Origin: Anaerolinea sp.
GTDB taxonomy: Bacteria; Chloroflexota; Anaerolineae; Anaerolineales; Villigracilaceae
NCBI GenBank assembly: GCA_020723805.1
Contig: DYID01000023.1
Span: 1 to 57,352, forward strand
Reading direction: 5' to 3'
Length of the DNA stretch: 57,352 nucleotides
The position numbers and the translations under genes were made by a program. Numbering within the stretch: position 1 is the stretch's first letter; each line of letters opens with the position of its first letter. Below are positions 1 through 57,352 of this stretch, in pieces. The notes beneath the pieces are model-generated. The model was given only the letters and a program-made list of their open reading frames with translations. It did not search any database and was not told where the DNA came from.

Positions 1-541
1 GCGTCATTTGAGAAATCGGTATATGGCGTTCTTTTTTCCCTTTGCCGAATACCATGATGTGCATTGTCACCTGATTGATGTCCTGGATTCTCAATCCACA
101 CAATTCACTCGCCCGCACACCCGTATCGAGCAGGACATACAAAATTGCCTTGTTACGCAAGGCAACAATCGGATTGTTTGTTTTAGTCACCTGGTCCAGT
201 AACGCAAGAATTTCAACCCGGTTGAACGGAACAACTTCTTTCTTCTCGACAATCGGCGGGCGGATGGAACGGATGAGGTTTTCTTCGCACAGCCCCTCTT
301 GTTTTGCCCACTGCCAGAGCGCGGACAAATCGGTGTGGTAATTGCGGAGCGTTTTCGCAGACACTGGTTGTTGGTCGAAAAACTCAACAATCCGACTGCG
401 GGTAATTTCTCGAAATTCGACATCCCCCAGGAAGTTCACCAGTTTGGTAAACGTCACGCGGTAATCGCGCAGTGTGTTCGGCGAATATCGTGCCACACTC
501 CGTTCAAGTAAGAAGGTTTCGGTGATGGTAGATAGCAACAT
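1..541 (-). CDS. Tyrosine recombinase/integrase, N-terminal part (runs off the window)
   Basis: The gene starts at 541 with ATG, preceded by CGGAGG at good spacing, and is open to the window edge, so only about 180 codons are visible. The first 90 residues look like a SAM-like core-binding domain of phage-type integrases (Y-S-P-N-T-L-R-D-Y near residue 18). The catalytic domain begins with the first active-site Arg in the context DTGVRASELCGL and the beta-hairpin Lys in GKGKKERHIP. The HxxR, His and Tyr elements would lie beyond position 1. It would catalyse site-specific strand exchange. It is a different protein from the recombinase at 19833-20909. Family call is firm; the target site is unknown. 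Confidence 0.85.
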   Translation of the reverse strand, partial: MLLSTITETFLLERSVARYSPNTLRDYRVTFTKLVNFLGDVEFREITRSRIVEFFDQQPVSAKTLRNYHTDLSALWQWAKQEGLCEENLIRSIRPPIVEKKEVVPFNRVEILALLDQVTKTNNPIVALRNKAILYVLLDTGVRASELCGLRIQDINQVTMHIMVFGKGKKERHIPISQMT

Positions 542-642
542 TGATCTGCCTCCGTAGGATATGATGAATTTTGGCAGACGCAATTGTATTGACGCGAGAC
601 AGACAGAAATTCAATATCTATTGCCTTTTTTGCTTAAAAAAT

Positions 643-673
643 AAAAAGCCTGACCGAGTAGATCAGGCTTTTT
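643..673. terminator. Bidirectional hairpin terminator
   Basis: AAAAAGCCTGA (643-653) pairs with TCAGGCTTTTT (663-673) around a 9-nt loop. It lies between the stop of the 63-residue gene and the ribosome binding site of the recombinase. Confidence 0.6.
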
Positions 674-699
674 GAATCGGCTACGATCCTGCTTTGACT

Positions 700-891
700 C
701 TATAGCCACTGAGTAATGACCTCATTGACACGAGAATTCGGTTGATCTTCACGCCGTGCTGCACACCTTGGGCACACATCCTCGCTGGCTGGATGGATGT
801 AGCGTTCATCACATTCACAATCCCAAAAAAAAGGAGTGGTGCATATGTCACCGTGAATCTCAATCAAACCGTTGGTCAAGTCGTTGTTCAT
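700..891 (-). CDS. Small zinc-ribbon protein, 63 aa
   Basis: Unrecognised small protein. It contains two Cys pairs (C-x-C in WDCECDE and C-x2-C in VCPRCAA) spaced like a zinc ribbon. The start at 891 has GAGGTAT directly upstream, and the preceding gene stops at 895, so the two are probably co-translated. A nucleic-acid-binding or adaptor role is plausible by fold only. Confidence 0.6.
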   Translation of the reverse strand: MNNDLTNGLIEIHGDICTTPFFWDCECDERYIHPASEDVCPRCAARREDQPNSRVNEVITQWL

Positions 892-894
892 ACC

Positions 895-1314
895 TCACAC
901 TACCTTTCCTTGTTGCGCCAAGCGCTGGCGTGTCGCGCTGATGCGCGCACGATTTTGCCAGTAATGGCTTTTACCGCCGGCTACACATTGCCAACCTGCA
1001 CCGCGGTGACGCGAGCTCAAAGACGCATCGTACTGCACTTCTTGCCCGCACACCGGACATTTTGCCGGAGGGACAGGGTAGTAGCCGTAAGGGGGGCGGT
1101 TGGCTCGTTTGCCTCCGTCCGCCAGATACTGCCTCACGTCGTTCACCGCGGGACAATTGCGTCCGAGGACGCAGGTGCATACCCCGTTGATTCCGACGTG
1201 GTGATAGCGGGGGCGGACATGCTCCCCAAGGTCAACAATGTAGAAATATCCGTTCACCATCACTGATGATGGTGAAACCTGAACATTGACCTGTGTGGGA
1301 ATCAATGTTTTCAT
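895..1314 (-). CDS. Cys/His-rich hypothetical protein, 139 aa
   Basis: Start at 1314 is preceded by AAGGAGGTATTC. The N-terminal half carries C-T-C and N-C-P. The middle has a clear C-P-V-C pair, followed by a His- and Cys-containing stretch (RHRGAGWQC), suggesting one or two zinc sites. The C-terminus is basic. The middle resembles treble-clef or zinc-ribbon elements in mobile-element proteins, but I do not recognise the family. Confidence 0.6.
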   Translation of the reverse strand: MKTLIPTQVNVQVSPSSVMVNGYFYIVDLGEHVRPRYHHVGINGVCTCVLGRNCPAVNDVRQYLADGGKRANRPPYGYYPVPPAKCPVCGQEVQYDASLSSRHRGAGWQCVAGGKSHYWQNRARISATRQRLAQQGKVV

Positions 1315-1331
1315 GAATACCTCCTTAAATA

Positions 1332-1361
1332 AAAAGCAGAGGCGAGTTCGCCTCTGCTTTT
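1332..1361. terminator. Perfect 14-bp hairpin with flanking A/T runs
   Basis: AAAAGCAGAGGCGA (1332-1345) and its exact complement (1348-1361) are separated by two bases. It sits just upstream (minus sense) of the ribosome binding site for the gene at 1314. Confidence 0.6.
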
Positions 1362-1379
1362 GCCTCGATACAATTTGAT

Positions 1380-1670
1380 TTACGCTGTCACTCGCGTCTG
1401 ATTGCGAAGAATATCCAAATCCCTCTGCTTCCGTTCCTCATAACGGCGAAGCTCATCTTCCAGATCGTCAGCGGTTGCAGCGCTCAGTATTTCGCTTATG
1501 TCTTCCAAGATATGAAGCTCCGGGGGTTGTTGCTTATAGATATTCTTGGCAAAAAAAATTTGCAGGATATGTTTGGTGGAAGTTTCAGATGCAAAAACAT
1601 CAAGAACTACTCCGACCCATGTTCCAAGGCGCACAAAGTCGCCAACTGTTGGAATGTTCGTTTTACTCAT
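1380..1670 (-). CDS. Hypothetical protein, 96 aa, acidic C-terminus
   Basis: A longer reading frame reaches 1772, but the start at 1670 (M-S-K-T-N-I-P) is preferred: it has GGATGGAG upstream and overlaps the preceding gene's stop by 8 nt. The first 60 residues are beta-rich (GDFVRLGTWVGVVLDVF), like a small SH3-like barrel. The C-terminal 40 residues are a charged helix with many Asp, Glu and Arg. Function unknown. Confidence 0.65.
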   Translation of the reverse strand: MSKTNIPTVGDFVRLGTWVGVVLDVFASETSTKHILQIFFAKNIYKQQPPELHILEDISEILSAATADDLEDELRRYEERKQRDLDILRNQTRVTA

Positions 1671-1863
1671 CGCTCCATCCTTCAGAAAGAAGTGATACAG
1701 CTTTTTCAATCGCTTCCTGAACACTAAAGACTGTATAACCAATCTTCGCCAGGGTAGCCATAAGTATAGCATGGGTTCCTACTCGGTTGTCAAATTCTGC
1801 GTCTTGCACATCTGCGAGCGCGCGATCCAAATCATCATATTGTTGGCGGGTTAATTTTTTCAC
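1663..1863 (-). CDS. Hypothetical helical protein, 66 aa, GTG start
   Basis: The start is GTG at 1863, chosen because GGAGGTAAGCA lies immediately upstream. The product is short, acidic and predicted helical, with no recognisable motif. It overlaps the following gene by 8 nt, indicating translational coupling. Confidence 0.6.
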   Translation of the reverse strand: MKKLTRQQYDDLDRALADVQDAEFDNRVGTHAILMATLAKIGYTVFSVQEAIEKAVSLLSEGWSDE

Positions 1864-1904
1864 TGCTTACCTCCAATTTAATCTTTCACCGCATTAAAGC
1901 GATG

Positions 1905-1988
1905 GCGGGAAACCTGTTTCGGAAACAGGCTTCCCGCTATTGCTTCAAAAACAGAAACAAGGGGACGCTGTTTAGGCATCCCCTTGTT
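1905..1988. terminator. Two consecutive intergenic hairpins
   Basis: The first pairs GCGGGAA..CTGTTTC (1905-1920) with GAAACAG..CCCGC (1922-1937). The second pairs AACAAGGGGA (1956-1965) with TCCCCTTGTT (1979-1988). They fill the gap between the C-terminal helicase ORF and the 66-residue gene. Confidence 0.5.
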
Positions 1989-1989
1989 A

Positions 1990-3447
1990 CTACTGGCGGC
2001 GCTTCTTCGGTTGCACCGGTGCGTCCCCAAACAGGCTAAGTTGTACGGCTGTCCCAAAATCGTATAGAGATTGGAGCCGTTTGATTTCCTCGCCAAGAGC
2101 AGCGAGGCTTTCAGTTGTAAGCGGGATGGGCTGCTCCTCGTTTGCAAGCCGGGAGGGCGCCATGGTGTTCATCATTTCCTTCATTGCCATGAGAGCGTCG
2201 CGGACATCATCGGTGGTCCGTTGAAAGTTGTTGGACCTTCCCAACACAGGTGTATCCGTGTTGGTTGCTTGCAACTCTTTTTCGAGAGCCTGAAGTTCCT
2301 CCTCGATGTCGTGGAATTTTTTCTCATGCTCCCATGGTTGTATCAACGCTTCCTCGCTCGACGCTATGTTTTTCTCTGTAATAGCGATGGACTCCTCGAC
2401 TTTCTTGGCTTTTTCATCCAACGCCTTCAACGCCATGTCGAGACTGCGGGTAATGCCCACATTATCGGTCCCGCCGATTTCAATCTTCCTCCCGCCTACC
2501 TCAAAGTAGACGAGGGGTACGGCGGTCGAGCCTTCGATGTTCGTGCAGGTACTCCATAGGGCAAAACCCCGATAATGACCGATCTTGATGGCTTCTACGG
2601 AGCTTTTCAAAATCTTCTGTGCTGCTTGCTCTGCGAGCAGTTTGATCTCTCTGCCCGCGTCTTCACGTTTTTTGACGATATGCACAGTCTCATCCTTGAT
2701 GAGTTCAATTACAAACTCGTCGGTCGTATTGGCGTTACGGATGCGGATCGCCTCCTGCAAGGCGTTCAAATAATGGCGATCACGTTCCAATTGCGCCTGA
2801 CGCCAGCGGATGTCGTTCCGGATGGATTGCATGGACGAAATCCATGCAGAGCGCAATGCAGTCATGCGCGCGTATTCCGCGTCCAGCACGACTTTTTGCA
2901 TGATCTTGGGGTTGCCAGAAGCAAGCGCTTTGATCTCGGAAAAGGTCAGGACGGTATCACTAATATCGTCCACCTCGCGGTCTGCCAGGCTTCCGTTCAT
3001 GATTTGAGAGATGAAAACGGCTTTGTTCTCCAGCAACTGCCAGATATAGCCGTCGAAGCTTCCCTCAGTAATATGGGTGAAGCAGAAAACAGTTGGGAAA
3101 ATGTTTCCCTGCCGCCACATCCGCCCAATTTGTTGTTCGAGATCCCCAGGACGCCAAGGAGGGGTGATGTGATGTGTTGCCACGCACCGCTCTTGGACAT
3201 TGAGTCCTGTGCCCATCTTCTCGTTTGATCCGAGCAAGACCCGGATCTTTCCCTCGTTTACCGCCTTAAACAAGGCGGCACGTTGTTGAGAATTGCGGGC
3301 GTCGTGGACAAAAGCAATCTCTTCCGGCGGAACGCCTTTCTTCGCCAGGCGCAACCGGATTTCGCTATAGATGTTAGTAGTTAAAAATTTTTCTTCTTCT
3401 GTTTCTGTATCTGAAACATCAAGAAGAACATCAATATCATCGTTCAT
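1990..3447 (-). CDS. C-terminal half of split SNF2/DEAD-like helicase, 485 aa
   Basis: Encodes the second RecA-like domain of a superfamily-2 helicase. Visible motifs are motif V (RVLLGSNEKMGTGLNVQ, about residues 68-84) and motif VI (LEQQIGRMWRQGN, about 103-115). A long coiled-coil rich tail follows. It lacks the Walker A/B domain, which sits in the separate upstream ORF (3503-6985). The start at 3447 follows TTGGAGGTATCAC and a strong hairpin. The first about 25 residues are acidic and look like a linker, not helicase core. The two ORFs together make one typical element-borne methyltransferase-helicase, so the proteins presumably associate. Confidence 0.85.
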   Translation of the reverse strand: MNDDIDVLLDVSDTETEEEKFLTTNIYSEIRLRLAKKGVPPEEIAFVHDARNSQQRAALFKAVNEGKIRVLLGSNEKMGTGLNVQERCVATHHITPPWRPGDLEQQIGRMWRQGNIFPTVFCFTHITEGSFDGYIWQLLENKAVFISQIMNGSLADREVDDISDTVLTFSEIKALASGNPKIMQKVVLDAEYARMTALRSAWISSMQSIRNDIRWRQAQLERDRHYLNALQEAIRIRNANTTDEFVIELIKDETVHIVKKREDAGREIKLLAEQAAQKILKSSVEAIKIGHYRGFALWSTCTNIEGSTAVPLVYFEVGGRKIEIGGTDNVGITRSLDMALKALDEKAKKVEESIAITEKNIASSEEALIQPWEHEKKFHDIEEELQALEKELQATNTDTPVLGRSNNFQRTTDDVRDALMAMKEMMNTMAPSRLANEEQPIPLTTESLAALGEEIKRLQSLYDFGTAVQLSLFGDAPVQPKKRRQ

Positions 3448-3460
3448 GTGATACCTCCAA

Positions 3461-3491
3461 AAAAAGAGTGGCGCTGAGCGCCACTCTTTTT
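3461..3491. terminator. Hairpin between the two helicase halves
   Basis: GAGTGGCGC (3466-3474), loop TGA, GCGCCACTC (3478-3486), flanked by A5 and T5 runs. It could terminate transcription on either strand, and lies directly in front of the ribosome binding site of the C-terminal helicase ORF. Confidence 0.6.
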
Positions 3492-3502
3492 GTTGCTTTT
3501 GG

Positions 3503-6500
3503 TTATTTGGCTTTTGGAACAGCCAAGTCGCAAAAGATCAACTGCGTGCCCTGAACGGGAGCGGTCAATCTCCATATCTCTGCCACCAGCTCGACAAGCA
3601 TGTCGATCTTGGGCATTGATGCCCCTCGGTATGACGGCACGACAAGACTAAGATCCAGCGCGGCTTTACGTCCGTCACTGGTGATCTTCAGCATGTTGTC
3701 GTCGTGAGGATCAACAATACCACTTCGCACCTTTTCGGCGCGGAGGGCAAGCTGATGGACATAATCGTCAAGATCTTTCTCGGCAGTGGATACCACTGCC
3801 ACAGGTTTGCCCTGATACAACTCAGGGCGTTCAATTTCGGCGGGATCGATCCGGCGCATGTCCGCCACCTGGAGCCAAATTTGCATTAGCTCTGGCATGT
3901 TGACGAATTTGCGGAAGCGGGTATTCATGCGAAAACCTGAACCATCGGGAGCCATTTCCAGCCCAGGTTCAGCCAGGGCGAATTGACGCGCCCAAGCGTC
4001 GAACTGCGCCAATCCCATTCTTTTCAGGGTTTCCATCTGGAAAAACCGCTGCATGGTGAACATTTCGGCGATGGTGTTGGTAATCGGTGTGCCGGTCAGT
4101 CCAACCACCTTGCCTCCATGCTTGAGTGTCCAGCGGAACTTGATAAACATATCGAAGGCACGCTGCGAGTCGGTATTGCTCAACCCCGCAATGCGCGTCA
4201 TTTTCGTTGTGAAGTACAGGTTTTTATAAGCGTGAAATTCATCGACAATGAGCATGTCAACGCCAAGCTCTTCCCAGGTAACTGCCTTTTCGTCGTCTTT
4301 TTTGAAATCTTGGAGCTCCTGCATTTTCCTGCGGAAACGGAGAAGCGCTTTCTCAATTTCTTTCACGGCACGCGCGTTCTCTCTACCCTTCAGCTCGCAC
4401 AGATATTCATCAAGGTCATCTATCTGCTCCTGGTAAAAACCCATAAGTGTGTCGCGCGACACAGGGAGCAGTTTGAAAGATGAAAATGGAACAAGAATCA
4501 TGTCCCATTCATTTGTTGCGATCCTGCTCATGAACTCCGACCGTCTGTTTTTTGTCAGGTCGGAAGCAGTGGGGAGTAAAAGATTGGCGCCGGGATAGGC
4601 GGTTTGCATGGTAAACTGCCAATTTTCCAGTGTGTGGTTGGGAACAACCACCATCACCTTTTTTATCAAACCAAGCCGCTTCGATTCCATCGCGGCGACG
4701 ATGGCAGTCAATGTCTTGCCCATGCCGACTTCGTGCCCGACCAGCGTAGCTGGATTTTGGATAATCCTCCAGGCGGCATCTTTTTGGTTGCTTCGTAATC
4801 GTATGGCTTGATGCAAGCCTGGCGTTGTTAGGTGAGAGCCGTCGTACCGAATGTTTCTCACCGAATTGAATGCCTCGTTGTAAATTTCAACAAGGCGTTT
4901 TGTCCGTTCCGTGTCGCTCCACAGCCATTTTTCAAACTCCTCTTTAATTTCAAGGAGTTTTTGCTGGGCAGCGACCGTTTCTTTGGTGTTGACAACACGG
5001 TCATCCCCAGAACCATCGTAGATCACCACTTCGCGCGAGTTCAGCGCCGCATCAACCAGCGCCAAACCATTTATGCGCCTTGTTCCCCACTTGAACATGA
5101 AAAGTTTATGCGAAACGTAATGGGTGTTATGCGCCTCGATTTCCCAACTCGCCAGCGCTGGGATGTATGTGACGTGGTATTGCCCTGCTTGAAACAAGTG
5201 GTGAAGGAAATCCTCGACCACATCAGCCGGGATCCAACCAGCGCCAAGAGGGGCGCGAATATGCTCCGCCTCAATTTTTAGGGGTAAGGCGCTTTCGAGC
5301 GCTACGACATTTTCCTTGAAACGAGGATCGTACAAAGCCGCGGCTTTTGCCTGGCGCAGCTTCTCCCTGACGTTTCCGGAAAGATATTTCTCTGATGTTT
5401 CCCACTGAAATGTTTGCGGGTTCAAGAAGATCATCCCGCGCAACATCTCGATGGTGTCGTCGGGTGAGATTCCTACCATCTTTGCGATAGCGGGGACATC
5501 CACCTTTCCCGTGCGGTCCAAACAAACCAACAAAGCGTCACTGGCGGACAAATTACCCGCCTGCACCGCCGCCGACCGCACCACCGACTTGAAAAAGATG
5601 TCGGTTTTTTTGGCTGTATCCGATTCCGGATGATAGTTTTCTAGCGCTTTCAGGAAGTGGGATTCTGCGCTATTTTTGATGTGGCGCAGATTTTGGGGGC
5701 GATTGATCGGGCCGTATTGCTCCACGAAGGCGTCGTAGAGCCGGTTGAGGATGTCTCTCAGCAACGCCGTTTTTGTATCGCCGCGCGTCTCAGCGCGAAT
5801 CAATCTTTTGGCGGCGTCGTGGATCTCCATCAGTTTGACAGCCACAGGAGAGACTGCCGCTGCGGTGGACGAGATCACGCAATCATCTGAAAATTGAAGC
5901 GGGGCTGCTTCGTCCTTTGGGTGACTTGCCGGCTCCAGTTTCCTCAAGACTGCTTTGAAAATCCGTCGCAGTTCGCTGGACAAGTCACCATCGTTTGGTA
6001 AAACGGTGTAGCCGTCGCTTTGATACATCCTTCCGTGCATGGACGGCTTGCCAAGAATCATGTCGGGATGTTCAAGGTAATACTGATTGATCGTCGTGGT
6101 GCGATAATCTGCCTCATACATACCCGTATTGACCCACAACGGCTCTTCTGCATTTTCTTCCGCTCGTTTCCGCATAATAACGATGTCTGTCACAACCTTC
6201 GTGCCGGCGTTTTCCTCAAACGCCGTTTCGGGGAGGCGGACGGCGGCAAGCAGGTCATAGCGACGCGCCAGCCACTTGCGGATGCGGTTTTCTTTCTTGT
6301 CCAGCGTGTGCCGGGATGTGATATACATCAACACGCCGCCCGGTCGAAGAAGTGACCAGGTATTCGCAAAGAAGAAGTCGTGGATCGGGTGGGTGAGATA
6401 TTTTGGCAATGTCTTGCTGAAGACCCCGTAGTCCCCAAAAGGGACGTTGGAGATCGCCAGGTCGAACATCCCATCGGGGAGATTTGCCGCCTCGAATCCG

Positions 6501-6985
6501 ACATTGAGCACCCTACTGTTCGGGTGCAACACTTTCAGGATCGTGGCAGTCAGACCGTCTAATTCAATTTCGGTCCAATCCGCCCAACTGCGAAGCGAGG
6601 CGGGCATCATGGACTTGAAATGCCCAATCCCTGCGGATGGGTCGAGAACGCGGAAGGGACGTCCTCCAAATCCCAATTGCAGGACGGCATCCCACATAGC
6701 CCCGATGACAGGCAGGGCGGTGTAGTGGGCGTTAAGGGTCGAGGCGCGCACGAAGCGCAGTTCGTCCTCGGTCAGAATGTCTTCCAGCTCCCACACGCGC
6801 GAGGCGAGACGTGAGTCGCCCCACCCGACGTACTTCGAGAGCAGTTCAAGCTCATCCGGCAAGGCTTCGCGCCCGGTGGCTGCGAGTTCCTTTGCCAAAC
6901 GGATCGCCTGCTTGTTTCTTTGCAGGCGTTGAGCGGGGGTTCCGAGATCAAGGTGTTGACCGTCGAAATAAAAATCTTGTGCCAT
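3503..6985 (-). CDS. Methyltransferase-helicase fusion, N-terminal 1160 aa of a split protein
   Basis: A large DNA-modifying/remodelling protein of the type carried by phages and plasmids (DarB-like in architecture). Residues 111-184 form an N6-adenine-type methyltransferase domain with the SAM motif D115-P-S-A-G-I-G and a catalytic-like SNVPFG (179-184) in place of NPPY/F. After a helical middle region comes the first helicase RecA domain: GHEVGMGKT (750-758), DEFHAYKN (915-922, DExH box) and GLTGTPITN (962-970, motif III). The protein stops soon after FCDLAVPK, at about motif IV, and the rest is encoded by the next ORF (1990-3447) in another frame. Start at 6985 follows GGAGGTATCCAC; the leader is a duplicated hairpin module. 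Confidence 0.85.
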   Translation of the reverse strand: MAQDFYFDGQHLDLGTPAQRLQRNKQAIRLAKELAATGREALPDELELLSKYVGWGDSRLASRVWELEDILTEDELRFVRASTLNAHYTALPVIGAMWDAVLQLGFGGRPFRVLDPSAGIGHFKSMMPASLRSWADWTEIELDGLTATILKVLHPNSRVLNVGFEAANLPDGMFDLAISNVPFGDYGVFSKTLPKYLTHPIHDFFFANTWSLLRPGGVLMYITSRHTLDKKENRIRKWLARRYDLLAAVRLPETAFEENAGTKVVTDIVIMRKRAEENAEEPLWVNTGMYEADYRTTTINQYYLEHPDMILGKPSMHGRMYQSDGYTVLPNDGDLSSELRRIFKAVLRKLEPASHPKDEAAPLQFSDDCVISSTAAAVSPVAVKLMEIHDAAKRLIRAETRGDTKTALLRDILNRLYDAFVEQYGPINRPQNLRHIKNSAESHFLKALENYHPESDTAKKTDIFFKSVVRSAAVQAGNLSASDALLVCLDRTGKVDVPAIAKMVGISPDDTIEMLRGMIFLNPQTFQWETSEKYLSGNVREKLRQAKAAALYDPRFKENVVALESALPLKIEAEHIRAPLGAGWIPADVVEDFLHHLFQAGQYHVTYIPALASWEIEAHNTHYVSHKLFMFKWGTRRINGLALVDAALNSREVVIYDGSGDDRVVNTKETVAAQQKLLEIKEEFEKWLWSDTERTKRLVEIYNEAFNSVRNIRYDGSHLTTPGLHQAIRLRSNQKDAAWRIIQNPATLVGHEVGMGKTLTAIVAAMESKRLGLIKKVMVVVPNHTLENWQFTMQTAYPGANLLLPTASDLTKNRRSEFMSRIATNEWDMILVPFSSFKLLPVSRDTLMGFYQEQIDDLDEYLCELKGRENARAVKEIEKALLRFRRKMQELQDFKKDDEKAVTWEELGVDMLIVDEFHAYKNLYFTTKMTRIAGLSNTDSQRAFDMFIKFRWTLKHGGKVVGLTGTPITNTIAEMFTMQRFFQMETLKRMGLAQFDAWARQFALAEPGLEMAPDGSGFRMNTRFRKFVNMPELMQIWLQVADMRRIDPAEIERPELYQGKPVAVVSTAEKDLDDYVHQLALRAEKVRSGIVDPHDDNMLKITSDGRKAALDLSLVVPSYRGASMPKIDMLVELVAEIWRLTAPVQGTQLIFCDLAVPKAK

Positions 6986-6988
6986 GTG

Positions 6989-7093
6989 GATACCTCCAAA
7001 ATTGATTTCAGTGGTTTAAGACCACTCCCCTGATCACATGATCAGGGGAGTAGCCTCAAACAAAAATGGAGTGAGGGGGATACCCTCACTCCA
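6989..7093 (-). repeat. Duplicated leader module, copy 1
   Basis: About 105 bp containing a ribosome binding site region, ATTGATTTCAGTGGTT, hairpin ACTCCCCTGATCA/TGATCAGGGGAGT (7024-7051) and hairpin TGGAGTGAGGG/CCCTCACTCCA (7067-7093). A near-identical copy lies at 14084-14191. Confidence 0.85.
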
Positions 7094-7112
7094 CGCTTTG
7101 AGACAGATCGTC

Positions 7113-7481
7113 TTAAGTACAAGCCCAGTTCCAGTCTCCGGGACTGCCACGCAGCCAAATGACATGACCTTGCCGGTTGACTAGGACGGCTTTGATAAAC
7201 TCAATACCTTCGCTTTCGCGGGCTTTGAGCCAGTTTTCGGCTTCGACAAGGTTATCCACCGGCATACAGCCGTGAAGTTCCTCAATGTCTTTCGTGATGA
7301 GATTGTGTTTCGTGCGGTATTGAAAAGAGTAATGGGGGAGCGGCAAATCGCCTTCCTGGTCGTGGACAAAACCGCACACAAGACAGTATTCAATCGAATC
7401 TTCAGGATCGGTATCATCTGAGACAAGCTCAAACGACTTGCAGCGCGGGCACTGCCCAACAACGATAGGATTCATGCCCAT
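7113..7481 (-). CDS. Rubredoxin-like zinc-ribbon protein, 122 aa
   Basis: A longer frame exists, but the start at 7481 (M-G-M-N-P) has AAGGAGCG upstream and overlaps the preceding stop by 10 nt. Residues 11-14 (CPRC) and a second C-x2-C (CLVCGF) about 24 residues later form a zinc ribbon. The rest is an unrecognised alpha/beta region. Function unknown; probably nucleic-acid or protein binding. Confidence 0.6.
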   Translation of the reverse strand: MGMNPIVVGQCPRCKSFELVSDDTDPEDSIEYCLVCGFVHDQEGDLPLPHYSFQYRTKHNLITKDIEELHGCMPVDNLVEAENWLKARESEGIEFIKAVLVNRQGHVIWLRGSPGDWNWACT

Positions 7482-7915
7482 GTGAAACGCTCCTTTCCGA
7501 ACAACCGCCAATATCGAAGGGCTGGAAGCATCAAGTGCCGCCAGTGGATGGACTCTGAATAGAAACTTGCCCCGTATTTTCGATAACAATGGACGCGAAA
7601 ATAACCAAAGCCGAGCGCTTCCAATTGATCACCGCGCAAGTGCGGTGTCATGTCATCGAAAACAGACAAGTCTTCCTCGGAGATTACGCCTTCAGGTGGA
7701 TCAGCATCATCCTTGATACTCAGCCAGTTCACTTCGTCGAAACGGAAGCGAACTTCCTGTATTTCCCTGTTGACTTTCTGGATGATCCAAGCGGTCATCA
7801 GGTAGCGGATGATCTTCCACAAGACGCGCGGCGCGAGTTCGATGGAGCAATGGGTGGGTTCGTATTCGTTTTCGTCGTCCGTGTGGACGGACGTAATGTA
7901 GTAATGGGGTTTCAT
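7472..7915 (-). CDS. Hypothetical protein, 147 aa
   Basis: The start M-K-P-H-Y-Y at 7915 is chosen because TGAGGTATGTGTAT precedes it; the first ATG of the frame, 15 nt upstream, lies inside that ribosome binding site. The product is aromatic-rich and acidic with no family I recognise. It ends inside the start of the zinc-ribbon gene, so they are probably translated together. Confidence 0.6.
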   Translation of the reverse strand: MKPHYYITSVHTDDENEYEPTHCSIELAPRVLWKIIRYLMTAWIIQKVNREIQEVRFRFDEVNWLSIKDDADPPEGVISEEDLSVFDDMTPHLRGDQLEALGFGYFRVHCYRKYGASFYSESIHWRHLMLPALRYWRLFGKERFTWA

Positions 7916-7938
7916 ATACACATACCTCATTGGGCGGA

Positions 7939-8283
7939 TTAGAGGAGCCGCCCATTTGAAAAGTGGATTTGCCAGCGATCACGACTAACGCGCAACGAAA
8001 TCCGCGCCGTGTAAATCGCTCCGGAAACGACCAGAATGATTTGGCTGGCATCTTCGAGTACATTGGTGATGCGCACCCAGCCGGGCAAGGCGATCCAAAC
8101 AGGATACTCTTTTGCCTTTATTGGACTGGAACGGCGCGACCGCAGGTCGATTGCCACTGCGCTGCCATCCGAAAAGCGGAGGCGCGCCGCAGTGGTATCG
8201 TTATCCAAATAGAGCGCGTTGAGCTCGCGTCCGGTCAGGACGGCGGCAAGCGAGGGGCGTTTTGAGAAAAAAGGGATTCGCAT
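7939..8283 (-). CDS. Hypothetical protein, 114 aa
   Basis: Start follows GCGAGGCGTA. The product is a basic, beta-strand-rich protein without Cys. It lies 12 nt after the 206-residue gene, consistent with one transcript. No family recognised. Confidence 0.6.
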   Translation of the reverse strand: MRIPFFSKRPSLAAVLTGRELNALYLDNDTTAARLRFSDGSAVAIDLRSRRSSPIKAKEYPVWIALPGWVRITNVLEDASQIILVVSGAIYTARISLRVSRDRWQIHFSNGRLL

Positions 8284-8295
8284 TACGCCTCGCTT

Positions 8296-8916
8296 TCACC
8301 GCATTTTCACGACATTGGCTTGCAGATATGGAATTTTTCGCCAGATCTTTTTCAGCGGGGTGATGTCGATGGGTTCGGAGCGTCCAAGCGCCAGCAAAAT
8401 GCTCTCGCGGAGATTCGGTTCGAAAGTCTCTGATTTGGCATCCAGTTCGAGAGTCTCTAAGAGCAGCGACCAGTCTTCTTTATTGAAGACCATCACAATC
8501 TTGCCGTTCCCACCGGACTTAACAACATCACCCAAAACACCCCGCAGGTTCTTCAAAAATTGAAGCAAGGAAGCAACCGTTTTTTCACTCCTGCGTTGGT
8601 TTTTCACCGAACGCTGCTCGTTCTGCAAACGGTCAACAAGTTGTCCTACCGTCATCAACGGAAACTGAATTGTCGAGAGGACAGAATCGCTCTCCTCGAT
8701 ACGGTCAAATTCGTGCCAGTCGCTGGGATCGGCATAATCCGAATGAGGCAGACCGATGCTGTTGGGGACAAAAAAAACACCATCCACCAATAGACGTTTA
8801 ATCCTTGCTTCTATGGCGTCAAGCGACAGATTGTCAGGATTTTCGAGAACGACTTCCAGGAAATCTTTCGAGTTTCCTTCGTCGCGATGAATATAGTGAA
8901 AAAGAATATTTGTCAT
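8296..8916 (-). CDS. Conserved-looking hypothetical protein, 206 aa
   Basis: The first about 80 residues (HYIHRDEGNSKDF, then NPDNLSLDAIEARIKRLL) resemble a small conserved module seen in many mobile-element hypotheticals. The remainder is a charged helical region. Start at 8916 follows CGAGGTACGAC. It is the first gene downstream of radC on the minus strand, with a 17-nt gap. Role unknown. Confidence 0.6.
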   Translation of the reverse strand: MTNILFHYIHRDEGNSKDFLEVVLENPDNLSLDAIEARIKRLLVDGVFFVPNSIGLPHSDYADPSDWHEFDRIEESDSVLSTIQFPLMTVGQLVDRLQNEQRSVKNQRRSEKTVASLLQFLKNLRGVLGDVVKSGGNGKIVMVFNKEDWSLLLETLELDAKSETFEPNLRESILLALGRSEPIDITPLKKIWRKIPYLQANVVKMR

Positions 8917-8933
8917 GTCGTACCTCGTAGGGG

Positions 8934-9599
8934 TTAGAAACCAAGCCCGCGCTCACGCATGGATACATAGCGGCCGCGTCCGATGATAAGGTGGTCGTTC
9001 ACCTCAATGTCAAACAACCTGCCTGCCTGAACAGCCGTCCGGATGGTTGACACATCATCCGCGCTGGGTGCGGGATCACCCGAAGGGTGGTTGTGCGCCA
9101 GGATGATCGCGGTTGCGTTACGCTGAATGGCGGGTCGAAAAATTTCCGCCATGCGCAACTGCGCGGAGTTGACTGTCCCGATGTAGATTTCAGGGATTCC
9201 AACAACATGCGATTGTGTGTTGAGCAGTATCACCCGCAAGTGTTCCTGCTCGAACATTTCCATTTCACGGAGCAGAGCATACGCATCACCCGGTGAGTTC
9301 ACTGAGAGCGGCGCATCTTCCATTGGACGGTTGAGCATCATTCCCAACGCGAGTGCCGCCTTGATTCTGACCGCTGTTTGTGGTCCGACGCCGGGCACAT
9401 TGGCAATCTCATCTGGCTGCGCGTTATATATGCGCCGAAGATCGCCGTCAAAAGAAGCCAGCAAATTTTCGGCTGCTTCAATTTGCCGTGATCCTCCGAT
9501 TACGGCAGCCAGCAGTTCAGGCGTGGTGCATACCGCTGGATTTGCGGAGACACGATAGGCGGGCGTCTCCCGTAATGTAAGTAGTTTAATTTTTGTCAT
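8934..9599 (-). CDS. radC: RadC-family JAB/MPN domain protein
   Basis: Residues 48-82 form a helix-hairpin-helix region (NVPGVGPQTAVRIKAA). The C-terminal JAB domain has the metal-binding motif H169-N-H171-P-S-G-D with a following D181/D182. Length (221 aa) is normal for RadC. Such proteins are common on plasmids and ICEs; despite the name, a repair role is not established for the family. Start at 9599 follows TGGAGGTATGTCGCT. Confidence 0.9.
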   Translation of the reverse strand: MTKIKLLTLRETPAYRVSANPAVCTTPELLAAVIGGSRQIEAAENLLASFDGDLRRIYNAQPDEIANVPGVGPQTAVRIKAALALGMMLNRPMEDAPLSVNSPGDAYALLREMEMFEQEHLRVILLNTQSHVVGIPEIYIGTVNSAQLRMAEIFRPAIQRNATAIILAHNHPSGDPAPSADDVSTIRTAVQAGRLFDIEVNDHLIIGRGRYVSMRERGLGF

Positions 9600-9631
9600 A
9601 GCGACATACCTCCAGATTTCGCGGCTGTAAA

Positions 9632-9718
9632 AAAGACCGCTCCGCCCGTCTCCGTACTATGGCACGGAAACAGGCGGAGGGGTCTTTGAAAAAAGCGGAG
9701 AGGCGGGTTGCGCCTCTC
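9632..9718. terminator. Compound hairpin plus second hairpin
   Basis: The outer stem AAAGACC/GGTCTTT (9632-9638/9681-9687) encloses CTCCGCC/GGCGGAG and CCGT/ACGG. A second hairpin GAGAGGCG/CGCCTCTC spans 9698-9718. Both lie in the leader of radC. Confidence 0.55.
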
Positions 9719-9731
9719 CAATTTGACATAG

Positions 9732-9959
9732 TTAGGTGGATTTCATCTTCCTTTTCTCGATGTATGCTTTGACGGCATCTTCGCGGGTTTCGTATCCTTC
9801 AAAAACCCCAAATTTTGCGATAATAAACCACTTGCGGATCGCTGGGGCGAAATCAATAATGTCTCCTTTTTTGGAGACAAGCATCCCGCCTTTTTCTTGC
9901 CATCCTTCGCTTGCGTCGACTGCGTTGAGTAAATTGAGCAAATCAGAAGAATTTGACAT
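9732..9959 (-). CDS. Hypothetical protein, 75 aa
   Basis: The frame extends upstream, but the start M-S-N-S-S-D at 9959 follows GGAGGTAAG exactly and begins 8 nt after the sliding-clamp stop. Small mixed alpha/beta protein with a basic C-terminus (EKRKMKST). No family recognised. Confidence 0.65.
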   Translation of the reverse strand: MSNSSDLLNLLNAVDASEGWQEKGGMLVSKKGDIIDFAPAIRKWFIIAKFGVFEGYETREDAVKAYIEKRKMKST

Positions 9960-9967
9960 CTTACCTC

Positions 9968-11080
9968 CTAGAAGGCAGGCTGCAAGTCCTTGAATGGGCT
10001 TTCTTTCAATTCGCACATAAGCGGCATGGCGGCTACCGTTGCGCCGCCCTCGATGAGCATTGGACCGTTGTTTTGAAGAGGGAATTTCAGTGTTACATGC
10101 CCATTTGGGGCACACGCCTTGCTCACGTCTTTGAAGAGCCCAATTGCATAGTGCATCAGCGGGCTTTCCCCTTCAACGCCCACGGCAACCGAGTCCAGAG
10201 ACTTCCGTTCTTCCATTGTGTTCAACGCCATCATCCACAAAAAGCCGTTTACAACTTGCATGTAGATGCTCCCCCCCATGGCGCTGGCACGCTTAAGAAA
10301 CGCATCCAAGGTTCGGGTTTCGATCTGGACTTCGAGCGTTGTTTTTATCCCCTTTACAATTGCCTTGAAATCGGGGAAACCATCCCCAACGCGCGGAACA
10401 GCGCACAAAAAATTGACACCATCCCGCCGGGTAGAGAGTGTAATGCTTCCAGCCCCGAAGCCAATGGCGATTGGTTCATCCTCCGATGGTTTAATGGCGC
10501 GTTTGGCGCGGTTCAGCGCCTTCGCGGAGTAGAGCGCCCCCTTGACGGTTGTAAGGTTTTCTGCGTTGATGGATGTGTAAGAGAGAATGTATCCGTCCGA
10601 CGCCGCCGCCGTCAAAGTATCGCCTTCCGCCGACAGATAGATACCCTTGAGATTGGGGCGAGTCTCGTCGGTGGATGCCGCTTCCGTCATGGCAGAAAGC
10701 GCTCCCAGGTCATTGCCTTTGATAAGCGCGGTTGTCTCGCAAAACCTTGCAAGATCGAGCGGCATAGTTGCCGACAAAGTGCGGAGTTCGCTCGTCGAAT
10801 TGCGAAACTTCAAAGACAACCCTGCCTCGGAAAAGTGCATCTCGAGCACGTCATCATCTGCGAGTTTGACCACATCGCTCAATGCCGTGCCATCCACATA
10901 CACCCACTCGAAATTGGGGCAATTGCAGGGAATGCGCGCCAGGGCACTGCCGTCGTCGGTGTAAGCAAACAAATACAGGGTATTGTCCTGCACACTGACA
11001 CCGAGACCGAATTTTCCTACATAGGAGGAAAGAGCGTTCAAGGCGCCTGCCAGTTCTGTTTTTGAGATTTTGAGTGTCAT
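9968..11080 (-). CDS. DnaN-like sliding clamp, 370 aa
   Basis: The length and three-domain pattern fit a bacterial beta clamp. The best match to the family is the middle-domain stretch DETRPNLKGIYLSAEGDTLT followed by AAASDGY, equivalent to the R-P-x-L-x-G...TDG motif of DnaN. A clamp encircles DNA and tethers polymerases and repair enzymes. The element would carry it alongside the chromosomal copy. Start at 11080 (M-T-L-K-I-S) follows CGGAGGTATCACC; the 41 extra in-frame upstream codons overlap a structured leader and are rejected. Confidence 0.75.
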   Translation of the reverse strand: MTLKISKTELAGALNALSSYVGKFGLGVSVQDNTLYLFAYTDDGSALARIPCNCPNFEWVYVDGTALSDVVKLADDDVLEMHFSEAGLSLKFRNSTSELRTLSATMPLDLARFCETTALIKGNDLGALSAMTEAASTDETRPNLKGIYLSAEGDTLTAAASDGYILSYTSINAENLTTVKGALYSAKALNRAKRAIKPSEDEPIAIGFGAGSITLSTRRDGVNFLCAVPRVGDGFPDFKAIVKGIKTTLEVQIETRTLDAFLKRASAMGGSIYMQVVNGFLWMMALNTMEERKSLDSVAVGVEGESPLMHYAIGLFKDVSKACAPNGHVTLKFPLQNNGPMLIEGGATVAAMPLMCELKESPFKDLQPAF

Positions 11081-11117
11081 GGTGATACCTCCGAATTTGA
11101 TGGCAGTCATAAACAGA

Positions 11118-11160
11118 CCGCTTTGCCTGCTCATCTTGGGAAGATGGGTACGCAAAGCGG
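11118..11160. terminator. Nested hairpin in the clamp leader
   Basis: Outer stem CCGCTTTGC (11118-11126) with GCAAAGCGG (11152-11160) encloses an inner CATCTT/AAGATG hairpin. It separates the clamp gene from the divergent vapBC operon. Confidence 0.5.
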
Positions 11161-11171
11161 GCGGTTTAATA

Positions 11172-11205
11172 TATAATACACACAATAAATAATTTTTATA
11201 CACAC
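11172..11205 (+). promoter_or_regulatory. vapBC -10 element and direct-repeat candidate operator
   Basis: TATAAT at 11172-11177 precedes vapB. ATACACAC occurs at 11176-11183 and again at 11198-11205, 22 bp (two helical turns) apart. No good -35 hexamer is visible. Antitoxin autoregulation through such repeats is typical of vapBC but is inferred here. Confidence 0.4.
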
Positions 11206-11220
11206 GAAAGGAAGGCGTAC

Positions 11221-11424
11221 ATGCGAACCAACATTGTGCTGGACGATGAATTGATCAAGCGGGCTCAAAAACTAACGGGCATCAAGACCAAGCGGGAGGT
11301 GGTGCAGAATGCGCTCCGCCTGCTGGTGCTTCTGTACGAGCAGGCGGAAATCCGCAATTTACGCGGCAAGTTGAGATGGGAAGGCGATATACACGAACAG
11401 CGCCTGTCGCGCATTGGGGCTTGA
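11221..11424 (+). CDS. vapB: VapB-type antitoxin, 67 aa
   Basis: Ribbon-helix-helix DNA-binding N-terminus (RTNIVLDDELIKRAQKLTG) and a C-terminal tail that would bind the toxin. It follows GAAAGGAAGG and ends two nucleotides before vapC, the usual operon order. It would neutralise VapC and repress its own promoter. Confidence 0.88.
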   Translation: MRTNIVLDDELIKRAQKLTGIKTKREVVQNALRLLVLLYEQAEIRNLRGKLRWEGDIHEQRLSRIGA

Positions 11425-11426
11425 TC

Positions 11427-11822
11427 ATGTTGGTTGTTGATTCCACCGTCTGGATTGACTACTTCAACGGCATTGTCAGCCCACAAACAGATTACCTTGA
11501 CCGGGTTGTGGATCAAACGCCCATTCTGATTGGAGACCTCATTTTGGCGGAAGTCCTGCAAGGGTTTCGTGAAGATGCCGACTTTGAGAAAGCCCGCCGC
11601 GCCCTGGGGAAGTTCGTGCAGGCACAAATGGTCAATCCCGATCTCGCCCTGCAAAGCGCCCGCAACTATCGGCTGCTGCGACGCCAGGGAGTAACCGTGC
11701 GGAAAACCATAGACTGCCTGATTGCCACTTTTTGCATCGTGAACAAGCACGATCTTCTGCACAAAGATAACGATTACGACGGCTTTGAAAAATATCTTGG
11801 ATTGAGAGTTGTGCATCCATAA
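11427..11822 (+). CDS. vapC: VapC-type PIN-domain toxin ribonuclease, 131 aa
   Basis: PIN-domain acidic residues are in place: D5 (MLVVDSTVW), E42 (LAEVLQG), D96 (KTIDCLIA) and D114/D116. The family cleaves RNA, often tRNA or rRNA. The start at 11427 is used rather than the longer frame because it follows the vapB stop directly. The pair is on the opposite strand to its neighbours and probably a stability cassette. Confidence 0.9.
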   Translation: MLVVDSTVWIDYFNGIVSPQTDYLDRVVDQTPILIGDLILAEVLQGFREDADFEKARRALGKFVQAQMVNPDLALQSARNYRLLRRQGVTVRKTIDCLIATFCIVNKHDLLHKDNDYDGFEKYLGLRVVHP

Positions 11823-11847
11823 AGGGAGGGTGTTTCACCCTCCCTTT
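11821..11847. terminator. Bidirectional terminator between convergent genes
   Basis: AAAGGGAGGGTG / CACCCTCCCTTT with loop TTT overlaps both the vapC stop and the stop of the convergent 88-residue gene. Confidence 0.75.
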
Positions 11848-12101
11848 TCAAGGAAACTTAATTGAACAGGTTGCAGGGCAGGAATTTCCCAGGTTATTTC
11901 CCTCATATTGTGTGTCTTGGCATATTCCTGTATCAAAGTATCTGCAAGTTCGCGGGTGCTTTCCACTGCTTGCTTCAACCCGGCGCCGTGATTGCGCCCG
12001 CCGCAGACGCACTCGCAACGCGGCTCATGCGCCTCGTAGCATTTCGCGTCGCAACGCCCCACACACCCGTCCGAGTTGTACACGGCGATAAGTGTGGTCA
12101 T
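11835..12101 (-). CDS. Cys-rich hypothetical protein, 88 aa
   Basis: Start at 12101 follows AGGAGGCGCAGC; the longer upstream frame would overlap the exonuclease. The N-terminal 36 residues carry seven Cys (GCVGRCDAKCYEAH, then RCECVCGG), likely a zinc site. This Cys-rich plus GGRNHG pattern recurs in mobile-element hypotheticals. Function unknown. Confidence 0.6.
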   Translation of the reverse strand: MTTLIAVYNSDGCVGRCDAKCYEAHEPRCECVCGGRNHGAGLKQAVESTRELADTLIQEYAKTHNMREITWEIPALQPVQLSFLEKGG

Positions 12102-12126
12102 GCTGCGCCTCCTTAGCGATACATCC

Positions 12127-12684
12127 TTATCCGTTCGCCATCTTCCTGATGAGGTCAAGCGTAGCGCGGCAGTCGCCAAGGGCGGAATGATCGCCGCCCT
12201 GAAGTTTCTGCCAGCGGAACGAGCCATGATAGTCGTCCCAATCGCCGTTCCACTCGGCGTACTTCAACATGGCGCAAACGGTGTCTATATTATCAAGGTC
12301 AAGCGCGATACCGTGCGCTCTTGCGCTTTGCCGCAATAAGCGCATGTCGTATTTTTCATTGTAGATGACCACCAACTTCCCATTGATCGCATCCCGCAGT
12401 TGCGGGAGGACTTCGGGGAACGGCAGCGCGTCCCTCACCATTTCGTTCGTGATGCCATGCACGCGCGTGGCTTCTGGCGGAATGGGAACCGTAGGTTTGA
12501 CAAAGACATTGTTCACGAGGACTTTGCCAGCGCCGTCAATCACACCGATTTGGACGATTTCGGCTTTCGGGTCAAGTCCGGTGGTTTCCGTGTCCATGAT
12601 TACCCAGTAAGCAGGATCATACTTCAAGGTATTACGCGCCCACAGGGAAGCATCCTCGCGGGCGCGCTTGAAATAGTTAGTCAT
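12127..12684 (-). CDS. DnaQ-like 3'-5' exonuclease, 185 aa
   Basis: DEDDh exonuclease motifs are complete: Exo I D31-T-E33-T-T-G, Exo II with D113 in YNEKYDMRLL, and Exo III H166-S-A-L-G-D171. The family removes nucleotides from 3' ends as proofreading subunits or stand-alone nucleases. Start at 12684 follows GGAGGACGAAA and overlaps the preceding gene's last codons. Its place among SSB, clamp and Rad52-like genes suggests a role in element replication or recombination. Confidence 0.85.
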   Translation of the reverse strand: MTNYFKRAREDASLWARNTLKYDPAYWVIMDTETTGLDPKAEIVQIGVIDGAGKVLVNNVFVKPTVPIPPEATRVHGITNEMVRDALPFPEVLPQLRDAINGKLVVIYNEKYDMRLLRQSARAHGIALDLDNIDTVCAMLKYAEWNGDWDDYHGSFRWQKLQGGDHSALGDCRATLDLIRKMANG

Positions 12685-13135
12685 TTTCGTCCTCCACTTC
12701 ATGGGCAATACGGTCACGGATTGCCTCCGAGACCGCTGTTTCGATGTAATCTATGAGTCCCACACTCCCGATATAGTCCTGGATCTCGACCGCCAGGCGG
12801 AACATGTCCAGCCTGTCAATCTTTTCGACCAAATCGGGATTCCGCCGCATGAATTCGGAAAAGACGTTCATCACATGCTCTGCTGTGATGGTGTAAATGT
12901 TGCCGTAGAGATCACGCGGAAGGTACTGCTTCAAATGGATGCTGATGCAATTTGGACAATGGTCTTCATGCGTCACATTGCCGTCATCGTCACTACAGTC
13001 ACACTGCGATTCAAGCTCGCCCTGATGAGGGCAGCCAGGGCGATGAACCCAATGGCGATTCTCCCATTCTTCGTCAGTGAAACCCTTGCCGCACACGGCG
13101 CATGTGGCGCCGTCTTTTGGGGATTTTGTTGTCAT
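12677..13135 (-). CDS. Zinc-binding hypothetical protein, 152 aa
   Basis: Start at 13135 (M-T-T-K-S-P-K) follows ATGGAGGTATTCA. The N-terminus has CAVCGKGF, then HRPGC, CDC and a later HCPNC, enough ligands for two zinc sites. The C-terminal half is helical and acidic. It overlaps the exonuclease gene by 8 nt. Function unknown. Confidence 0.65.
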   Translation of the reverse strand: MTTKSPKDGATCAVCGKGFTDEEWENRHWVHRPGCPHQGELESQCDCSDDDGNVTHEDHCPNCISIHLKQYLPRDLYGNIYTITAEHVMNVFSEFMRRNPDLVEKIDRLDMFRLAVEIQDYIGSVGLIDYIETAVSEAIRDRIAHEVEDEND

Positions 13136-13160
13136 TGAATACCTCCATATTGGAAATAAA

Positions 13161-13190
13161 AAAGAGCAGAGACATTTGTCTACGCTCTTT
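13161..13190. terminator. Hairpin over the methyltransferase stop codon
   Basis: AAAGAGC (13161-13167) pairs with GCTCTTT (13184-13190), enclosing AGAC/GTCT. It covers the stop of the methyltransferase gene. Confidence 0.45.
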
Positions 13191-14082
13191 GGTAAGTTGG
13201 CAATGCCCACATGCCGCGTCCAACGTTCGTACAAGTTTCCTGTACGACGCGGCGCACAATGGCTTGCCAGTCAGTGCCATTTGCCTGCGCCCGGCGGACG
13301 CGGGCGTGATCTTTGATGTGGTCGTAAATTTCCTGCAAGGATGCGCGGTTGCCGCACTCGACGAGCGCGGTCCATACGATGCCCTGCCAGGTCTGTCCTG
13401 CAACTTCGCGCTGATCCACGCTAAGGCGTTCGCTCCGCCGCACTGTCACCATCCAGGCAGATGTAAACTGCCGTGGTTTGCGGGTGACGATGACGTATTC
13501 GTGCATAATGCGCGGATCGCTCATGCCGTTGTACATCCGCCCGTTGCTCCAGACATTATGCTGGAGTTTGATGAGCATTTGCACGGGTTCACCGTACCAG
13601 CGATAATCGCGCTGCAAAGGATAGAGTGCGCCCTTGCGCTTCACGTCGCCCACCAAAACGACCAGATGCCCACCGGGCCGCAACGCCTGGTAGGCATGGT
13701 AATGGGCAACGTCCATCCGTTGGATGAATGTGTCGTAATCCGGACATCGTGAGAGGTCGTCAGGGTGCGGAGCGCTGCCCCACACATTGCCTGAATATCG
13801 AATGATGTCGTGGTACGGGTCATGGCAGAAGATCAGATCTGCCATGCCGGGAAAATCATCCTTCAAGATGTTGAACCCGCTGTGCAGATCGGACTGCCAG
13901 CACGCGATTCCCATGCGCTTCGCTACGTCGCCGGTCGTCCCCGACCCGCACATCGGATCGAAGACCAACGACGGTTTGAGCCACAGGAACAAATCTTCGC
14001 TCAACCGCGGCGAATGGTTGCCTCGCCATTTGGCGGAGCCGCCTGCGCCGCGATCGGGGTAGGAAAGAATTGTTGAATCCAT
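13180..14082 (-). CDS. DNA methyltransferase (N6-adenine/N4-cytosine type), 300 aa
   Basis: The SAM motif D42-P-M-C-G-S-G-T-T and a catalytic-like H-D-P-Y-H-D (87-92) match a DNA amino-methyltransferase with motif I before motif IV. The N-terminus (RGAGGSAKWRGNHSPRL) is typical of such element-borne enzymes. The C-terminal about 70 residues look like a winged helix for target binding. No cognate restriction gene is adjacent, so it is probably an orphan protecting or marking the element. The start at 14082 follows GGAGGTATCG. Its leader duplicates that of the split helicase. Confidence 0.82.
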   Translation of the reverse strand: MDSTILSYPDRGAGGSAKWRGNHSPRLSEDLFLWLKPSLVFDPMCGSGTTGDVAKRMGIACWQSDLHSGFNILKDDFPGMADLIFCHDPYHDIIRYSGNVWGSAPHPDDLSRCPDYDTFIQRMDVAHYHAYQALRPGGHLVVLVGDVKRKGALYPLQRDYRWYGEPVQMLIKLQHNVWSNGRMYNGMSDPRIMHEYVIVTRKPRQFTSAWMVTVRRSERLSVDQREVAGQTWQGIVWTALVECGNRASLQEIYDHIKDHARVRRAQANGTDWQAIVRRVVQETCTNVGRGMWALPTYQRA

Positions 14083-14083
14083 C

Positions 14084-14191
14084 GATACCTCCAAAATTGA
14101 TTTCAGTGGTTCAAGATCACTCCCCTGACCGCGGAATGATCAGGGGAGTAATCTCAAACTAAAATGGAGTGAGGGGGTTACCCTCACTCCA
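14084..14191 (-). repeat. Duplicated leader module, copy 2
   Basis: Near-identical to 6989-7093: same ribosome binding site region, hairpin ACTCCCCTGA/TCAGGGGAGT (14119-14149) and TGGAGTGAGGG/CCCTCACTCCA (14165-14191). The first loop differs between copies while the stems are kept. Confidence 0.85.
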
Positions 14192-14204
14192 TACCTTTAT
14201 GGTA

Positions 14205-14250
14205 TTGAGTAGTGGGAGGGGGGCGGTTAGCCTTCCTGACCACTACTCAA
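14205..14250. terminator. Stem with inner GGCGGTTAGCC element
   Basis: TTGAGTAGTGG (14205-14215) pairs with CCACTACTCAA (14240-14250). The interior contains GGCGGTTAGCC, which also occurs near 21261 and 21308 inside another stem or close to one. Confidence 0.45.
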
Positions 14251-14288
14251 CACCAATGGGGATACTATCTTCGTGTTGGGCTGCTGGG

Positions 14289-14582
14289 TCAGCCTACAAT
14301 AACGATGACAGTATCCCCCTTACCAGGGAACGGCACCCGAACGACGCGGGCGTTCGGGTGGTGTTCCCTACAATAGGCCACCAATGCCCTAAAGGACATG
14401 GTGGCATTTTTCATCTCACTATTCTCCCAGGAGAATTTTCCTCCTGAGAGATAATTAATCACGTCTGCATAGGCTTGATAAGCCATGCAGTCGTGAAACT
14501 CTTTCCCACCCATTTGGCGGGCGCGGTCCACCAGATCTTGCCAGGTATCCGCGTTTTTCTCCCAGTCATCATATTTGTTCAT
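14289..14582 (-). CDS. Hypothetical protein, 97 aa
   Basis: The start M-N-K-Y-D-D-W at 14582 follows TGGAGGTATGT; upstream in-frame codons overlap hairpins and are rejected. The first 55 residues are acidic and helical. The C-terminal strand-rich part ends in VIVIVG. No family recognised. Confidence 0.6.
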   Translation of the reverse strand: MNKYDDWEKNADTWQDLVDRARQMGGKEFHDCMAYQAYADVINYLSGGKFSWENSEMKNATMSFRALVAYCREHHPNARVVRVPFPGKGDTVIVIVG

Positions 14583-14934
14583 ACATACCTCCAAATTAAT
14601 AATTTTCGCAACCAAACAGGTTGCTTCAACGATCTTCGTGGGAAACACAACGACCGATGAAGCAACCCGTATCAAAGGGTTGCGAGTGGGGCGCAAGGAC
14701 TTACGATCAACCTCCGCTCGAAAAAGGAATCACCTATTCCTTTTCCGAAGGGAGGCGGCGAGCGTCGTGAAGATGCTCGCCGCCTGTTGAGAGGCGCAGC
14801 GCACGAACGCGCTGGTGGAGTTGGGCATCAGCCCCACTCGCAAGTCGCCCAGGCAGAATCGGACTGCCTTGTATGCCACCAGGCGGGCGAAGAATGGGCG
14901 CGTTTTATTCCGCGCCCATGGTGGCGAAGAAGAA
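14583..14934 (-). other. 352-bp gene-free leader packed with hairpins
   Basis: No credible gene. Hairpins in order are GCAACC/GGTTGC (14608-14624), GCAACCC/GGGTTGC (14662-14683), AAAAGGAAT/ATTCCTTTT (14722-14744), AGGCGGCGAGC/GCTCGCCGCCT (14753-14785) and ATGGGCGCG/CGCGCCCAT (14894-14919). GCAACC appears in both strands of the first two, so alternative pairings are possible. Confidence 0.5.
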
Positions 14935-15342
14935 TTAGGCGGGCTCGCCTTCAAGTTCTTCTTCTTCATCTCCCTCTTCCGTTGGGAAGACGTAGGGGGT
15001 GATGGATTGGGCGAAGATCACCAACTGCTGGTGCTTCACACCATCATCGCCGGTCCATTCATCCAATCCAAGGCGTCCTTTGACAGTGAATCGGTCTTTC
15101 TTCTGAATGTCTGCTATGTCCTCGACAACCTCGGACATTTCCTCATCGGGGCTGAAAGCCTTTACGTCGAAGAAGAGCGACGGTCTGTACTCCTCGGTCT
15201 GCTTGTTCATGCCCTGCGAGAGGAAGGCGCGGACGAAAGCGTAGGGTTTGCCGCTCTGCGAGTAACGGGACTCCCCATCGCGGACAGCCATCAGGGTGAG
15301 GATGACATAGTTGGACGGGCGGTTGTTTTTATTGGTAGCCAT
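14935..15342 (-). CDS. SSB-like OB-fold protein, 135 aa
   Basis: An OB-fold of about 115 residues (NYVILTLMAVRDGESRYSQS..; later FTVKGRLGLDEW) with a short acidic tail (EEGDEEEELEGEPA) resembling the protein-interaction tip of single-stranded DNA-binding proteins. It would coat ssDNA during replication or recombination. Start at 15342 follows AGGAGGTATGCTGTC. A second, larger OB-fold protein is at 21698-22582. Confidence 0.65.
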   Translation of the reverse strand: MATNKNNRPSNYVILTLMAVRDGESRYSQSGKPYAFVRAFLSQGMNKQTEEYRPSLFFDVKAFSPDEEMSEVVEDIADIQKKDRFTVKGRLGLDEWTGDDGVKHQQLVIFAQSITPYVFPTEEGDEEEELEGEPA

Positions 15343-15415
15343 GACAGCATACCTCCTTTATGAAATTACAGGCGTTGAGCGTCATCCTGCGTTAGCCTGC
15401 GGCGTGGCGCCGCAA

Positions 15416-15475
15416 AATGTTCCTCCGGGAGTCGAACCCGGCGGTCAGCCTGACCGCGCCCACACGCGAAACATT
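15416..15475 (-). ncRNA. tRNA-like three-way junction A
   Basis: In minus sense: acceptor-like stem AATGTTTC (15475-15468) with GGAACATT (15423-15416), hairpin CGGTCA-GGC-TGACCG (15456-15442), then T-arm CCGGG-TTCGACT-CCCGG (15441-15425). The T-loop matches the tRNA consensus including the closing G-C pair. There is no anticodon arm, so it is not a normal tRNA. It lies in the SSB leader. Confidence 0.5.
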
Positions 15476-15501
15476 GACAATCAAATCAAGGCATGTATAA
15501 T
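15474..15501 (+). promoter_or_regulatory. Near-consensus sigma-70-type promoter
   Basis: TTGACA (15474-15479), 16-bp spacer, TATAAT (15496-15501). It faces the 185-residue plus-strand gene and abuts tRNA-like element A on the other strand. Confidence 0.75.
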
Positions 15502-15514
15502 TTGCGTCAGAAAG

Positions 15515-15558
15515 GGCGAACTGCGTTAAGCGGTGGTCGCCCGCTTTTTTACCCGGTG
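15515..15558 (+). terminator. Leader hairpins, possible attenuator
   Basis: GGGCGA...TCGCCC with an inner ACTGC/GCGGT stem is followed by CGCTTTTTT, then a second hairpin CCCGG-TGCAAG-CCGGG. They lie between the promoter and the ribosome binding site of the plus-strand gene, so may attenuate it. Confidence 0.4.
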
Positions 15559-15598
15559 CAAGCCGGGTTTTCGATTCTTGGAACAGGAGATAAAGAGA

Positions 15599-16156
15599 AT
15601 GAAAAAAGTAAACGAGTGGTTGTGGAAAAACGCCGCTCATCGGGCGGCGGTATGGTTGATCAACGCCGGGCTCACGCAACAGCGTTGGCTTGTTCGGTTT
15701 TTACTTGTCAGTATGCCGTCGTTGGTTTCCTTGGCTGCAAGTCTGGAGGAAATCTATCGTCCCAGCAACAGCATCCTTTGGATTTTCAATCCGAAGGGCG
15801 GCGATGATCTGGATGATTTACTGCATGAAATCAACGAGATCGTTGAACGTTCGCCCACACCGTTTGGACACGACGAATTTGTCATCGTGATCGAGCGGCG
15901 GGCGTCTCTCCCCGACGACGATGACAGGTTGTCCTTTGAACAGGCAGAAGCAACATTGCATCAGCGTTCACTGGTCGAGCAGGCGGTCTTACGCGGTAAC
16001 CGCTGGCACGACTGGAAACGCGGTGACAGCAAGCAGGCATTGCGGGAACAGCTCATGAAGGCGGTTCCAACAAAACACGCGCCTGTCACCTTAATCCGCG
16101 CGGCAGTATTAGGACGCTCCATTGCAAGGCTCGCTGCCAGATTTGCAGGAGGTTGA
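15599..16156 (+). CDS. Hypothetical protein, 185 aa
   Basis: Start at 15599 (M-K-K-V-N-E-W) follows ACAGGAGATAAAGAG. The first 60 residues are helical and hydrophobic with basic ends and could be membrane-associated. A mixed middle region follows, then a basic helical C-terminus (RAAVLGRSIARLAARFAGG). It has its own strong promoter and opposes its neighbours, so it may be an inserted moron-like gene. No family recognised. Confidence 0.65.
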   Translation: MKKVNEWLWKNAAHRAAVWLINAGLTQQRWLVRFLLVSMPSLVSLAASLEEIYRPSNSILWIFNPKGGDDLDDLLHEINEIVERSPTPFGHDEFVIVIERRASLPDDDDRLSFEQAEATLHQRSLVEQAVLRGNRWHDWKRGDSKQALREQLMKAVPTKHAPVTLIRAAVLGRSIARLAARFAGG

Positions 16157-16181
16157 GGGAGGGTTTTGCCCTCCCTCAACC
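16151..16181. terminator. Bidirectional terminator
   Basis: GGTTGAGGGAGGG (16151-16163) and its exact complement (16169-16181), loop TTTTG, between two convergent genes and overlapping the first stop codon. Confidence 0.7.
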
Positions 16182-16182
16182 A

Positions 16183-16410
16183 TTACTCGCCCTGGGCAAA
16201 CTTCTTCGCTTTTCGGCGAAGGTTCAGCCACTCCACGACAGCGTTGCCAATCTCTTCAGGCGAAGCGCCAAGCGCTTGATGCAGTTGGGCAACTTGCGCA
16301 GCGCCTGGCACCTCATCCTGTGAGAGATAGAGTGTACGACCGCCTGGAAGTTCCAATCGGAAACCAGATTGGGGGCGAGGGTCGTCACGGCGGCGGAATG
16401 TTTTTGTCAT
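16183..16410 (-). CDS. Hypothetical protein, 75 aa
   Basis: The start M-T-K-T-F-R-R-R at 16410 follows AGGAGGTTGTG. Basic N-terminus, a short strand pair (FRLELPGGRTLYLS) and a C-terminal helix ending in basic residues. Unrecognised. The 170-bp leader upstream holds several hairpins, including CCGCTCCCCGATA with its complement near 16456-16486. Confidence 0.6.
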   Translation of the reverse strand: MTKTFRRRDDPRPQSGFRLELPGGRTLYLSQDEVPGAAQVAQLHQALGASPEEIGNAVVEWLNLRRKAKKFAQGE

Positions 16411-16583
16411 CACAACCTCCTGATGACCGGGAAGCGCGATGACAACCGCTCCCCGGTAAAGAATATCGGGGAGCGGAATTTTTCCGCCCAGAAAAGGCGG
16501 ATAGCCTTTCCTCTTCCAATCTGAAACATCTTTCAGAGCGGAGGAGGAAAGGGGAGGCGCGGGGTGGACGCCTCCCTGGGGAA

Positions 16584-17537
16584 TCATTGTGTCTTGCCAA
16601 CCGGTCCGCCATGGATCTGTTCACAAATCGTGCGGACGGGGCAATAATCGCAGCGCCAAAGTTCGTCCACATCCGAAAGAACAGGAGGCAGATCGTCTGC
16701 AATTAAAGCAGCAAGTGACCTTTTGAGAAAGGTCATCGCCGCATCGCGGTCCAGCTTGACGGGGCAGCGCACCGGGCTTTTCTCGCCAAAGTACACCACT
16801 TCGGCGCCTGCAAATTTCTCAGGCTTCGACTTCCCGACCATGGCGGCGAGTTTCTCTGCGTTTTTCTCGATCAGCAGGGCGTACAAATTGACCTGCATGA
16901 TATGAGACGAACGCGCCTGGGGAGGGCGGTACTCTCGCAAGATTTCCGACTTGGAACGCAGAATTGCGCCGCATTCGCGGCAAGTCAATCCGTCATCTCC
17001 TTCGTAGGTCTCACCCTCGCACCTCGCGCAGAGGGTGACCTTTTTTCCAAATGGGGGTTTGCTCGTCACCTTGTAGTCGGTAATAAACCAGCCATCCGGT
17101 GTGAGTTCCACCAAATCCGGCGTACCGACCAGTAGGATCGACCTCCCTCGGAAAATAAATTTCCAAGTCAGGGTTTTTTCGCAAATGCCTCCATCGTACC
17201 GGCTGAGCAGATGGTGATAGCCCGTTCCCCGATTCATCCGGTAGAAGGCGGACGGCTTTTCGTAAAAAGGAACTTCCATCTTGAGCCGGGTCTGACGGGG
17301 ACAATTCAGAAGTTCGGTGACCGAAAAACCAATCTTGGCGCCTGCCTCTTCCGCCATTTTTTGGGCGTACTGCGGGTCACGAATCGAATGGATCGCGGCG
17401 TGGATTGCCGCGGGGACCATTGGACAGTCTGGCGCGCCTTTCCTGGCGCAAGCAAGGCACTGATCGAAAGATACGGGCTGGTCAGTGACCTCGCACAGAA
17501 AACCAACCAACCCGGTTTGTGTTGTAGTTGTCGTCAT
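16584..17537 (-). CDS. Fe-S PD-(D/E)XK nuclease (Cas4/AddB-like), 317 aa
   Basis: Nuclease motifs: H108 (GYHH), D141 in GTPDLVE, D154-Y-K156 and Q215 in MQVNLYA. C79 with C296-x2-C299 and C305 matches the four-Cys iron-sulphur arrangement of Cas4 and AddB nucleases. An extra zinc ribbon (CARC..CREC, about 170-189) is inserted after the DYK motif, and another Cys cluster is at the N-terminus. It would process DNA ends for the Rad52-like protein. No CRISPR is present, so it is not a Cas4 in context. Start at 17537 follows TGGAGGTATGT. Confidence 0.8.
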   Translation of the reverse strand: MTTTTTQTGLVGFLCEVTDQPVSFDQCLACARKGAPDCPMVPAAIHAAIHSIRDPQYAQKMAEEAGAKIGFSVTELLNCPRQTRLKMEVPFYEKPSAFYRMNRGTGYHHLLSRYDGGICEKTLTWKFIFRGRSILLVGTPDLVELTPDGWFITDYKVTSKPPFGKKVTLCARCEGETYEGDDGLTCRECGAILRSKSEILREYRPPQARSSHIMQVNLYALLIEKNAEKLAAMVGKSKPEKFAGAEVVYFGEKSPVRCPVKLDRDAAMTFLKRSLAALIADDLPPVLSDVDELWRCDYCPVRTICEQIHGGPVGKTQ

Positions 17538-17635
17538 ACATACCTCCAGAACGAAAGAGAGCGGCACGTCCCAAAGGACGGACCGCCCTCACAAATGTGG
17601 TGCCGCATGTTGGTTCCGCCCCAACTTGCGCCCCT

Positions 17636-17679
17636 CGCATTACTCACGATTTGAACGTGACACCTGCCTACAGGATGCG
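17636..17679 (-). ncRNA. tRNA-like three-way junction C
   Basis: Minus sense: CGCAT (17679-17675) with ATGCG (17640-17636), hairpin CCTG-TAGG-CAGG (17674-17663), T-arm TCACG-TTCAAAT-CGTGA (17660-17644). It lies in the nuclease leader. The outer stem is only 5 bp. Confidence 0.4.
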
Positions 17680-17700
17680 GCGTAGATCATTCAAAAATAC

Positions 17701-17760
17701 TTCCTAAGCCCGTATTTGACATGCGGACTTAGGAAGAGAGAGAAGCGGGTAGCTTCTCTC
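17701..17760. terminator. Two hairpins after the small membrane peptide
   Basis: TTCCTAAG/CTTAGGAA (17701-17735) with an inner CCG..CGG stem, then GAGAGAAGC/GCTTCTCTC (17738-17760). Confidence 0.5.
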
Positions 17761-17767
17761 AGTTCTC

Positions 17768-17866
17768 CTAACCAATAGCCTTGATCGCCAGGAGAGCGAT
17801 CAAGGTGACGGCAAGGAGAACAAATTGCGGGTCTCGAAGGAGACCCTTGACAATGGTGGTGAACAT
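17768..17866 (-). CDS. Small membrane peptide, 32 aa
   Basis: ATG at 17866 follows TAAGGAGGTAGGTG, an excellent ribosome binding site in this element's usual style. The peptide begins M-F-T-T-I-V-K-G and has one hydrophobic segment (FVLLAVTLIALLAIKAI). It follows the GTG-started membrane protein gene by 16 nt. Function unknown. Confidence 0.6.
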   Translation of the reverse strand: MFTTIVKGLLRDPQFVLLAVTLIALLAIKAIG

Positions 17867-17882
17867 CACCTACCTCCTTATG

Positions 17883-18176
17883 TTACCGCTTGCGCGGTGA
17901 TTTATTGCTCATAAGTTCGTCCCGTACCTTTTGGGCAGGAAAGAACCAGAACAACCGAAGGAAGACCAACGCCATCCCAAGAAGCGGTGTGGTATTGGTC
18001 TTGGACAGAAGCGTCATGCTCCCGATGATTAGGAGTACAAGCGCCACGTCCAAAACCTGGTATAGGGCGTACTTGGCGAATGGGGAAAGTGCAAAGACGA
18101 TCTTGCCATCTACAATATCATCCTGGCAATGGGATGACAGGACAATGGCTTTGTTTTGTTTTTTGGGAAACCACAC
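17883..18176 (-). CDS. Two-helix membrane protein, 97 aa, GTG start
   Basis: The start is GTG at 18176 after AGGAGGTATCCC; a longer ATG frame at 18215 has no such site. There is a hydrophobic segment at about residues 40-58 (VLDVALVLLIIGSMTLL) and a second at about 65-80 (LLGMALVFLRLFWFF), ending in a basic tail (NKSPRKR). No family recognised. Confidence 0.6.
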   Translation of the reverse strand: MWFPKKQNKAIVLSSHCQDDIVDGKIVFALSPFAKYALYQVLDVALVLLIIGSMTLLSKTNTTPLLGMALVFLRLFWFFPAQKVRDELMSNKSPRKR

Positions 18177-18202
18177 GGGATACCTCCTTATTTTCAAAGA
18201 AT

Positions 18203-18295
18203 CTTCTCTCGCCATTCAAATCAACCGTGGAACGATTGACTTGAAAAGCGAGAGAAGGCAAGCTCCCGTGCGATCGGCGGGATTGCTTCTCTCGT
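18203..18295 (-). promoter_or_regulatory. Mutually exclusive leader hairpins
   Basis: CGAGAGAAG (18249-18257) can pair with CTTCTCTCG at 18203-18211, enclosing TTCAAATCAA/TTGACTTGAA. It can instead pair with CTTCTCTC near 18286-18293, enclosing TCCCG/CGGGA. The two structures exclude each other, as in an attenuator. Confidence 0.4.
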
Positions 18296-18311
18296 TGATA
18301 TTCGACTGTGA

Positions 18312-18617
18312 TTAATCCGTCAGAACACGCCACTTGCCTCCAGACCGCTCGTACAAAGTTTTGTCGTAGTCGAAGGCGTAACCTTGTTCCTGGGCGTAGT
18401 ACCGCCACTTGGAAATCATCGGGTGAACCAGGTCAAGGACGCCTCCCTCGATGATGTCAAGGAAGGTGGCTGACATGGTTTCGACAACTGCATCCACCTG
18501 TTCGTGGTCCGTTGCTTCGCCCGGCGGAAGCAAGATTTGAACGCACGGGACGCCGGACTGAACTTCGTCGGTATACAAGCTTCCGACCCACACAATGGGA
18601 TAGGTTTTGTTCGCCAT
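18312..18617 (-). CDS. Hypothetical protein, 101 aa (paralogue of next gene)
   Basis: Shares with the 93-residue neighbour a strand-rich start (YPIVWVGSL / YPTIWLGVT), a PPGE motif, and a C-terminal YAQEQGY-x-F..L-x-E followed by a G-x-K element. This indicates a tandem duplication. Start at 18617 follows AAGGAGAGAT. No known domain recognised. Confidence 0.65.
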   Translation of the reverse strand: MANKTYPIVWVGSLYTDEVQSGVPCVQILLPPGEATDHEQVDAVVETMSATFLDIIEGGVLDLVHPMISKWRYYAQEQGYAFDYDKTLYERSGGKWRVLTD

Positions 18618-18625
18618 ATCTCTCC

Positions 18626-18907
18626 TTATTGAGGCGCGACAAGAAACTTTTCGCCGTACTGCTCAAAGAGAGATTCGTTGAACTCAAAAGAGTAACCTTG
18701 TTCCTGAGCGTACTTCATCCAGCGCGCCACGAAAGAGGAAAAGTCGTCCTGGCTTGAAACGTCCCGGATCGGCGTCGGGTACTTTTCCAGTAGAGAAACC
18801 ACCTCATCGCCGTCCTCACCAGGCGGCAGACAAACGGAAACGGACGGAAATACCCGTCCGTTCTCCCAAGTCACTCCAAGCCAGATAGTGGGATAGGCTG
18901 CCATCAT
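18626..18907 (-). CDS. Hypothetical protein, 93 aa (paralogue of previous gene)
   Basis: Paralogue of the 101-residue protein (same PPGE and YAQEQGYSFEFNESLFEQYG pattern). It begins at overlapping ATG codons (18907 or 18904) that overlap the stop of the 46-residue gene, so it is translationally coupled. The pair may form a heterodimer; this is inference. Confidence 0.65.
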   Translation of the reverse strand: MMAAYPTIWLGVTWENGRVFPSVSVCLPPGEDGDEVVSLLEKYPTPIRDVSSQDDFSSFVARWMKYAQEQGYSFEFNESLFEQYGEKFLVAPQ

Positions 18908-19044
18908 CCACCTCGCAACAAGATGAAAACGATCAGCAGGGCGAGAGCGGCGATAACGGCGCGGATGATTTTTTGAGTCTTTCGACGCCGCGCCTGTTGT
19001 TGACGGGCAATCACTTTATCGATGTCGAAATTGGGAATGGGCAT
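18904..19044 (-). CDS. Single-pass small membrane protein, 46 aa
   Basis: ATG at 19044 follows AAGGAGGTATGGCAAA. The N-terminal 25 residues are polar and basic (ARQQQARRRKTQK), followed by one transmembrane helix (AVIAALALLIVFILL). It ends R-G-G-stop overlapping the next start codon. Confidence 0.65.
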   Translation of the reverse strand: MPIPNFDIDKVIARQQQARRRKTQKIIRAVIAALALLIVFILLRGG

Positions 19045-19094
19045 TTTGCCATACCTCCTTTTTTTGATTGTAAAGCGGCTTACAACCGCTTCAA

Positions 19095-19148
19095 TTGCCC
19101 TTGGTGGATTTGCACCACCTGGGTGTTCCCAGCGCTGCGCAAGGGCAA
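19095..19148 (-). ncRNA. tRNA-like three-way junction D
   Basis: Minus sense: perfect 8-bp stem TTGCCCTT/AAGGGCAA (19148-19141 with 19102-19095), GCGCAGCGC linker, hairpin TGGG-AACA-CCCA (19131-19120), T-arm GGTGG-TGCAAAT-CCACC (19119-19103) stacked directly on the outer stem. Confidence 0.5.
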
Positions 19149-19161
19149 GAAAATATGTTGT

Positions 19162-19515
19162 TTACTTCTTCACCGTAAAGCAAATGGTGGAATCATAAAT
19201 AGAACCATTTACACCATCCAGCCTTGTAAATGAGCAGTAAGCGCCGGGTTTTACATTCTTCACACTTACTTTTGCAACAGACGAATTTGCAACATCAACA
19301 GAAGCAATGACTTTTCGACCCTGCTGCGTAACTATATTGATGAAGCCATTTTTGATCATTTCTTCGTTGGGCAAAGAAGCCTTTGCAAAAAGCACTCTTG
19401 TTTTTGAAACGTAAGTCCAAGAATGCTGCGCCATGCTCGACGCCAGTGGCGCAAATGCTGTAGATACGATGGTCACAGCAACTAGCAGCAGAAGAAGAAG
19501 AGATTTTTTGTTCAT
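19162..19515 (-). CDS. Secreted hypothetical protein, 117 aa
   Basis: A clear Sec signal peptide (basic MNKK, then a Leu/Val core to about residue 25, with SMA-Q as a likely cleavage site). The mature part of about 88 residues is strand-rich, with two Cys (YCSF and TICF) that could form a disulphide. Start follows AAAGGAGAAAAAAACACA. Unknown function at the cell surface. Confidence 0.7.
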   Translation of the reverse strand: MNKKSLLLLLLVAVTIVSTAFAPLASSMAQHSWTYVSKTRVLFAKASLPNEEMIKNGFINIVTQQGRKVIASVDVANSSVAKVSVKNVKPGAYCSFTRLDGVNGSIYDSTICFTVKK

Positions 19516-19566
19516 TGTGTTTTTTTCTCCTTTATGGATGGTATGCGCTTCTTAACGAAGCAAAGT

Positions 19567-19608
19567 CGTCTCGCTGGACTTGCACCAGCCATAGCACTTT
19601 GCAAGACG
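19567..19608 (-). ncRNA. tRNA-like three-way junction E
   Basis: Minus sense: CGTCTT/GAGACG outer stem (one G-U pair), GCA-AAG-TGC hairpin, then T-arm GCTGG-TGCAAGT-CCAGC (19589-19573). An alternative outer pairing GCAAAGT/ACTTTGC (19602-19596 with 19566-19560) is also perfect. It lies upstream of the secreted-protein gene. Confidence 0.42.
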
Positions 19609-19632
19609 GACGAAAACCGAGTATTTTCATTG

Positions 19633-19669
19633 CGTACAACTTGCATTGTACGAAGCGAAAGCATATAAT
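19633..19669 (+). promoter_or_regulatory. Recombinase promoter with palindrome over the -35
   Basis: TTGCAT (19641-19646), 17-bp spacer, TATAAT (19664-19669). The palindrome CGTACAA-CTTGCA-TTGTACG (19633-19652) covers the -35 element and is a candidate repressor site. Confidence 0.6.
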
Positions 19670-19756
19670 CAAAGCAAATAACTGCCATTTATGCAGCCAG
19701 GATGATGTCATTCTCGTTGCGTAAAAAACAGAAGACAACGAACAGGAGTAACCCAA

Positions 19757-19849
19757 ATGAGAAGAAAAGTTGACTTGGTGCGAAAACAGGCGGTCAAGAG
19801 CCGTATGATGCCTTACATTCAGGAGGATCTTTATGTCGTCGCGCCGTAA
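19757..19849 (+). CDS. Leader peptide ORF, 30 aa, overlapping the recombinase start
   Basis: ATG at 19757 follows CAGGAGTAACCCAA. The peptide is basic (M-R-R-K-V-D-L-V-R-K...) and its stop lies 14 nt inside the recombinase gene, whose ribosome binding site AGGAGGATC is inside this ORF. It probably couples or tunes recombinase translation. Confidence 0.45.
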   Translation: MRRKVDLVRKQAVKSRMMPYIQEDLYVVAP

Positions 19850-20909
19850 CCCGCGTTTTTATCTCGACGATGTTCTGACCGCGCTGCAAGACAAAGACAT
19901 TCTGCGGGCATTTGGGGATTATATGAACGCCGCCCCACTTCCCTCGCGCCAGAGGGAAGGCGCGTCCGATAAAACCATCCGCGGGTACGTTCACGATGCA
20001 GCCAATTTCTTGCAATGGTGGAAACAAACGGAAGGCGCCGCTTTCACCATGGAAGCCTTGCGCCGCGATCCTTACATGCTGAATAAGAAGGTCATCCAGG
20101 ACTACATCGCATACCTGGAACGAAAATCCGCCATCGCCACCGTCCTGCACAAAGCCGCCGCGCTTCGGGCTTTCGTGAAATTCCTGCAAGCATCCAAAGC
20201 AATCGAACATGACCCCATGCTGGGATTAAGACTGCCACGAAAAGCCGAGGGAGAACCGCGCGGACTGGATGACAAACAGCGCGCCCGCTTCGAGGCGGTT
20301 TTTCAACAACCGTGGCTGGACCGCGCGCCGAAGCGCAAGCGAACAACGGAGGTTGAAGCACGGGTGCGCGAGAACGCAGAACACCAGCTCGTCCGCGACC
20401 GCGCTATCGTATTCCTGATGATGTACGCCGGGCCCCGCGTGGAAGAGGTGTATCAGCTGAACGTCGGGGATGTGGAACTCCGAGAAAAGAGCGGCGCCAT
20501 CCACATCCGCAGGGGCAAAGGCTGGAAGGAACGCAAATCAGCCATCCCACTGCCCGCTCGAAAGCGGCTGGCGGAATGGCTGGAAGTGCGCAAAAAAATT
20601 GGGCTTGAGAATGTCCCGGAGGCACCCTTGTTTGTTACCTTGCGCGGAGAAATAGGCAACCGCCTTTCGATCCGAGCCATTCAGAACATGATCGCAGAAG
20701 CAGGACGCCGCGCAGGAATCAAAGAGCCGGTTACGCCTCACGTTCTTCGCCACACCTGCGCCTACATGCTGCGTAGAGCGGGCGTGGACATCGAGACCCG
20801 CGCCAAAATGCTCGGTCACTCCATCGAAACCGCCCGTAAATACGGCGAGCCAGGGGAAAGTGAAATCGAAAAAGCAGCCTCGCGTTTGGATGATGCGGAA
20901 GCAATATAA
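19833..20909 (+). CDS. Tyrosine recombinase (XerC/D-like), 358 aa
   Basis: All catalytic residues are visible: R202 (AGPRVEE), the Lys hairpin (RRGKGWKERK, about 226-235), H303-V-L-R306-H, H329 (LGHS) and Y337 (RKYGE). An N-terminal SAM-like DNA-binding domain spans about residues 20-120. The enzyme would recombine specific sites, for example for integration, dimer resolution or cassette exchange. Plus-strand orientation with its own promoter separates it from the surrounding array. A strong terminator follows. Confidence 0.92.
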   Translation: MSSRRNPRFYLDDVLTALQDKDILRAFGDYMNAAPLPSRQREGASDKTIRGYVHDAANFLQWWKQTEGAAFTMEALRRDPYMLNKKVIQDYIAYLERKSAIATVLHKAAALRAFVKFLQASKAIEHDPMLGLRLPRKAEGEPRGLDDKQRARFEAVFQQPWLDRAPKRKRTTEVEARVRENAEHQLVRDRAIVFLMMYAGPRVEEVYQLNVGDVELREKSGAIHIRRGKGWKERKSAIPLPARKRLAEWLEVRKKIGLENVPEAPLFVTLRGEIGNRLSIRAIQNMIAEAGRRAGIKEPVTPHVLRHTCAYMLRRAGVDIETRAKMLGHSIETARKYGEPGESEIEKAASRLDDAEAI

Positions 20910-20914
20910 AAAAG

Positions 20915-20939
20915 GATGCCGGTGTCGTACACCGGCATC
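20915..20939. terminator. Terminator after the recombinase
   Basis: GATGCCGGTGT / ACACCGGCATC with loop CGT, directly after the recombinase stop and before the convergent 63-residue gene. Confidence 0.7.
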
Positions 20940-20949
20940 TTGGACACGG

Positions 20950-21141
20950 TTAGTGTCCTGCGTTGCGCAAGTAACCGTTTATGAGGGCGCGCAACTCTGT
21001 TTCAGCAAGCCTCGTCAGATTTGCTAAACCTGCGAGAAAGGACTCTGCTTCACGGCGGGTTTGTTTTGACGCCATTGGCAGGACCTGGCGAATGTGATCT
21101 TCCGTCAGTTGCGCCGAGGCAGGGGAAATGAAAGCAGCCAT
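20950..21141 (-). CDS. Hypothetical helical protein, 63 aa
   Basis: Start at 21141 follows CGGAGGTATGCG. Entirely helical in character (LTEDHIRQVLPMASKQTRR...), with no Cys and no membrane segment. Convergent with the recombinase. No family recognised. Confidence 0.6.
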   Translation of the reverse strand: MAAFISPASAQLTEDHIRQVLPMASKQTRREAESFLAGLANLTRLAETELRALINGYLRNAGH

Positions 21142-21416
21142 CGCATACCTCCGAATGGCTGAGGGAGCGACGGGCTGTTTTCAAAGTCCGCTCCCCCAGC
21201 AATAATAAGGGAAGGGACTTTGGTAAATGGCGTTTATGACGCCACAATACCCAAAAATTTTGTATGTGGAGGCGGTTAGCCAAACCCACATACAAGAAAA
21301 ACGAGGGCGGTTAGCCCAACGCTCGAACCGGCAGGAACTTCGGGCAGGAACACAGCACGCAAATGACGCAGTGTCAATGCGGTCCGTATTTGTGCACAGA
21401 GTATGTCCGGTTGCAG

Positions 21417-21486
21417 TCATCCCGCCAGGAGTCGAACCTGGAACAACCCGCAGCGCTCACCGCAAAAGCGCCGCTGTTCGGGATGA
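21417..21486 (-). ncRNA. tRNA-like three-way junction B
   Basis: Minus sense: 8-bp acceptor TCATCCCG/CGGGATGA (21486-21479 with 21424-21417), hairpin GCGGCGC/GCGCTGC with an 11-nt loop (21474-21450), T-arm CCAGG-TTCGACT-CCTGG (21441-21425) stacked on the acceptor. 70 nt in total. No anticodon arm and no encoded CCA. Confidence 0.55.
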
Positions 21487-21634
21487 TACAGGCGGCGCGG
21501 GGTGGCGCCGCCAACAAACGCCTCGTCTGGCTATCGCCTCCTCTCGGAAACTCGCCATAGGAACGAACGAGGCGTGATGCGCCTTCGTTCGAGGCGAGGA
21601 GGAGAGGAGAAGAAACGACGAGGAGTTTGGAAAG

Positions 21635-21687
21635 CCTCCAGCAGGCCGCGAACCTGCGGCGCCGCATCTGAAAGACCGGCGTGGAGG
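21635..21687 (-). ncRNA. tRNA-like three-way junction F
   Basis: Minus sense: CCTCCA/TGGAGG outer stem (21687-21682 with 21640-21635), hairpin CGCCG/CGGCG (21681-21660), T-arm GCAGG-TTCGCGG-CCTGC (21657-21641). The loop lacks the conserved A58 equivalent. It lies 11 nt after the OB-fold gene. Confidence 0.4.
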
Positions 21688-21697
21688 GCAGACAAAA

Positions 21698-22582
21698 TCA
21701 GTTATAAACAATCACGGCATTCGCCAAAACATGCAGACTTTCCTGCTGGGCAGAAATTTCGTCCAACGCTTCAGGATTGATGACGCGCCCCATCATATCA
21801 ATGACATCGCTCGATCCAAGGGAGACCAGCGCGTCCCGCAGGGTCACACGGCGTCCCTGGTCGCGGAACTCGCCGCGCACGCGAATACGCTGCTTGGTCT
21901 TGACCTTGACCTCGATGCCTTCCACCGTCTTGCCGTCGGGGAACAGGACGTTGACGTAATGCGGCTGACGATAGGGCTTGCCGAAGTTGCCCTTTTTGTC
22001 GTCACGCGCAGGAGTGTATTCATCGTACACCGCAATCCTGACAAACTGATCCACCGCCTTGCCGCGCGGATACTCCCATTTCTTGGCAACAATGCCTTCG
22101 AGATCGGCTAGATTCACAATTTCACCCTGACTCTTTTTCCCAGCAGCCAGCGGCTCGATCTTGAGCGCGTTCAATACGGCGTTCTGGCGGCGGAATTGGA
22201 TGGCGCGCCAGGCATCCAAGTCTTCGGGAGGGATGTGCTTGTCGAAAAAGTCATCCCTGCCTGCCACATTCAAAAATCGGCGCAGAGTCTCTTCGTAATT
22301 TGCATGGGTAATATACCCGTCCACACGCACCACAATACCCGGCTGCAACGTCACCAGCTTGCCGCCGATCGTGCCGTCAGGGATGCGAATTGTCACATAA
22401 CAAGCATAAACATCCTCCGTTTCCTGCACGTCTCCCCGCAGGGAGACGCGCAGGCGGAGAAAGACGTCGCGGTTTCGACCCCACAATTTCACGATCGTTC
22501 CCGCGACCGTCGCAGCATTCAAATCGAATTGTTCATTGACGCGGACGCCTGCGGCGCCGCCGTTTGAAGTTTTTTTCTTCAT
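21698..22582 (-). CDS. Double OB-fold, SSB-like protein, 294 aa
   Basis: Two OB-like halves are suggested. The first (about 18-110) is FDLNAATVAGTIVKLWGRNR.. ending ..VVRVDGYITHANYEE. The second (about 155-265) is NLADLEGIVAKKWEYPRG.. with ..IRVRGEFRDQGRRVTLRD. A basic N-terminus precedes them. It is adjacent to the Rad52-like gene, so an ssDNA-binding role in annealing is likely but not proven. Start at 22582 follows TTTGGAGGCTATATC. Confidence 0.55.
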   Translation of the reverse strand: MKKKTSNGGAAGVRVNEQFDLNAATVAGTIVKLWGRNRDVFLRLRVSLRGDVQETEDVYACYVTIRIPDGTIGGKLVTLQPGIVVRVDGYITHANYEETLRRFLNVAGRDDFFDKHIPPEDLDAWRAIQFRRQNAVLNALKIEPLAAGKKSQGEIVNLADLEGIVAKKWEYPRGKAVDQFVRIAVYDEYTPARDDKKGNFGKPYRQPHYVNVLFPDGKTVEGIEVKVKTKQRIRVRGEFRDQGRRVTLRDALVSLGSSDVIDMMGRVINPEALDEISAQQESLHVLANAVIVYN

Positions 22583-22606
22583 GATATAGCCTCCAAATTT
22601 TTAGCG

Positions 22607-22651
22607 TCGAGCGGAACAGCCGCGAAGGGCGTCCGCCCGGATAAACCTCGA
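22607..22651 (-). other. Three-way junction without a T-loop
   Basis: Outer stem TCGAG/CTCGA encloses hairpins GGGC-GGAC-GCCC and GCGG-CTGTT-CCGC. Same plan as the tRNA-like elements, but the terminal loop is not T-loop-like. Confidence 0.3.
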
Positions 22652-22770
22652 TTTCTCAATTGTTAATGTGCAATAAGGCGTCAGGCATCACGCGAAGCGG
22701 ATTGCCTGTTAACCTGCAAGGTTGGGAGGCGGCGTTACGCCTCCCAAAGATGCAGAACCTTTGCGCCGGA

Positions 22771-23604
22771 CTATACAGCCACAGGATGATGTCCGTTGGA
22801 ACGGACTTTGTACAATACCCGTGCGGCAGATTGCAGCAGTTGCTGTTCTTTGTTGGCGGGTTTCATTTTGTTTGCCCACCATTCGATGGCTTCGAGCGAC
22901 TGCGCACCGAGATTCTGACCGACACGCTCTGGGCGTTTTGTCATTTCTTTCGTAATGACAAGATTTGCCGCTTCATCCGGGGACAGCGCGTCAACCTTTG
23001 GGGTGACGATAGGGTTGTCCGCCGGTTCGTCCACGATCTCGTCCAGAATCTCGTCATCTTGTGGAACAGGTGTTTCGGGTGTCCTCGCAGCGGGTTTGGC
23101 TGGTGCGGTTTTCTTCGGCTTTCTGACGTTGTGGTGGCTGCGCTTCCCAAGATACACGGATTCCTGGAAGCCCAGGTTAGACACAGCCTTACCGAGGGCG
23201 TTTGTGATGGCGCCGCTCATGGCATACGCTTCAACGTCATTTTCGCTTCCGCCGGAAGCGTACACGTCGCAAACAAACGTTGTGACCGAACCTGTCAGCT
23301 TGTACCAGAAGCGGATCCGTTTTAGGGACCCTATAAATACCCGCCGATCCTTTCCGTCTCTCGTCTTTCTTACCTCACTATACGTTGTGAGGTCTGCGGG
23401 CTCGTAAGAATATCCCCAGCCGATCCCACACATGCCGAACACCTGGTTGAGGATCTTCCTCATGTGATTTGGGTCAATGTCCGTCAAGTCTGCCCCGCCT
23501 GGGACAGGCTTGTAGGCGTCCGGAGGAAGTTCCTCGTCAAGCTTTTGAGTGAGCTCCTCAAAAGTAAGCCCGGTCAGCGTCTTGTAGTTTTGGATGTTGT
23601 CCAC
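22771..23604 (-). CDS. Rad52-like single-strand annealing protein, 277 aa, GTG start
   Basis: Residues about 30-150 match the Rad52/Rad22 annealing core, ending in the typical GAITNALGKAVSNLGFQES then VYLGKR. A Pro/Ala-rich linker and an acidic segment follow, then a helical C-terminus perhaps contacting SSB. Annealing proteins pair complementary ssDNA. The start is GTG at 23604 after CGGAGGTAATT; an upstream ATG frame has no such site. It heads the recombination part of the array. Confidence 0.78.
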   Translation of the reverse strand: MDNIQNYKTLTGLTFEELTQKLDEELPPDAYKPVPGGADLTDIDPNHMRKILNQVFGMCGIGWGYSYEPADLTTYSEVRKTRDGKDRRVFIGSLKRIRFWYKLTGSVTTFVCDVYASGGSENDVEAYAMSGAITNALGKAVSNLGFQESVYLGKRSHHNVRKPKKTAPAKPAARTPETPVPQDDEILDEIVDEPADNPIVTPKVDALSPDEAANLVITKEMTKRPERVGQNLGAQSLEAIEWWANKMKPANKEQQLLQSAARVLYKVRSNGHHPVAV

Positions 23605-23643
23605 AATTACCTCCGTTGTTTTGTTGTTTTGCGCGCCCTGGCT

Positions 23644-23671
23644 GTTCACCAGGACGCATATCCTGGTGAAC
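23644..23671. terminator. Perfect 11-bp hairpin upstream of the Rad52-like gene
   Basis: GTTCACCAGGA / TCCTGGTGAAC with loop CGCATA. Minus-sense neighbours CGCCGGA/TCCGGCG and CAGGCTG/CAGCCTG add further stems in the same 180-bp gap. Confidence 0.6.
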
Positions 23672-23788
23672 CTTTTGGGTGCGCCGGAGGTTGTCCGGCG
23701 TATTCACTTGGTAAGGTTCTACGGTTCAGGCTGAACAGCCTGCGGCGAGTCGCGAGGCAATCTCACGAATCTCCGCAGACGCTTCAGA

Positions 23789-25036
23789 TCACCATGTTTC
23801 GATCCATAACTCTGAGGGTTTCGTAATTTCGTACTTCAACTGTACGAGCGATTCGATGTCGGTCGCCACACCCGTCACCTTGTCGAGTTTGCAGTCGCCG
23901 CTCAACCGCTGGCGCAGGTCGGCGGTCGCCGTACAAATTGCCGCTTTTCCTCCGTTCAAAGGCACCAAGCTCTTCCAAGCGCCGCTTCGCTCAAAGGTTA
24001 CATCCACGTGCAGCGATTCCGCTTCCCTGCCAATCCACACCACCGCAGGGTTTTGTTGGTGTGCAACCCGCGTCATCCAGCCGGCTTTGCGCGCATGGAT
24101 GGTGAAAAACAGAACTGCCAGTGTTGTGCGTTCGTCCAAACCAGCACGCTCCAGCGCTGTCCAATCGTCCTCAACCGGCTCGACCCCAAACAGCGCTTTG
24201 TAAAGGTCTTTGCCTGTTTGGGTTAGACGATAGACGGCGAGTGTTGTGTCGGGGTTTTCAATCTCCAACTTTTTGCTGACAACCATACCGGAACCAACCA
24301 AGCCTTCCATGATGGATTTTAGGGTGCGCGATCCAGCAGAAATACCCTCCGCCGGACCGACAACCCTGGCAATCTCCATCGAAACGTTTACGCCCCATCG
24401 TCCCATCAGGTAAATCGTCATGAAATAGCGGCGATGGGCGGTGTCAAGATCGCCCCCTACACGCTCTCCAGTATCCAGCACAAAGGGGGCAGGCGGGCGC
24501 TTGGGAAGTCCCTTTCGTATGTTCTGCGCATCTTTTACGATGTACGCTAGTGTTGGCGTAACCCCGTCGGGAACTGGAGCGACAGGCATCTGATCAATTT
24601 CAGCGGAGACACCGGCGGGTTCGACGTGCGTCGGGACCGCTTTCGCTTTTTCAAGTTCACGTTTTGCCCGCTCCCGCTCATCTTCCAGTAAACGAAATGC
24701 GTCATCTAACTGCTCTTTCAACGCCTCGACTTGATGGATCAATTCCTTTTCGCGCTTGCTGGGAGCGTTGGACGGTACAATGGGCGCCCCCCATCCCTTT
24801 GCGCTTGGAATCCCTTTCATGAAGGCGCTCCAGTCAGCAATTGTCCAGGAGCTGGGAATTGATGGGTTTTCCCTTCGAAGCGCCTCAAAACGTTCCCCAT
24901 CTAACCGGATGGCGGTTTCGAGGAGCAATTGGCGTAGTTCGCGCACCTGGGCTTCGCTATAAGCGCGTAACTGCCGCTCGGCGGTAAGCAGGTCGTCAAA
25001 CGCACGCTGCTGTTCGAGAACGAGTGTTGCCATCAT
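23789..25036 (-). CDS. Coiled-coil plus winged-helix-like hypothetical protein, 415 aa
   Basis: Residues 1-60 and 95-140 are strongly helical and charged (coiled coil: EKELIHQVEALKEQLDDAFR). A Pro-rich linker follows, then about 210-290 look like a winged helix (RRYFMTIYLMGRW ... VYRLTQTGKDLYKALFG). The C-terminal about 130 residues are alpha/beta. Not recognised. Its start overlaps the stop of the membrane protein gene, making it the last gene of the Tad operon. Confidence 0.65.
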   Translation of the reverse strand: MMATLVLEQQRAFDDLLTAERQLRAYSEAQVRELRQLLLETAIRLDGERFEALRRENPSIPSSWTIADWSAFMKGIPSAKGWGAPIVPSNAPSKREKELIHQVEALKEQLDDAFRLLEDERERAKRELEKAKAVPTHVEPAGVSAEIDQMPVAPVPDGVTPTLAYIVKDAQNIRKGLPKRPPAPFVLDTGERVGGDLDTAHRRYFMTIYLMGRWGVNVSMEIARVVGPAEGISAGSRTLKSIMEGLVGSGMVVSKKLEIENPDTTLAVYRLTQTGKDLYKALFGVEPVEDDWTALERAGLDERTTLAVLFFTIHARKAGWMTRVAHQQNPAVVWIGREAESLHVDVTFERSGAWKSLVPLNGGKAAICTATADLRQRLSGDCKLDKVTGVATDIESLVQLKYEITKPSELWIETW

Positions 25037-25476
25037 GGATTTAACAGCTCAAAGGCGGTTTCGAGCGAGCGCATGGCGGTGTCGCGGTCCAAAATCCCAG
25101 CCGCCCAATCGCGCACGTTCAGGGCAGCCGTCAGCAACGCCTCACGCGCCGGCGCAAGGGATGGATCACCGTCCCTTGTATGTCTGGTAATTCGTTCTGC
25201 AAGCATCTGCGCCGCCACCGGACTCGGACGGGACTCCAACATGAGCGCCAGTTGATTAGCGTCCGCCTGAAGGACTTCCACTTCTGCGTAGTACGCCTTC
25301 TCTGCCTGAAGCAGGCGCCAGTCGGACCAGGACATTATCTTCGGTGCGCCGTCTGCGGTCAGAGGTGTGACCCTGCTGCCAATTGCACCCAACCCGACCA
25401 ATACCAACACCATCACCACAATGACGGCAGCCTGCCAGAGCGTTGTGTTCTCACTGAAGTCAAATTCCAGTTCCAT
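25033..25476 (-). CDS. Single-pass membrane protein in the Tad operon, 147 aa
   Basis: An acidic N-terminus precedes one hydrophobic helix (about residues 15-35, AAVIVVMVLVLVGLGAI), then a helical cytoplasmic or surface domain rich in Ala and Glu. It lies 6 nt after the TadG-like gene and overlaps the next. Role within the pilus machine unknown. Confidence 0.65.
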   Translation of the reverse strand: MELEFDFSENTTLWQAAVIVVMVLVLVGLGAIGSRVTPLTADGAPKIMSWSDWRLLQAEKAYYAEVEVLQADANQLALMLESRPSPVAAQMLAERITRHTRDGDPSLAPAREALLTAALNVRDWAAGILDRDTAMRSLETAFELLNP

Positions 25477-25482
25477 GAGAGC

Positions 25483-25923
25483 CTATGGAGTTGTCCGATT
25501 GACGCGCATCTCAGACGTGGTTTCGACGACGATGTGCATGGTGGGCGTCATGGGAATGATGTTTTCCACACTGGCGGTCGCTGTACAGTGTGCAAGTTTC
25601 GGTCCGGGGAAATCAATTCCGATTCCATATCCGTACCCAACCTGAGCCTGATCCACCAGGGTGGCGGCGAACACCTGCCGCGCCCAGGAACGTCCTTTTG
25701 CGGTGTCAATCCTGGCTTCGCCGGCGGCGATGAAATAGGAAGTGTCCAAAGCATCCACCGCCGCCTGGCACGCCGCATCCGCGGCGGTCTGCAAGTGTCC
25801 GCGCACATACATCATGCGGGAGATGTCAATGCTCAGGGATGCCAGGGGGACGCCGACAAAAATCATCAGGGCGGCGAACCACGCATACGCATCTCCCCGC
25901 CGCGACAGGATCAAACGAAACAC
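25483..25923 (-). CDS. TadG-like pseudopilin-type protein, 146 aa
   Basis: The N-terminal SRRGDAYAWFAALMIFVGVP is the class III signal plus hydrophobic helix of the TadE/TadG family, followed by DISRMMYVRGHLQTAADAAC, the classic TadG region. The usual Glu at +5 after the Gly is replaced by Trp, unlike its two neighbours. It lacks the large C-terminal domain of full TadG. Probably a minor pilus or assembly component. Confidence 0.75.
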   Translation of the reverse strand: MFRLILSRRGDAYAWFAALMIFVGVPLASLSIDISRMMYVRGHLQTAADAACQAAVDALDTSYFIAAGEARIDTAKGRSWARQVFAATLVDQAQVGYGYGIGIDFPGPKLAHCTATASVENIIPMTPTMHIVVETTSEMRVNRTTP

Positions 25924-26340
25924 CTACCACCCCTCCTGACGGAAGACTGATGTGGAAGTGCCGCGAAAATCGCCGCCCAGCCCGCCGCCAAAAAATGCCA
26001 GCAAACCGCTGATATAGTTTGGAACAGACCAGTCCACCTGCACCGCAATCTGCGCGCCCGGAAAACCGCCGCCGGATACTGACACGGAATACTCGCCAAT
26101 CGGCGCATTGGAGACAGACTGCATCGCTGCACTGTACGCCGCCCCTCCAGCACCCTGCTGGGTGACTGAACCGACCCGCGCCGCATAATTGGCAGCGTTG
26201 TTGGCGTTGACGCTTGCAAAGCCCGCCATTGTCAGGTTCATCAGGGCAATGGAGATCAGCACAATGACCGGCATGGCAATGGCGGTCTCGGCAAATTCAT
26301 CGCCGCGGCGGTTGAACAGCAGATCAATCAGCCGCTTCAT
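25924..26340 (-). CDS. TadE-like minor pseudopilin, 138 aa
   Basis: N-terminus RRGDEFAETAIAMPVIVLIS: cleavage expected after Gly, with Glu at +5, then a transmembrane helix. The exposed part is Gly/Ser/Ala-rich. It is adjacent to the Flp pilin and TadG-like genes with minimal gaps. Such proteins initiate or cap Flp pili. Confidence 0.78.
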   Translation of the reverse strand: MKRLIDLLFNRRGDEFAETAIAMPVIVLISIALMNLTMAGFASVNANNAANYAARVGSVTQQGAGGAAYSAAMQSVSNAPIGEYSVSVSGGGFPGAQIAVQVDWSVPNYISGLLAFFGGGLGGDFRGTSTSVFRQEGW

Positions 26341-26345
26341 TAGCT

Positions 26346-26522
26346 TTACATGCCTCCAGCTGCCTGAGTGATCATTTCGACTACTTTGCCGCCAAACATG
26401 CCAAAGGCGCCGACGCCCGCCAGAACCACCAATACGAGGATGACGGCTTTTTCACCGTAATCGTCGCCGCGGCGGTCGAGCAGTTTTGTAAGCAGCAAGT
26501 TGAAGAAGTGATTGAGTGTCAT
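26346..26522 (-). CDS. Flp-type major pilin, 58 aa
   Basis: DRRGDDYGEKAVILVLVVLAG shows a prepilin cleavage site (G followed by DDYGE, Glu at +5) and a hydrophobic helix. Length is typical for Flp pilins. Start at 26522 follows AAAGGAGAATCAACC. It would be processed by the prepilin peptidase encoded just upstream and assembled by the TadA/B/C machine. Confidence 0.82.
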   Translation of the reverse strand: MTLNHFFNLLLTKLLDRRGDDYGEKAVILVLVVLAGVGAFGMFGGKVVEMITQAAGGM

Positions 26523-26547
26523 GGTTGATTCTCCTTTTCGGAAAAAA

Positions 26548-27018
26548 TTAAATAAAAAAAGGCGCAATTCTCCCTGGGAGAATTACACCAACGCCCTGTA
26601 TTATAGAAATCTCGACGAGAAACGTCAAGAGCAACCCGGCGGAAAAAGCCGCGATTCCAGGAAAACTAACGTTTTTGTCATGTGACCGCAGCATTTCGAC
26701 CACCCCCCACAAACCAGCAGCAAGAAGCGCGGCAAGCCCGCCGCGGGTCCACACCCCCCACAGCCCAATCAGGACTTTCCAGTCCGCTCCACCCATCCAG
26801 CTGCGCAGGGCGGCAACGGTCAACAGACCGAACACAAACAGGGAAAGGACAGCAGAGGGATCATTTGCCATGAAACGATGCAATAGTCCGACCATTCCCG
26901 CGAGGGCAAAGGGGAGCGTCAGCGCGTTGGGTACCTCGCGCGTTTTCCAGTCCTGCCATCCCATCCAGCAGACCAGAGAAGTCAAAACGAAATGAACGAG
27001 GGTGTTATTCCACCACAT
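26548..27018 (-). CDS. Prepilin peptidase, A24/TadV-like, 156 aa
   Basis: An aspartic membrane protease with both active-site motifs: D23 in WQDWKTREVPN and D79 in GGADWKVL. It is a multi-pass membrane protein without the N-terminal methylase domain, as in TadV/CpaA. It overlaps the 189-residue gene by 14 nt. It would cleave the Flp, TadE and TadG-like leaders. Confidence 0.85.
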   Translation of the reverse strand: MWWNNTLVHFVLTSLVCWMGWQDWKTREVPNALTLPFALAGMVGLLHRFMANDPSAVLSLFVFGLLTVAALRSWMGGADWKVLIGLWGVWTRGGLAALLAAGLWGVVEMLRSHDKNVSFPGIAAFSAGLLLTFLVEISIIQGVGVILPGRIAPFFI

Positions 27019-27574
27019 AGAAATACAGCCGCGTCGGATTGTTCCAGTTCACACCCAGACGGGACCCTGCCGCCTGCGCTTCGATGTCGAAAAACTCCGC
27101 TGAATCGTCCAACACGCGCTCGACCACCTGTACGCCGTTTCCCCAAAACGATTGCGTAAGCAGCGGACGGGAGGCAAATGCCTCCAAGCGCTTCGAGGCG
27201 GACTTGCCCCCTCTGGCGCGCAGACGTTTGTCAAAATGCAGGATGTCCGATTTGGGCAGGGGGGAGACCACCAAACGGCGATTGTCTGCCGTGCGCAGAT
27301 CCACCGCCTTCATGTCCGGCACAAGCCGGATGACTTCCACCGCTTCAAGCGGGGTATCAAGTCCAGCGCTTACTTGCCGGCTGAGCCAGGCAAGCGCGTT
27401 GAAGTCTTCGCCGATATGCCGCGCCTGTTCCGTGCGGCGGTCACGCACCTGCATGGCGTAGTAATTCTGGATTACCCGCTCCATGCCGCGCAAAGAGGAC
27501 GCCATGCGGCGATTTTGCAGGGTCAGGATAATCGCAAGGACTGCAATCAACAGAAGAGCAATATATTCGATCAT
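27005..27574 (-). CDS. Membrane-anchored hypothetical protein, 189 aa
   Basis: N-terminal transmembrane helix (residues 2-20, IEYIALLLIAVLAIILTL), a coiled-coil-like stretch (about 25-55), then an alpha/beta domain of about 130 residues. Placed between the Ig-repeat protein and the peptidase. Perhaps a periplasmic-side scaffold of the apparatus; no family recognised. Confidence 0.65.
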   Translation of the reverse strand: MIEYIALLLIAVLAIILTLQNRRMASSLRGMERVIQNYYAMQVRDRRTEQARHIGEDFNALAWLSRQVSAGLDTPLEAVEVIRLVPDMKAVDLRTADNRRLVVSPLPKSDILHFDKRLRARGGKSASKRLEAFASRPLLTQSFWGNGVQVVERVLDDSAEFFDIEAQAAGSRLGVNWNNPTRLYFYVVE

Positions 27575-27580
27575 TTTTAA

Positions 27581-30088
27581 CTACCTTTTGTTGTTGAATT
27601 GATTGATGGCGCGAGCCAAAGCATGTATGGCAGCGGGGCGCGGGTCGGATAACGCCACCGCCCCGAAGTACAGAACCATTATGGAAAGGGCAACTGCAAT
27701 CCAGGAGAGATCACGGATTAGTCCCGTTCCAGTCGGCGAATCGAACGACACAGTTGACGGGACTGCCTCACCGTGCTGCGGTTCAACCCTGGGGGCAGGA
27801 GAGGGGACTGGCGTGGAAACAGGTTCTGATACGACCGGCGACGGCAACGGCGAGGAGGTGGCGCTTGGGACCGGGGCGAAGAACGGTATCTTGATTACGC
27901 CCTGATCCGCGGCGCAATTGTCATGAATGTCGCAGGCGGTCACCAGCACACGATAATTTCCCGAAGGCGCAAGCACATCCCCAAAACGCCTGTCCCACAC
28001 TACACTAGCGGAAGACAAGCCGGGGTTGTACTCCAGTTTCACCGGCGCCCACCTGCCTGCAGGGTCACTGATCACCACCGTGACGTTTTTTACGGGAAAT
28101 GTATTGGAGGAAATTTTGTACTCTCCACTATCCCAAATCCACCACCAGTCAGTGATCTTGACTTTCGGAGGCAGGTTATCAATCGTTAGAGTTAGCACAG
28201 ATAGAGGGCGTTCTACGTTGCCCGCTGCATCGGCGGCACGCACCAATATGGAGTACACGCCATTAGGAATCGACGCAGTATCCCAATGCAGCGTCCAGCT
28301 ATCCCCTGCCAGGTCCGCAGGGAGCCATGTCGTTCCACCATCAAGAGAAACTTCAACTCGATCAACGCCGGAGCCCGTATCGAAGGCTTGCCCCGTCAGG
28401 GTGATGTCGCCCTTTACAACCTCGTTGTCTGAAAAGCCAGAAAAAGCACTGGAAGGTGATTTAGTGTCTATGCGCAATTCAGCGGTGTCCGTATTTTCGT
28501 TCCCTGCTCGATCTACTGCACGCGCCTCCAGACGATATGCCCCGTCCGAGAGTGTCAGCGAGGACACCCATGCTCCCTCATTTGCGCGTACCGACGTGGA
28601 ATCCACGCCTGATACCGCGTCCGATGCAGGCGCGGTGACCTGCACATCTGACACATACCAGCCGTTTTTGCCAGGCGTTCCCGAAACAGTCAGAGCCACA
28701 GCCGGCGGTATCGTGTCAATAGACACGGAGAGAGGCGCCCTGCCCTCGTTCCCTGCCTTGTCGTAAGCGCGAAAGGTCATGGCGTACACGCCGTCAGTCA
28801 GTGTGACTGGCGCCGCTTCCCAGGAAGAGCCGCCGTCGAAGGAGACCTCCACTCCCCCGCTCACCCCTGATGTCCCGTCGTTCACCGCCGCCGAAATCAC
28901 ACCAGGGGAAATAAGCCAGCCGCTGGCGCCGGTCGTCCCGGAAACCGACGGTTCAATTATTGGCGGTGCGGTATCCACCTTTATCGTCAACGAGTCGCTC
29001 TTGGCGTTTCCGGCTTTGTCAAACGCACGGATTGAGATCGAGTTGATCCCATCACTGAGGGGAATGGACGAGCCGCTCTGCCAGCCGCTCCCGTTCAAGT
29101 CGTATTCCACACGCTCGACACCCGAAAGAGCGTCGCCGGCGGAAACGGTTGTAATAGCGCCGCTCACATACCAGCCGTCAAGCCCAAGAACGCCGTCGGT
29201 TGTGGCTGCCAAGTTCGGGGCAATCGTGTCTATTTTGATTTCCACAGTATCTTTTCGCACATTCCCCGCCTTGTCGTAAGCGCGAAGGTTCAGAGAATGC
29301 CGTCCGTCTGCAAGCGTCAACGGCAAACTTCTCCAGGTCGCCCCGCCATCCTGAGAAACGTCCACTGTCCCCTGCACACCGGACAAGGCGTCCGATGCAG
29401 TTGCGTTTACCCCTGCCATTGAGACATACCATCCATTCGCGCCGGCTGTTCCAGAAATTGACGGCGTGATCTGCGGCGGCGTGAGGTCCACTTTGGCGGT
29501 CAGTGTCCCCATCAGGGAACTGTCGCCAAAAGACGAAAGCGCCCAAAAGGTGAAGGCGTTGTTGCCCTCGGTCAAGGCTCGATTGCAGGCTGCCCCTGCA
29601 CAGCTAAACGGCTGTCCGTTCAACGTCCCTTCGATGGCGGTAATTGCGTATCCGCTTACCGGCTCGATCCCGCTCAACGCCAAAACCGGAGCGGTCACGC
29701 CGCACCAGCCATTGTTCAGCGTGCAATTCTGCAGCGCGCCGCTGACAGTAGCAGGCGGGTACGTGGTAGTGGTTGTTTGTTCCACATCCACCCGTTCCCA
29801 ATATTTATGACCATTGGTTGCAGGAACGCACCCCAGCCACGACGGTGAGCTGGAGTATGCCAGCCAAGGCTTGGATTCAAGCGACGCCGGCCAGTCTTCA
29901 ATTCTGTGATAGCGCCATCGTCCAGTGGCTTCGATGTACATGCACTCATACAAGTACACCCTCTTGACGGTTGTTGTTTCAGTAACGGTGCGGTTTGGAC
30001 CGAGATACGCCGCTAATGCTGTGGCAGCCGGCGCCAGGAAAAGGGCGGCAAAAACCGCCGCAATCAGCGTGTGTTTGATGGTTCTCAT
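27581..30088 (-). CDS. Ig-repeat surface protein with C-terminal membrane anchor, 835 aa
   Basis: Signal peptide (1-27), a unique N-terminal domain (about 30-200), then five to six repeats of about 88 residues. Each contains a SG-T-x-G-x-x-GWYVS strand, ASDALSGV, DGGATW and the signature RAYDKAGN..DTxEIKIDT-I-P-P, as in bacterial Ig-like adhesins. A Pro/Ser/Thr linker (about 735-775) precedes a transmembrane helix (about 795-815). It would display a repeat stalk outside the cell, either as an adhesin or a mating-contact protein. It is co-transcribed with the Tad genes. Confidence 0.82.
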   Translation of the reverse strand: MRTIKHTLIAAVFAALFLAPAATALAAYLGPNRTVTETTTVKRVYLYECMYIEATGRWRYHRIEDWPASLESKPWLAYSSSPSWLGCVPATNGHKYWERVDVEQTTTTTYPPATVSGALQNCTLNNGWCGVTAPVLALSGIEPVSGYAITAIEGTLNGQPFSCAGAACNRALTEGNNAFTFWALSSFGDSSLMGTLTAKVDLTPPQITPSISGTAGANGWYVSMAGVNATASDALSGVQGTVDVSQDGGATWRSLPLTLADGRHSLNLRAYDKAGNVRKDTVEIKIDTIAPNLAATTDGVLGLDGWYVSGAITTVSAGDALSGVERVEYDLNGSGWQSGSSIPLSDGINSISIRAFDKAGNAKSDSLTIKVDTAPPIIEPSVSGTTGASGWLISPGVISAAVNDGTSGVSGGVEVSFDGGSSWEAAPVTLTDGVYAMTFRAYDKAGNEGRAPLSVSIDTIPPAVALTVSGTPGKNGWYVSDVQVTAPASDAVSGVDSTSVRANEGAWVSSLTLSDGAYRLEARAVDRAGNENTDTAELRIDTKSPSSAFSGFSDNEVVKGDITLTGQAFDTGSGVDRVEVSLDGGTTWLPADLAGDSWTLHWDTASIPNGVYSILVRAADAAGNVERPLSVLTLTIDNLPPKVKITDWWWIWDSGEYKISSNTFPVKNVTVVISDPAGRWAPVKLEYNPGLSSASVVWDRRFGDVLAPSGNYRVLVTACDIHDNCAADQGVIKIPFFAPVPSATSSPLPSPVVSEPVSTPVPSPAPRVEPQHGEAVPSTVSFDSPTGTGLIRDLSWIAVALSIMVLYFGAVALSDPRPAAIHALARAINQFNNKR

Positions 30089-30423
30089 GTTCTTCTTCTT
30101 TTCTTATCGGAGAGATGCTCAGTGATCAACCGCTGCACGGTCGCGTCAGTCTGATTCGCCCACCAGTCTGCCTCCAGCAAAATGATGTCTTGTTGAATTT
30201 TCGCATCCTCGGCAGTCATCTCCGACAGCCAGTTAGTCAACCCGTGATAGATATTTTCGCCGTGAGCAAAACGACAGTGCGCGATAAGCCATTCGACGAA
30301 CAAATATCGCCGTGCCGCATCGAGCTGCTCGAATTTCTGGAAGATTTGCTCTGCTGCTGCCAATGCGTCAGGAGAGGGTGTTTTTTTCTGTGTTGTTTGA
30401 AGGTTCAACTGCAATGCCACCAT
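30085..30423 (-). CDS. Hypothetical helical protein, 112 aa
   Basis: A long frame reaches 31062, but everything upstream of 30423 is a shadow of the methyltransferase gene. The start at 30423 follows CGGAGTTTGGTA and overlaps that gene's stop (TAATG). Helical and soluble, with WADWW-like aromatic residues (LLEADWWANQTDA) and a basic end (DKKRRRT). No family recognised. Confidence 0.65.
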   Translation of the reverse strand: MVALQLNLQTTQKKTPSPDALAAAEQIFQKFEQLDAARRYLFVEWLIAHCRFAHGENIYHGLTNWLSEMTAEDAKIQQDIILLEADWWANQTDATVQRLITEHLSDKKRRRT

Positions 30424-30974
30424 TACCAAACTCCGGGAAGAATACGCCACTTTACGATGTGGACATAACGGGGATAGCCATCCAGCAATGCTTCTTCGTG
30501 CGTAATGCGTGCCTGAATTGAAACGGCAAAGACACACAAGACAAGCCAGTTCCAGGATGAGGGTGAGCCAAGGCAAAGCCCGAACAGCGAAAGCAATTCG
30601 CCCGCATACATTGGGTGGCGAATCAGACGATACGGTCCGCGCGTCACCAACGAACGGGACGCCGGGGCAATGGAAAACGAACCACCCAGGCTCCAAAATG
30701 CCCACAAAACCAGAAGCAATCCGGGAACACTCAACCAACCCGATGCTCTGTCTGTTACCTGCATGGCAAGCGGTGTAAATGCGGATGCCCACGCCATCGC
30801 CTGCACCCCCCAAGACGCCTCTTTCGTCGCGGGTGCGCGAAAGATCATCCGAAACGCCGCCATCCCTGCCTGCGCCGCCAGAAGCAGACCGGGAAAATAC
30901 GCGCCTGTCTGCGCAATTTGCGCCATACGCACGGTAAAGAGAAACGAAAAGATCAGAGCGCCCGGAACACTCAT
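30423..30974 (-). CDS. Isoprenylcysteine carboxyl methyltransferase-like membrane enzyme, 183 aa
   Basis: A multi-pass membrane protein whose C-terminal half carries the family signature RGPYRLIRHPMYAGELL and a later EEALLDGYPRYVHIVKWR-type motif. Members methylate lipid-like, phospholipid or small hydrophobic substrates using SAM. Its place inside a Tad operon, 2 nt after tadC, is unusual. Substrate unknown; possibly lipid modification near the apparatus. Confidence 0.72.
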   Translation of the reverse strand: MSVPGALIFSFLFTVRMAQIAQTGAYFPGLLLAAQAGMAAFRMIFRAPATKEASWGVQAMAWASAFTPLAMQVTDRASGWLSVPGLLLVLWAFWSLGGSFSIAPASRSLVTRGPYRLIRHPMYAGELLSLFGLCLGSPSSWNWLVLCVFAVSIQARITHEEALLDGYPRYVHIVKWRILPGVW

Positions 30975-30976
30975 GG

Positions 30977-31849
30977 CTAGAATGTCGTAAACACACTGGC
31001 AAATAACGGGATGAAAATTGCCAGCATGAAGGGGACAAAAATGTACAGCGTGATCGGCGCAAGCAATTTGTTGCTCAAGCTTTCGGCGGACTTTGCCACG
31101 TCCGAGCGATATTCACGCGCCAGCCCCCGCGCCACCTCACCCATTTGTTTCGGTCCTTCGGCGCCTTTTGCGGCGACCAGATCGATCTGACGCGCAAAGG
31201 CTTCAAGGTGCGGCATACGATACTGCGTGAACTGCTCGACCATCACGCCTTCGATCGCGTCACGCGAGAACACCAGCCGCCCAGACTGCTGCGCAGTCGA
31301 AATGACCTGATGGATCAATTTCCCAAATGGACCGGGCAAAGACGCAGCGCGGGTAACGGCGGTTTCCGCAGATCCTCCCGCAGCCATTTCCGCCGCAATC
31401 AGCGCCGCTGCTTCCGGCAGAGCGCGCTTGACCATCTGACGCGCATCCGCCCCCCTGCCCTTCAACCCCAGGACGGGATAATACGCCGCCACCAGGATAC
31501 CTACAAGAAAGACGGGGCTGAATGCTTTGAAGGTCAGGATATATGCAAGCCCGGCCGCCGCATAGAGCAGGGACTGCCCAATGACGCTCCCGACCGTTTT
31601 GCCCTCGTAGAAGCCGCCCAGATGCGCCCAGCGCATTTCGTGTTCGAGCGACTCAAAAGTCAATCCGAAGCGGTCCATGAGCGAATCGCCAAGACGGTCG
31701 GTAAGCCCTCTGCGGTCTGCAGCGGCGTATTGTTCGAGCCGCGCCGACGCTGAGCGTCCAAAGGTCAGGTCAACATTCCTGAAGTATCCATACGCGATAT
31801 AGGCGACCACGCCAGCCACAATCGGGGGGATAAGGTTTTGCCAGATCAT
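30977..31849 (-). CDS. tadC: TadC, inner-membrane pilus assembly platform protein
   Basis: T2SS-F domain protein with membrane helices near the N-terminus, in the middle (AAGLAYILTFKAF, VFLVGILVAAYYPVLGL) and at the C-terminus (PITLYIFVPFMLAIFIPLF). The central LPEAAALIAAEMAAGGSAETAV is the conserved T2SS-F helix region. It pairs with TadB (next gene) as the platform turned by the TadA ATPase. Confidence 0.88.
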   Translation of the reverse strand: MIWQNLIPPIVAGVVAYIAYGYFRNVDLTFGRSASARLEQYAAADRRGLTDRLGDSLMDRFGLTFESLEHEMRWAHLGGFYEGKTVGSVIGQSLLYAAAGLAYILTFKAFSPVFLVGILVAAYYPVLGLKGRGADARQMVKRALPEAAALIAAEMAAGGSAETAVTRAASLPGPFGKLIHQVISTAQQSGRLVFSRDAIEGVMVEQFTQYRMPHLEAFARQIDLVAAKGAEGPKQMGEVARGLAREYRSDVAKSAESLSNKLLAPITLYIFVPFMLAIFIPLFASVFTTF

Positions 31850-31858
31850 TCTTCGCTC

Positions 31859-32827
31859 CTACACTGCGTTGTCAATGATGTCGCTTACCTGGCTGTGACC
31901 ATAGACAATCACCAGCGCGACGACGGCATAAAGCACCTGCACCAGCGGCGTGTTCACGATCGCAGCCATCGCGGGATTGCGCGTCATGAAGGCAATCATG
32001 CCGAAGGTCATGACAGTCAGGATATTGACGGTTCCCTGAGCGCTCCCGCCTTTGGATCGCGCCAGCACACGCGCATCCAGGACGGATTCGAGATTGTCAG
32101 CCGCCGTTCCGAACGCTCTGCTGTATCCTTCGCCGCCGGTTGTCCACACACGCCCAATCAACTCGGCGACAATAGACAACGACATGGACATGCCTGCCGC
32201 CGACTGACGAATGGTTTCAATGGCGCCATGTCCCTCAGCGTGCATACGATTTGCAGTTTCCAGCGTCCAGGCGCGCAGCGGTCCGTCGGCACGCAGGGTC
32301 TTGGCGACAATTTCCAGCGCAGATGGAACGTTTTGTGCGGTTTGGAGGGTGGCGTTCAGGCGCATCAGAAGCGAGGGCAGTTCCGCCTCCATCTCCGTGC
32401 GCGTCTTGTTCCACGAGCGCGTAATCCAGCCGTTGACGAAGATCCGCCCAGCGATAAACCCGATTAGACTGGTCAAGAACGGCAAACCGATCACCATCAG
32501 GGTCAGGCTCAGGGCAGCGCCGGCAGCCAGCCTTCCTACATTCAGGTAATATTCCTCCCTGCCCGCCGCATTTACGCCGAACCGCGAAAACGCGATACGC
32601 ACCTTATGCTCAAAACTGCCGACTGGCGCGGAATTTGCTTTCTTGTCCAGGGAAATCTTGCCGCCGGCGAAGTTCTCCAACCGCGAAATTTTCGTGCGGC
32701 GGCTGAAATCGGGGGCGAACCTTTGCCCCAACAGATACCCCGCCCACCCAAGCGCACCCGCACCGACAAAGGGCAGTATGTAAACCAGAAAAAAGGGGAT
32801 GTTGAAGTAAGTCAAAGTGTCTGTCAT
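31859..32827 (-). CDS. tadB: TadB, inner-membrane pilus assembly platform protein
   Basis: T2SS-F family protein of 322 aa with four membrane segments. The T2SS-F region reads LPSLLMRLNATLQTAQNVPSALE. It sits 17 nt after tadA and 10 nt before tadC, the usual tadA-tadB-tadC order. Confidence 0.88.
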   Translation of the reverse strand: MTDTLTYFNIPFFLVYILPFVGAGALGWAGYLLGQRFAPDFSRRTKISRLENFAGGKISLDKKANSAPVGSFEHKVRIAFSRFGVNAAGREEYYLNVGRLAAGAALSLTLMVIGLPFLTSLIGFIAGRIFVNGWITRSWNKTRTEMEAELPSLLMRLNATLQTAQNVPSALEIVAKTLRADGPLRAWTLETANRMHAEGHGAIETIRQSAAGMSMSLSIVAELIGRVWTTGGEGYSRAFGTAADNLESVLDARVLARSKGGSAQGTVNILTVMTFGMIAFMTRNPAMAAIVNTPLVQVLYAVVALVIVYGHSQVSDIIDNAV

Positions 32828-32843
32828 TTACGCCTCGTTGGAT

Positions 32844-34100
32844 TTACACCCGTCTCACAATGGAAACCGGTTTGAGTTCGCTGTCGCCCGGCGCATATAA
32901 CTGTTGAAATTGAACATTGCCTGCTTTGAGGCTCTTGCCAACTTCCCACACGCCAAGCATGGCGCGCTTGCCGCCGAGCCAGCCCACCTGCACAATCAAA
33001 TCAACCGCCTGAGCGAACATCTCCTTTGCGCTCTCAGCACGGATACCGACATCAGCATACAACAAGAGATTCAGGCGGGCGACCGCCGCTTCCGGTCCCT
33101 CGGCATGGAAAGTCGAGAGTCCAGGGTGATCGGACATCTGTGCACGGAACAGCGCTGCCACCGCATCGCCGCGCCGCATCTCACCCACAATCAGCCACTT
33201 CGGGGACATGCGCATGGCATCATCCACCCCGGAAGCAAGGGTGTACGGCACAATGGAACTGCCCACCTGCGCCGGACGCGCCTCCAGCGTGACTACATGC
33301 GGATGATCAAGCCAGATTTCCTCCGGGTCCTCGATTTTTACGACCCGCGCATCCTTCGGGATGCCGTGACACAAGGCGGACAACAGCGTTGTCTTTCCGG
33401 ACGCCGTTCCGCCAATTACCAACACACGCAAAGCCTTGCCAACCAGATCCACCAGTCCGTGAATCACGGCGGCAGGTGCGACGTTCCACCCAATGATCTG
33501 CGCCGGCGGAACAGGTCTCGCTTCAAAAAGACGGATATTGATACTCGGATATCCAAGCCCCGGCGCCACAACAGGATGAATGATCTTGACCCGTGCTCCA
33601 CCCGCCAGCCCCTCCTGCCGCGGGATTTTCGCATCCACCGAAGGCGAAGCTTCGGTAACGGACCGTCCCAGGGGCGCAAGCAAGGTCTCGACCGCACGCC
33701 ATACTTCAGTGACGGTCGGTTTCAATGACAACTTCTCGAAGGAGGGAGCTCCCTTTTGCAAGACCCACACATCGCCGTTTGGCGTGAGAGTGATTTCGGA
33801 GAGTCCTGAATCGGTCCGCAAAAGCGGTTCGAGAAAGCCAAGACCACCCACCCGCGCAACGACCGCACGAGCAAGCTCGTTGATCTCGTCCGGCGCGGCA
33901 TACGCGCCGGTGCGCGAGAGAACCTGCTGTATCAACGGCAGAGCTCTGGCAATTAATTTCTCCCGCTCACCTCTCAATTCCTTGAGGGACAAATCCTGAA
34001 AGTGCGCCGAGATCTCGTTGATAATGGCATCCTTCTGCTCTTCGGACAGGGTGGGAAGCGACGCTCCCCACCCTGTCACCGTTCCTGTCGGTGCTGCCAT
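32844..34100 (-). CDS. tadA: TadA/CpaF secretion ATPase
   Basis: Hexameric type II/IV secretion ATPase. Walker A GGTASGKT (230-237), Asp box RVVKIEDPEEIWL (252-264), Walker B region LIVGEMRRGDA (303-313) and His box STFHAEGPE (329-337) are all intact. The 418-aa length is typical. It powers Flp pilus assembly at the cytoplasmic face, together with TadB/TadC. Confidence 0.92.
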   Translation of the reverse strand: MAAPTGTVTGWGASLPTLSEEQKDAIINEISAHFQDLSLKELRGEREKLIARALPLIQQVLSRTGAYAAPDEINELARAVVARVGGLGFLEPLLRTDSGLSEITLTPNGDVWVLQKGAPSFEKLSLKPTVTEVWRAVETLLAPLGRSVTEASPSVDAKIPRQEGLAGGARVKIIHPVVAPGLGYPSINIRLFEARPVPPAQIIGWNVAPAAVIHGLVDLVGKALRVLVIGGTASGKTTLLSALCHGIPKDARVVKIEDPEEIWLDHPHVVTLEARPAQVGSSIVPYTLASGVDDAMRMSPKWLIVGEMRRGDAVAALFRAQMSDHPGLSTFHAEGPEAAVARLNLLLYADVGIRAESAKEMFAQAVDLIVQVGWLGGKRAMLGVWEVGKSLKAGNVQFQQLYAPGDSELKPVSIVRRV

Positions 34101-34109
34101 GTGTTCTCC

Positions 34110-35429
34110 TTACTTCGTCCGTATCTTGATTGGTCCAAAACGAACCGTCTTCGCCGCATCAGGCTGCGCAGGCGCGCCTACAACATTCCCGAAGAGCATG
34201 TCCGCCAGTTTGAGAATTGGTCGCGCAAATTCGTCTGAGGCGTCCAACGCCGACCGCCCATTGTCCTGTGCAAGGGGAACTTCAGGAACGTAAGGGATGA
34301 CCGAGACGACCGGCGGAAACCCGACCCCCAGCCCCATCTTGCGGCAGGCGGCATCGGCAGCGCGATGCCATTCGTCCGGGGTGAGCATTCCGTTGGTGCG
34401 CTGGTTCAAAATCACAAAGATATTGCCTGGCGTAATGCGATGCTGCCCTGCGCTCTTTTGTGTGACCGTGCGAAACGCCTCGACCGAAGCCCATACATCG
34501 GCGACAGTCGGGCGGGCAACCATCAGCCAGGTGTTGGCGGCGGAAACGGCGCGCGGCGCAATCCCGCCCGCAGGTGTGTCGAGGACAATTGCCGCATATC
34601 CACTGTAAGCCGAGCTCGTAACCAGCTCGGTTATCGATCCTTTGGCTTCCGCCGGCTTATCACCCTGCGCTTCCGAAAGAATGTCAGGAAACCCAGCCAG
34701 CACATGAAGATCGCCTGCCGTTTGAATGCTCGCACGCAATCCATCGTCGGTTGGGTTGGAAAACCACGAAAGGATGTTGGGTTCGGGCTGTAAACCGATC
34801 TGCAGCGGCATCACATCGGGACTGCCAAGTCCAATCAAAAGCGTCTTGAGTGAACGCCTGGCAACCGCCTGAGAAAGCGCGGCGGCAATGGTCGTCTTGC
34901 CCGTGCCTCCCGCGCGGCTCCAAACCGTAATGATGCGCAAACCGCCAATTACGCCTCCCGTGCGACCGCCCGCCCATGCCTGTTGATTGACAGCCGGCAC
35001 GGTACGGCGCAGGGATAGCGCATCCGAATAAGCGCGCGTCATGAACTCTGCAAGGTTCACATCGCCCGGATAGACCAGTTTGACAGCAGGCGCTTGCTTG
35101 AACTGCGCGATCAGCTCTTCGGAAACGTTTGGCGGAACAATCAGATAGACTGCGCCGGTGATGGACGTCAGCGCGTCTATCAGCGTCTTCGGTCCGTCGA
35201 AAACCGTTGCGTCGAGCAGGATGACCTCCGGCGAGGACGCCAGTTTTGAACGAAAGTCCTGGGCGTCGTTCGCCATCGATGTCACGCGAAACCGCGCATC
35301 CATCTGCAGCGCCTGATACCACGTTGTGGTCTTGCTCATGTCACGGTGCGCCAGCAGGATCGAGACAGGCGTATCCTGCCCGGCGCCGTTGTTTTGCGTT
35401 TGGGGCGTACCCCAGCTCTGATTCATCAT
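34110..35429 (-). CDS. tadZ: TadZ/CpaE-type MinD-like ATPase
   Basis: An N-terminal receiver-like domain (about 20-130, SILLAHRDMSKTTTWYQALQ.. with VILLDATVFDG) is followed by a ParA/MinD ATPase with deviant Walker A (RAGGTGKTT, 172-180). TadZ positions the Tad apparatus in the cell. The start at 35429 follows GAGAGGCGCAGACG; the longer frame overlaps cpaB and is rejected. Confidence 0.85.
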   Translation of the reverse strand: MMNQSWGTPQTQNNGAGQDTPVSILLAHRDMSKTTTWYQALQMDARFRVTSMANDAQDFRSKLASSPEVILLDATVFDGPKTLIDALTSITGAVYLIVPPNVSEELIAQFKQAPAVKLVYPGDVNLAEFMTRAYSDALSLRRTVPAVNQQAWAGGRTGGVIGGLRIITVWSRAGGTGKTTIAAALSQAVARRSLKTLLIGLGSPDVMPLQIGLQPEPNILSWFSNPTDDGLRASIQTAGDLHVLAGFPDILSEAQGDKPAEAKGSITELVTSSAYSGYAAIVLDTPAGGIAPRAVSAANTWLMVARPTVADVWASVEAFRTVTQKSAGQHRITPGNIFVILNQRTNGMLTPDEWHRAADAACRKMGLGVGFPPVVSVIPYVPEVPLAQDNGRSALDASDEFARPILKLADMLFGNVVGAPAQPDAAKTVRFGPIKIRTK

Positions 35430-35449
35430 CGTCTGCGCCTCTCTTTCGC

Positions 35450-36307
35450 CTACGGTGTGGAAGTGGAAGGGATGGACATTCCGGGTGCCGGCGTCCCTAA
35501 CGGCGTGGGCGTTGCCGTTGGCAGAGGAGTCTTGATCAGATCGGGAAGCCAAAGCCCAGGAGAGGTAAAAGCGCCCGCGCCCTCCTGCGGCATCAGGTAG
35601 AGCGTGACCGACGCCCCGTCCGTGTAACTGAGAGCGGCAAGCAGTTCGAGGGCGTTGACGCTCCGCGATTCGGATACCGCCCCGCTCGAGGAGAAATCAT
35701 AGAAGACCGTTTGCAAATCGGTGGGAACCGCCAAAATCACCGACCCTTCACGAGCGCGTTCGTTGGTGTTCAACCCCGACAATCCGCCCATCCCCGAAGG
35801 CGTCGCCTCCGAAGGAACGACATTGGCGTCCTGGCTGGCAGCGAAGCGCGGGTCAATGTACAACACCCGCAAACCCTCAATGGTGGCTTTGGAGAACGTG
35901 CCGGAAATATCCGAGTTTTCCTGGGGGATGGTGGCGATTACACCCACCAGCTGCCCCGGCGTCAGCAGCCCGGACACGCCGTTGGCGTCTGTAATGCGCA
36001 CCGAGATCGCGCGTTCGTTCGGCTGGAGTGTGACCAGGTTGCCAAGATGCGAGGCGCGGATCACGTCCCCCTTGCCGCGGTCAATGCGCAGAGGTTGACC
36101 GATGATCAACGCCTTGTCACTGACAGCATCATCCGCCAATAGTTCGGCAGGAACAGGCTTCAACTCGATGTCCTGTTCCACAATTACATGACCGGCTTTG
36201 AGGTCATAAGCAGCAACCGCCGCCATGCGCGACGGCGCCGGGCGCAGGATTACAAAGGCAACCAGGAACAAAACGGCTGCCATAAGGATGGGAAATAGTT
36301 TTTTCAT
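35450..36307 (-). CDS. cpaB: CpaB/RcpC-type pilus assembly protein
   Basis: N-terminal membrane anchor (about 4-22), then a SAF domain (AYDLKAGHVIVEQDIELKPVP, about 33-95) and the RcpC-like region (RAISVRITDANGVSGLLTPGQ.. VGVI). The C-terminus is a Pro/Thr linker (TPLPTATPTPLGTPAPG) typical of Chloroflexota exported proteins. The family forms the periplasmic part of the Tad channel. Confidence 0.87.
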   Translation of the reverse strand: MKKLFPILMAAVLFLVAFVILRPAPSRMAAVAAYDLKAGHVIVEQDIELKPVPAELLADDAVSDKALIIGQPLRIDRGKGDVIRASHLGNLVTLQPNERAISVRITDANGVSGLLTPGQLVGVIATIPQENSDISGTFSKATIEGLRVLYIDPRFAASQDANVVPSEATPSGMGGLSGLNTNERAREGSVILAVPTDLQTVFYDFSSSGAVSESRSVNALELLAALSYTDGASVTLYLMPQEGAGAFTSPGLWLPDLIKTPLPTATPTPLGTPAPGMSIPSTSTP

Positions 36308-36314
36308 GCAGTTG

Positions 36315-36524
36315 TCACTCCTTTGATGATGTTCCCGACGGCAAACTCAGCGCCGCCAGGGATTTGAGTAAAAGGGGGTCGGCAAGCATCCAGTTCACAA
36401 TGTGCTCCCCTTCGACCTTCAAAATCAGTCCTACCACGGGCTGACTGGTACGTTCCAGCATGTCCGCCAAGATTTCCCCGGCGCGCGGATCGTCGTCTTT
36501 GAAAAATGCAATGTTGCTGTTCAT
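36315..36524 (-). CDS. Hypothetical small protein, 69 aa
   Basis: Two overlapping frames exist here. The one starting at 36524 (M-N-S-N-I-A-F-F) is preferred because its product has a balanced composition and GGGAGATTGA lies upstream; the other (36528) is an Arg-rich shadow. Acidic helical start and a hydrophobic middle. Function unknown. Confidence 0.55.
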   Translation of the reverse strand: MNSNIAFFKDDDPRAGEILADMLERTSQPVVGLILKVEGEHIVNWMLADPLLLKSLAALSLPSGTSSKE

Positions 36525-36534
36525 TCAATCTCCC

Positions 36535-36801
36535 TTAGGGCGTAGTATTGGTATCAACAGGAACGGGAGTTGGTGTTTCTGTACGGGGCGGCATGGACGG
36601 AACCGACGCCGCGGTGGGCATGGAATCCCACCAGGCAGCCGTCTCAATGTTCGGCGACGGCTTGGGCGTGGAAGTGGAAAGCGTCGGCACGCGGAGGTTA
36701 TCCCCTCCTTCGGGCGGCACAGACGCAAGCACACCAACGGCAATCACAAAGGCGGCGGCAATGCCGATTATCACAATCCATTGATGGCTGGAGAGACTCA
36801 T
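36535..36801 (-). CDS. Membrane-anchored Pro/Thr-rich protein, 88 aa
   Basis: The start at 36801 overlaps the previous stop (ATGA) and the frame further upstream is a shadow of the ATPase. One transmembrane helix (about 8-27, WIVIIGIAAAFVIAVGVLA) then a Pro/Thr/Ser-rich external stretch. Probably a small surface or spacer component. Confidence 0.6.
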   Translation of the reverse strand: MSLSSHQWIVIIGIAAAFVIAVGVLASVPPEGGDNLRVPTLSTSTPKPSPNIETAAWWDSMPTAASVPSMPPRTETPTPVPVDTNTTP

Positions 36802-36902
36802 ACCGTCAGCCCTTTCTCCAGCCACATAAGGATGAGCCATACAGAAATACCAAACAGAAACAGAATCACCGGCATGTGGACAGTAACAAAAGTTTTGTTC
36901 AT
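36798..36902 (-). CDS. Small single-pass membrane peptide, 34 aa
   Basis: ATG at 36902 overlaps the ATPase stop (ATGA) and its own TGA overlaps the next ATG, so three genes are coupled in series. The peptide has one hydrophobic segment (PVILFLFGISVWLILMW) flanked by polar residues. Like other tiny subunits of secretion systems it may stabilise a larger partner; unproven. Confidence 0.5.
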   Translation of the reverse strand: MNKTFVTVHMPVILFLFGISVWLILMWLEKGLTV

Positions 36903-39900
36903 AAGCGGATACTCCCAAGAATTTGTTCGATCTCCGCGTCAGTCGGCTCCGGCGCGTCCAGGATGAGCGGACGAAACAGCATCGGACGCTGATGCTCACG
37001 GCGGGTCGTGTACGGGAAACGTCCAATCGCCATGCCAATCGGCATGTCGTCCAGAAACCGCCGCCACTCCTCATCACGAAAGCCTTTCTCCGACCGCGCC
37101 AGCGCGGACAGCAGAATGTCCTTGTCTTTCGGATTTTTGATGAAGCCTGCAATGATATTGGAGCAGGACGAAATAATGTCGTCTGCAATCAAATGCGCCG
37201 CCTGAGTGATCAGATGCAGACGGACTTTGTACTTGCGCGCATCTCGAAAAAAATCAGCAAATCGCTGGACGGCAGATACGCCGCCCGTCTCGTCCCCTCC
37301 ACCCTGTTCTTTGACGAAAATCTTGTTTGCCTCCTCAAAAAATATTTGCAGAAGCGGCTCATCCGTGTTGATCTCGTGTACACGGCGGGCTACCATGTCC
37401 ATGTACAAGTGCCAGCCCGTCCAGCCAAGCAAAAACGCTTTTCCAAAGTCGTCCAGGAACATCCCCCCTTCGACAATGGTCACTCCCCAAGGCTTGGAAA
37501 GGTCTTCGACTGGAACGGTGTCCGTGCCCGGCGCAAACTGCAATGCTGCCGATCCCTGAACGAGCGGGTGCATGCGAAACAGAATACCCTCCAGCACGCC
37601 CGCCAGCATTGTGTCGCGTCTCGACACACCGTCGAGTTTGCGCTTGACAACATCGTACAAGTCGCTCATGCCGATGGTCGAGCTGCGATGTACCGCCAGC
37701 GCCTGGCGGTCGGCAAGCGATAAATCGGCAATCTTGCGCCCCGCCCGTACACCCAGCAGTCCAGCCTCGCTTTTTTGTACGACCCCCAAGGCGCCATTGC
37801 GGACTTCCGGGTCGTCAATCAACACGCCTTTCTCGATATAAATCGTGCGCAGGGCTTCCAATAATTCCTGTTTTTGCCGCTTCACGCCAAGCTGGGCAAT
37901 TCCGCCAAAGACATCCGCAAAGGCACGCCATTGAGTCTCTGGCGCGATGTTCCTGCCGATCTGCAGGGGATTCCAGCGAAACGGACGAACCGCGTCGGGC
38001 CACAATTGCAAAATGTTGACATGCCCTTCCAATCCAGGCGCGTTGAGCAGACTCCGCCAGCCGGCGCCAAAATCGAGGACAACCGTGCGCAGTTTCCAGC
38101 GCAGCGTGGTCTCGTATGCCATGCGGATCATCGCTACTGACTTGCCAAAGCCAGTATCCCCAATCGCCATGGTGTGCATCAGGTTGTCCGGCGTCAGCCT
38201 GACCTGCGCGTTGGTCAAATCGGCGGTCTCCGGACTGTATTGATGTCCCAGCACCACGTCGCCAGGCATGTTCGGATAAAATCCCATCCCTTGCGGGATC
38301 GCCGCCATGGTGGTCGAGGCAGTACCCTCCTCAAAAAGCCCCGGCGCCGTGAGCGCCGCTAATTGACTGGCAGTCATCAGGGTCGCGTAGCGCGTCCACA
38401 ATTCGCCGCTGAACGGGTCGCCGTTTTCAATCTCTGACCAGGGCGTAAAGGAAAAGGCGTGCGCCCGCAGTTCGTCCATGTCTGCCGGCGCTGGACGCAT
38501 GGTCAGCACAGGTGTTGGCACGCTCGACCCGTGAAACGCCTGCGGAACAAGCGCATCCGCCGCCGCCGCGCCCTGCTCCGTATCGGTGAATAGGAAGGCG
38601 TTGGTCATAAACCCACCCTCCACCGAAGCCTGATTGACCAGCGACTCCAGCCGCCGCAGAACGTCTGTCAGGCGCTCCGCGACATCATCTTCCGTCTGCC
38701 AGGTGCGATTGATGGAGATGCCCGGCAGAAGACCAGTCGAGAAGCCGCCCGTCAGTCCCTGAGCCGATGCGCGGGACTGCATCTCTGACCACGCCTTCCC
38801 TTTGGCGTGACTCTCCCCCCAATTCTCACTGCTGCCCCAGCTCTCGCTTTCGCTGTCCGACTCAGATTTTGAAACAGCGTGCATCTGCGACACCGCGTGC
38901 ATCTCGCTGTGAGCACTCATCTCCGATGTGCTGTCCGATACGCCGTTGGCTTCCCCGCTGGAATGCCCACTGGTATGAGATGAGAAGGTGGATGTGGCGC
39001 TGAAACTGCTGCTGCCCCAATTGTGACCAAAATTCCCCTTGACACCGATCCCTACGGGTTCGGCGCCAAATCCAATGTTCCAGCCCCAGCCGCTCATCGT
39101 GCCGCCGCCCGACGAAGACCCGCTCCCGCGAGACGACGATTCCATCCTGGACTCCATCGTAGAGTGCATGGTGCCGTGCGATGTGCCTTTTGCTGTAGTG
39201 TCGCTCTCGCCAAACGTCTCCGACGTGCCATTGGTGACCGTCGTGCCTTCCGCGTGCGCCTTTCCTACAGCGTGCGTATTGCCCCAGCCGTGCGAAGCGC
39301 CATCCTGTACGCTCTCGCTCGTTCCATGTCCGGCGCCCAAGCCTTCCATGCGGGATTGTCCAATTGCCGCCATCAGCGGTATCCCCAGGTTGAAGCCAAT
39401 GCCAATCGTACCTTTGCGCCGCGACGCAACGTTGGACGCCACCTCGCTCACCCGCAAGAGTGTCTGCGTCATGCGGTCCCGTCCGATATGTTCTGCCAGC
39501 ACCTGGAGAACAAAATTCTGCCGCAGTTTGGCAAGACCGCGAAACAGCAGCTCGTTCTGCTCCTGGGCAAGATCCGCGTCGGTATCGTCCCCCACCCCAC
39601 CGTCACCAGCAGGACCGCGTTTCCCTTCTCGCGGGTCAGGGTGTCCGAGTATAACGGCAATGTTCCTACCCTTTGCCGTAATGAATTCCAGATACCAACT
39701 CAACCAGTCCACATTAGGAGCGCCGAGCTTGGACTGCGGGAAGTTCGCCATCACCGCCTCGACCGTCGCCGCGCCGTTCAACGCCGCCTGCGCTGCATCG
39801 TCCAGCGTCGTCCCATCCCCCGCGGCGCCAAAGTATTGCACAATTCCCACATGGTCCGGCTTGTAAATCCCCATCGAGGTGTATACGAAATTCACACCGG

Positions 39901-40096
39901 CGTTGTGCAGCCCGCGCACTGCTCCCCATTGCTTGCCAAGTAGATCGTAGTCCTCACGCACCGAAACGGGTATCGTTTGCAGCTCGCGCAGCGCAACACA
40001 GCGGTAGAATTCGTCCACGCCCTTTCTCAACTTGAACCACGCAAAGCGCACATCGCCGTTCTCGATGTGCAGCCCGTTGTCCAAAATTTGCAGCAT
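36899..40096 (-). CDS. HerA/VirB4-type ATPase with Ser/His/Met-rich insert, 1065 aa
   Basis: The motor domain has Walker A GDTGFGKS (646-653), strand VVLDFGAGW, Walker B LLQIFFEEANK (915-924; EE in place of DE) and the sensor motif HLITQ (961-965), matching the VirB4/TraC/HerA group. The N-terminal about 240 residues are a separate domain. Residues about 255-445 are a low-complexity Ser/Gly/His/Met/Glu stretch (for example SEMHAVSQMHAVSKSESDS). In conjugation, VirB4 ATPases drive pilus assembly and DNA transfer. Here the gene sits at the head of a Tad locus, suggesting a hybrid apparatus. It could also be a substrate-pumping accessory ATPase. Confidence 0.8.
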   Translation of the reverse strand: MLQILDNGLHIENGDVRFAWFKLRKGVDEFYRCVALRELQTIPVSVREDYDLLGKQWGAVRGLHNAGVNFVYTSMGIYKPDHVGIVQYFGAAGDGTTLDDAAQAALNGAATVEAVMANFPQSKLGAPNVDWLSWYLEFITAKGRNIAVILGHPDPREGKRGPAGDGGVGDDTDADLAQEQNELLFRGLAKLRQNFVLQVLAEHIGRDRMTQTLLRVSEVASNVASRRKGTIGIGFNLGIPLMAAIGQSRMEGLGAGHGTSESVQDGASHGWGNTHAVGKAHAEGTTVTNGTSETFGESDTTAKGTSHGTMHSTMESRMESSSRGSGSSSGGGTMSGWGWNIGFGAEPVGIGVKGNFGHNWGSSSFSATSTFSSHTSGHSSGEANGVSDSTSEMSAHSEMHAVSQMHAVSKSESDSESESWGSSENWGESHAKGKAWSEMQSRASAQGLTGGFSTGLLPGISINRTWQTEDDVAERLTDVLRRLESLVNQASVEGGFMTNAFLFTDTEQGAAAADALVPQAFHGSSVPTPVLTMRPAPADMDELRAHAFSFTPWSEIENGDPFSGELWTRYATLMTASQLAALTAPGLFEEGTASTTMAAIPQGMGFYPNMPGDVVLGHQYSPETADLTNAQVRLTPDNLMHTMAIGDTGFGKSVAMIRMAYETTLRWKLRTVVLDFGAGWRSLLNAPGLEGHVNILQLWPDAVRPFRWNPLQIGRNIAPETQWRAFADVFGGIAQLGVKRQKQELLEALRTIYIEKGVLIDDPEVRNGALGVVQKSEAGLLGVRAGRKIADLSLADRQALAVHRSSTIGMSDLYDVVKRKLDGVSRRDTMLAGVLEGILFRMHPLVQGSAALQFAPGTDTVPVEDLSKPWGVTIVEGGMFLDDFGKAFLLGWTGWHLYMDMVARRVHEINTDEPLLQIFFEEANKIFVKEQGGGDETGGVSAVQRFADFFRDARKYKVRLHLITQAAHLIADDIISSCSNIIAGFIKNPKDKDILLSALARSEKGFRDEEWRRFLDDMPIGMAIGRFPYTTRREHQRPMLFRPLILDAPEPTDAEIEQILGSIRL

Positions 40097-40097
40097 C

Positions 40098-40646
40098 CTA
40101 CCCCCTTCCCCTGGTGCGGACCTTGGTGATCAATTCAGCCGGCGTTCCAGGCGCAGGCGGATGCGCCCAAATTGCCTGCGCCAGCATCGCCAGAAATCCC
40201 AACGGAATGACGTACATGGCAACGCCAATCAGGGCATTCAGGTATCCCGCCCCCTGCGACATCATGGGATCAGTAAGGACCGACTCACCCAAACCAAAAT
40301 TACGATAGATCATGAACCCCAGCCCTGCCATGGCATACAGCCCCAATCCGCGAATGACGTTCCAGCGTTGAGCGGGCGGGTTGTATTTCTCCAGCGTCAC
40401 CGCTGCCCATCCCCCCAGGATCATCACCAATAGGAAGACCGGCACGGGGGCAGGCGCCAGAAGACTTGCTGCAATGGACAGCACCCCGGCGCCCAACGCC
40501 CACGCCCGCTGTTCGGCAGACGTAGTGACGATGAACGCCGTTGCCGCCGCGGTAAACAACAGCGCAACAACATGATCCGCCAGCGAGTAGAGAATGGCAA
40601 GAAATCCGTTCACAACCCAAATCAGACGTTCGATGATGAGTTCCAT
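40098..40646 (-). CDS. Polytopic membrane protein, 182 aa
   Basis: Five or more hydrophobic segments (LADHVVALLFTAAATAFIV, APVPVFLLVMILGGWAAV, LGLYAMAGLGFMIY, LNALIGVAMYVIPLGFLAMLA) and a basic C-terminus (TKVRTRGRG). It lies 1 nt upstream of the ATPase gene. By position and topology it could be a VirB6/PrgH-like channel subunit; sequence does not prove this. Confidence 0.65.
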   Translation of the reverse strand: MELIIERLIWVVNGFLAILYSLADHVVALLFTAAATAFIVTTSAEQRAWALGAGVLSIAASLLAPAPVPVFLLVMILGGWAAVTLEKYNPPAQRWNVIRGLGLYAMAGLGFMIYRNFGLGESVLTDPMMSQGAGYLNALIGVAMYVIPLGFLAMLAQAIWAHPPAPGTPAELITKVRTRGRG

Positions 40647-40664
40647 TGTGTCAGCAGAAATTCC

Positions 40665-40856
40665 CTACCACCCAGCCACTTCCAACGTGACCGGCGCATA
40701 GAAGGCAAACAGAACGGATACGGTTGTCATGAACACCAGCATGAGCAAGAGCAAAGCAGCCAGCGCCGCGTCAAGCAGTTCGCGCTTACCGATCCTGCGG
40801 AGACGCTTGATGATCCCCTGCCTCCACGAAGGCATGGTGAAACGTGTAGTGATCAT
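40665..40856 (-). CDS. Small membrane protein, 63 aa
   Basis: A basic N-terminus (RQGIIKRLRRIGKRELLD) is followed by one long hydrophobic segment (AALAALLLLMLVFMTTVSVLFAFY). The start overlaps the receiver gene's stop (ATGA). Size and position resemble small inner-membrane subunits of type IV secretion systems. Confidence 0.6.
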   Translation of the reverse strand: MITTRFTMPSWRQGIIKRLRRIGKRELLDAALAALLLLMLVFMTTVSVLFAFYAPVTLEVAGW

Positions 40857-41233
40857 AAAAAACCTCCTGCCACAGGAATCCCGTCAAGAATGCGAGACAC
40901 GCGGCTGGTTAACTCCGCCATGGGAATTGGCTTTTCCACCGCATTGATGCCCCGCATGGTATATGCGTTCACGATCCTCACATCGGCGCTGCACACCAGC
41001 ACGCGGTGCGCCTCGCTGCGCCGCTCCAGCGCTTTGTAAATTTCGTCCCCGGAAACGCCCGGCAAGTGCATGTCCAGAACAATCGCGTCCGGCAGGCTTT
41101 CATCCAGCCGCTTCATCCCCTCCGTGCCGTTCCAGATGACATCCACTTGAACATCTTTCAGCGACATCTCCAGCGCCATCTTGAACAGCAGGGACAGGTC
41201 GCGGTCATCCTCAATAACCAGGATTTGTTTCAT
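40853..41233 (-). CDS. Stand-alone response-regulator receiver, 126 aa
   Basis: Receiver domain with acidic pocket D9/D10, phospho-acceptor D54 (IVLDMHLPG), and K101 (AVEKPIP). No output domain. Encoded inside the secretion operon, so it may control assembly by protein contact. The cognate kinase may be the one at 47000-48490. Start at 41233 follows GGGCGGGG-type sequence, so the ribosome binding site is weak. Confidence 0.82.
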   Translation of the reverse strand: MKQILVIEDDRDLSLLFKMALEMSLKDVQVDVIWNGTEGMKRLDESLPDAIVLDMHLPGVSGDEIYKALERRSEAHRVLVCSADVRIVNAYTMRGINAVEKPIPMAELTSRVSRILDGIPVAGGFL

Positions 41234-41245
41234 CCCCGCCCTGCC

Positions 41246-42571
41246 TCATTTGACAATCGCAGTTTCCTTCAACCACACCGAAAATCGTCCCGCCGCACCG
41301 CCAAAATTGCGCGGAGCGGTGATGGGCGTCCCGGATGTCTGCCCGCTGATGGTGATGTCCCACCAGCCCGGATCCGCCGTCTGAATGTGGTCGTAGGTCT
41401 CACTGATCGAGCAGGACCGTTCCGTCCCCAGCGCAATGCGCGGATTGTGGAGGTACGCACCCGGATATCGAATCGAAAGCTCGTTCAGTATCCAGTCCTT
41501 CGATTCGTCCGAAAGACGCAGAACCGTGGACGCAAACGAGATGCACTCGTTGTACGTCTCGACGTGTTCCTCACACCGCCAGTCCACGATTTTCTCGTGT
41601 CCCGCCTGACCGTTCTTCGTCGTGCAATTGGTCACGCCGTTGGCGTTCGGTCCTGGACGACACTCGGTCACAGGCTCCGCTGTCCAGGTGCGGCGGATGG
41701 TCGGCTCGACGTACACCGTGACGGAAATGTTCACGCCGGTCTTGTCCGGGTCCTGCCCCACCACCAGCGGAAAGTTCGGATACACCAACTGACCGCTGCG
41801 CACGATGCGCCCCTGCTCCACCACCGGCAACGGACACGCCGAAGGCGCAGGAGTCGGTCCGTCCGGGACCAGCGTCGGCGGCGGCGCAAGCAGAGACAAC
41901 TGCTCCGGCGTACAGCCGCCGGGAACGTGCATACACTGGTCCGGGGGATAGAGCAAAAGAACAGTGTAATAGTTGCCGTCTTGCAACAATCCTGTTAGCG
42001 TTAGATCGTGTAGAAAATTAAATATGTCGCCGACGGGAAACGACCAGATGTCCGTCTGTCCCGAAGTCACCGAAGAAAAGAAGTCGCCCCAATTGGTGAA
42101 GCCCGCCGAAAGAAAACCAGTGTAATCCGAAATGCTCTGGTTGCCGCTCAAAATGCCGGCTATGAACGCCGCGTCGGTTGCATAACCGCTCGAATTCTGC
42201 GCGTTTCCAGACAGCGCCCCCACCGACGCCGACAGCCCCGATTCCTGCGGGTTCATTGCCATAAAGAGATACGTCGTGGTGGTCGGAACGACTACCGTGT
42301 TCCCGCTGGGGGTGTAGTAGACGTGATACTCCGCATTGACATTTCCAATCCCCGGAATGGACGGCATCCAGTCCGCAGGCTGGGTAATCACGCCGCCATC
42401 GGTCAGGGCGGCGTGATTGATGTTCCCGTTGGCGTCCACCACCTCCCCCCAGGCGCTGTTTGTGTCAACGGCTGGCGGATTCCCGCTTTGGGCAAGAACG
42501 GGCGATGATGGAACAAAAAACAACGCCAAACAGCAGAAGATAAACAGGAGATTGATAAGTTTGTTGCGCAT
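41246..42571 (-). CDS. Large secreted protein in the secretion operon, 441 aa
   Basis: Signal peptide (M-R-N-K-L-I-N-L-L-F-I-F.. to VLAQ, about residue 28). The mature protein is Gly/Thr/Ser-rich early, with a Pro-rich segment (LLAPPPTLVPDGPTPAPSA) and several Cys in the second half, likely disulphide-linked. The start at 42571 is chosen because upstream codons overlap the neighbouring gene. No family recognised. Probably an extracellular part of the apparatus. Confidence 0.68.
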   Translation of the reverse strand: MRNKLINLLFIFCCLALFFVPSSPVLAQSGNPPAVDTNSAWGEVVDANGNINHAALTDGGVITQPADWMPSIPGIGNVNAEYHVYYTPSGNTVVVPTTTTYLFMAMNPQESGLSASVGALSGNAQNSSGYATDAAFIAGILSGNQSISDYTGFLSAGFTNWGDFFSSVTSGQTDIWSFPVGDIFNFLHDLTLTGLLQDGNYYTVLLLYPPDQCMHVPGGCTPEQLSLLAPPPTLVPDGPTPAPSACPLPVVEQGRIVRSGQLVYPNFPLVVGQDPDKTGVNISVTVYVEPTIRRTWTAEPVTECRPGPNANGVTNCTTKNGQAGHEKIVDWRCEEHVETYNECISFASTVLRLSDESKDWILNELSIRYPGAYLHNPRIALGTERSCSISETYDHIQTADPGWWDITISGQTSGTPITAPRNFGGAAGRFSVWLKETAIVK

Positions 42572-42582
42572 GGCAGATGCCT

Positions 42583-43074
42583 TTACTCGTATTTTTTGGC
42601 TTCCTGCTCGAACAGCACGCGGTTCAGCAGCCACTTCCCCTCTTCGTTCTGAACGACATGGATGTACACAGGCAGGACCGTTCCGTCCAGGGTCATTTCG
42701 GTTTTCCAAATCTGCGAACCATCCTCGAAGGTCTCAGCAGCTTCAATGAACGCAGCGGAAGCAGTCCTGCCATTCTGCGGCGATTTCCAGATCGCTTCCG
42801 CATACATGCCCTTGAACACTACGCACCCCTTCTCGCTCATGCCGGCGCACACCCGCGCCTCCCATTCGGCGCGCTCCCCGGACGGTGAGTACATGGACTC
42901 CAGACTCGTCAGAGCCGGTTCGTCCGCCTGCGCCGCCTGAACCGCCTCGGCGCGCGGAAACCATTCCTGAAGCAGCCCCTGCGACCAGACATAATAGCCG
43001 CCCAGCACAGCCAGGACGATCAGCAAACCACTGACGGCGTTTGTCAGCGTTTTCTTCGACAACGTAATTTCCAT
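42583..43074 (-). CDS. Membrane-anchored protein, VirB8-like topology, 163 aa (paralogue pair)
   Basis: One transmembrane helix (about 13-33) and an external domain of about 120 residues. Shares with the preceding gene the pattern ALTS/TALTAMYSP.., VCAGMSEKGC and a final W-x-L-x-RVLF strand. That layout (N-terminal anchor plus NTF2-like domain) resembles VirB8/TcpC subunits, but I cannot confirm the fold. Confidence 0.65.
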   Translation of the reverse strand: MEITLSKKTLTNAVSGLLIVLAVLGGYYVWSQGLLQEWFPRAEAVQAAQADEPALTSLESMYSPSGERAEWEARVCAGMSEKGCVVFKGMYAEAIWKSPQNGRTASAAFIEAAETFEDGSQIWKTEMTLDGTVLPVYIHVVQNEEGKWLLNRVLFEQEAKKYE

Positions 43075-43075
43075 C

Positions 43076-43564
43076 TCAATCCTCCTGAAGCGAAATCCCC
43101 GGAGCGTACAGCACGCGGTCTAAATACCAGCCATCCGCCCCGCGGCGGACCAGCAGGAAAACGTCCGAGTTCGCCTCCACTCCCCCCTCGAAGACCGTCA
43201 GTCCCGCCTTCCAAACCTTGGTATTGTCGTCAATCACCGCTGCCGCTTCGTCCGACAATACAGCGCCGGAAGCGTCATTGTTCGACTGCGCCGCCCACAG
43301 CTTGTCTGCAAGATGCTCTTTGAAGTACGCGCAGCCTCCCTCGGTCATCCCTGCGCAGACAAACGTGATCCAGTGCTCTTTGCCAACTCCCGGCGCGTAC
43401 ATGGCAGTGAGCGCTGTCATCGCCGGTGCACTATCAGGACGCCCGATTACCAGCGCCGGCGCCGTCTGCGCAAGGTCGTTCACCCCACGCAAAACGCCAG
43501 CAGACACTGCGCCAATCACCGCCAGCGCCATCACGAGAAAAAACAGGTTGAACTTGAATGACAT
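43076..43564 (-). CDS. Membrane-anchored protein, paralogue of the next gene, 162 aa
   Basis: The start at 43564 (M-S-F-K-F-N) follows CGAGGAGAAAACC, after a terminator-like leader. The helix is at about residues 6-24. The external domain has TALTAMYAPG, VCAGMTEGGCAYFK and DGWYLDRVLYAPG, parallel to the 163-residue protein 1 nt downstream. The two conserved Cys in VCAGM..GC could form a disulphide in both. Confidence 0.65.
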   Translation of the reverse strand: MSFKFNLFFLVMALAVIGAVSAGVLRGVNDLAQTAPALVIGRPDSAPAMTALTAMYAPGVGKEHWITFVCAGMTEGGCAYFKEHLADKLWAAQSNNDASGAVLSDEAAAVIDDNTKVWKAGLTVFEGGVEANSDVFLLVRRGADGWYLDRVLYAPGISLQED

Positions 43565-43576
43565 GGTTTTCTCCTC

Positions 43577-43669
43577 GTGTCTCCCCGTTGCTGGAAAACA
43601 AAAAGACCCCTTCCGAACGGAAGGGGTCCTGCATTTCGACTGGTAGGTAGACTCCTGCCTGGGAGACAC
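43577..43669 (-). terminator. Terminator nested inside a 9-bp outer stem
   Basis: Minus sense: GTGTCTCCC (43669-43661) pairs with GGGAGACAC (43585-43577). Inside is a strong terminator GACCCCTTCC-GTTC-GGAAGGGGTC (43628-43605) followed by TTTTTGTTTT. It lies within the operon and would reduce downstream expression unless overridden. Confidence 0.65.
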
Positions 43670-43704
43670 CAACAGCCGCTATTTTACGGACGCCTGTAAT
43701 TTTG

Positions 43705-44256
43705 TCAAGGCGAGACAGTCTGCCTTTCAGAAACGTAAGCATCTTTCATCGCCTTGAGCTGTTCAGGAGTGGGAATGTTGGGCGCAAGGCGGCAGTAAAC
43801 AACAAATGCAGAATGATCTTGACCCTCTGCACCATTCCAAACGCCGATTTCAAAGGTCTTCCACCAGGACGGCAGAAAGTTCCACAGTGTTACGTCTTGG
43901 GGAATCCAATCACGGTCGCGGCGGCCAACAAAGATCTGCAGCGGTTTCCACATCCCAGATAGGGTGTAGTAGCCGGTCAAAAAGAAAATTGCAAGATCGT
44001 AATTCTGATCTACTACAAAGCACATCCCCTCTTTGACATCCTTGTCCGGGTACCGCGCCTGATATTTCCTGGCAAGATCGTCATACCCCATCTTGCGCCA
44101 CTGAACGAACTGATAGTAGCTCAACCCATTGAACTGCGGCATGTCCATCGGCTGCCCGGCGCGCCAGACAAACCACAGAATAACGTACAGGACCATCAGT
44201 TTGAACAGCAGGGACACTGCCCTGCGAAGTGAAAATTTTCCAGTTTGAACGTTCAT
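43705..44256 (-). CDS. Membrane-anchored hypothetical protein, 183 aa
   Basis: A basic start, one transmembrane helix (about 14-30, SLLFKLMVLYVILWFVW) and an aromatic-rich external domain (WKPLQIFVGRRDRDWIPQ). It is the first large gene of the secretion operon, behind the small HTH gene. No family recognised. Start follows AGGAAGATAAAAAC. Confidence 0.65.
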   Translation of the reverse strand: MNVQTGKFSLRRAVSLLFKLMVLYVILWFVWRAGQPMDMPQFNGLSYYQFVQWRKMGYDDLARKYQARYPDKDVKEGMCFVVDQNYDLAIFFLTGYYTLSGMWKPLQIFVGRRDRDWIPQDVTLWNFLPSWWKTFEIGVWNGAEGQDHSAFVVYCRLAPNIPTPEQLKAMKDAYVSERQTVSP

Positions 44257-44329
44257 GTTTTTATCTTCCTTTTGGTTTTATGTAATGGTTCGTTCGGGTT
44301 CAGGTTCCAAAAGGCTCAACAGGCAAATG

Positions 44330-44527
44330 TCAACGCACTTCACGTTTCACCCAGCGGTGACCGCGAGCCTCCCAGCCTAACGAGCGGATTATCCGCCAGG
44401 CGGTCGTCGGGGCGCACTTGAACGTGTCTCCCGCTTCACGCGCCGACGGGACATACCCGTTTCGCTCGATGAACTCGCGGATTCTTTCCCGCAGCGCTTC
44501 AATCTCGGCTTGCGTTTGTCTTGGCAT
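44330..44527 (-). CDS. Small LexA-like helix-turn-helix protein, 65 aa
   Basis: RERIREFIERNGYVPSAREAGD resembles the LexA-type winged-helix start (I-x-x-F-I..G-Y-x-P-S-x-R-E), followed by a recognition helix (APTTAWRIIRSLGW). It is small enough to be only a DNA-binding domain. It lies directly downstream of a strong promoter containing a palindrome, so it is probably an autorepressor of the secretion operon. Confidence 0.7.
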   Translation of the reverse strand: MPRQTQAEIEALRERIREFIERNGYVPSAREAGDTFKCAPTTAWRIIRSLGWEARGHRWVKREVR

Positions 44528-44565
44528 CTTGCTCCTTTTGAAACAATTGTTCCTACAGAGCCTAA

Positions 44566-44594
44566 AATATACACCCGTATAGCGCGGGTGTCAA
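44566..44594 (-). promoter_or_regulatory. Consensus promoter with palindromic operator in the spacer
   Basis: Minus sense: TTGACA (44594-44589), 17-bp spacer, TATATT (44571-44566). The palindrome ACACCCG-CGCTATA-CGGGTGT (44591-44571) fills the spacer, where bound repressor would block RNA polymerase. Confidence 0.75.
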
Positions 44595-44650
44595 TACGAC
44601 AGAGACATACCCTTCCCCTCAATTTGGGAAGCCTCGGTCCCTACAAATCC

Positions 44651-46039
44651 CTACACTTTTCCCTGCTTGTCTCCCTTGCGATTTGGGGATGCCCACAGGC
44701 TGTCTGCCAGCCCGAGGTCCACAGGGTACAGGAACAGGGCGGTCAGCATCCAAGATATTGCGTCCTCGTATGTTTCATCACCACTCGTCCAGGGTAAACG
44801 CAATTCTTCCGACTTCTCCAAAATCACCTCGATCATAATGGTTGACGCCTTTTCCGCCAAGTCGGGGATACCCACAAAAATCTTGAGCGGACCTTCCTGC
44901 CCTATCCCAAAGTGCCGCATGACCACATCCCAGATCAGCCTCGTCACTGCATCACGATACAGGATCAGCCCCGATTTCCTACTTTCAATCCAAGCGTATC
45001 CCTTTTTCAACTCCCGCAAAAGACCTGCGTTTACAGGCAGATGCAAAAGACCCCGCAGCGCTTGAATGGACTCGTGTGGAAAGGCGGCATACTTGCGCGT
45101 GGGACTGTCCTTCCGCATAGACCTGCGGTAAATGTTCATCGCAATCTCGCAAAATCCCGCAAGTTGTTCCGCTTCATGGGACGGCAATTTGACAGGCTCC
45201 AATCTGATTTCATCCAGCATCGCTAACACATCCTTGGTATAGGGCGCCGCCCTGTAATCCAACACCCCTCCAATATTTGACGACATCTGAACGGCGCCGC
45301 CATCCCGCTTTTCAATCAACGGAAAACGTTCAAGCTCGGTAAAAGCTGGATTGGAAACAAAAGTGTCAATCGTCGCGCAGCGCGGCGTAAACGGCGGATC
45401 AGCCTGGGCGGGGAATGCGCGCGCCAGCGCCTCCTGCCACAGGCGCAGGGTCTGCGGCAGCGCAGCGGCGCTCAGGTTGAAGATGAACAGAACGTCGGAG
45501 CGATAGACACCACGTCCTGCTTCCCTGCGGAAGAATTCTCCCAGCCGTTCGAACTTCTCCACGGCGCGGGCAAGGTGGTTGCGCTCCAGCCTCTGCTCGA
45601 TCTCGATGAACTGCATCGCGCCGTCCGCAAGAGGCACAACCACATCTATACGGACGTTCCTGCCGTCCGCCAGCGGAAAAACCTTCTCGAACTCAACCTT
45701 CGTCCCATCAGGCGTCAGCGCACCCACCAGCGCCTGACAATAACGGTGCGCCAGTTCAATCGGGTCAGATGAGGTCATCTCTACAACGTCGTCAAAACCG
45801 TTTTCGCGCAGCCAATCCACGCCAGCCTGCGTGACACGATAGACCTTTTCGGGGCGTCCTTTTTTCTCAATCTTGGCGATGCGCTGTTCTTGCAACAGCC
45901 CAAAACGCACTAGGCGCGTCAGAGAGGTTGTTATATTCTGCGGCGACAAAGCGGGAGCCGAAAATCCAGCAGTCAATTTGGACACCAGCCCCGGATAAGC
46001 CGCTTTCATCACAAACACGTCATGCCGATTCAACTGCAT
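44651..46039 (-). CDS. Replication-relaxation family protein, 462 aa
   Basis: An N-terminal winged helix (about 1-80, NITTSLTRLVRFGLLQEQR.. KVYRVTQAGVDWL) is followed by a nuclease-like fold core: RIDVVVPLADGAMQFIEIEQ (D..E-x-E) as in Replication-relaxation proteins. These are found on conjugative plasmids and ICEs and assist relaxosome or replication functions. The C-terminal about 250 residues are unique. Start at 46039 follows GACGGAGTATCT. Confidence 0.65.
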   Translation of the reverse strand: MQLNRHDVFVMKAAYPGLVSKLTAGFSAPALSPQNITTSLTRLVRFGLLQEQRIAKIEKKGRPEKVYRVTQAGVDWLRENGFDDVVEMTSSDPIELAHRYCQALVGALTPDGTKVEFEKVFPLADGRNVRIDVVVPLADGAMQFIEIEQRLERNHLARAVEKFERLGEFFRREAGRGVYRSDVLFIFNLSAAALPQTLRLWQEALARAFPAQADPPFTPRCATIDTFVSNPAFTELERFPLIEKRDGGAVQMSSNIGGVLDYRAAPYTKDVLAMLDEIRLEPVKLPSHEAEQLAGFCEIAMNIYRRSMRKDSPTRKYAAFPHESIQALRGLLHLPVNAGLLRELKKGYAWIESRKSGLILYRDAVTRLIWDVVMRHFGIGQEGPLKIFVGIPDLAEKASTIMIEVILEKSEELRLPWTSGDETYEDAISWMLTALFLYPVDLGLADSLWASPNRKGDKQGKV

Positions 46040-46098
46040 AGATACTCCGTCACCCATCCCCTAAATTATCCCATACACCCCTTCCCCTTTCCAAAGCA

Positions 46099-46207
46099 GT
46101 TAAATTGGGGGGGGTTAAATTGGCAATTTCCTTCTTGGAAACAGCCAGCAGGGTAATTTAACTACTTTTTAGGGCGGGATTTAAATTAGGGGGTTAAATT
46201 GGCAAAA
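46099..46207. repeat. AT-rich GTTAAATTGG repeats upstream of the relaxation gene
   Basis: GTTAAATTGG at 46099-46108, GTTAAATTGGCAA at 46114-46126 and GTTAAATTGGCAAAA at 46193-46207, plus an inverted TAATTTAAC (46154-46162). Candidate operator or transfer-origin repeats. Confidence 0.45.
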
Positions 46208-46220
46208 CCACCAGGCTAAT

Positions 46221-46652
46221 TCAGCCTCCATTGACCACCGGAATAGACATGCTTTCCGCCGGCCAGTCACTTGGGTATTTTTTCTTGTGCTGGATTGCCT
46301 CCGAGTAGACGCGCAAAGCCTGTTCGCGCAACTGCTGGGAAGCAATATGCCACTCGATGTTGGTGGCAACCAGATTGGAGTAAGTTTCGCCGCTAACCGG
46401 TGTCGCAACGATGCTCACCTGCAAGTGCGTTGGACCGACGTTCGATGCTTTTGCCGCCTGACAGTAGGAAAAAATCTCAACCGCCAGCTCGTCGATTGCC
46501 CAAACAGGATGATACTGCACCCCCGCCCTTACCTTGAAATGCACTATCGGTGATTGCGTGATACCGGTTTTCATCAAACCGGCACAGATGCTGTCGTACA
46601 TCACCGCCCCATCGAGACGTACAATCGCATAATGAGCCTGATTCTTGAACAT
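46221..46652 (-). CDS. Hypothetical protein, 143 aa
   Basis: Begins directly after the response regulator stop. Strand-rich start (HYAIVRLDGAVMYDSICAGL) and helical end. The first 110 residues look like a soluble alpha/beta domain of unknown type; it may act with the two-component pair. Start has only a weak AGAAGATAG upstream. Confidence 0.6.
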   Translation of the reverse strand: MFKNQAHYAIVRLDGAVMYDSICAGLMKTGITQSPIVHFKVRAGVQYHPVWAIDELAVEIFSYCQAAKASNVGPTHLQVSIVATPVSGETYSNLVATNIEWHIASQQLREQALRVYSEAIQHKKKYPSDWPAESMSIPVVNGG

Positions 46653-47003
46653 CTATCTTCTTCCCAACAGCGATGAAATCTTGACCAGCAATTCCTTCGG
46701 CTTGAAAGGCTTGGTAAACACGCCTTCGGCTTTTTCAACAAATTCCGATGCGGCGAATACGTCGGCTGTCACGATGACGACGGCGCTGTTACAGTGTTTT
46801 CGGATCGCGTCAAGCACTTCGCTGCCGCTGACGTTTGGAAGGTGCAGGTCCAAAAGCACCAAATCGGGCGTATCCCCTTTTTCTATACTACGAATGGCGC
46901 TCTCGCCGTCTTCCGCCTCCTGGGTTTCGGCGTTGAGACCTTCAACCACCATTTTGAGCAGACGACGCATATCCGCGTCGTCTTCGACGATCAATACTTT
47001 CAT
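46653..47003 (-). CDS. Response-regulator receiver, 116 aa
   Basis: Receiver with D8/D9, phospho-acceptor D52 (LLDLHLP), T79 and K98 (FTKPF). No output domain. The start at 47003 overlaps the kinase stop (ATGA), so it is the direct partner of that kinase. GGGAGGCCCC lies upstream. Confidence 0.9.
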   Translation of the reverse strand: MKVLIVEDDADMRRLLKMVVEGLNAETQEAEDGESAIRSIEKGDTPDLVLLDLHLPNVSGSEVLDAIRKHCNSAVVIVTADVFAASEFVEKAEGVFTKPFKPKELLVKISSLLGRR

Positions 47004-48490
47004 GGGGCCTCCCAAGGTAATGTTACGGTGAAGGTACTCCCCTCCCCCGCTTTGCTGACCACTGTAATGTCGCCGCCCGCAAGAGCGGCAATTCGTTTGG
47101 CAATGGACAAGCCGAGTCCAGCGCCTTGATGTTTGCGGGTGTCATAATCCGAGGCGCGGCGGAACGGCTCGAAAATATCCGGCAGCCGCTCCGCCGGGAT
47201 GCCGATACCCGTATCCGAAACAACGATCTGCCAGGTTGAATTTTTCCCGCAACGAAAAGACACTTTTACCCCGCCCGCCTCGGTGAATTTGATGGCGTTC
47301 CCAACCAGGTTAGTGACAACCTGCTGTAAGCGGTGCGGATCGCCAACAACTTTTTGAGGCAAGTCTGCGTCTACGTCCACCGCAAATGAGATGCCTTTCT
47401 CAACCGCCATCAATGCAAATTGATCACGAATCGCGGACGCCAGCGTTCTCACGTCAAAAGATTCTTTTGACAATCTCAGTGCGCCTGCTTGAATTTGGGC
47501 ATGGTCAAGCAAATCATTCACCAGCCTCATCAGACGTTCCGCATTTGCCTGAATGCGCTCTGCCATATCCGCCGAGTCGGGCGACATTTTGAGCATTTCA
47601 GCAAATCCAAGTATCGCCGCCAGCGGCGTGCGCATTTCATGGCTGACCACCCCCAGAAGGGCGTCTTTGGCGCGCTCGACCTCGACCTGCCGAGTGATGT
47701 CCCGCACAACGGCAACGTTCCCAACCCCTTCGACACGGCTCCAAGTAAAAGACAAACTGCGCCCTCCCAATTCGCGGTAGTCATCATCCAGAAGGTTGTT
47801 CAGCTTGTGTATCTCGCCGTCTAACAAATTCAAGGCTGGAGGGTTGGCAAGCGTTATTCGCCCCTGTTCATCCAGTACGATCACGCCGTCGGCGACACCG
47901 CTCAAGATAGCGCGATTCGTTTCCGCTTCGTTGCGGGCGTCCTGTATGGCACGATTGGCAATGGACATACCCAGCCAGCCCAGGACAGATACTACAACAA
48001 CCGTGAACATGGCAAATATATTCACCTGTTCGAGCGTTTCGGCGTACACCACTAGAAACACGAACACACCGGCGTCCACAATAAACACTGATGCGGGCGG
48101 CAGAACAATCAAGCTCAACACAATTGGAAGAAACCAGAAAATCAGCGAACGTCCGTTTGCGAGTTCACGGGGATGATCTGCCAGAGCGGTTATTGCCAGC
48201 ATGACAGCAACAAGGACTATGCCAACGATGTTCTTGGGTACTTTTTGCGAACGGTTGACGCCGAAAAGAGTCAGAGAAATCAAAAACATAAAAGCGCTGC
48301 CGATAAGAATGATCTTCGCTTCGTCGTCGTGCAAAACATCGAACAGCGAATCGCCATACGCAAACGTGGACGCCATCGCCGCCAGAGAAATTGTCAGAAA
48401 AGCCAACAGCACAATATTCAGAATGCGCCTCATGCGAAGATCGTCAGGCGCAAATGTATCCGGAATTTCAAGTTTGCGAATCAGTTTCAT
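47000..48490 (-). CDS. Membrane histidine kinase, 496 aa
   Basis: About six transmembrane helices (25-180), a PAS-like domain (about 190-265), HisKA with H284 (VVSHEMRTPLAA), and an HATPase with N398 (NLVGNAIKF), D426 (VSDTGIGI) and GAGLGLS (457-463). All catalytic elements are intact. It overlaps both neighbours by 4 nt, forming a sensor triad with the lectin-like protein upstream and the receiver downstream. Confidence 0.92.
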   Translation of the reverse strand: MKLIRKLEIPDTFAPDDLRMRRILNIVLLAFLTISLAAMASTFAYGDSLFDVLHDDEAKIILIGSAFMFLISLTLFGVNRSQKVPKNIVGIVLVAVMLAITALADHPRELANGRSLIFWFLPIVLSLIVLPPASVFIVDAGVFVFLVVYAETLEQVNIFAMFTVVVVSVLGWLGMSIANRAIQDARNEAETNRAILSGVADGVIVLDEQGRITLANPPALNLLDGEIHKLNNLLDDDYRELGGRSLSFTWSRVEGVGNVAVVRDITRQVEVERAKDALLGVVSHEMRTPLAAILGFAEMLKMSPDSADMAERIQANAERLMRLVNDLLDHAQIQAGALRLSKESFDVRTLASAIRDQFALMAVEKGISFAVDVDADLPQKVVGDPHRLQQVVTNLVGNAIKFTEAGGVKVSFRCGKNSTWQIVVSDTGIGIPAERLPDIFEPFRRASDYDTRKHQGAGLGLSIAKRIAALAGGDITVVSKAGEGSTFTVTLPWEAP

Positions 48491-49410
48491 CGTGCCTCGG
48501 TGTAAATTTTGATGTGTCCAAGATGAAATTGTTTATCGCCGCCATCTTGAAAATGGAGTGACATTGCCGGGGCAATTTCCCACCAGCGGCGGGCAGTGGA
48601 CGTTACCAGATAGTTATCGCTCCAAACGTGAACTTCCAACGGTCCAAAGGGAGGCAAGGACATACTGCATAATTTTGCGCCGTCCACATAAACACTGCCG
48701 AACCACTCGACGCTTGTGTGCCAGCGCAAAACAATCTTGTAAACGTGCCAGGTATGACTATCCACACCAAGCGCTTCGACGCGCACCGGGTTCCAGTCCA
48801 GCGCCAGGTAGCACAACGGACCGCTGTGACCGAAAATGGACGATTCCTGTCCAACAATCGAAACACCGAACATATCGAACGCCCCCGCAAACATGCCATC
48901 CTGCCGCAGGGTTTCAGACGGCTGAAAAATAACGCCCGCTGTGCCGTAAAAAGTCTGACTTGTCCTTACGGAAAACGCCAAGACCACATCCTCGGACGGG
49001 GTGGGCATAAATGCCTGTCTGCCAATAAGCGAGACGTTGTTGTATTGCCCGGCAGCAGGTCTGGCAAAAATGTTATCCGATTCGGTCGAAAAGAGACCGT
49101 CCGGAAAATGATAAATGGTCAATCCCTGTTTTGCCGTAACTGCGGCGGCGTGAAATGCCTTATCGTTCGAGATTCTCCCTCCGCCATTGATGACGACAAA
49201 CTTCCAGAAAGTTTCGGAAAGACCGTCTTGAAATACATCACTCAGCGCTGGCGGGTTGCGAAAATCCAACGGCAGAGAATTTACACGGTCGAGCAGCCGT
49301 CTTGTTTCGCGGCGCACGGACCAGACGGCATGTAACTGGCGGTAATTCAACACGGAAAACAAGGCAGCGAACAAAACAACAACCGCGAGGAAGCCAACAC
49401 AGATTTTCAT
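48487..49410 (-). CDS. Membrane-anchored lectin-like protein, 307 aa
   Basis: An N-terminal transmembrane helix (about 3-20) and a beta-rich external domain. Stretches such as FSVRTSQTFYGTAGVIFQPS, WHVYKIVLRWHTSVEWFGSVYVDG and a final strand pair resemble a concanavalin A-like lectin/glucanase jelly roll. No clear catalytic Glu motif. Overlap with the kinase gene suggests an external sensing partner. Fold assignment is by appearance only. Confidence 0.6.
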   Translation of the reverse strand: MKICVGFLAVVVLFAALFSVLNYRQLHAVWSVRRETRRLLDRVNSLPLDFRNPPALSDVFQDGLSETFWKFVVINGGGRISNDKAFHAAAVTAKQGLTIYHFPDGLFSTESDNIFARPAAGQYNNVSLIGRQAFMPTPSEDVVLAFSVRTSQTFYGTAGVIFQPSETLRQDGMFAGAFDMFGVSIVGQESSIFGHSGPLCYLALDWNPVRVEALGVDSHTWHVYKIVLRWHTSVEWFGSVYVDGAKLCSMSLPPFGPLEVHVWSDNYLVTSTARRWWEIAPAMSLHFQDGGDKQFHLGHIKIYTEAR

Positions 49411-49412
49411 GA

Positions 49413-51536
49413 TTAGATTTCCTCCACCCGTTCCTCGGAAATAATTTCGACGCCGCCATCGAAGAACTCAATTTTTTCAGATTTTGTGACATGCTCCCGA
49501 ATCTCAGGCGCTTGATCGCCCAGCAGAAAACGCATCAGCTTCCGCGCAGCCTGCTTGTCCGTTCCCATCGCCTGCACCCACAACCCAGCGGCGTCGTCAA
49601 GTTCGCCGCTGTATGCCTCATGCAGCTGCCCTTTCGAGACCCTGTACGCAATCTCAAGCAGGCTGGCTGGAGTCAATCCTGCCAGCTTGTCGTACTCATC
49701 CCCGGCGCCGCTTTGAGGATCGTCTTTGAGCCGGGCAAGCGCGTAACTCAGGGGCTTCTCGATCCCCTGTCCCTGCGGAGATAAGGCATACAGCAGCCAG
49801 GATACCAGCGCAGTGCTGGAAGCCCCCCGCACGTCCTTTTGCGTTTTTGGATGTACCCGGTTCTGAATCAGGATGCGGTCCAGAACCCACGCCGAGGGCG
49901 AAGCCCCCACCGCCGCCGTTTTCACCGTTTCGTCGTTTTTTGTTTTTTCGGCGCTTAAGCTTAAGTCGGTGTTAACGGTGGTGGTTTTAAGAGTTAAAGA
50001 GTTGGTTTTAAGAGTTAAAGAGTTAATTAAGACTCTGACACTTGCGCCAACGGATTCTGTCATTCGCGCCACTCCGATACTGTCATTCGCGCCACTCATT
50101 ACTGACATTTGCGCCACTCCGATACTGTCATTCGCGCCACTCATTACTGACACTTGCGCCACTCCAATACTGTCATTCGCGCCACTCATTACTGACATTT
50201 GCGCCACTCCAATACTGTCATTCGCGCCACTGGCTACAGCCGCTTCGAGCATCTCACGGGGAAATTCTTCAAGGAGCACCTTGAAGGTGCGCGGCTGCCC
50301 CGCGAAATCCAACTGCGGCTCATCCTTGGTGATTTCGCTTATGTAAATGCTTACAACAGGTTCTTTGAGCCATTCCCAAATGGTCTTTGGTCTCGAAAAA
50401 CCCAGCCAGCCCGCAATTTCGGCATATCCCCCTCTGACCACAACACGATTCCGCACTTCCCCGCTTTCCGGGTTGACATAGCACATATCCCGCAGAAGCG
50501 TAAGCGCCCAGGCAGGTCCCTCCCCCAAATGCGGGAGGATGGTGCGCAAAAAGTATTCTGTGATTTTGATGGTGTTGCCCGGCGCCATAATGTGGTTCTG
50601 AAGCGCCGAGGCGAGAGCGTCCAGATGGATATCGGGTTCGTCTCTCCCAAACAACTGCCGCACAAGCTGAGTAACAGTCAGCGGATCGCTTTCGTCCGCT
50701 GCGTCCAGCGGGATAAGTTCATCCAGCGGCGTTTCCGCTGCGGCGCGGAGTACACCTTCCGGTCCGCCAAATTTGTCGATGTGACTGGAGAGCCAACGGG
50801 TGAGCGAGCAGGTATCCGCAGGCGTAAGAGGCAGGGTCATGGCAACTGTATAACGCCGCGGCAAACGCCTGGGAGAAGACGCCGTATTGTCCCACTGCGC
50901 TCCGTGGTCGCTAACTTCAACCAGCCCTTTGAGTTTCTGCCAGGTGCCGGGGTTCTCGACCCGCCGCCAGTAGGTACGCTCCGAACATCCTGCAAGAGCG
51001 GCGATTTTGTCGCCGGGAATACGGTTTGTCGCTCTGCCCGTGCGTGATCCAGCCATGTAAGCCGTCTGCCTAAACGCAACGTACAGCCAGGCAAGAGACG
51101 GTCCGAGCCGCCGCAGCCAGCGGCGGAAATAACCAGGCAAATAAACCGCCCGATTAGGACGCACGACACGCTCATAAAGCGAGTCGTAGTCGGCTAGAGA
51201 TACCTCCACTTCGTCCTCAGGCTTGCGTGCTTTCAGAGCGTCGTCCGCCGCAAAAATAGCAGAGGCGGTTTCCTGCACGTCATCTTCCGTTTCCGCGTCC
51301 ACTGCAAACTGAACGCTCATCTCCGTATGCGTGATTTCCGCCAGCAGGCGTTCAACCTGGGCAGTCAGGCGTTCTGACAGCCACTCCTGAGCGTACTGGT
51401 TGCGCACGCCCACAATCAATAATGTGCCTTTTTGCGCTATGGGGCGGGTATCTTTCACCCAAGTCTCAAATGACGCTTTCCCCATTTCTGTTTGTAATTT
51501 TGCGAGTACGGATTGCCAGATTTGCGTGATGTTCAT
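49413..51536 (-). CDS. Replication initiator with DnaA_N domain, 707 aa
   Basis: Residues 1-65 match the DnaA N-terminal domain (IWQSVLAKLQTEMGKASFETWV.. VRNQYAQEWLSERLTAQVERLL), which recruits helicase. Residues about 115-240 look like winged-helix DNA-binding domains (PGDKIAALAGCSERTYWRRVE). Residues about 436-498 are 15-residue repeats (MSGANDSIGVAQMSV) whose DNA forms eight iterons, followed by AT-rich repeats (about 505-518). The organisation is like lambda O, where the origin lies inside the initiator gene. The start M-N-I-T-Q at 51536 follows AAAGGAAAAAACACA. Confidence 0.82.
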   Translation of the reverse strand: MNITQIWQSVLAKLQTEMGKASFETWVKDTRPIAQKGTLLIVGVRNQYAQEWLSERLTAQVERLLAEITHTEMSVQFAVDAETEDDVQETASAIFAADDALKARKPEDEVEVSLADYDSLYERVVRPNRAVYLPGYFRRWLRRLGPSLAWLYVAFRQTAYMAGSRTGRATNRIPGDKIAALAGCSERTYWRRVENPGTWQKLKGLVEVSDHGAQWDNTASSPRRLPRRYTVAMTLPLTPADTCSLTRWLSSHIDKFGGPEGVLRAAAETPLDELIPLDAADESDPLTVTQLVRQLFGRDEPDIHLDALASALQNHIMAPGNTIKITEYFLRTILPHLGEGPAWALTLLRDMCYVNPESGEVRNRVVVRGGYAEIAGWLGFSRPKTIWEWLKEPVVSIYISEITKDEPQLDFAGQPRTFKVLLEEFPREMLEAAVASGANDSIGVAQMSVMSGANDSIGVAQVSVMSGANDSIGVAQMSVMSGANDSIGVARMTESVGASVRVLINSLTLKTNSLTLKTTTVNTDLSLSAEKTKNDETVKTAAVGASPSAWVLDRILIQNRVHPKTQKDVRGASSTALVSWLLYALSPQGQGIEKPLSYALARLKDDPQSGAGDEYDKLAGLTPASLLEIAYRVSKGQLHEAYSGELDDAAGLWVQAMGTDKQAARKLMRFLLGDQAPEIREHVTKSEKIEFFDGGVEIISEERVEEI
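49983..50024. repeat. AT-rich 21-bp tandem repeat, candidate unwinding element
   Basis: GGTTTTAAGAGTTAAAGAGT(T) occurs at 49983-50003 and 50004-50024, followed by AATTAAGA. It lies inside the initiator gene beside the iterons. Confidence 0.65.
50044..50232. repeat. Eight 22/23-bp iterons inside the initiator gene
   Basis: GCGCCACTC followed by an ACTG-[AT]-CA-[CT]-T block recurs with starts at 50066, 50089, 50111, 50134, 50156, 50179, 50201 and 50224 (alternating 23/22 bp). A degenerate copy is at 50044. Candidate origin of replication. Confidence 0.75.
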
Positions 51537-51680
51537 TGTGTTTTTTCCTTTCACCAAAAATTTTTATGAAAAATTTCTAAAAACTCACAGGAAGCCCTAC
51601 AATGGGCTTTGTTTTTTTAGCCATGTCACAGGTCAAAATGTGAAAATCAGGAGGCTCCCAGGGCTTCCTGTTGAACCAAC

Positions 51681-51760
51681 CTGAACGGACGCCTGAACGA
51701 CACCTGAACGACGCCTGAACGTAGAATGAACGACACCTGAACGATGTCGTTCAGGTGTCG
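51681..51760. repeat. 11-bp repeat array with terminal 14-bp palindrome
   Basis: CTGAACG-type units start at 51681, 51693, 51704, 51715, 51726 and 51737 (12 then 11 bp apart). The last joins a perfect inverted repeat (51731-51744 with 51747-51760, loop TG). Candidate centromere, operator or second origin site in the gap between the RHH-like and initiator genes. Confidence 0.65.
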
Positions 51761-51817
51761 TCTTGCTCCCCGGAAATTCTTCGCGTTTTCCGAGAAAGTT
51801 GAAGCCTCGTTTTTGGA

Positions 51818-52408
51818 TCACCATGCCGCACTCACTTTCTGAGACACGACAACGGTCTCTTCCTTCAACTGCACCTCTCCCCTTTTGTAGGCGGCAATTG
51901 CATACTCCAGGAGAAAGACAACAACCTCCCCTGGAGAAACGGCTGTACCGGCAATAGCCTTGATTTGAACATCCACCTCCCTGCCCCACCGATAGCCCAG
52001 GAATACAGCCTTTGCCTTATCTTTCTTCTGTTGTTTCCGCACGGGCTGCGGGATGTCTTGCGGTTCCATCCACCCCTCCATAAGCGTCACGCCCATCCTG
52101 CGGCGTCCCTGGCTCGCGGGCAGGAAATTCATTTGCAATTTCCCTGACCGCACGTGCGTCAGGGAAAACTTCATCAATTCACCCGCCACGCTGGATGTAG
52201 TCGTCATGTGTTTTTGAGACAATCCCAGCACCGCCGCTTGAACATCCTTTGCCCGCTCATGCAAAGGCGAGGGAATGAAGTAGGTACTCACTGGATGACG
52301 CTGGTCCCAAAGGCGTTTTTCCCGCCTTCGTTCTTTCGCAAAGGGAATCGTCTCCACGGGCTGCTGCGGTTCCTGTCTGATCCTGTCAAATGCGTTTCTG
52401 CGGGGCAT
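51818..52408 (-). CDS. Ribbon-helix-helix-like partner of ParA, 196 aa
   Basis: Two similar segments resemble ribbon-helix-helix units: VSTYFIPSPLHERAKDVQAA.. GELMKFSLTHVRSGKLQM, and AVFLGYRWGREVDVQIKAIA.. VVVFLLEYAIAAYKRGEVQL. The N-terminus is basic. Located 17 nt after parA, it is the likely centromere-binding protein, and the 11-bp repeat array downstream is a natural target. Start at 52408 follows AAAGGAATGCCG; the ATG 6 nt upstream abuts the ribosome binding site. Confidence 0.6.
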   Translation of the reverse strand: MPRRNAFDRIRQEPQQPVETIPFAKERRREKRLWDQRHPVSTYFIPSPLHERAKDVQAAVLGLSQKHMTTTSSVAGELMKFSLTHVRSGKLQMNFLPASQGRRRMGVTLMEGWMEPQDIPQPVRKQQKKDKAKAVFLGYRWGREVDVQIKAIAGTAVSPGEVVVFLLEYAIAAYKRGEVQLKEETVVVSQKVSAAW

Positions 52409-52425
52409 CGGCATTCCTTTCTATT

Positions 52426-53177
<752 letters not shown>

Positions 53178-53181
<4 letters not shown>

Positions 53182-53399
53182 TCGACACCCCGGAAGAGTC
53201 TGGTTTGCGTATTGACTTGGGGCTGGTGAACAACGTTTGATCTTGCACCCTGCCAAACGCGCACCTGCCCGGTTCTAACGTTGGTGAAAATTGTCCCTTC
53301 CGGCCATGTTCCGTATTCCACATCGGGCGCGCGAAATTTGCGCCCAACAAACTCCGGGTCGGGACAGTATGAAATGAGCCAGTCAAATTGTTCTTTCAT
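53178..53399 (-). CDS. Hypothetical protein, 73 aa
   Basis: The start M-K-E-Q-F-D-W at 53399 follows TGGAGACACAGA and overlaps the lipoprotein stop; its own stop overlaps parA. Polar, with aromatic residues and no Cys pair (single C in SYCPDPEF). Unknown; tightly coupled to partition genes. Confidence 0.6.
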
Positions 53400-53803
53400 T
53401 CTGTGTCTCCACATAAAAAAGCCTGATTGACCCAGCCTTCGATTGGACTGGAAAGTTCTACCCAGATGCTGCCTTCCGCATCCTGACGATCTCCGCTCAA
53501 AGAGACAATTTCTCCTTCGGCAAGATAGCCGCGTACTTCACTTTTGCTGCCTGGTCGAAAACGTACATTCAGGCGTCCGCCAGGCATATTTGTACACACC
53601 CTGACGGCGAACGACGCAATGATGGTTTCCTCTTGATGAGGAGCATCTATAACAAGAATGGGCGCCGCCGTTTTCGCCGTTTCAATAGGGCGGGGAGAAG
53701 CCGCAGGTGTAAGCCCTGGCACATACGCATTTGGGTCAAATCCTGCGCAGCCTCCCAGGATAAAAACGACAATTAGAAGCAGCAATAAAAATTGGGCTTT
53801 CAT
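53396..53803 (-). CDS. Lipoprotein with bacterial SH3 domain, 135 aa
   Basis: A lipobox (FILGGC, Cys 19) after a hydrophobic signal, a Pro/Ala linker, then an SH3b domain (LNVRFRPGSKSEVRGYLAEG..EGWVNQAFL). Such domains bind peptidoglycan or surface ligands. Start at 53803 overlaps the preceding stop. Confidence 0.8.
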   Translation of the reverse strand: MKAQFLLLLLIVVFILGGCAGFDPNAYVPGLTPAASPRPIETAKTAAPILVIDAPHQEETIIASFAVRVCTNMPGGRLNVRFRPGSKSEVRGYLAEGEIVSLSGDRQDAEGSIWVELSSPIEGWVNQAFLCGDTE

Positions 53804-54153
53804 TTTTCCACCACCGCACAAAGATGCTGGTTACAAGTCATCGGTACAACATCACCTACATTTGCGCTGGCGTAGGTTTCGGCTGACACAACATAACTTT
53901 CCACGTTTCCGCCAACATCAATGAGCAGGATGAATTTTTCGGAACCGGAAGTGGTGTTTACGACAGGATGGGAGTCCGGCACAACAACGTAAGTGGTGTT
54001 TGTGCTTGGTGGGGAATATGCTTTGTCAACCACTACGCCGTTTACCGTGTGATAGCCGGTCAAATACGCGCGGCCGGCAAAAAACAGCAGCACAACTACC
54101 AAAACAGTCAATGCGGCTGCAAATCCGGTCTGAACGATTTTCTGTGTGTCCAT
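53800..54153 (-). CDS. Membrane-anchored hypothetical protein, 117 aa
   Basis: One transmembrane helix (about 9-29, GFAAALTVLVVVLLFFAGRAY) and a beta-rich external domain with two Cys near the end (TCNQHLC), likely a disulphide. Part of the overlapping chain leading to parA. Start has a weak AGGTAGATAT upstream. Confidence 0.65.
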   Translation of the reverse strand: MDTQKIVQTGFAAALTVLVVVLLFFAGRAYLTGYHTVNGVVVDKAYSPPSTNTTYVVVPDSHPVVNTTSGSEKFILLIDVGGNVESYVVSAETYASANVGDVVPMTCNQHLCAVVEK

Positions 54154-54157
54154 ATAT

Positions 54158-54397
54158 CTACCTGTCTAATGCGTCGAGCCTTGTATTTCCTTCGGCGTCT
54201 TCGGCAAAACTGGCATTTTCAATCAGCGCCAGAGCGACGGGCTTTCCGTTTATCTCTATATTCAGCGCCTTTACGCCGGACAAGCGGTTTAGCGTACCCA
54301 GCGCCCCCAAAACCATCGCCAGGGACTCGCTCAACGTGGGCAGCCGTCTGGCGCCCCGTTTCTGGACCTGGATGGGGTTGGGCAGTTTGATTTGCAT
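54158..54397 (-). CDS. Hypothetical protein, 79 aa
   Basis: Start at 54397 follows GGATGCGGTC. A basic start (VQKRGARRLP), a helix with LSESLAMVLGALGTL, then strands. Soluble and unrecognised; four nucleotides from the next gene, so co-translated. Confidence 0.55.
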   Translation of the reverse strand: MQIKLPNPIQVQKRGARRLPTLSESLAMVLGALGTLNRLSGVKALNIEINGKPVALALIENASFAEDAEGNTRLDALDR

Positions 54398-54441
54398 GAC
54401 CGCATCCAGGTCCAGAGAGAAGAGGCGCTGCGCCGTCCGGC

Positions 54442-55449
54442 TTAGCGAGGGTCCGGGGTGTTTCCGTTTTTTCCGAAATCAGGCTCGAACTCCTTCCACT
54501 TCATGAATTCCTCCTGAGTCGGAAATCCCTGTGACGGCTTCCATTTGGAGCAGCGCGGATAATGTTTTTGGTTCGTTGAGCCGCATTCGTCACAACGTTC
54601 CTCATCTTGTGGGTTGTTTGCGGCGGCGGACGTAATTTTGTTTTTCAATTCCTGTAATTTGTCCGCCAAACCCGCATTTTTCTGCTGCGGAATATTTACG
54701 CCCGGCAGGGTTAGCCCGGTGACGCCCATCAAAGACCCAAGATGTCCGCCGGCGGCTTTATTTAACTTTGCCATCATCGCCGCTTCGATCTCTGCCATGG
54801 CGACATTTTGTTCCGCAATCTCACTAAATGAGATTAGCATGGTGGCGCGTTTTTGAGTGTATTCCTGCGCCTGCTTCAGCTGGAGCGCCATGCGGCGGAG
54901 TTCAAGTTCTCCTTTTTCTCTCTGCTTTGCCATTTCCTCGTCTTGCGCCCGCTCCGCTCTGCGGCGGCGGACGACAGGGCTGGTCATGTGATAGACGAAT
55001 CCAGCCAGAACATTCAAGACGATGATGAACGGAATCCCGAACCACGCAACCGTCCGTACAACAGGTGGCAGGGCGTCGGCGCTCCCATACGCCAACGTGT
55101 CCACCACGCTGGTGATGAAGACGCCGAAAAGGTCAAGCACGAACATGCCCATGCTTGCCCAATCCTGGAACTTGGTCGTGGAATTGGACATCCATGCTAC
55201 CGACCAAAAAACTGCGCCAATATCCAAACCCCATAGTCCAACGATCGCCATGATTTGGAATTCGTCGGGCACGGAGCCGGAAAGGAAGTGCCACGATCGA
55301 TAACCGGTGTAACTCAGCAATACTACGTCAAGGATGATCACGGCCAGATCGCCGAGACCGAAGCCGCCGTGACCTTCCTCTGCGGCTTCCGCCGCTGCTG
55401 GAAAGATCTTCTTGAAGATCTCATCGAGATTGTTCTTGAACGTACTCAT
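54442..55449 (-). CDS. Four-helix membrane protein with coiled coil and zinc ribbon, 335 aa
   Basis: Four hydrophobic segments (about 30-160, for example LAVIILDVVLLSYTGY and WFGIPFIIVLNVLAGFVY), then a charged coiled coil (about 165-235, RAERAQDEEMAKQREKGELE) and a C-terminal zinc ribbon (CDECGSTNQKHYPRCS, about 290-305). Start at 55449 follows CTGGAGGCAAG; the upstream frame is rejected. Resembles membrane scaffolds of secretion systems in layout only. Confidence 0.65.
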   Translation of the reverse strand: MSTFKNNLDEIFKKIFPAAAEAAEEGHGGFGLGDLAVIILDVVLLSYTGYRSWHFLSGSVPDEFQIMAIVGLWGLDIGAVFWSVAWMSNSTTKFQDWASMGMFVLDLFGVFITSVVDTLAYGSADALPPVVRTVAWFGIPFIIVLNVLAGFVYHMTSPVVRRRRAERAQDEEMAKQREKGELELRRMALQLKQAQEYTQKRATMLISFSEIAEQNVAMAEIEAAMMAKLNKAAGGHLGSLMGVTGLTLPGVNIPQQKNAGLADKLQELKNKITSAAANNPQDEERCDECGSTNQKHYPRCSKWKPSQGFPTQEEFMKWKEFEPDFGKNGNTPDPR

Positions 55450-55580
55450 CTTGCCTCCAGAAATATTTTGTCGTGCGTGATAGAATGGAGGCGCAGTTCC
55501 TTTTCTGCGCGGGCGCCGCTTTGATGGCAAATCAGGCGGCGTCCGAATTTATCTGCGCCTTTGGATACGATGGGGGAGTA

Positions 55581-56126
55581 TCAGCCGTTGTCACCTCCTT
55601 TCTTTTGATTCGGATAGCCAGCATGAGACAAGGAAAGTCTTGCTTCTCTTCTTATTCTAAAAATCAGCCCCCAGCGTATGGTAATGAACAGCAACAACAC
55701 TGCCGCGAATGTGGCGGGCAGTATCCGAATGACCAACCAGCCATATTCCCAGCCCAACAATTTCATCGCCCCCCTCCATACGATCCATCCCACGACGCCC
55801 CACAGGGTCATCGCCCCCCATAGATGACCCTGCTGTCCTCTATAGAACAACCACACCACCAGGAGGGACGACAGAATCGCTGGGGCGGCAGTCAGCGCAA
55901 AGAGGGGCAGGTGAGGAGTAAACGAACCGTAAAGCCGTTCTACGGTTGTCCCCATCAGGAACGTGCCTCCCAGCCAGCCCAGGAACGCCAATGCCCGTAG
56001 AAGCCAGGGCAAAACGAGCAAAATGGCGGCAAGGAGTCCAAGAAGAACCACCGCCAAAAATTCCGCCAGAATTTGAAGCGCCTTCAGGATGACATTCAGG
56101 AGGTTGAGGATGATGCTAAAAAACAT
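55581..56126 (-). CDS. Polytopic membrane protein, 181 aa
   Basis: Hydrophobic throughout: a long N-terminal stretch (residues 2-55, two helices), then segments at about 77-95, 100-118 and 133-150, and a basic C-terminus. Stops 131 bp before the four-helix protein gene. No family recognised. The start has only weak Shine-Dalgarno character. Confidence 0.6.
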   Translation of the reverse strand: MFFSIILNLLNVILKALQILAEFLAVVLLGLLAAILLVLPWLLRALAFLGWLGGTFLMGTTVERLYGSFTPHLPLFALTAAPAILSSLLVVWLFYRGQQGHLWGAMTLWGVVGWIVWRGAMKLLGWEYGWLVIRILPATFAAVLLLFITIRWGLIFRIRREARLSLSHAGYPNQKKGGDNG

Positions 56127-56232
56127 TTTGGTCTATCAGGAGGTAGAATTGCTGCAATTCCAAAAACCGGAGAAGTGAAATGGTGGACAACAAGCTATTG
56201 GAAATCACCCGCGACCCGCGCCTGCTGTTGCC

Positions 56233-56601
56233 TTGACACTGGTTGTCAACGGAGCGGTCATTTCAGGAATGCTGATCAGCGAGCAGGAATTTTTTGTAGA
56301 AAGCCTGCGCGAAACCAAGAAGCAGTACCAGGGCAGGGGAGGAAACTGGTGGAATGCCATCGAGGACCTTAGTTTGAACCTTTCCCGCTCGCCGACGGGC
56401 GAACACTATATTCATCTGGCGAATGTAGAGATTCATGTGGCACAAGGGGATAACTATATCCCTGTACCAGCCCTGCGAATTTCTTTAGAGCACGTATCAG
56501 CGTGGATGTTTGGTTTTCCAGCGTATTCCATAGCAGTATCAGAAGGCGCCATGCGGCGGAGGGCTGCGGAAGTGAGTTCAAAGCGTTCCGCTCGGAAATG
56601 A
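56233..56601 (+). pseudogene. Frameshifted plus-strand gene, weakly GvpU-like
   Basis: The frame opens with only a TTG at 56233 (LTLVVNGAVISGMLISEQEF), a sequence resembling the start of GvpU-type gas-vesicle accessory proteins. A proper ATG at 56180 in another frame reads M-V-D-N-K-L-L-E-I.. and stops at 56236, consistent with an indel near 56205-56230. The end (after about 56520) is antisense to the real minus-strand gene and looks non-native. Family assignment is tentative. Confidence 0.4.
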
Positions 56602-56788
56602 TGCTTTCCAGCATGAATTCTTGGTACGCTTTCTCTCTTTGCCTCATCCACTCAGCAAACGCCTTTTTATCAAGCTTCGCACGCATTTCTTGTTCTTCTT
56701 GAAACCGCGCGTCTGCGATCTCCGCAAAGGCAGCCAGGATTTTCATCCGCCTGGCTGTATAACGACGTGCTTTCCATGTATTGATCAT
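56369..56788 (-). CDS. Helical hypothetical protein, 139 aa, unusual C-terminus
   Basis: Start at 56788 follows AAGGAGGAACGCCA. Residues 1-90 are charged and helical (KKAFAEWMRQREKAYQEFML). The last about 50 residues are read antisense to the plus-strand GvpU-like frame and have shadow-like composition, so the native stop may have been lost at a junction near 56520. Confidence 0.5.
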   Translation of the reverse strand: MINTWKARRYTARRMKILAAFAEIADARFQEEQEMRAKLDKKAFAEWMRQREKAYQEFMLESIISERNALNSLPQPSAAWRLLILLWNTLENQTSTLIRALKKFAGLVQGYSYPLVPHESLHSPDEYSVRPSASGKGSN

Positions 56789-56925
56789 TGGCGTTCCTCC
56801 TTTTGGTTTGCCGAATTGGTTTTCACGATCAACACCAGGGTGGGCTTGACTTCAATCACGTCCAAATCGTTGATCTCCAGGTATTCAATCAGCCATTGGA
56901 GGGGGACTGTGATAACGACACCAGG
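56785..56925 (-). pseudogene. 5'-truncated gene fragment, 46 codons
   Basis: An open frame bounded upstream by TAG (56926-56928) with no start codon. It encodes a coding-like stretch (VPLQWLIEYLEINDLDVIEV..LVLIVK) and its TGA overlaps the next ATG (ATGA), the normal coupling in this element. Likely the end of a gene whose 5' part was deleted or frameshifted. Confidence 0.4.
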
Positions 56926-56985
56926 CTAATGTGCTGGCAACTGGACCGGCTTTTCCACTGATACCATCGAACATTTTTTTTGCGA

Positions 56986-57231
56986 TTAATCACGTCTCCA
57001 TCCACTTGTGCGCTTTGACCGGCGGAGATAAAACCATAGGATACTATTCACCCAAATCCATAGGAAATATGCAACGCATAGCGCAAGCGGTACAACCCAA
57101 GAGGGGACAAGCATAAACCACAGATCATTGTCATCGAACGGAAACAACAGAAACCACATGACCCAAGTAATTACCCAAGTTACCAGGACTATCTTTACAA
57201 ATTTTTTCGGTGATTTTAGAAACGTTTTCAT
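56986..57231 (-). CDS. Two-helix membrane protein, 81 aa
   Basis: The start M-K-T-F-L-K-S at 57231 follows GAAAGGTCTGAA. Hydrophobic segments at about residues 12-30 (FVKIVLVTWVITWVMWFLLF) and 40-66, and a basic tail (RRSKRTSGWRRD). Unknown function; first complete gene at the right edge. Confidence 0.6.
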   Translation of the reverse strand: MKTFLKSPKKFVKIVLVTWVITWVMWFLLFPFDDNDLWFMLVPSWVVPLALCVAYFLWIWVNSILWFYLRRSKRTSGWRRD

Positions 57232-57352
57232 TTCAGACCTTTCTGTTACGACAGGTGAAAATCGTCCCCCCTTCACACCACCGCAGGGGGATTGGTTCCG
57301 ATAATGGGGCCCTCGTTTTGCAGCGCCGTGGTCGCGCTTCCCTTCCCACCGT

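Follow-up and report, generated by a model that had tools for sequence, protein, structure and literature searches.

A family of acceptor/T-arm elements resembling reduced tRNAs in gene leaders of a Chloroflexota mobile element

We analyzed a 57,352-nt contig of an Anaerolinea sp. (assembly GCA_020723805.1, contig DYID01000023.1), hereafter the window, in which seven minus-strand elements, E0 to E6, and a structured RNA, domain M, are located among genes that include those for SSB, a PD-(D/E)XK nuclease, and an integrase (Table 1). A sequence-only reading had proposed six T-arm elements built on a three-way junction. Five of these, E1 to E5, indeed carry a 5-bp stem with a 7-nt T-type loop and an adjoining outer stem; E6 is not a T-arm, and E0 had been missed. 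Likewise, the G before and the C after the loop, ascribed to all six, close the loop as a G-C pair in E1 to E5, while the loop letters of E6 pair further.

Table 1. Structured elements, their counterparts, and adjacent genes. Positions are those of the window unless a locus is named.
Feature	Position	Strand	Structure or product	Context
E0	14845..14890	minus	acceptor TCGCCCG/TGGGCGA; 15-nt linker; T-arm GGCAG-TCCGATT-CTGCC	after SSB gene
E0 counterparts	L052 +1534-1574; L034 +14622-14662; L317 -3157-3197; L319 +10611-10651			
SSB gene	15342-14935		SSB	
E1	15416..15475	minus	acceptor AATGTTTC/GGAACATT; T-arm CCGGG-TTCGACT-CCCGG	SSB gene leader, between SSB gene and plus-strand ORF of 207 aa
E1 counterparts	G016, G192, G740, G730			
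E2	17636..17679	minus	5-bp outer stem; hairpin CCTG-TAGG-CAGG; T-arm TCACG-TTCAAAT-CGTGA	PD-(D/E)XK nuclease gene leader
E3	19095..19148	minus	acceptor TTGCCCTT/AAGGGCAA; hairpins GCG-CAG-CGC and TGGG-AACA-CCCA; T-arm GGTGG-TGCAAAT-CCACC	
E4	19567..19608	minus	acceptor CGTCTT/GAGACG, then ACT; hairpin GCA-AAG-TGC; T-arm GCTGG-TGCAAGT-CCAGC	between minus-strand gene and plus-strand integrase gene; weak sigma-70-like site 37 nt before
E4-like element in G278	L038 -18646-18689			
E5	21417..21486	minus	acceptor TCATCCCG/CGGGATGA, then CT; one variable hairpin; T-arm CCAGG-TTCGACT-CCTGG	
Domain M	21490..21594	minus	structured RNA	between E6 and E5
E6	21635..21687	minus	outer stem CCTCCA/TGGAGG; inner hairpin; hairpin with 3-nt loop; not a T-arm	
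Bait gene	21698..22582	minus	294 aa; no Pfam or PHROGs match at E ≤ 0.001	upstream of E6-M-E5

In E0, E1, E3, E4, and E5, an acceptor-like outer stem of 6 to 8 bp stands on the 5-bp T-stem, whose 7-nt T-loop is closed by G53-C61. The outer stem of E2 has 5 bp, with 3 unpaired bases between the stems, and E6 does not fit the acceptor/T-arm plan of tRNA. Acceptor and T-stem together mostly measure 11 to 13 bp (only 10 in E2, with its 3-nt gap), while the segment between acceptor and T-arm spans 10 to ~100 nt. A three-way junction does not describe the whole set: the E1 fold has two inner hairpins, a D-like one with GG in its loop followed by a second, and E0 in four relatives has a stemless 10-nt linker with GG. 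As the earlier reading had noted, the anticodon arm is absent; no such arm with a 7-nt loop was found in the folds of E0 to E5 or, by reading only, in the relatives. In the minimum-energy comparison, an alternative fold beats the T-arm fold by 1.2 kcal/mol in E3 (T-arm probability, 0.07) and by 0.2 kcal/mol in E4 (T-arm probability, 0.21), and the competing folds persist when flanks are included. A GG/AG pattern in linkers and T-loops was seen by reading; the TGC-loop element G278_E3 has no AG, and the GG is likely to be chance in G-rich linkers.

Both strands of the window were scanned for the loop T[TG]C[AG]ANT enclosed by a 5-bp stem. Seven stems were found, and requiring G-C closure together with five or more outer-stem base pairs left exactly E1 to E5. 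These five matches compare to a mean of 0.08 and a maximum of 2 in 100 dinucleotide shuffles of the window, bearing out the predicted excess of T-arms over shuffles of the same composition. Since the loop pattern was derived from the elements themselves, relatives provide the stronger test. Across 23 loci of the same element type (357,764 bases; for each locus the fetched piece with the bait gene, plus one further G016 piece, L052, already known to carry an element), there were 23 strict matches, 22 of them on the gene strand, although in at least five (E4, L008, L038 -18180, L052, and L317 -3787) the outer stem seen by the scan differs from the described acceptor. Shuffles of these loci gave a mean of 0.4 and a maximum of 2 (40 rounds). 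Such an element was absent from 4 of 21 relatives' loci; among the loci fetched after the scan had been designed, four of five had at least one on the gene strand. Unrelated contigs totaling 1,524,629 bases yielded four matches, three of which are ordinary tRNAs by eye.

In the genome from which the window comes, model R1 had 17 matches among the 150 of 844 candidates that were scored: 3 on this contig, 11 in loci with an ARAGORN tRNA or tmRNA call, and 3 in loci without one. E0, E2, and E3 are absent among the R1 matches listed, so that absence outside this element type is not proven by the search. Relatives were not found in plasmids, phages, or viral contigs (two proteins against several collections, a third protein against phages, and one DNA region against plasmids), and the E0-type pattern had no match in viral contigs. 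The pattern GGAGGCGATAGCCAG was too short for searching large collections (78 loci, and in a second search at least 118), and none of its loci had both flanking motifs of domain M.

Relatives found using the bait gene allowed us to follow base pairing. In nine elements of the E5 type, partly found via a pairing scan and including two (G278 and G027) that are not certain to represent the same position, 99.1% of 116 pair cells are kept paired. Both sides have changed in 6 of 13 pairs, which was matched by 0 of 500 shuffles, and controls slid along the alignment were 31 to 58% paired. A separate count on 15 rows is biased, as its rows were picked by pairing. The E5 alignments omit G041 on account of its loop, ATCGTCC, and the absence of domain M, and the long alignment A7 does not include G278; E0 was left out of the pair counts because MAFFT misaligned the window copy with its counterparts. 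RNAalifold recovered the acceptor and T-arm of E5 unaided, and likewise those of E1. These alignments support the view that the tRNA-like plan has been maintained by compensatory change in the E5 type and, with fewer sequences, in E1. The claim that structure is kept while letters change is not supported by relatives for E2, for which four relatives showed no counterpart ahead of the same gene. For the E5 counterpart in G016, a switch pitting the acceptor against an internal ATCCCGCA/TGCGGGAT hairpin was considered and rejected: the aligned acceptor strand lies further upstream, and the internal copy therefore belongs to the variable region.

E5, E1, and E0 are found next to the same genes in relatives, on the gene strand. 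This disfavors a recombination role, which had been suggested for the elements, and integron attC-like or other recombination sites were rejected. It is also highly improbable that they are relics of tRNA genes captured at integration sites. Partial tRNA-Met-like sequences, identified by reading at L038 -9653 and L054 -1571, are what att sites predict, but the acceptor and T-stem of E5 covary at a fixed place by the same gene, and decay would break the pairs.

The leaders contain other conserved structure. In domain M, a hairpin loop, ACGCC, pairs with a downstream GGCGT to form a pseudoknot that is followed by a hairpin (GGCGGCGC/GCGCCGCC); a guess at one 3-bp helix failed, with 46.7% of it paired, and the "further pair types" measure was reached by 498 of 500 shuffles. 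The hairpin after E1 covaries in three relatives, and the E0 leader has a long-range helix, by reading. Domain M and the nearby structured leaders are further RNAs without an Rfam match. A known riboswitch or ribozyme was rejected, as the window and seven relatives' loci gave no Rfam match at the gathering level; a lax search returned six matches, all far under the cut-offs. The wealth of structure is what would be expected if the elements belonged to larger regulatory leader RNAs, in which the T-loop serves as a generic building block, either docking within the leader or acting as a binding site for a protein or ligand, without the involvement of any tRNA enzyme. The E5 acceptor reads CATCCCG/CGGGATG with hardly any change across the relatives of family f1 (G278 differs), as if its letters were also read by sequence. 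However, the acceptor/T-stem spacing, the short or missing gap, and the host-like A-C-T end of E5 suit tRNA mimicry better, and an inner part of 10 to ~100 nt is not a single ligand pocket. We consider a regulatory leader without tRNA enzymes possible but doubtful.

The position of the elements relative to genes bears on two further readings. All were said to occupy the interval from a stop codon to the following ribosome binding site; E1 and E4, however, are at divergent gene borders, so the elements are not only punctuation between cistrons. In three relatives (G107, G157:C214, and G164), a weak outer stem contains the stop codon of the upstream gene, and a 5′ cut there would therefore remove it. 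Elements before the Rad52-like gene in relatives are located at a stop codon. E6 is conserved 3′ of gene 22582-21698, and the window copy begins ~10 nt past the stop codon. As a T-arm, E6 was rejected: RNAalifold gives a longer hairpin with a 3-nt loop (pairs 54-60 and 55-59), and the letters at the loop are TTCGCGG in the window and TTCATGG, CTCGCGG, TTCGTGA, and TTCACGA in relatives. Locations such as those of E6 and the Rad52-like gene elements would suit RNA-end protection, in which exonucleases are slowed by stable structures that follow a stop codon or sit close to a 5′ end, and the likeness to tRNA is incidental. Stable hairpins are abundant, with 28 terminator-like sites in the region compared to 13.7 in shuffles. 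Since a plain hairpin needs neither conserved T-loop letters nor G53-C61, both of which are left unexplained, we regard end protection as improbable.

The 3′ ends of the elements were compared to those of host tRNA genes. E5-type elements end in A-C-T in eight of nine cases and in A-C-A in the ninth. Among the 37 host tRNA genes read, 30 lack and 7 have an encoded CCA; N73-C-T is present in 15 and N73-C-A in 10, so that 25 of 37 resemble the E5 ends. Neither E0 (C-C-T or C-T-T after the acceptor) nor E1 (T-T-T) shows A-C-T, and CCA is encoded in none of the elements read. The 5′ acceptor strand of the elements is rich in pyrimidines and frequently begins with C, while most of the 37 host tRNAs start with G.

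The retention of shape with altered letters in related elements suggests that host tRNA-handling enzymes have been borrowed for message processing. The best single account, which we put forward tentatively and rate as quite possible short of probable, is that the elements are reduced tRNA mimics carried in leaders and cut or capped by host RNase P and/or RNase Z. Of the earlier punctuation proposal, the processing part remains the leading candidate, on the strength of the stem lengths and the host-like 3′ end of E5, while punctuation of one polycistron does not apply to all elements. According to this model, the mimics would ride in the leaders of a small gene set of one kind of mobile element. 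Each has a tRNA-type acceptor stem stacked on the T-arm, and in place of the D and anticodon arms there is a short linker, a small hairpin, or two such hairpins. The acceptor/T-arm body would most likely be bound by RNase P on the 5′ side and/or RNase Z on the 3′ side, and the transcript cut or capped at that point. In this way the 5′ end of the leader that follows, or the 3′ end of the message that precedes, would be fixed, which may adjust how stable the transcripts of replication and recombination genes are and how strongly these genes are expressed. The data establish the structure, its conservation, the location in leaders on the gene strand, and, for the E5 type, the resemblance to host tRNA 3′ ends; enzyme recognition, cutting, and the effect on expression are what we infer from the elements. 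A broader version is more speculative than likely: that the set of mimics, with its tRNA-type elbow and host-like 3′ ends, represents a general punctuation and processing code before replication and recombination genes, similar to mitochondrial tRNA punctuation but with mimics replacing tRNAs.

To our knowledge, the tRNA mimics described in bacterial messages are scattered cases, some of which appear in PMC11143913. A family in several leaders of one mobile element, conserved among relatives through compensatory change, would be well suited to testing what determines substrate choice by RNase P and RNase Z when CCA is missing and the D and anticodon arms are incomplete. If the model is true, it would give a mobile element a route to couple gene expression to the host tRNA machinery.

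Compared to known RNAs, the elements are distinct from tRNA itself (RF00005): the window has no ARAGORN tRNA gene and no match to this family, seven relatives' loci have no Rfam match, and 40 relatives' loci have no ARAGORN gene. The tRNA-like domain of tmRNA has an acceptor and a T-arm and lacks the anticodon arm, and the E0 counterparts with their stemless GG linker resemble it; ARAGORN made no tmRNA call in the window, and the host's own tmRNA is on contig C53. The metazoan mascRNA/menRNA (RF01684), which RNase P and RNase Z release from a longer transcript, is similarly tRNA-like, with reduced inner arms and an acceptor plus T-arm. Here, in contrast, several elements occur per mobile element and in bacterial gene leaders, and E1 scored below threshold against RF01684 (20.1 bits, gathering cut-off of 42.5, E = 3). 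A pattern built from E4 and its G278 counterpart picked up six loci of phage tRNA-Leu-like RNAs whose T-loop is TGCAAAT. E4 shares with them AGTGCTATG before the T-arm and the loop TGCAARU. The phage RNAs have a tRNA-Leu-like 5′ half, by reading, and tRNA genes in five of six loci, whereas E4 is 42 nt long and located in a gene leader.

The closest functional parallels may be transcripts other than tRNA that RNase P cuts. The review PMC11143913 lists C4 antisense RNA, M3 RNA, T4 gene 32, riboswitches, and mRNAs among such substrates and reports acceptor/T-stem-loop model substrates that the enzyme cleaves. It also gives 12 bp from the T-loop to the 5′ end as its postulated measure. The stem sums reported above agree with this measure, E2 again being the short one, and the cleavage site in the elements is itself a prediction. 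Like those bacterial and phage RNAs, whose recognition by RNase P is described in PMC11143913, the elements are part of non-tRNA transcripts. Unlike those RNAs, presented there as separate cases, they belong to one family, located in several leaders and marked by tRNA-type T-loops, for which cutting by RNase P is proposed.

Both strands of the window were scanned for 5-bp stems, with no more than one G-U pair, enclosing a T[TG]C[AG]ANT loop. Of the seven that matched, exactly five combined the tRNA-like G53-C61 closure with an outer stem 5 bp or longer. These five are E1 to E5, which the sequence-only reading had proposed, together with E6, as acceptor-plus-T-arm elements; all are on the minus strand, spanning 15.4 to 21.5 kb. 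The predicted excess over shuffled sequence was also found: the 5 matches of the window compare with a mean of 0.08 and a maximum of 2 over 100 dinucleotide shuffles. With a stricter outer stem required alongside this loop, unrelated contigs totaling 1,524,629 bases gave four matches, three of them ordinary tRNAs by eye. Since the loop pattern was derived from the elements themselves, relatives provide a stronger test than the window scan.

Coordinates of the leader elements and the gene used to find relatives
Feature	Position	Strand	Description
E0	14845-14890	minus	loop TCCGATT; located after SSB gene
E1	15416-15475	minus	
E2	17636-17679	minus	
E3	19095-19148	minus	
E4	19567-19608	minus	
E5	21417-21486	minus	
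Domain M	21594-21490	minus	between E6 and E5; conserved structured RNA with pseudoknot
E6	21635-21687	minus	
Bait gene	22582-21698	minus	upstream of E6, domain M and E5; 294 aa

The bait gene was matched in 5 of 41 genomes and in 18 of 301 genomes of the order (E ≤ 0.001), and in 10 of 152 genomes of the family and 6 of 396 of the class (E ≤ 1e-12); these sets are not disjoint, and the window's own genome is among them. Pooled at E ≤ 1e-12, they comprise 21 loci besides that of the window. When these loci, the window, and a second piece of genome G016 (23 loci, 357,764 bases) were scanned strictly (loop T[TGC]C[AG]ANN, outer stem of 6 or longer), there were 23 matches, compared to a mean of 0.4 and a maximum of 2 in 40 shuffling rounds, and 22 were on the bait-gene strand. 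The window contributed six, including the sole wrong-strand match (+21588, within domain M). For no fewer than 5 of the 23, the stem scored differs from the described acceptor. Of the relatives' 21 loci, 9 had strict matches; G041, where the match carries an E6-type loop (TTCGAGG), is excluded from this number. Looser scans combined with reading brought the loci with a gene-strand T-arm and any outer stem to 17 of 21, leaving no such element in G029, G674, G041, and G107:C53, a contig that terminates within the leader. The outer stem is weak in G107, G157:C214, and G164. For five loci fetched after the scan had been designed, a relaxed loop pattern (C permitted at position 2, any base at the last) and longer linkers were accepted. 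Four (G740, G730, G433, and G690, the last with a 5-bp outer stem) carry gene-strand elements, and every one of these loci has one or more that match the original pattern too; G674 has none even with the widened scan, which gave two opposite-strand matches (L312 −13520 and L313 −888) and no matches in L314, L315, and L318.

That stem letters vary while pairing is kept was borne out for E5. In an alignment of nine E5 elements, scored over the 8-bp acceptor and 5-bp T-stem, 99.1% of 116 cells were paired and 6 of 13 pairs had changed on both sides, values reached in 0 of 500 shuffles; these counts are not probabilities, since some rows came from a pairing scan and kinship alone can beat shuffles without structure. 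Slid versions of the stems were 31 to 58% paired. RNAalifold recovered the E5 acceptor and T-arm unaided from a whole-stretch alignment of five loci sharing domain M, taken from the region that follows the bait gene, and likewise predicted those of E1 from three and from five sequences, with both-side changes in few pairs.

Outer stems are mostly 6 to 8 bp and, with the 5-bp T-stem, mostly total 11 to 13 bp. As isolated strands, E1, E2, E5, and both folded counterparts of E0, a seventh element, have the tRNA-like form as their lowest-energy fold; the window's E0 does too, with one pair moved from acceptor to T-stem. Other folds are favored by 1.2 kcal/mol in E3 (T-arm probability 0.07) and by 0.2 kcal/mol in E4 (T-arm probability 0.21). 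By reading, TTC-loop elements contain GG in their linker or in the loop of their hairpin, like tRNA positions 18-19, and the TGC-loop elements E3, E4, and G278_E4 have AG instead; G278_E3 is an exception. T-loops with G replacing U55 are known from tRNAs without a role in translation.

The host genome has 46 tRNA-family matches, 45 above the cut-off. Among 37 tRNA genes called by ARAGORN and counted by reading, 3′ ends were CCA in 7, N73-C-T in 15, and N73-C-A in 10. E5 ends in A-C-T in eight of nine rows and A-C-A in one; in G027 this type of end is kept despite different acceptor letters, and in seven of nine rows the A of the triplet pairs with the U before it. E0-type elements end in C-C-T or C-T-T and E1 in T-T-T.

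The E0 counterparts in G016, G192, G740, and G730 consist of a 7-bp acceptor, only a 10-nt linker (AAAGGAATCA), and a T-arm; those of G016 and G192 also follow an SSB gene. The E0 leader is closed by a long-range helix, TTGCGAGTGGGGC/GCCCCACTCGCAA (window ~14843-14680, minus strand), which, by reading, shows covariation in G192 and has a small reading frame inside it in both G016 and G192.

E6 did not survive as a T-arm. It is conserved ~10 to 220 nt downstream of the bait-gene stop codon in G000, G016, G132, G192 (two loci), G041, G278, G740, and G730. Because its loop positions 54/60 (U-G, C-G, or U-A) and 55/59 (U-G) pair, the hairpin is extended and its loop shrinks to 3 nt; E6 is part of the same leader and outside the tRNA-like family. 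Domain M was found only in G000, G016, G132, G192, G740, and G730. The loop of its hairpin pairs with bases further downstream (ACGCC/GGCGT, ACACC/GGTGT, or ACATC/GATGT); across seven sequences, 97.1% of cells are paired and two of five pairs show both-side changes. A second helix proposed there failed the pairing check. Leaders of the window (~21320-21270 and 14240-14220, minus strand) and of relatives repeatedly contain GGGCTAACCGCCC-type hairpins.

The proposed location between a stop codon and the next ribosome binding site stands only in part. E1 is flanked by the SSB gene and by an ORF on the plus strand that has a perfect promoter-like site, and E4 lies between divergent genes. E4 is preceded by a weak promoter-like site (9/12, minus strand 19672-19645; the region has 7 of that grade compared to 5.3 in shuffles), and therefore may sit close to a 5′ end instead of separating two cistrons. 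The element ahead of the Rad52-like gene in G107, G157:C214, and G164 shares sequence with the stop codon of the upstream gene. "Rad52-like" is our working nickname for the protein encoded at 23649-22771, which matched two PHROGs exonuclease families and no Pfam family. Leaders of this gene in L010, L037, L040-L046, L312, and L320 share a stretch like CACCTTRACAACTGAA after the tRNA-like element; the window's own has a form of CACCTTRACAACTGAA without an element.

The window is one complete contig (C7, 57,352 bases) of a 3.69-Mb genome in 54 contigs and, from its gene content, reads as a mobile element. It encodes a DnaA N-terminal domain, ParA-like proteins, a beta-clamp domain, SSB, a tyrosine integrase, RadC, a PD-(D/E)XK nuclease, an exonuclease of the RNase_T family, a methylase, and pilus or secretion proteins (T2SSE, T2SSF, prepilin peptidase). 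ARAGORN called no tRNA or tmRNA genes in the window, and Rfam gave no matches there at gathering level. Partial tRNA-Met-like sequences, possibly attachment sites, were seen by reading in L038 (minus 9653) and L054 (minus 1571).

The tRNA-like elements may be cut within transcripts by host RNase P and/or RNase Z, and might thereby affect expression. Several points speak against processing: CCA is lacking, position 1 is often C, E3 and E4 have competing folds, and in some relatives the element overlaps a stop codon. No comparable tRNA-like family was found in literature titles and abstract openings, a coverage with subscription journals mostly outside it. Six viral contigs matched by an E4-type pattern (L271-L276) read as carrying phage tRNA-Leu-like RNAs with TGCAAAT T-loops that are not called by ARAGORN, which did find tRNA genes in five of the six loci. 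RNase P RNA cleaves acceptor/T-stem-loop model substrates, and the 12 bp separating the T-loop from the 5′ end are a postulated measure; adding CCA improves the processing of phage precursors that lack it, and non-tRNA substrates include mRNAs, riboswitches, and phage RNAs (PMC11143913). The tRNA-like elements fit the body of this substrate description.
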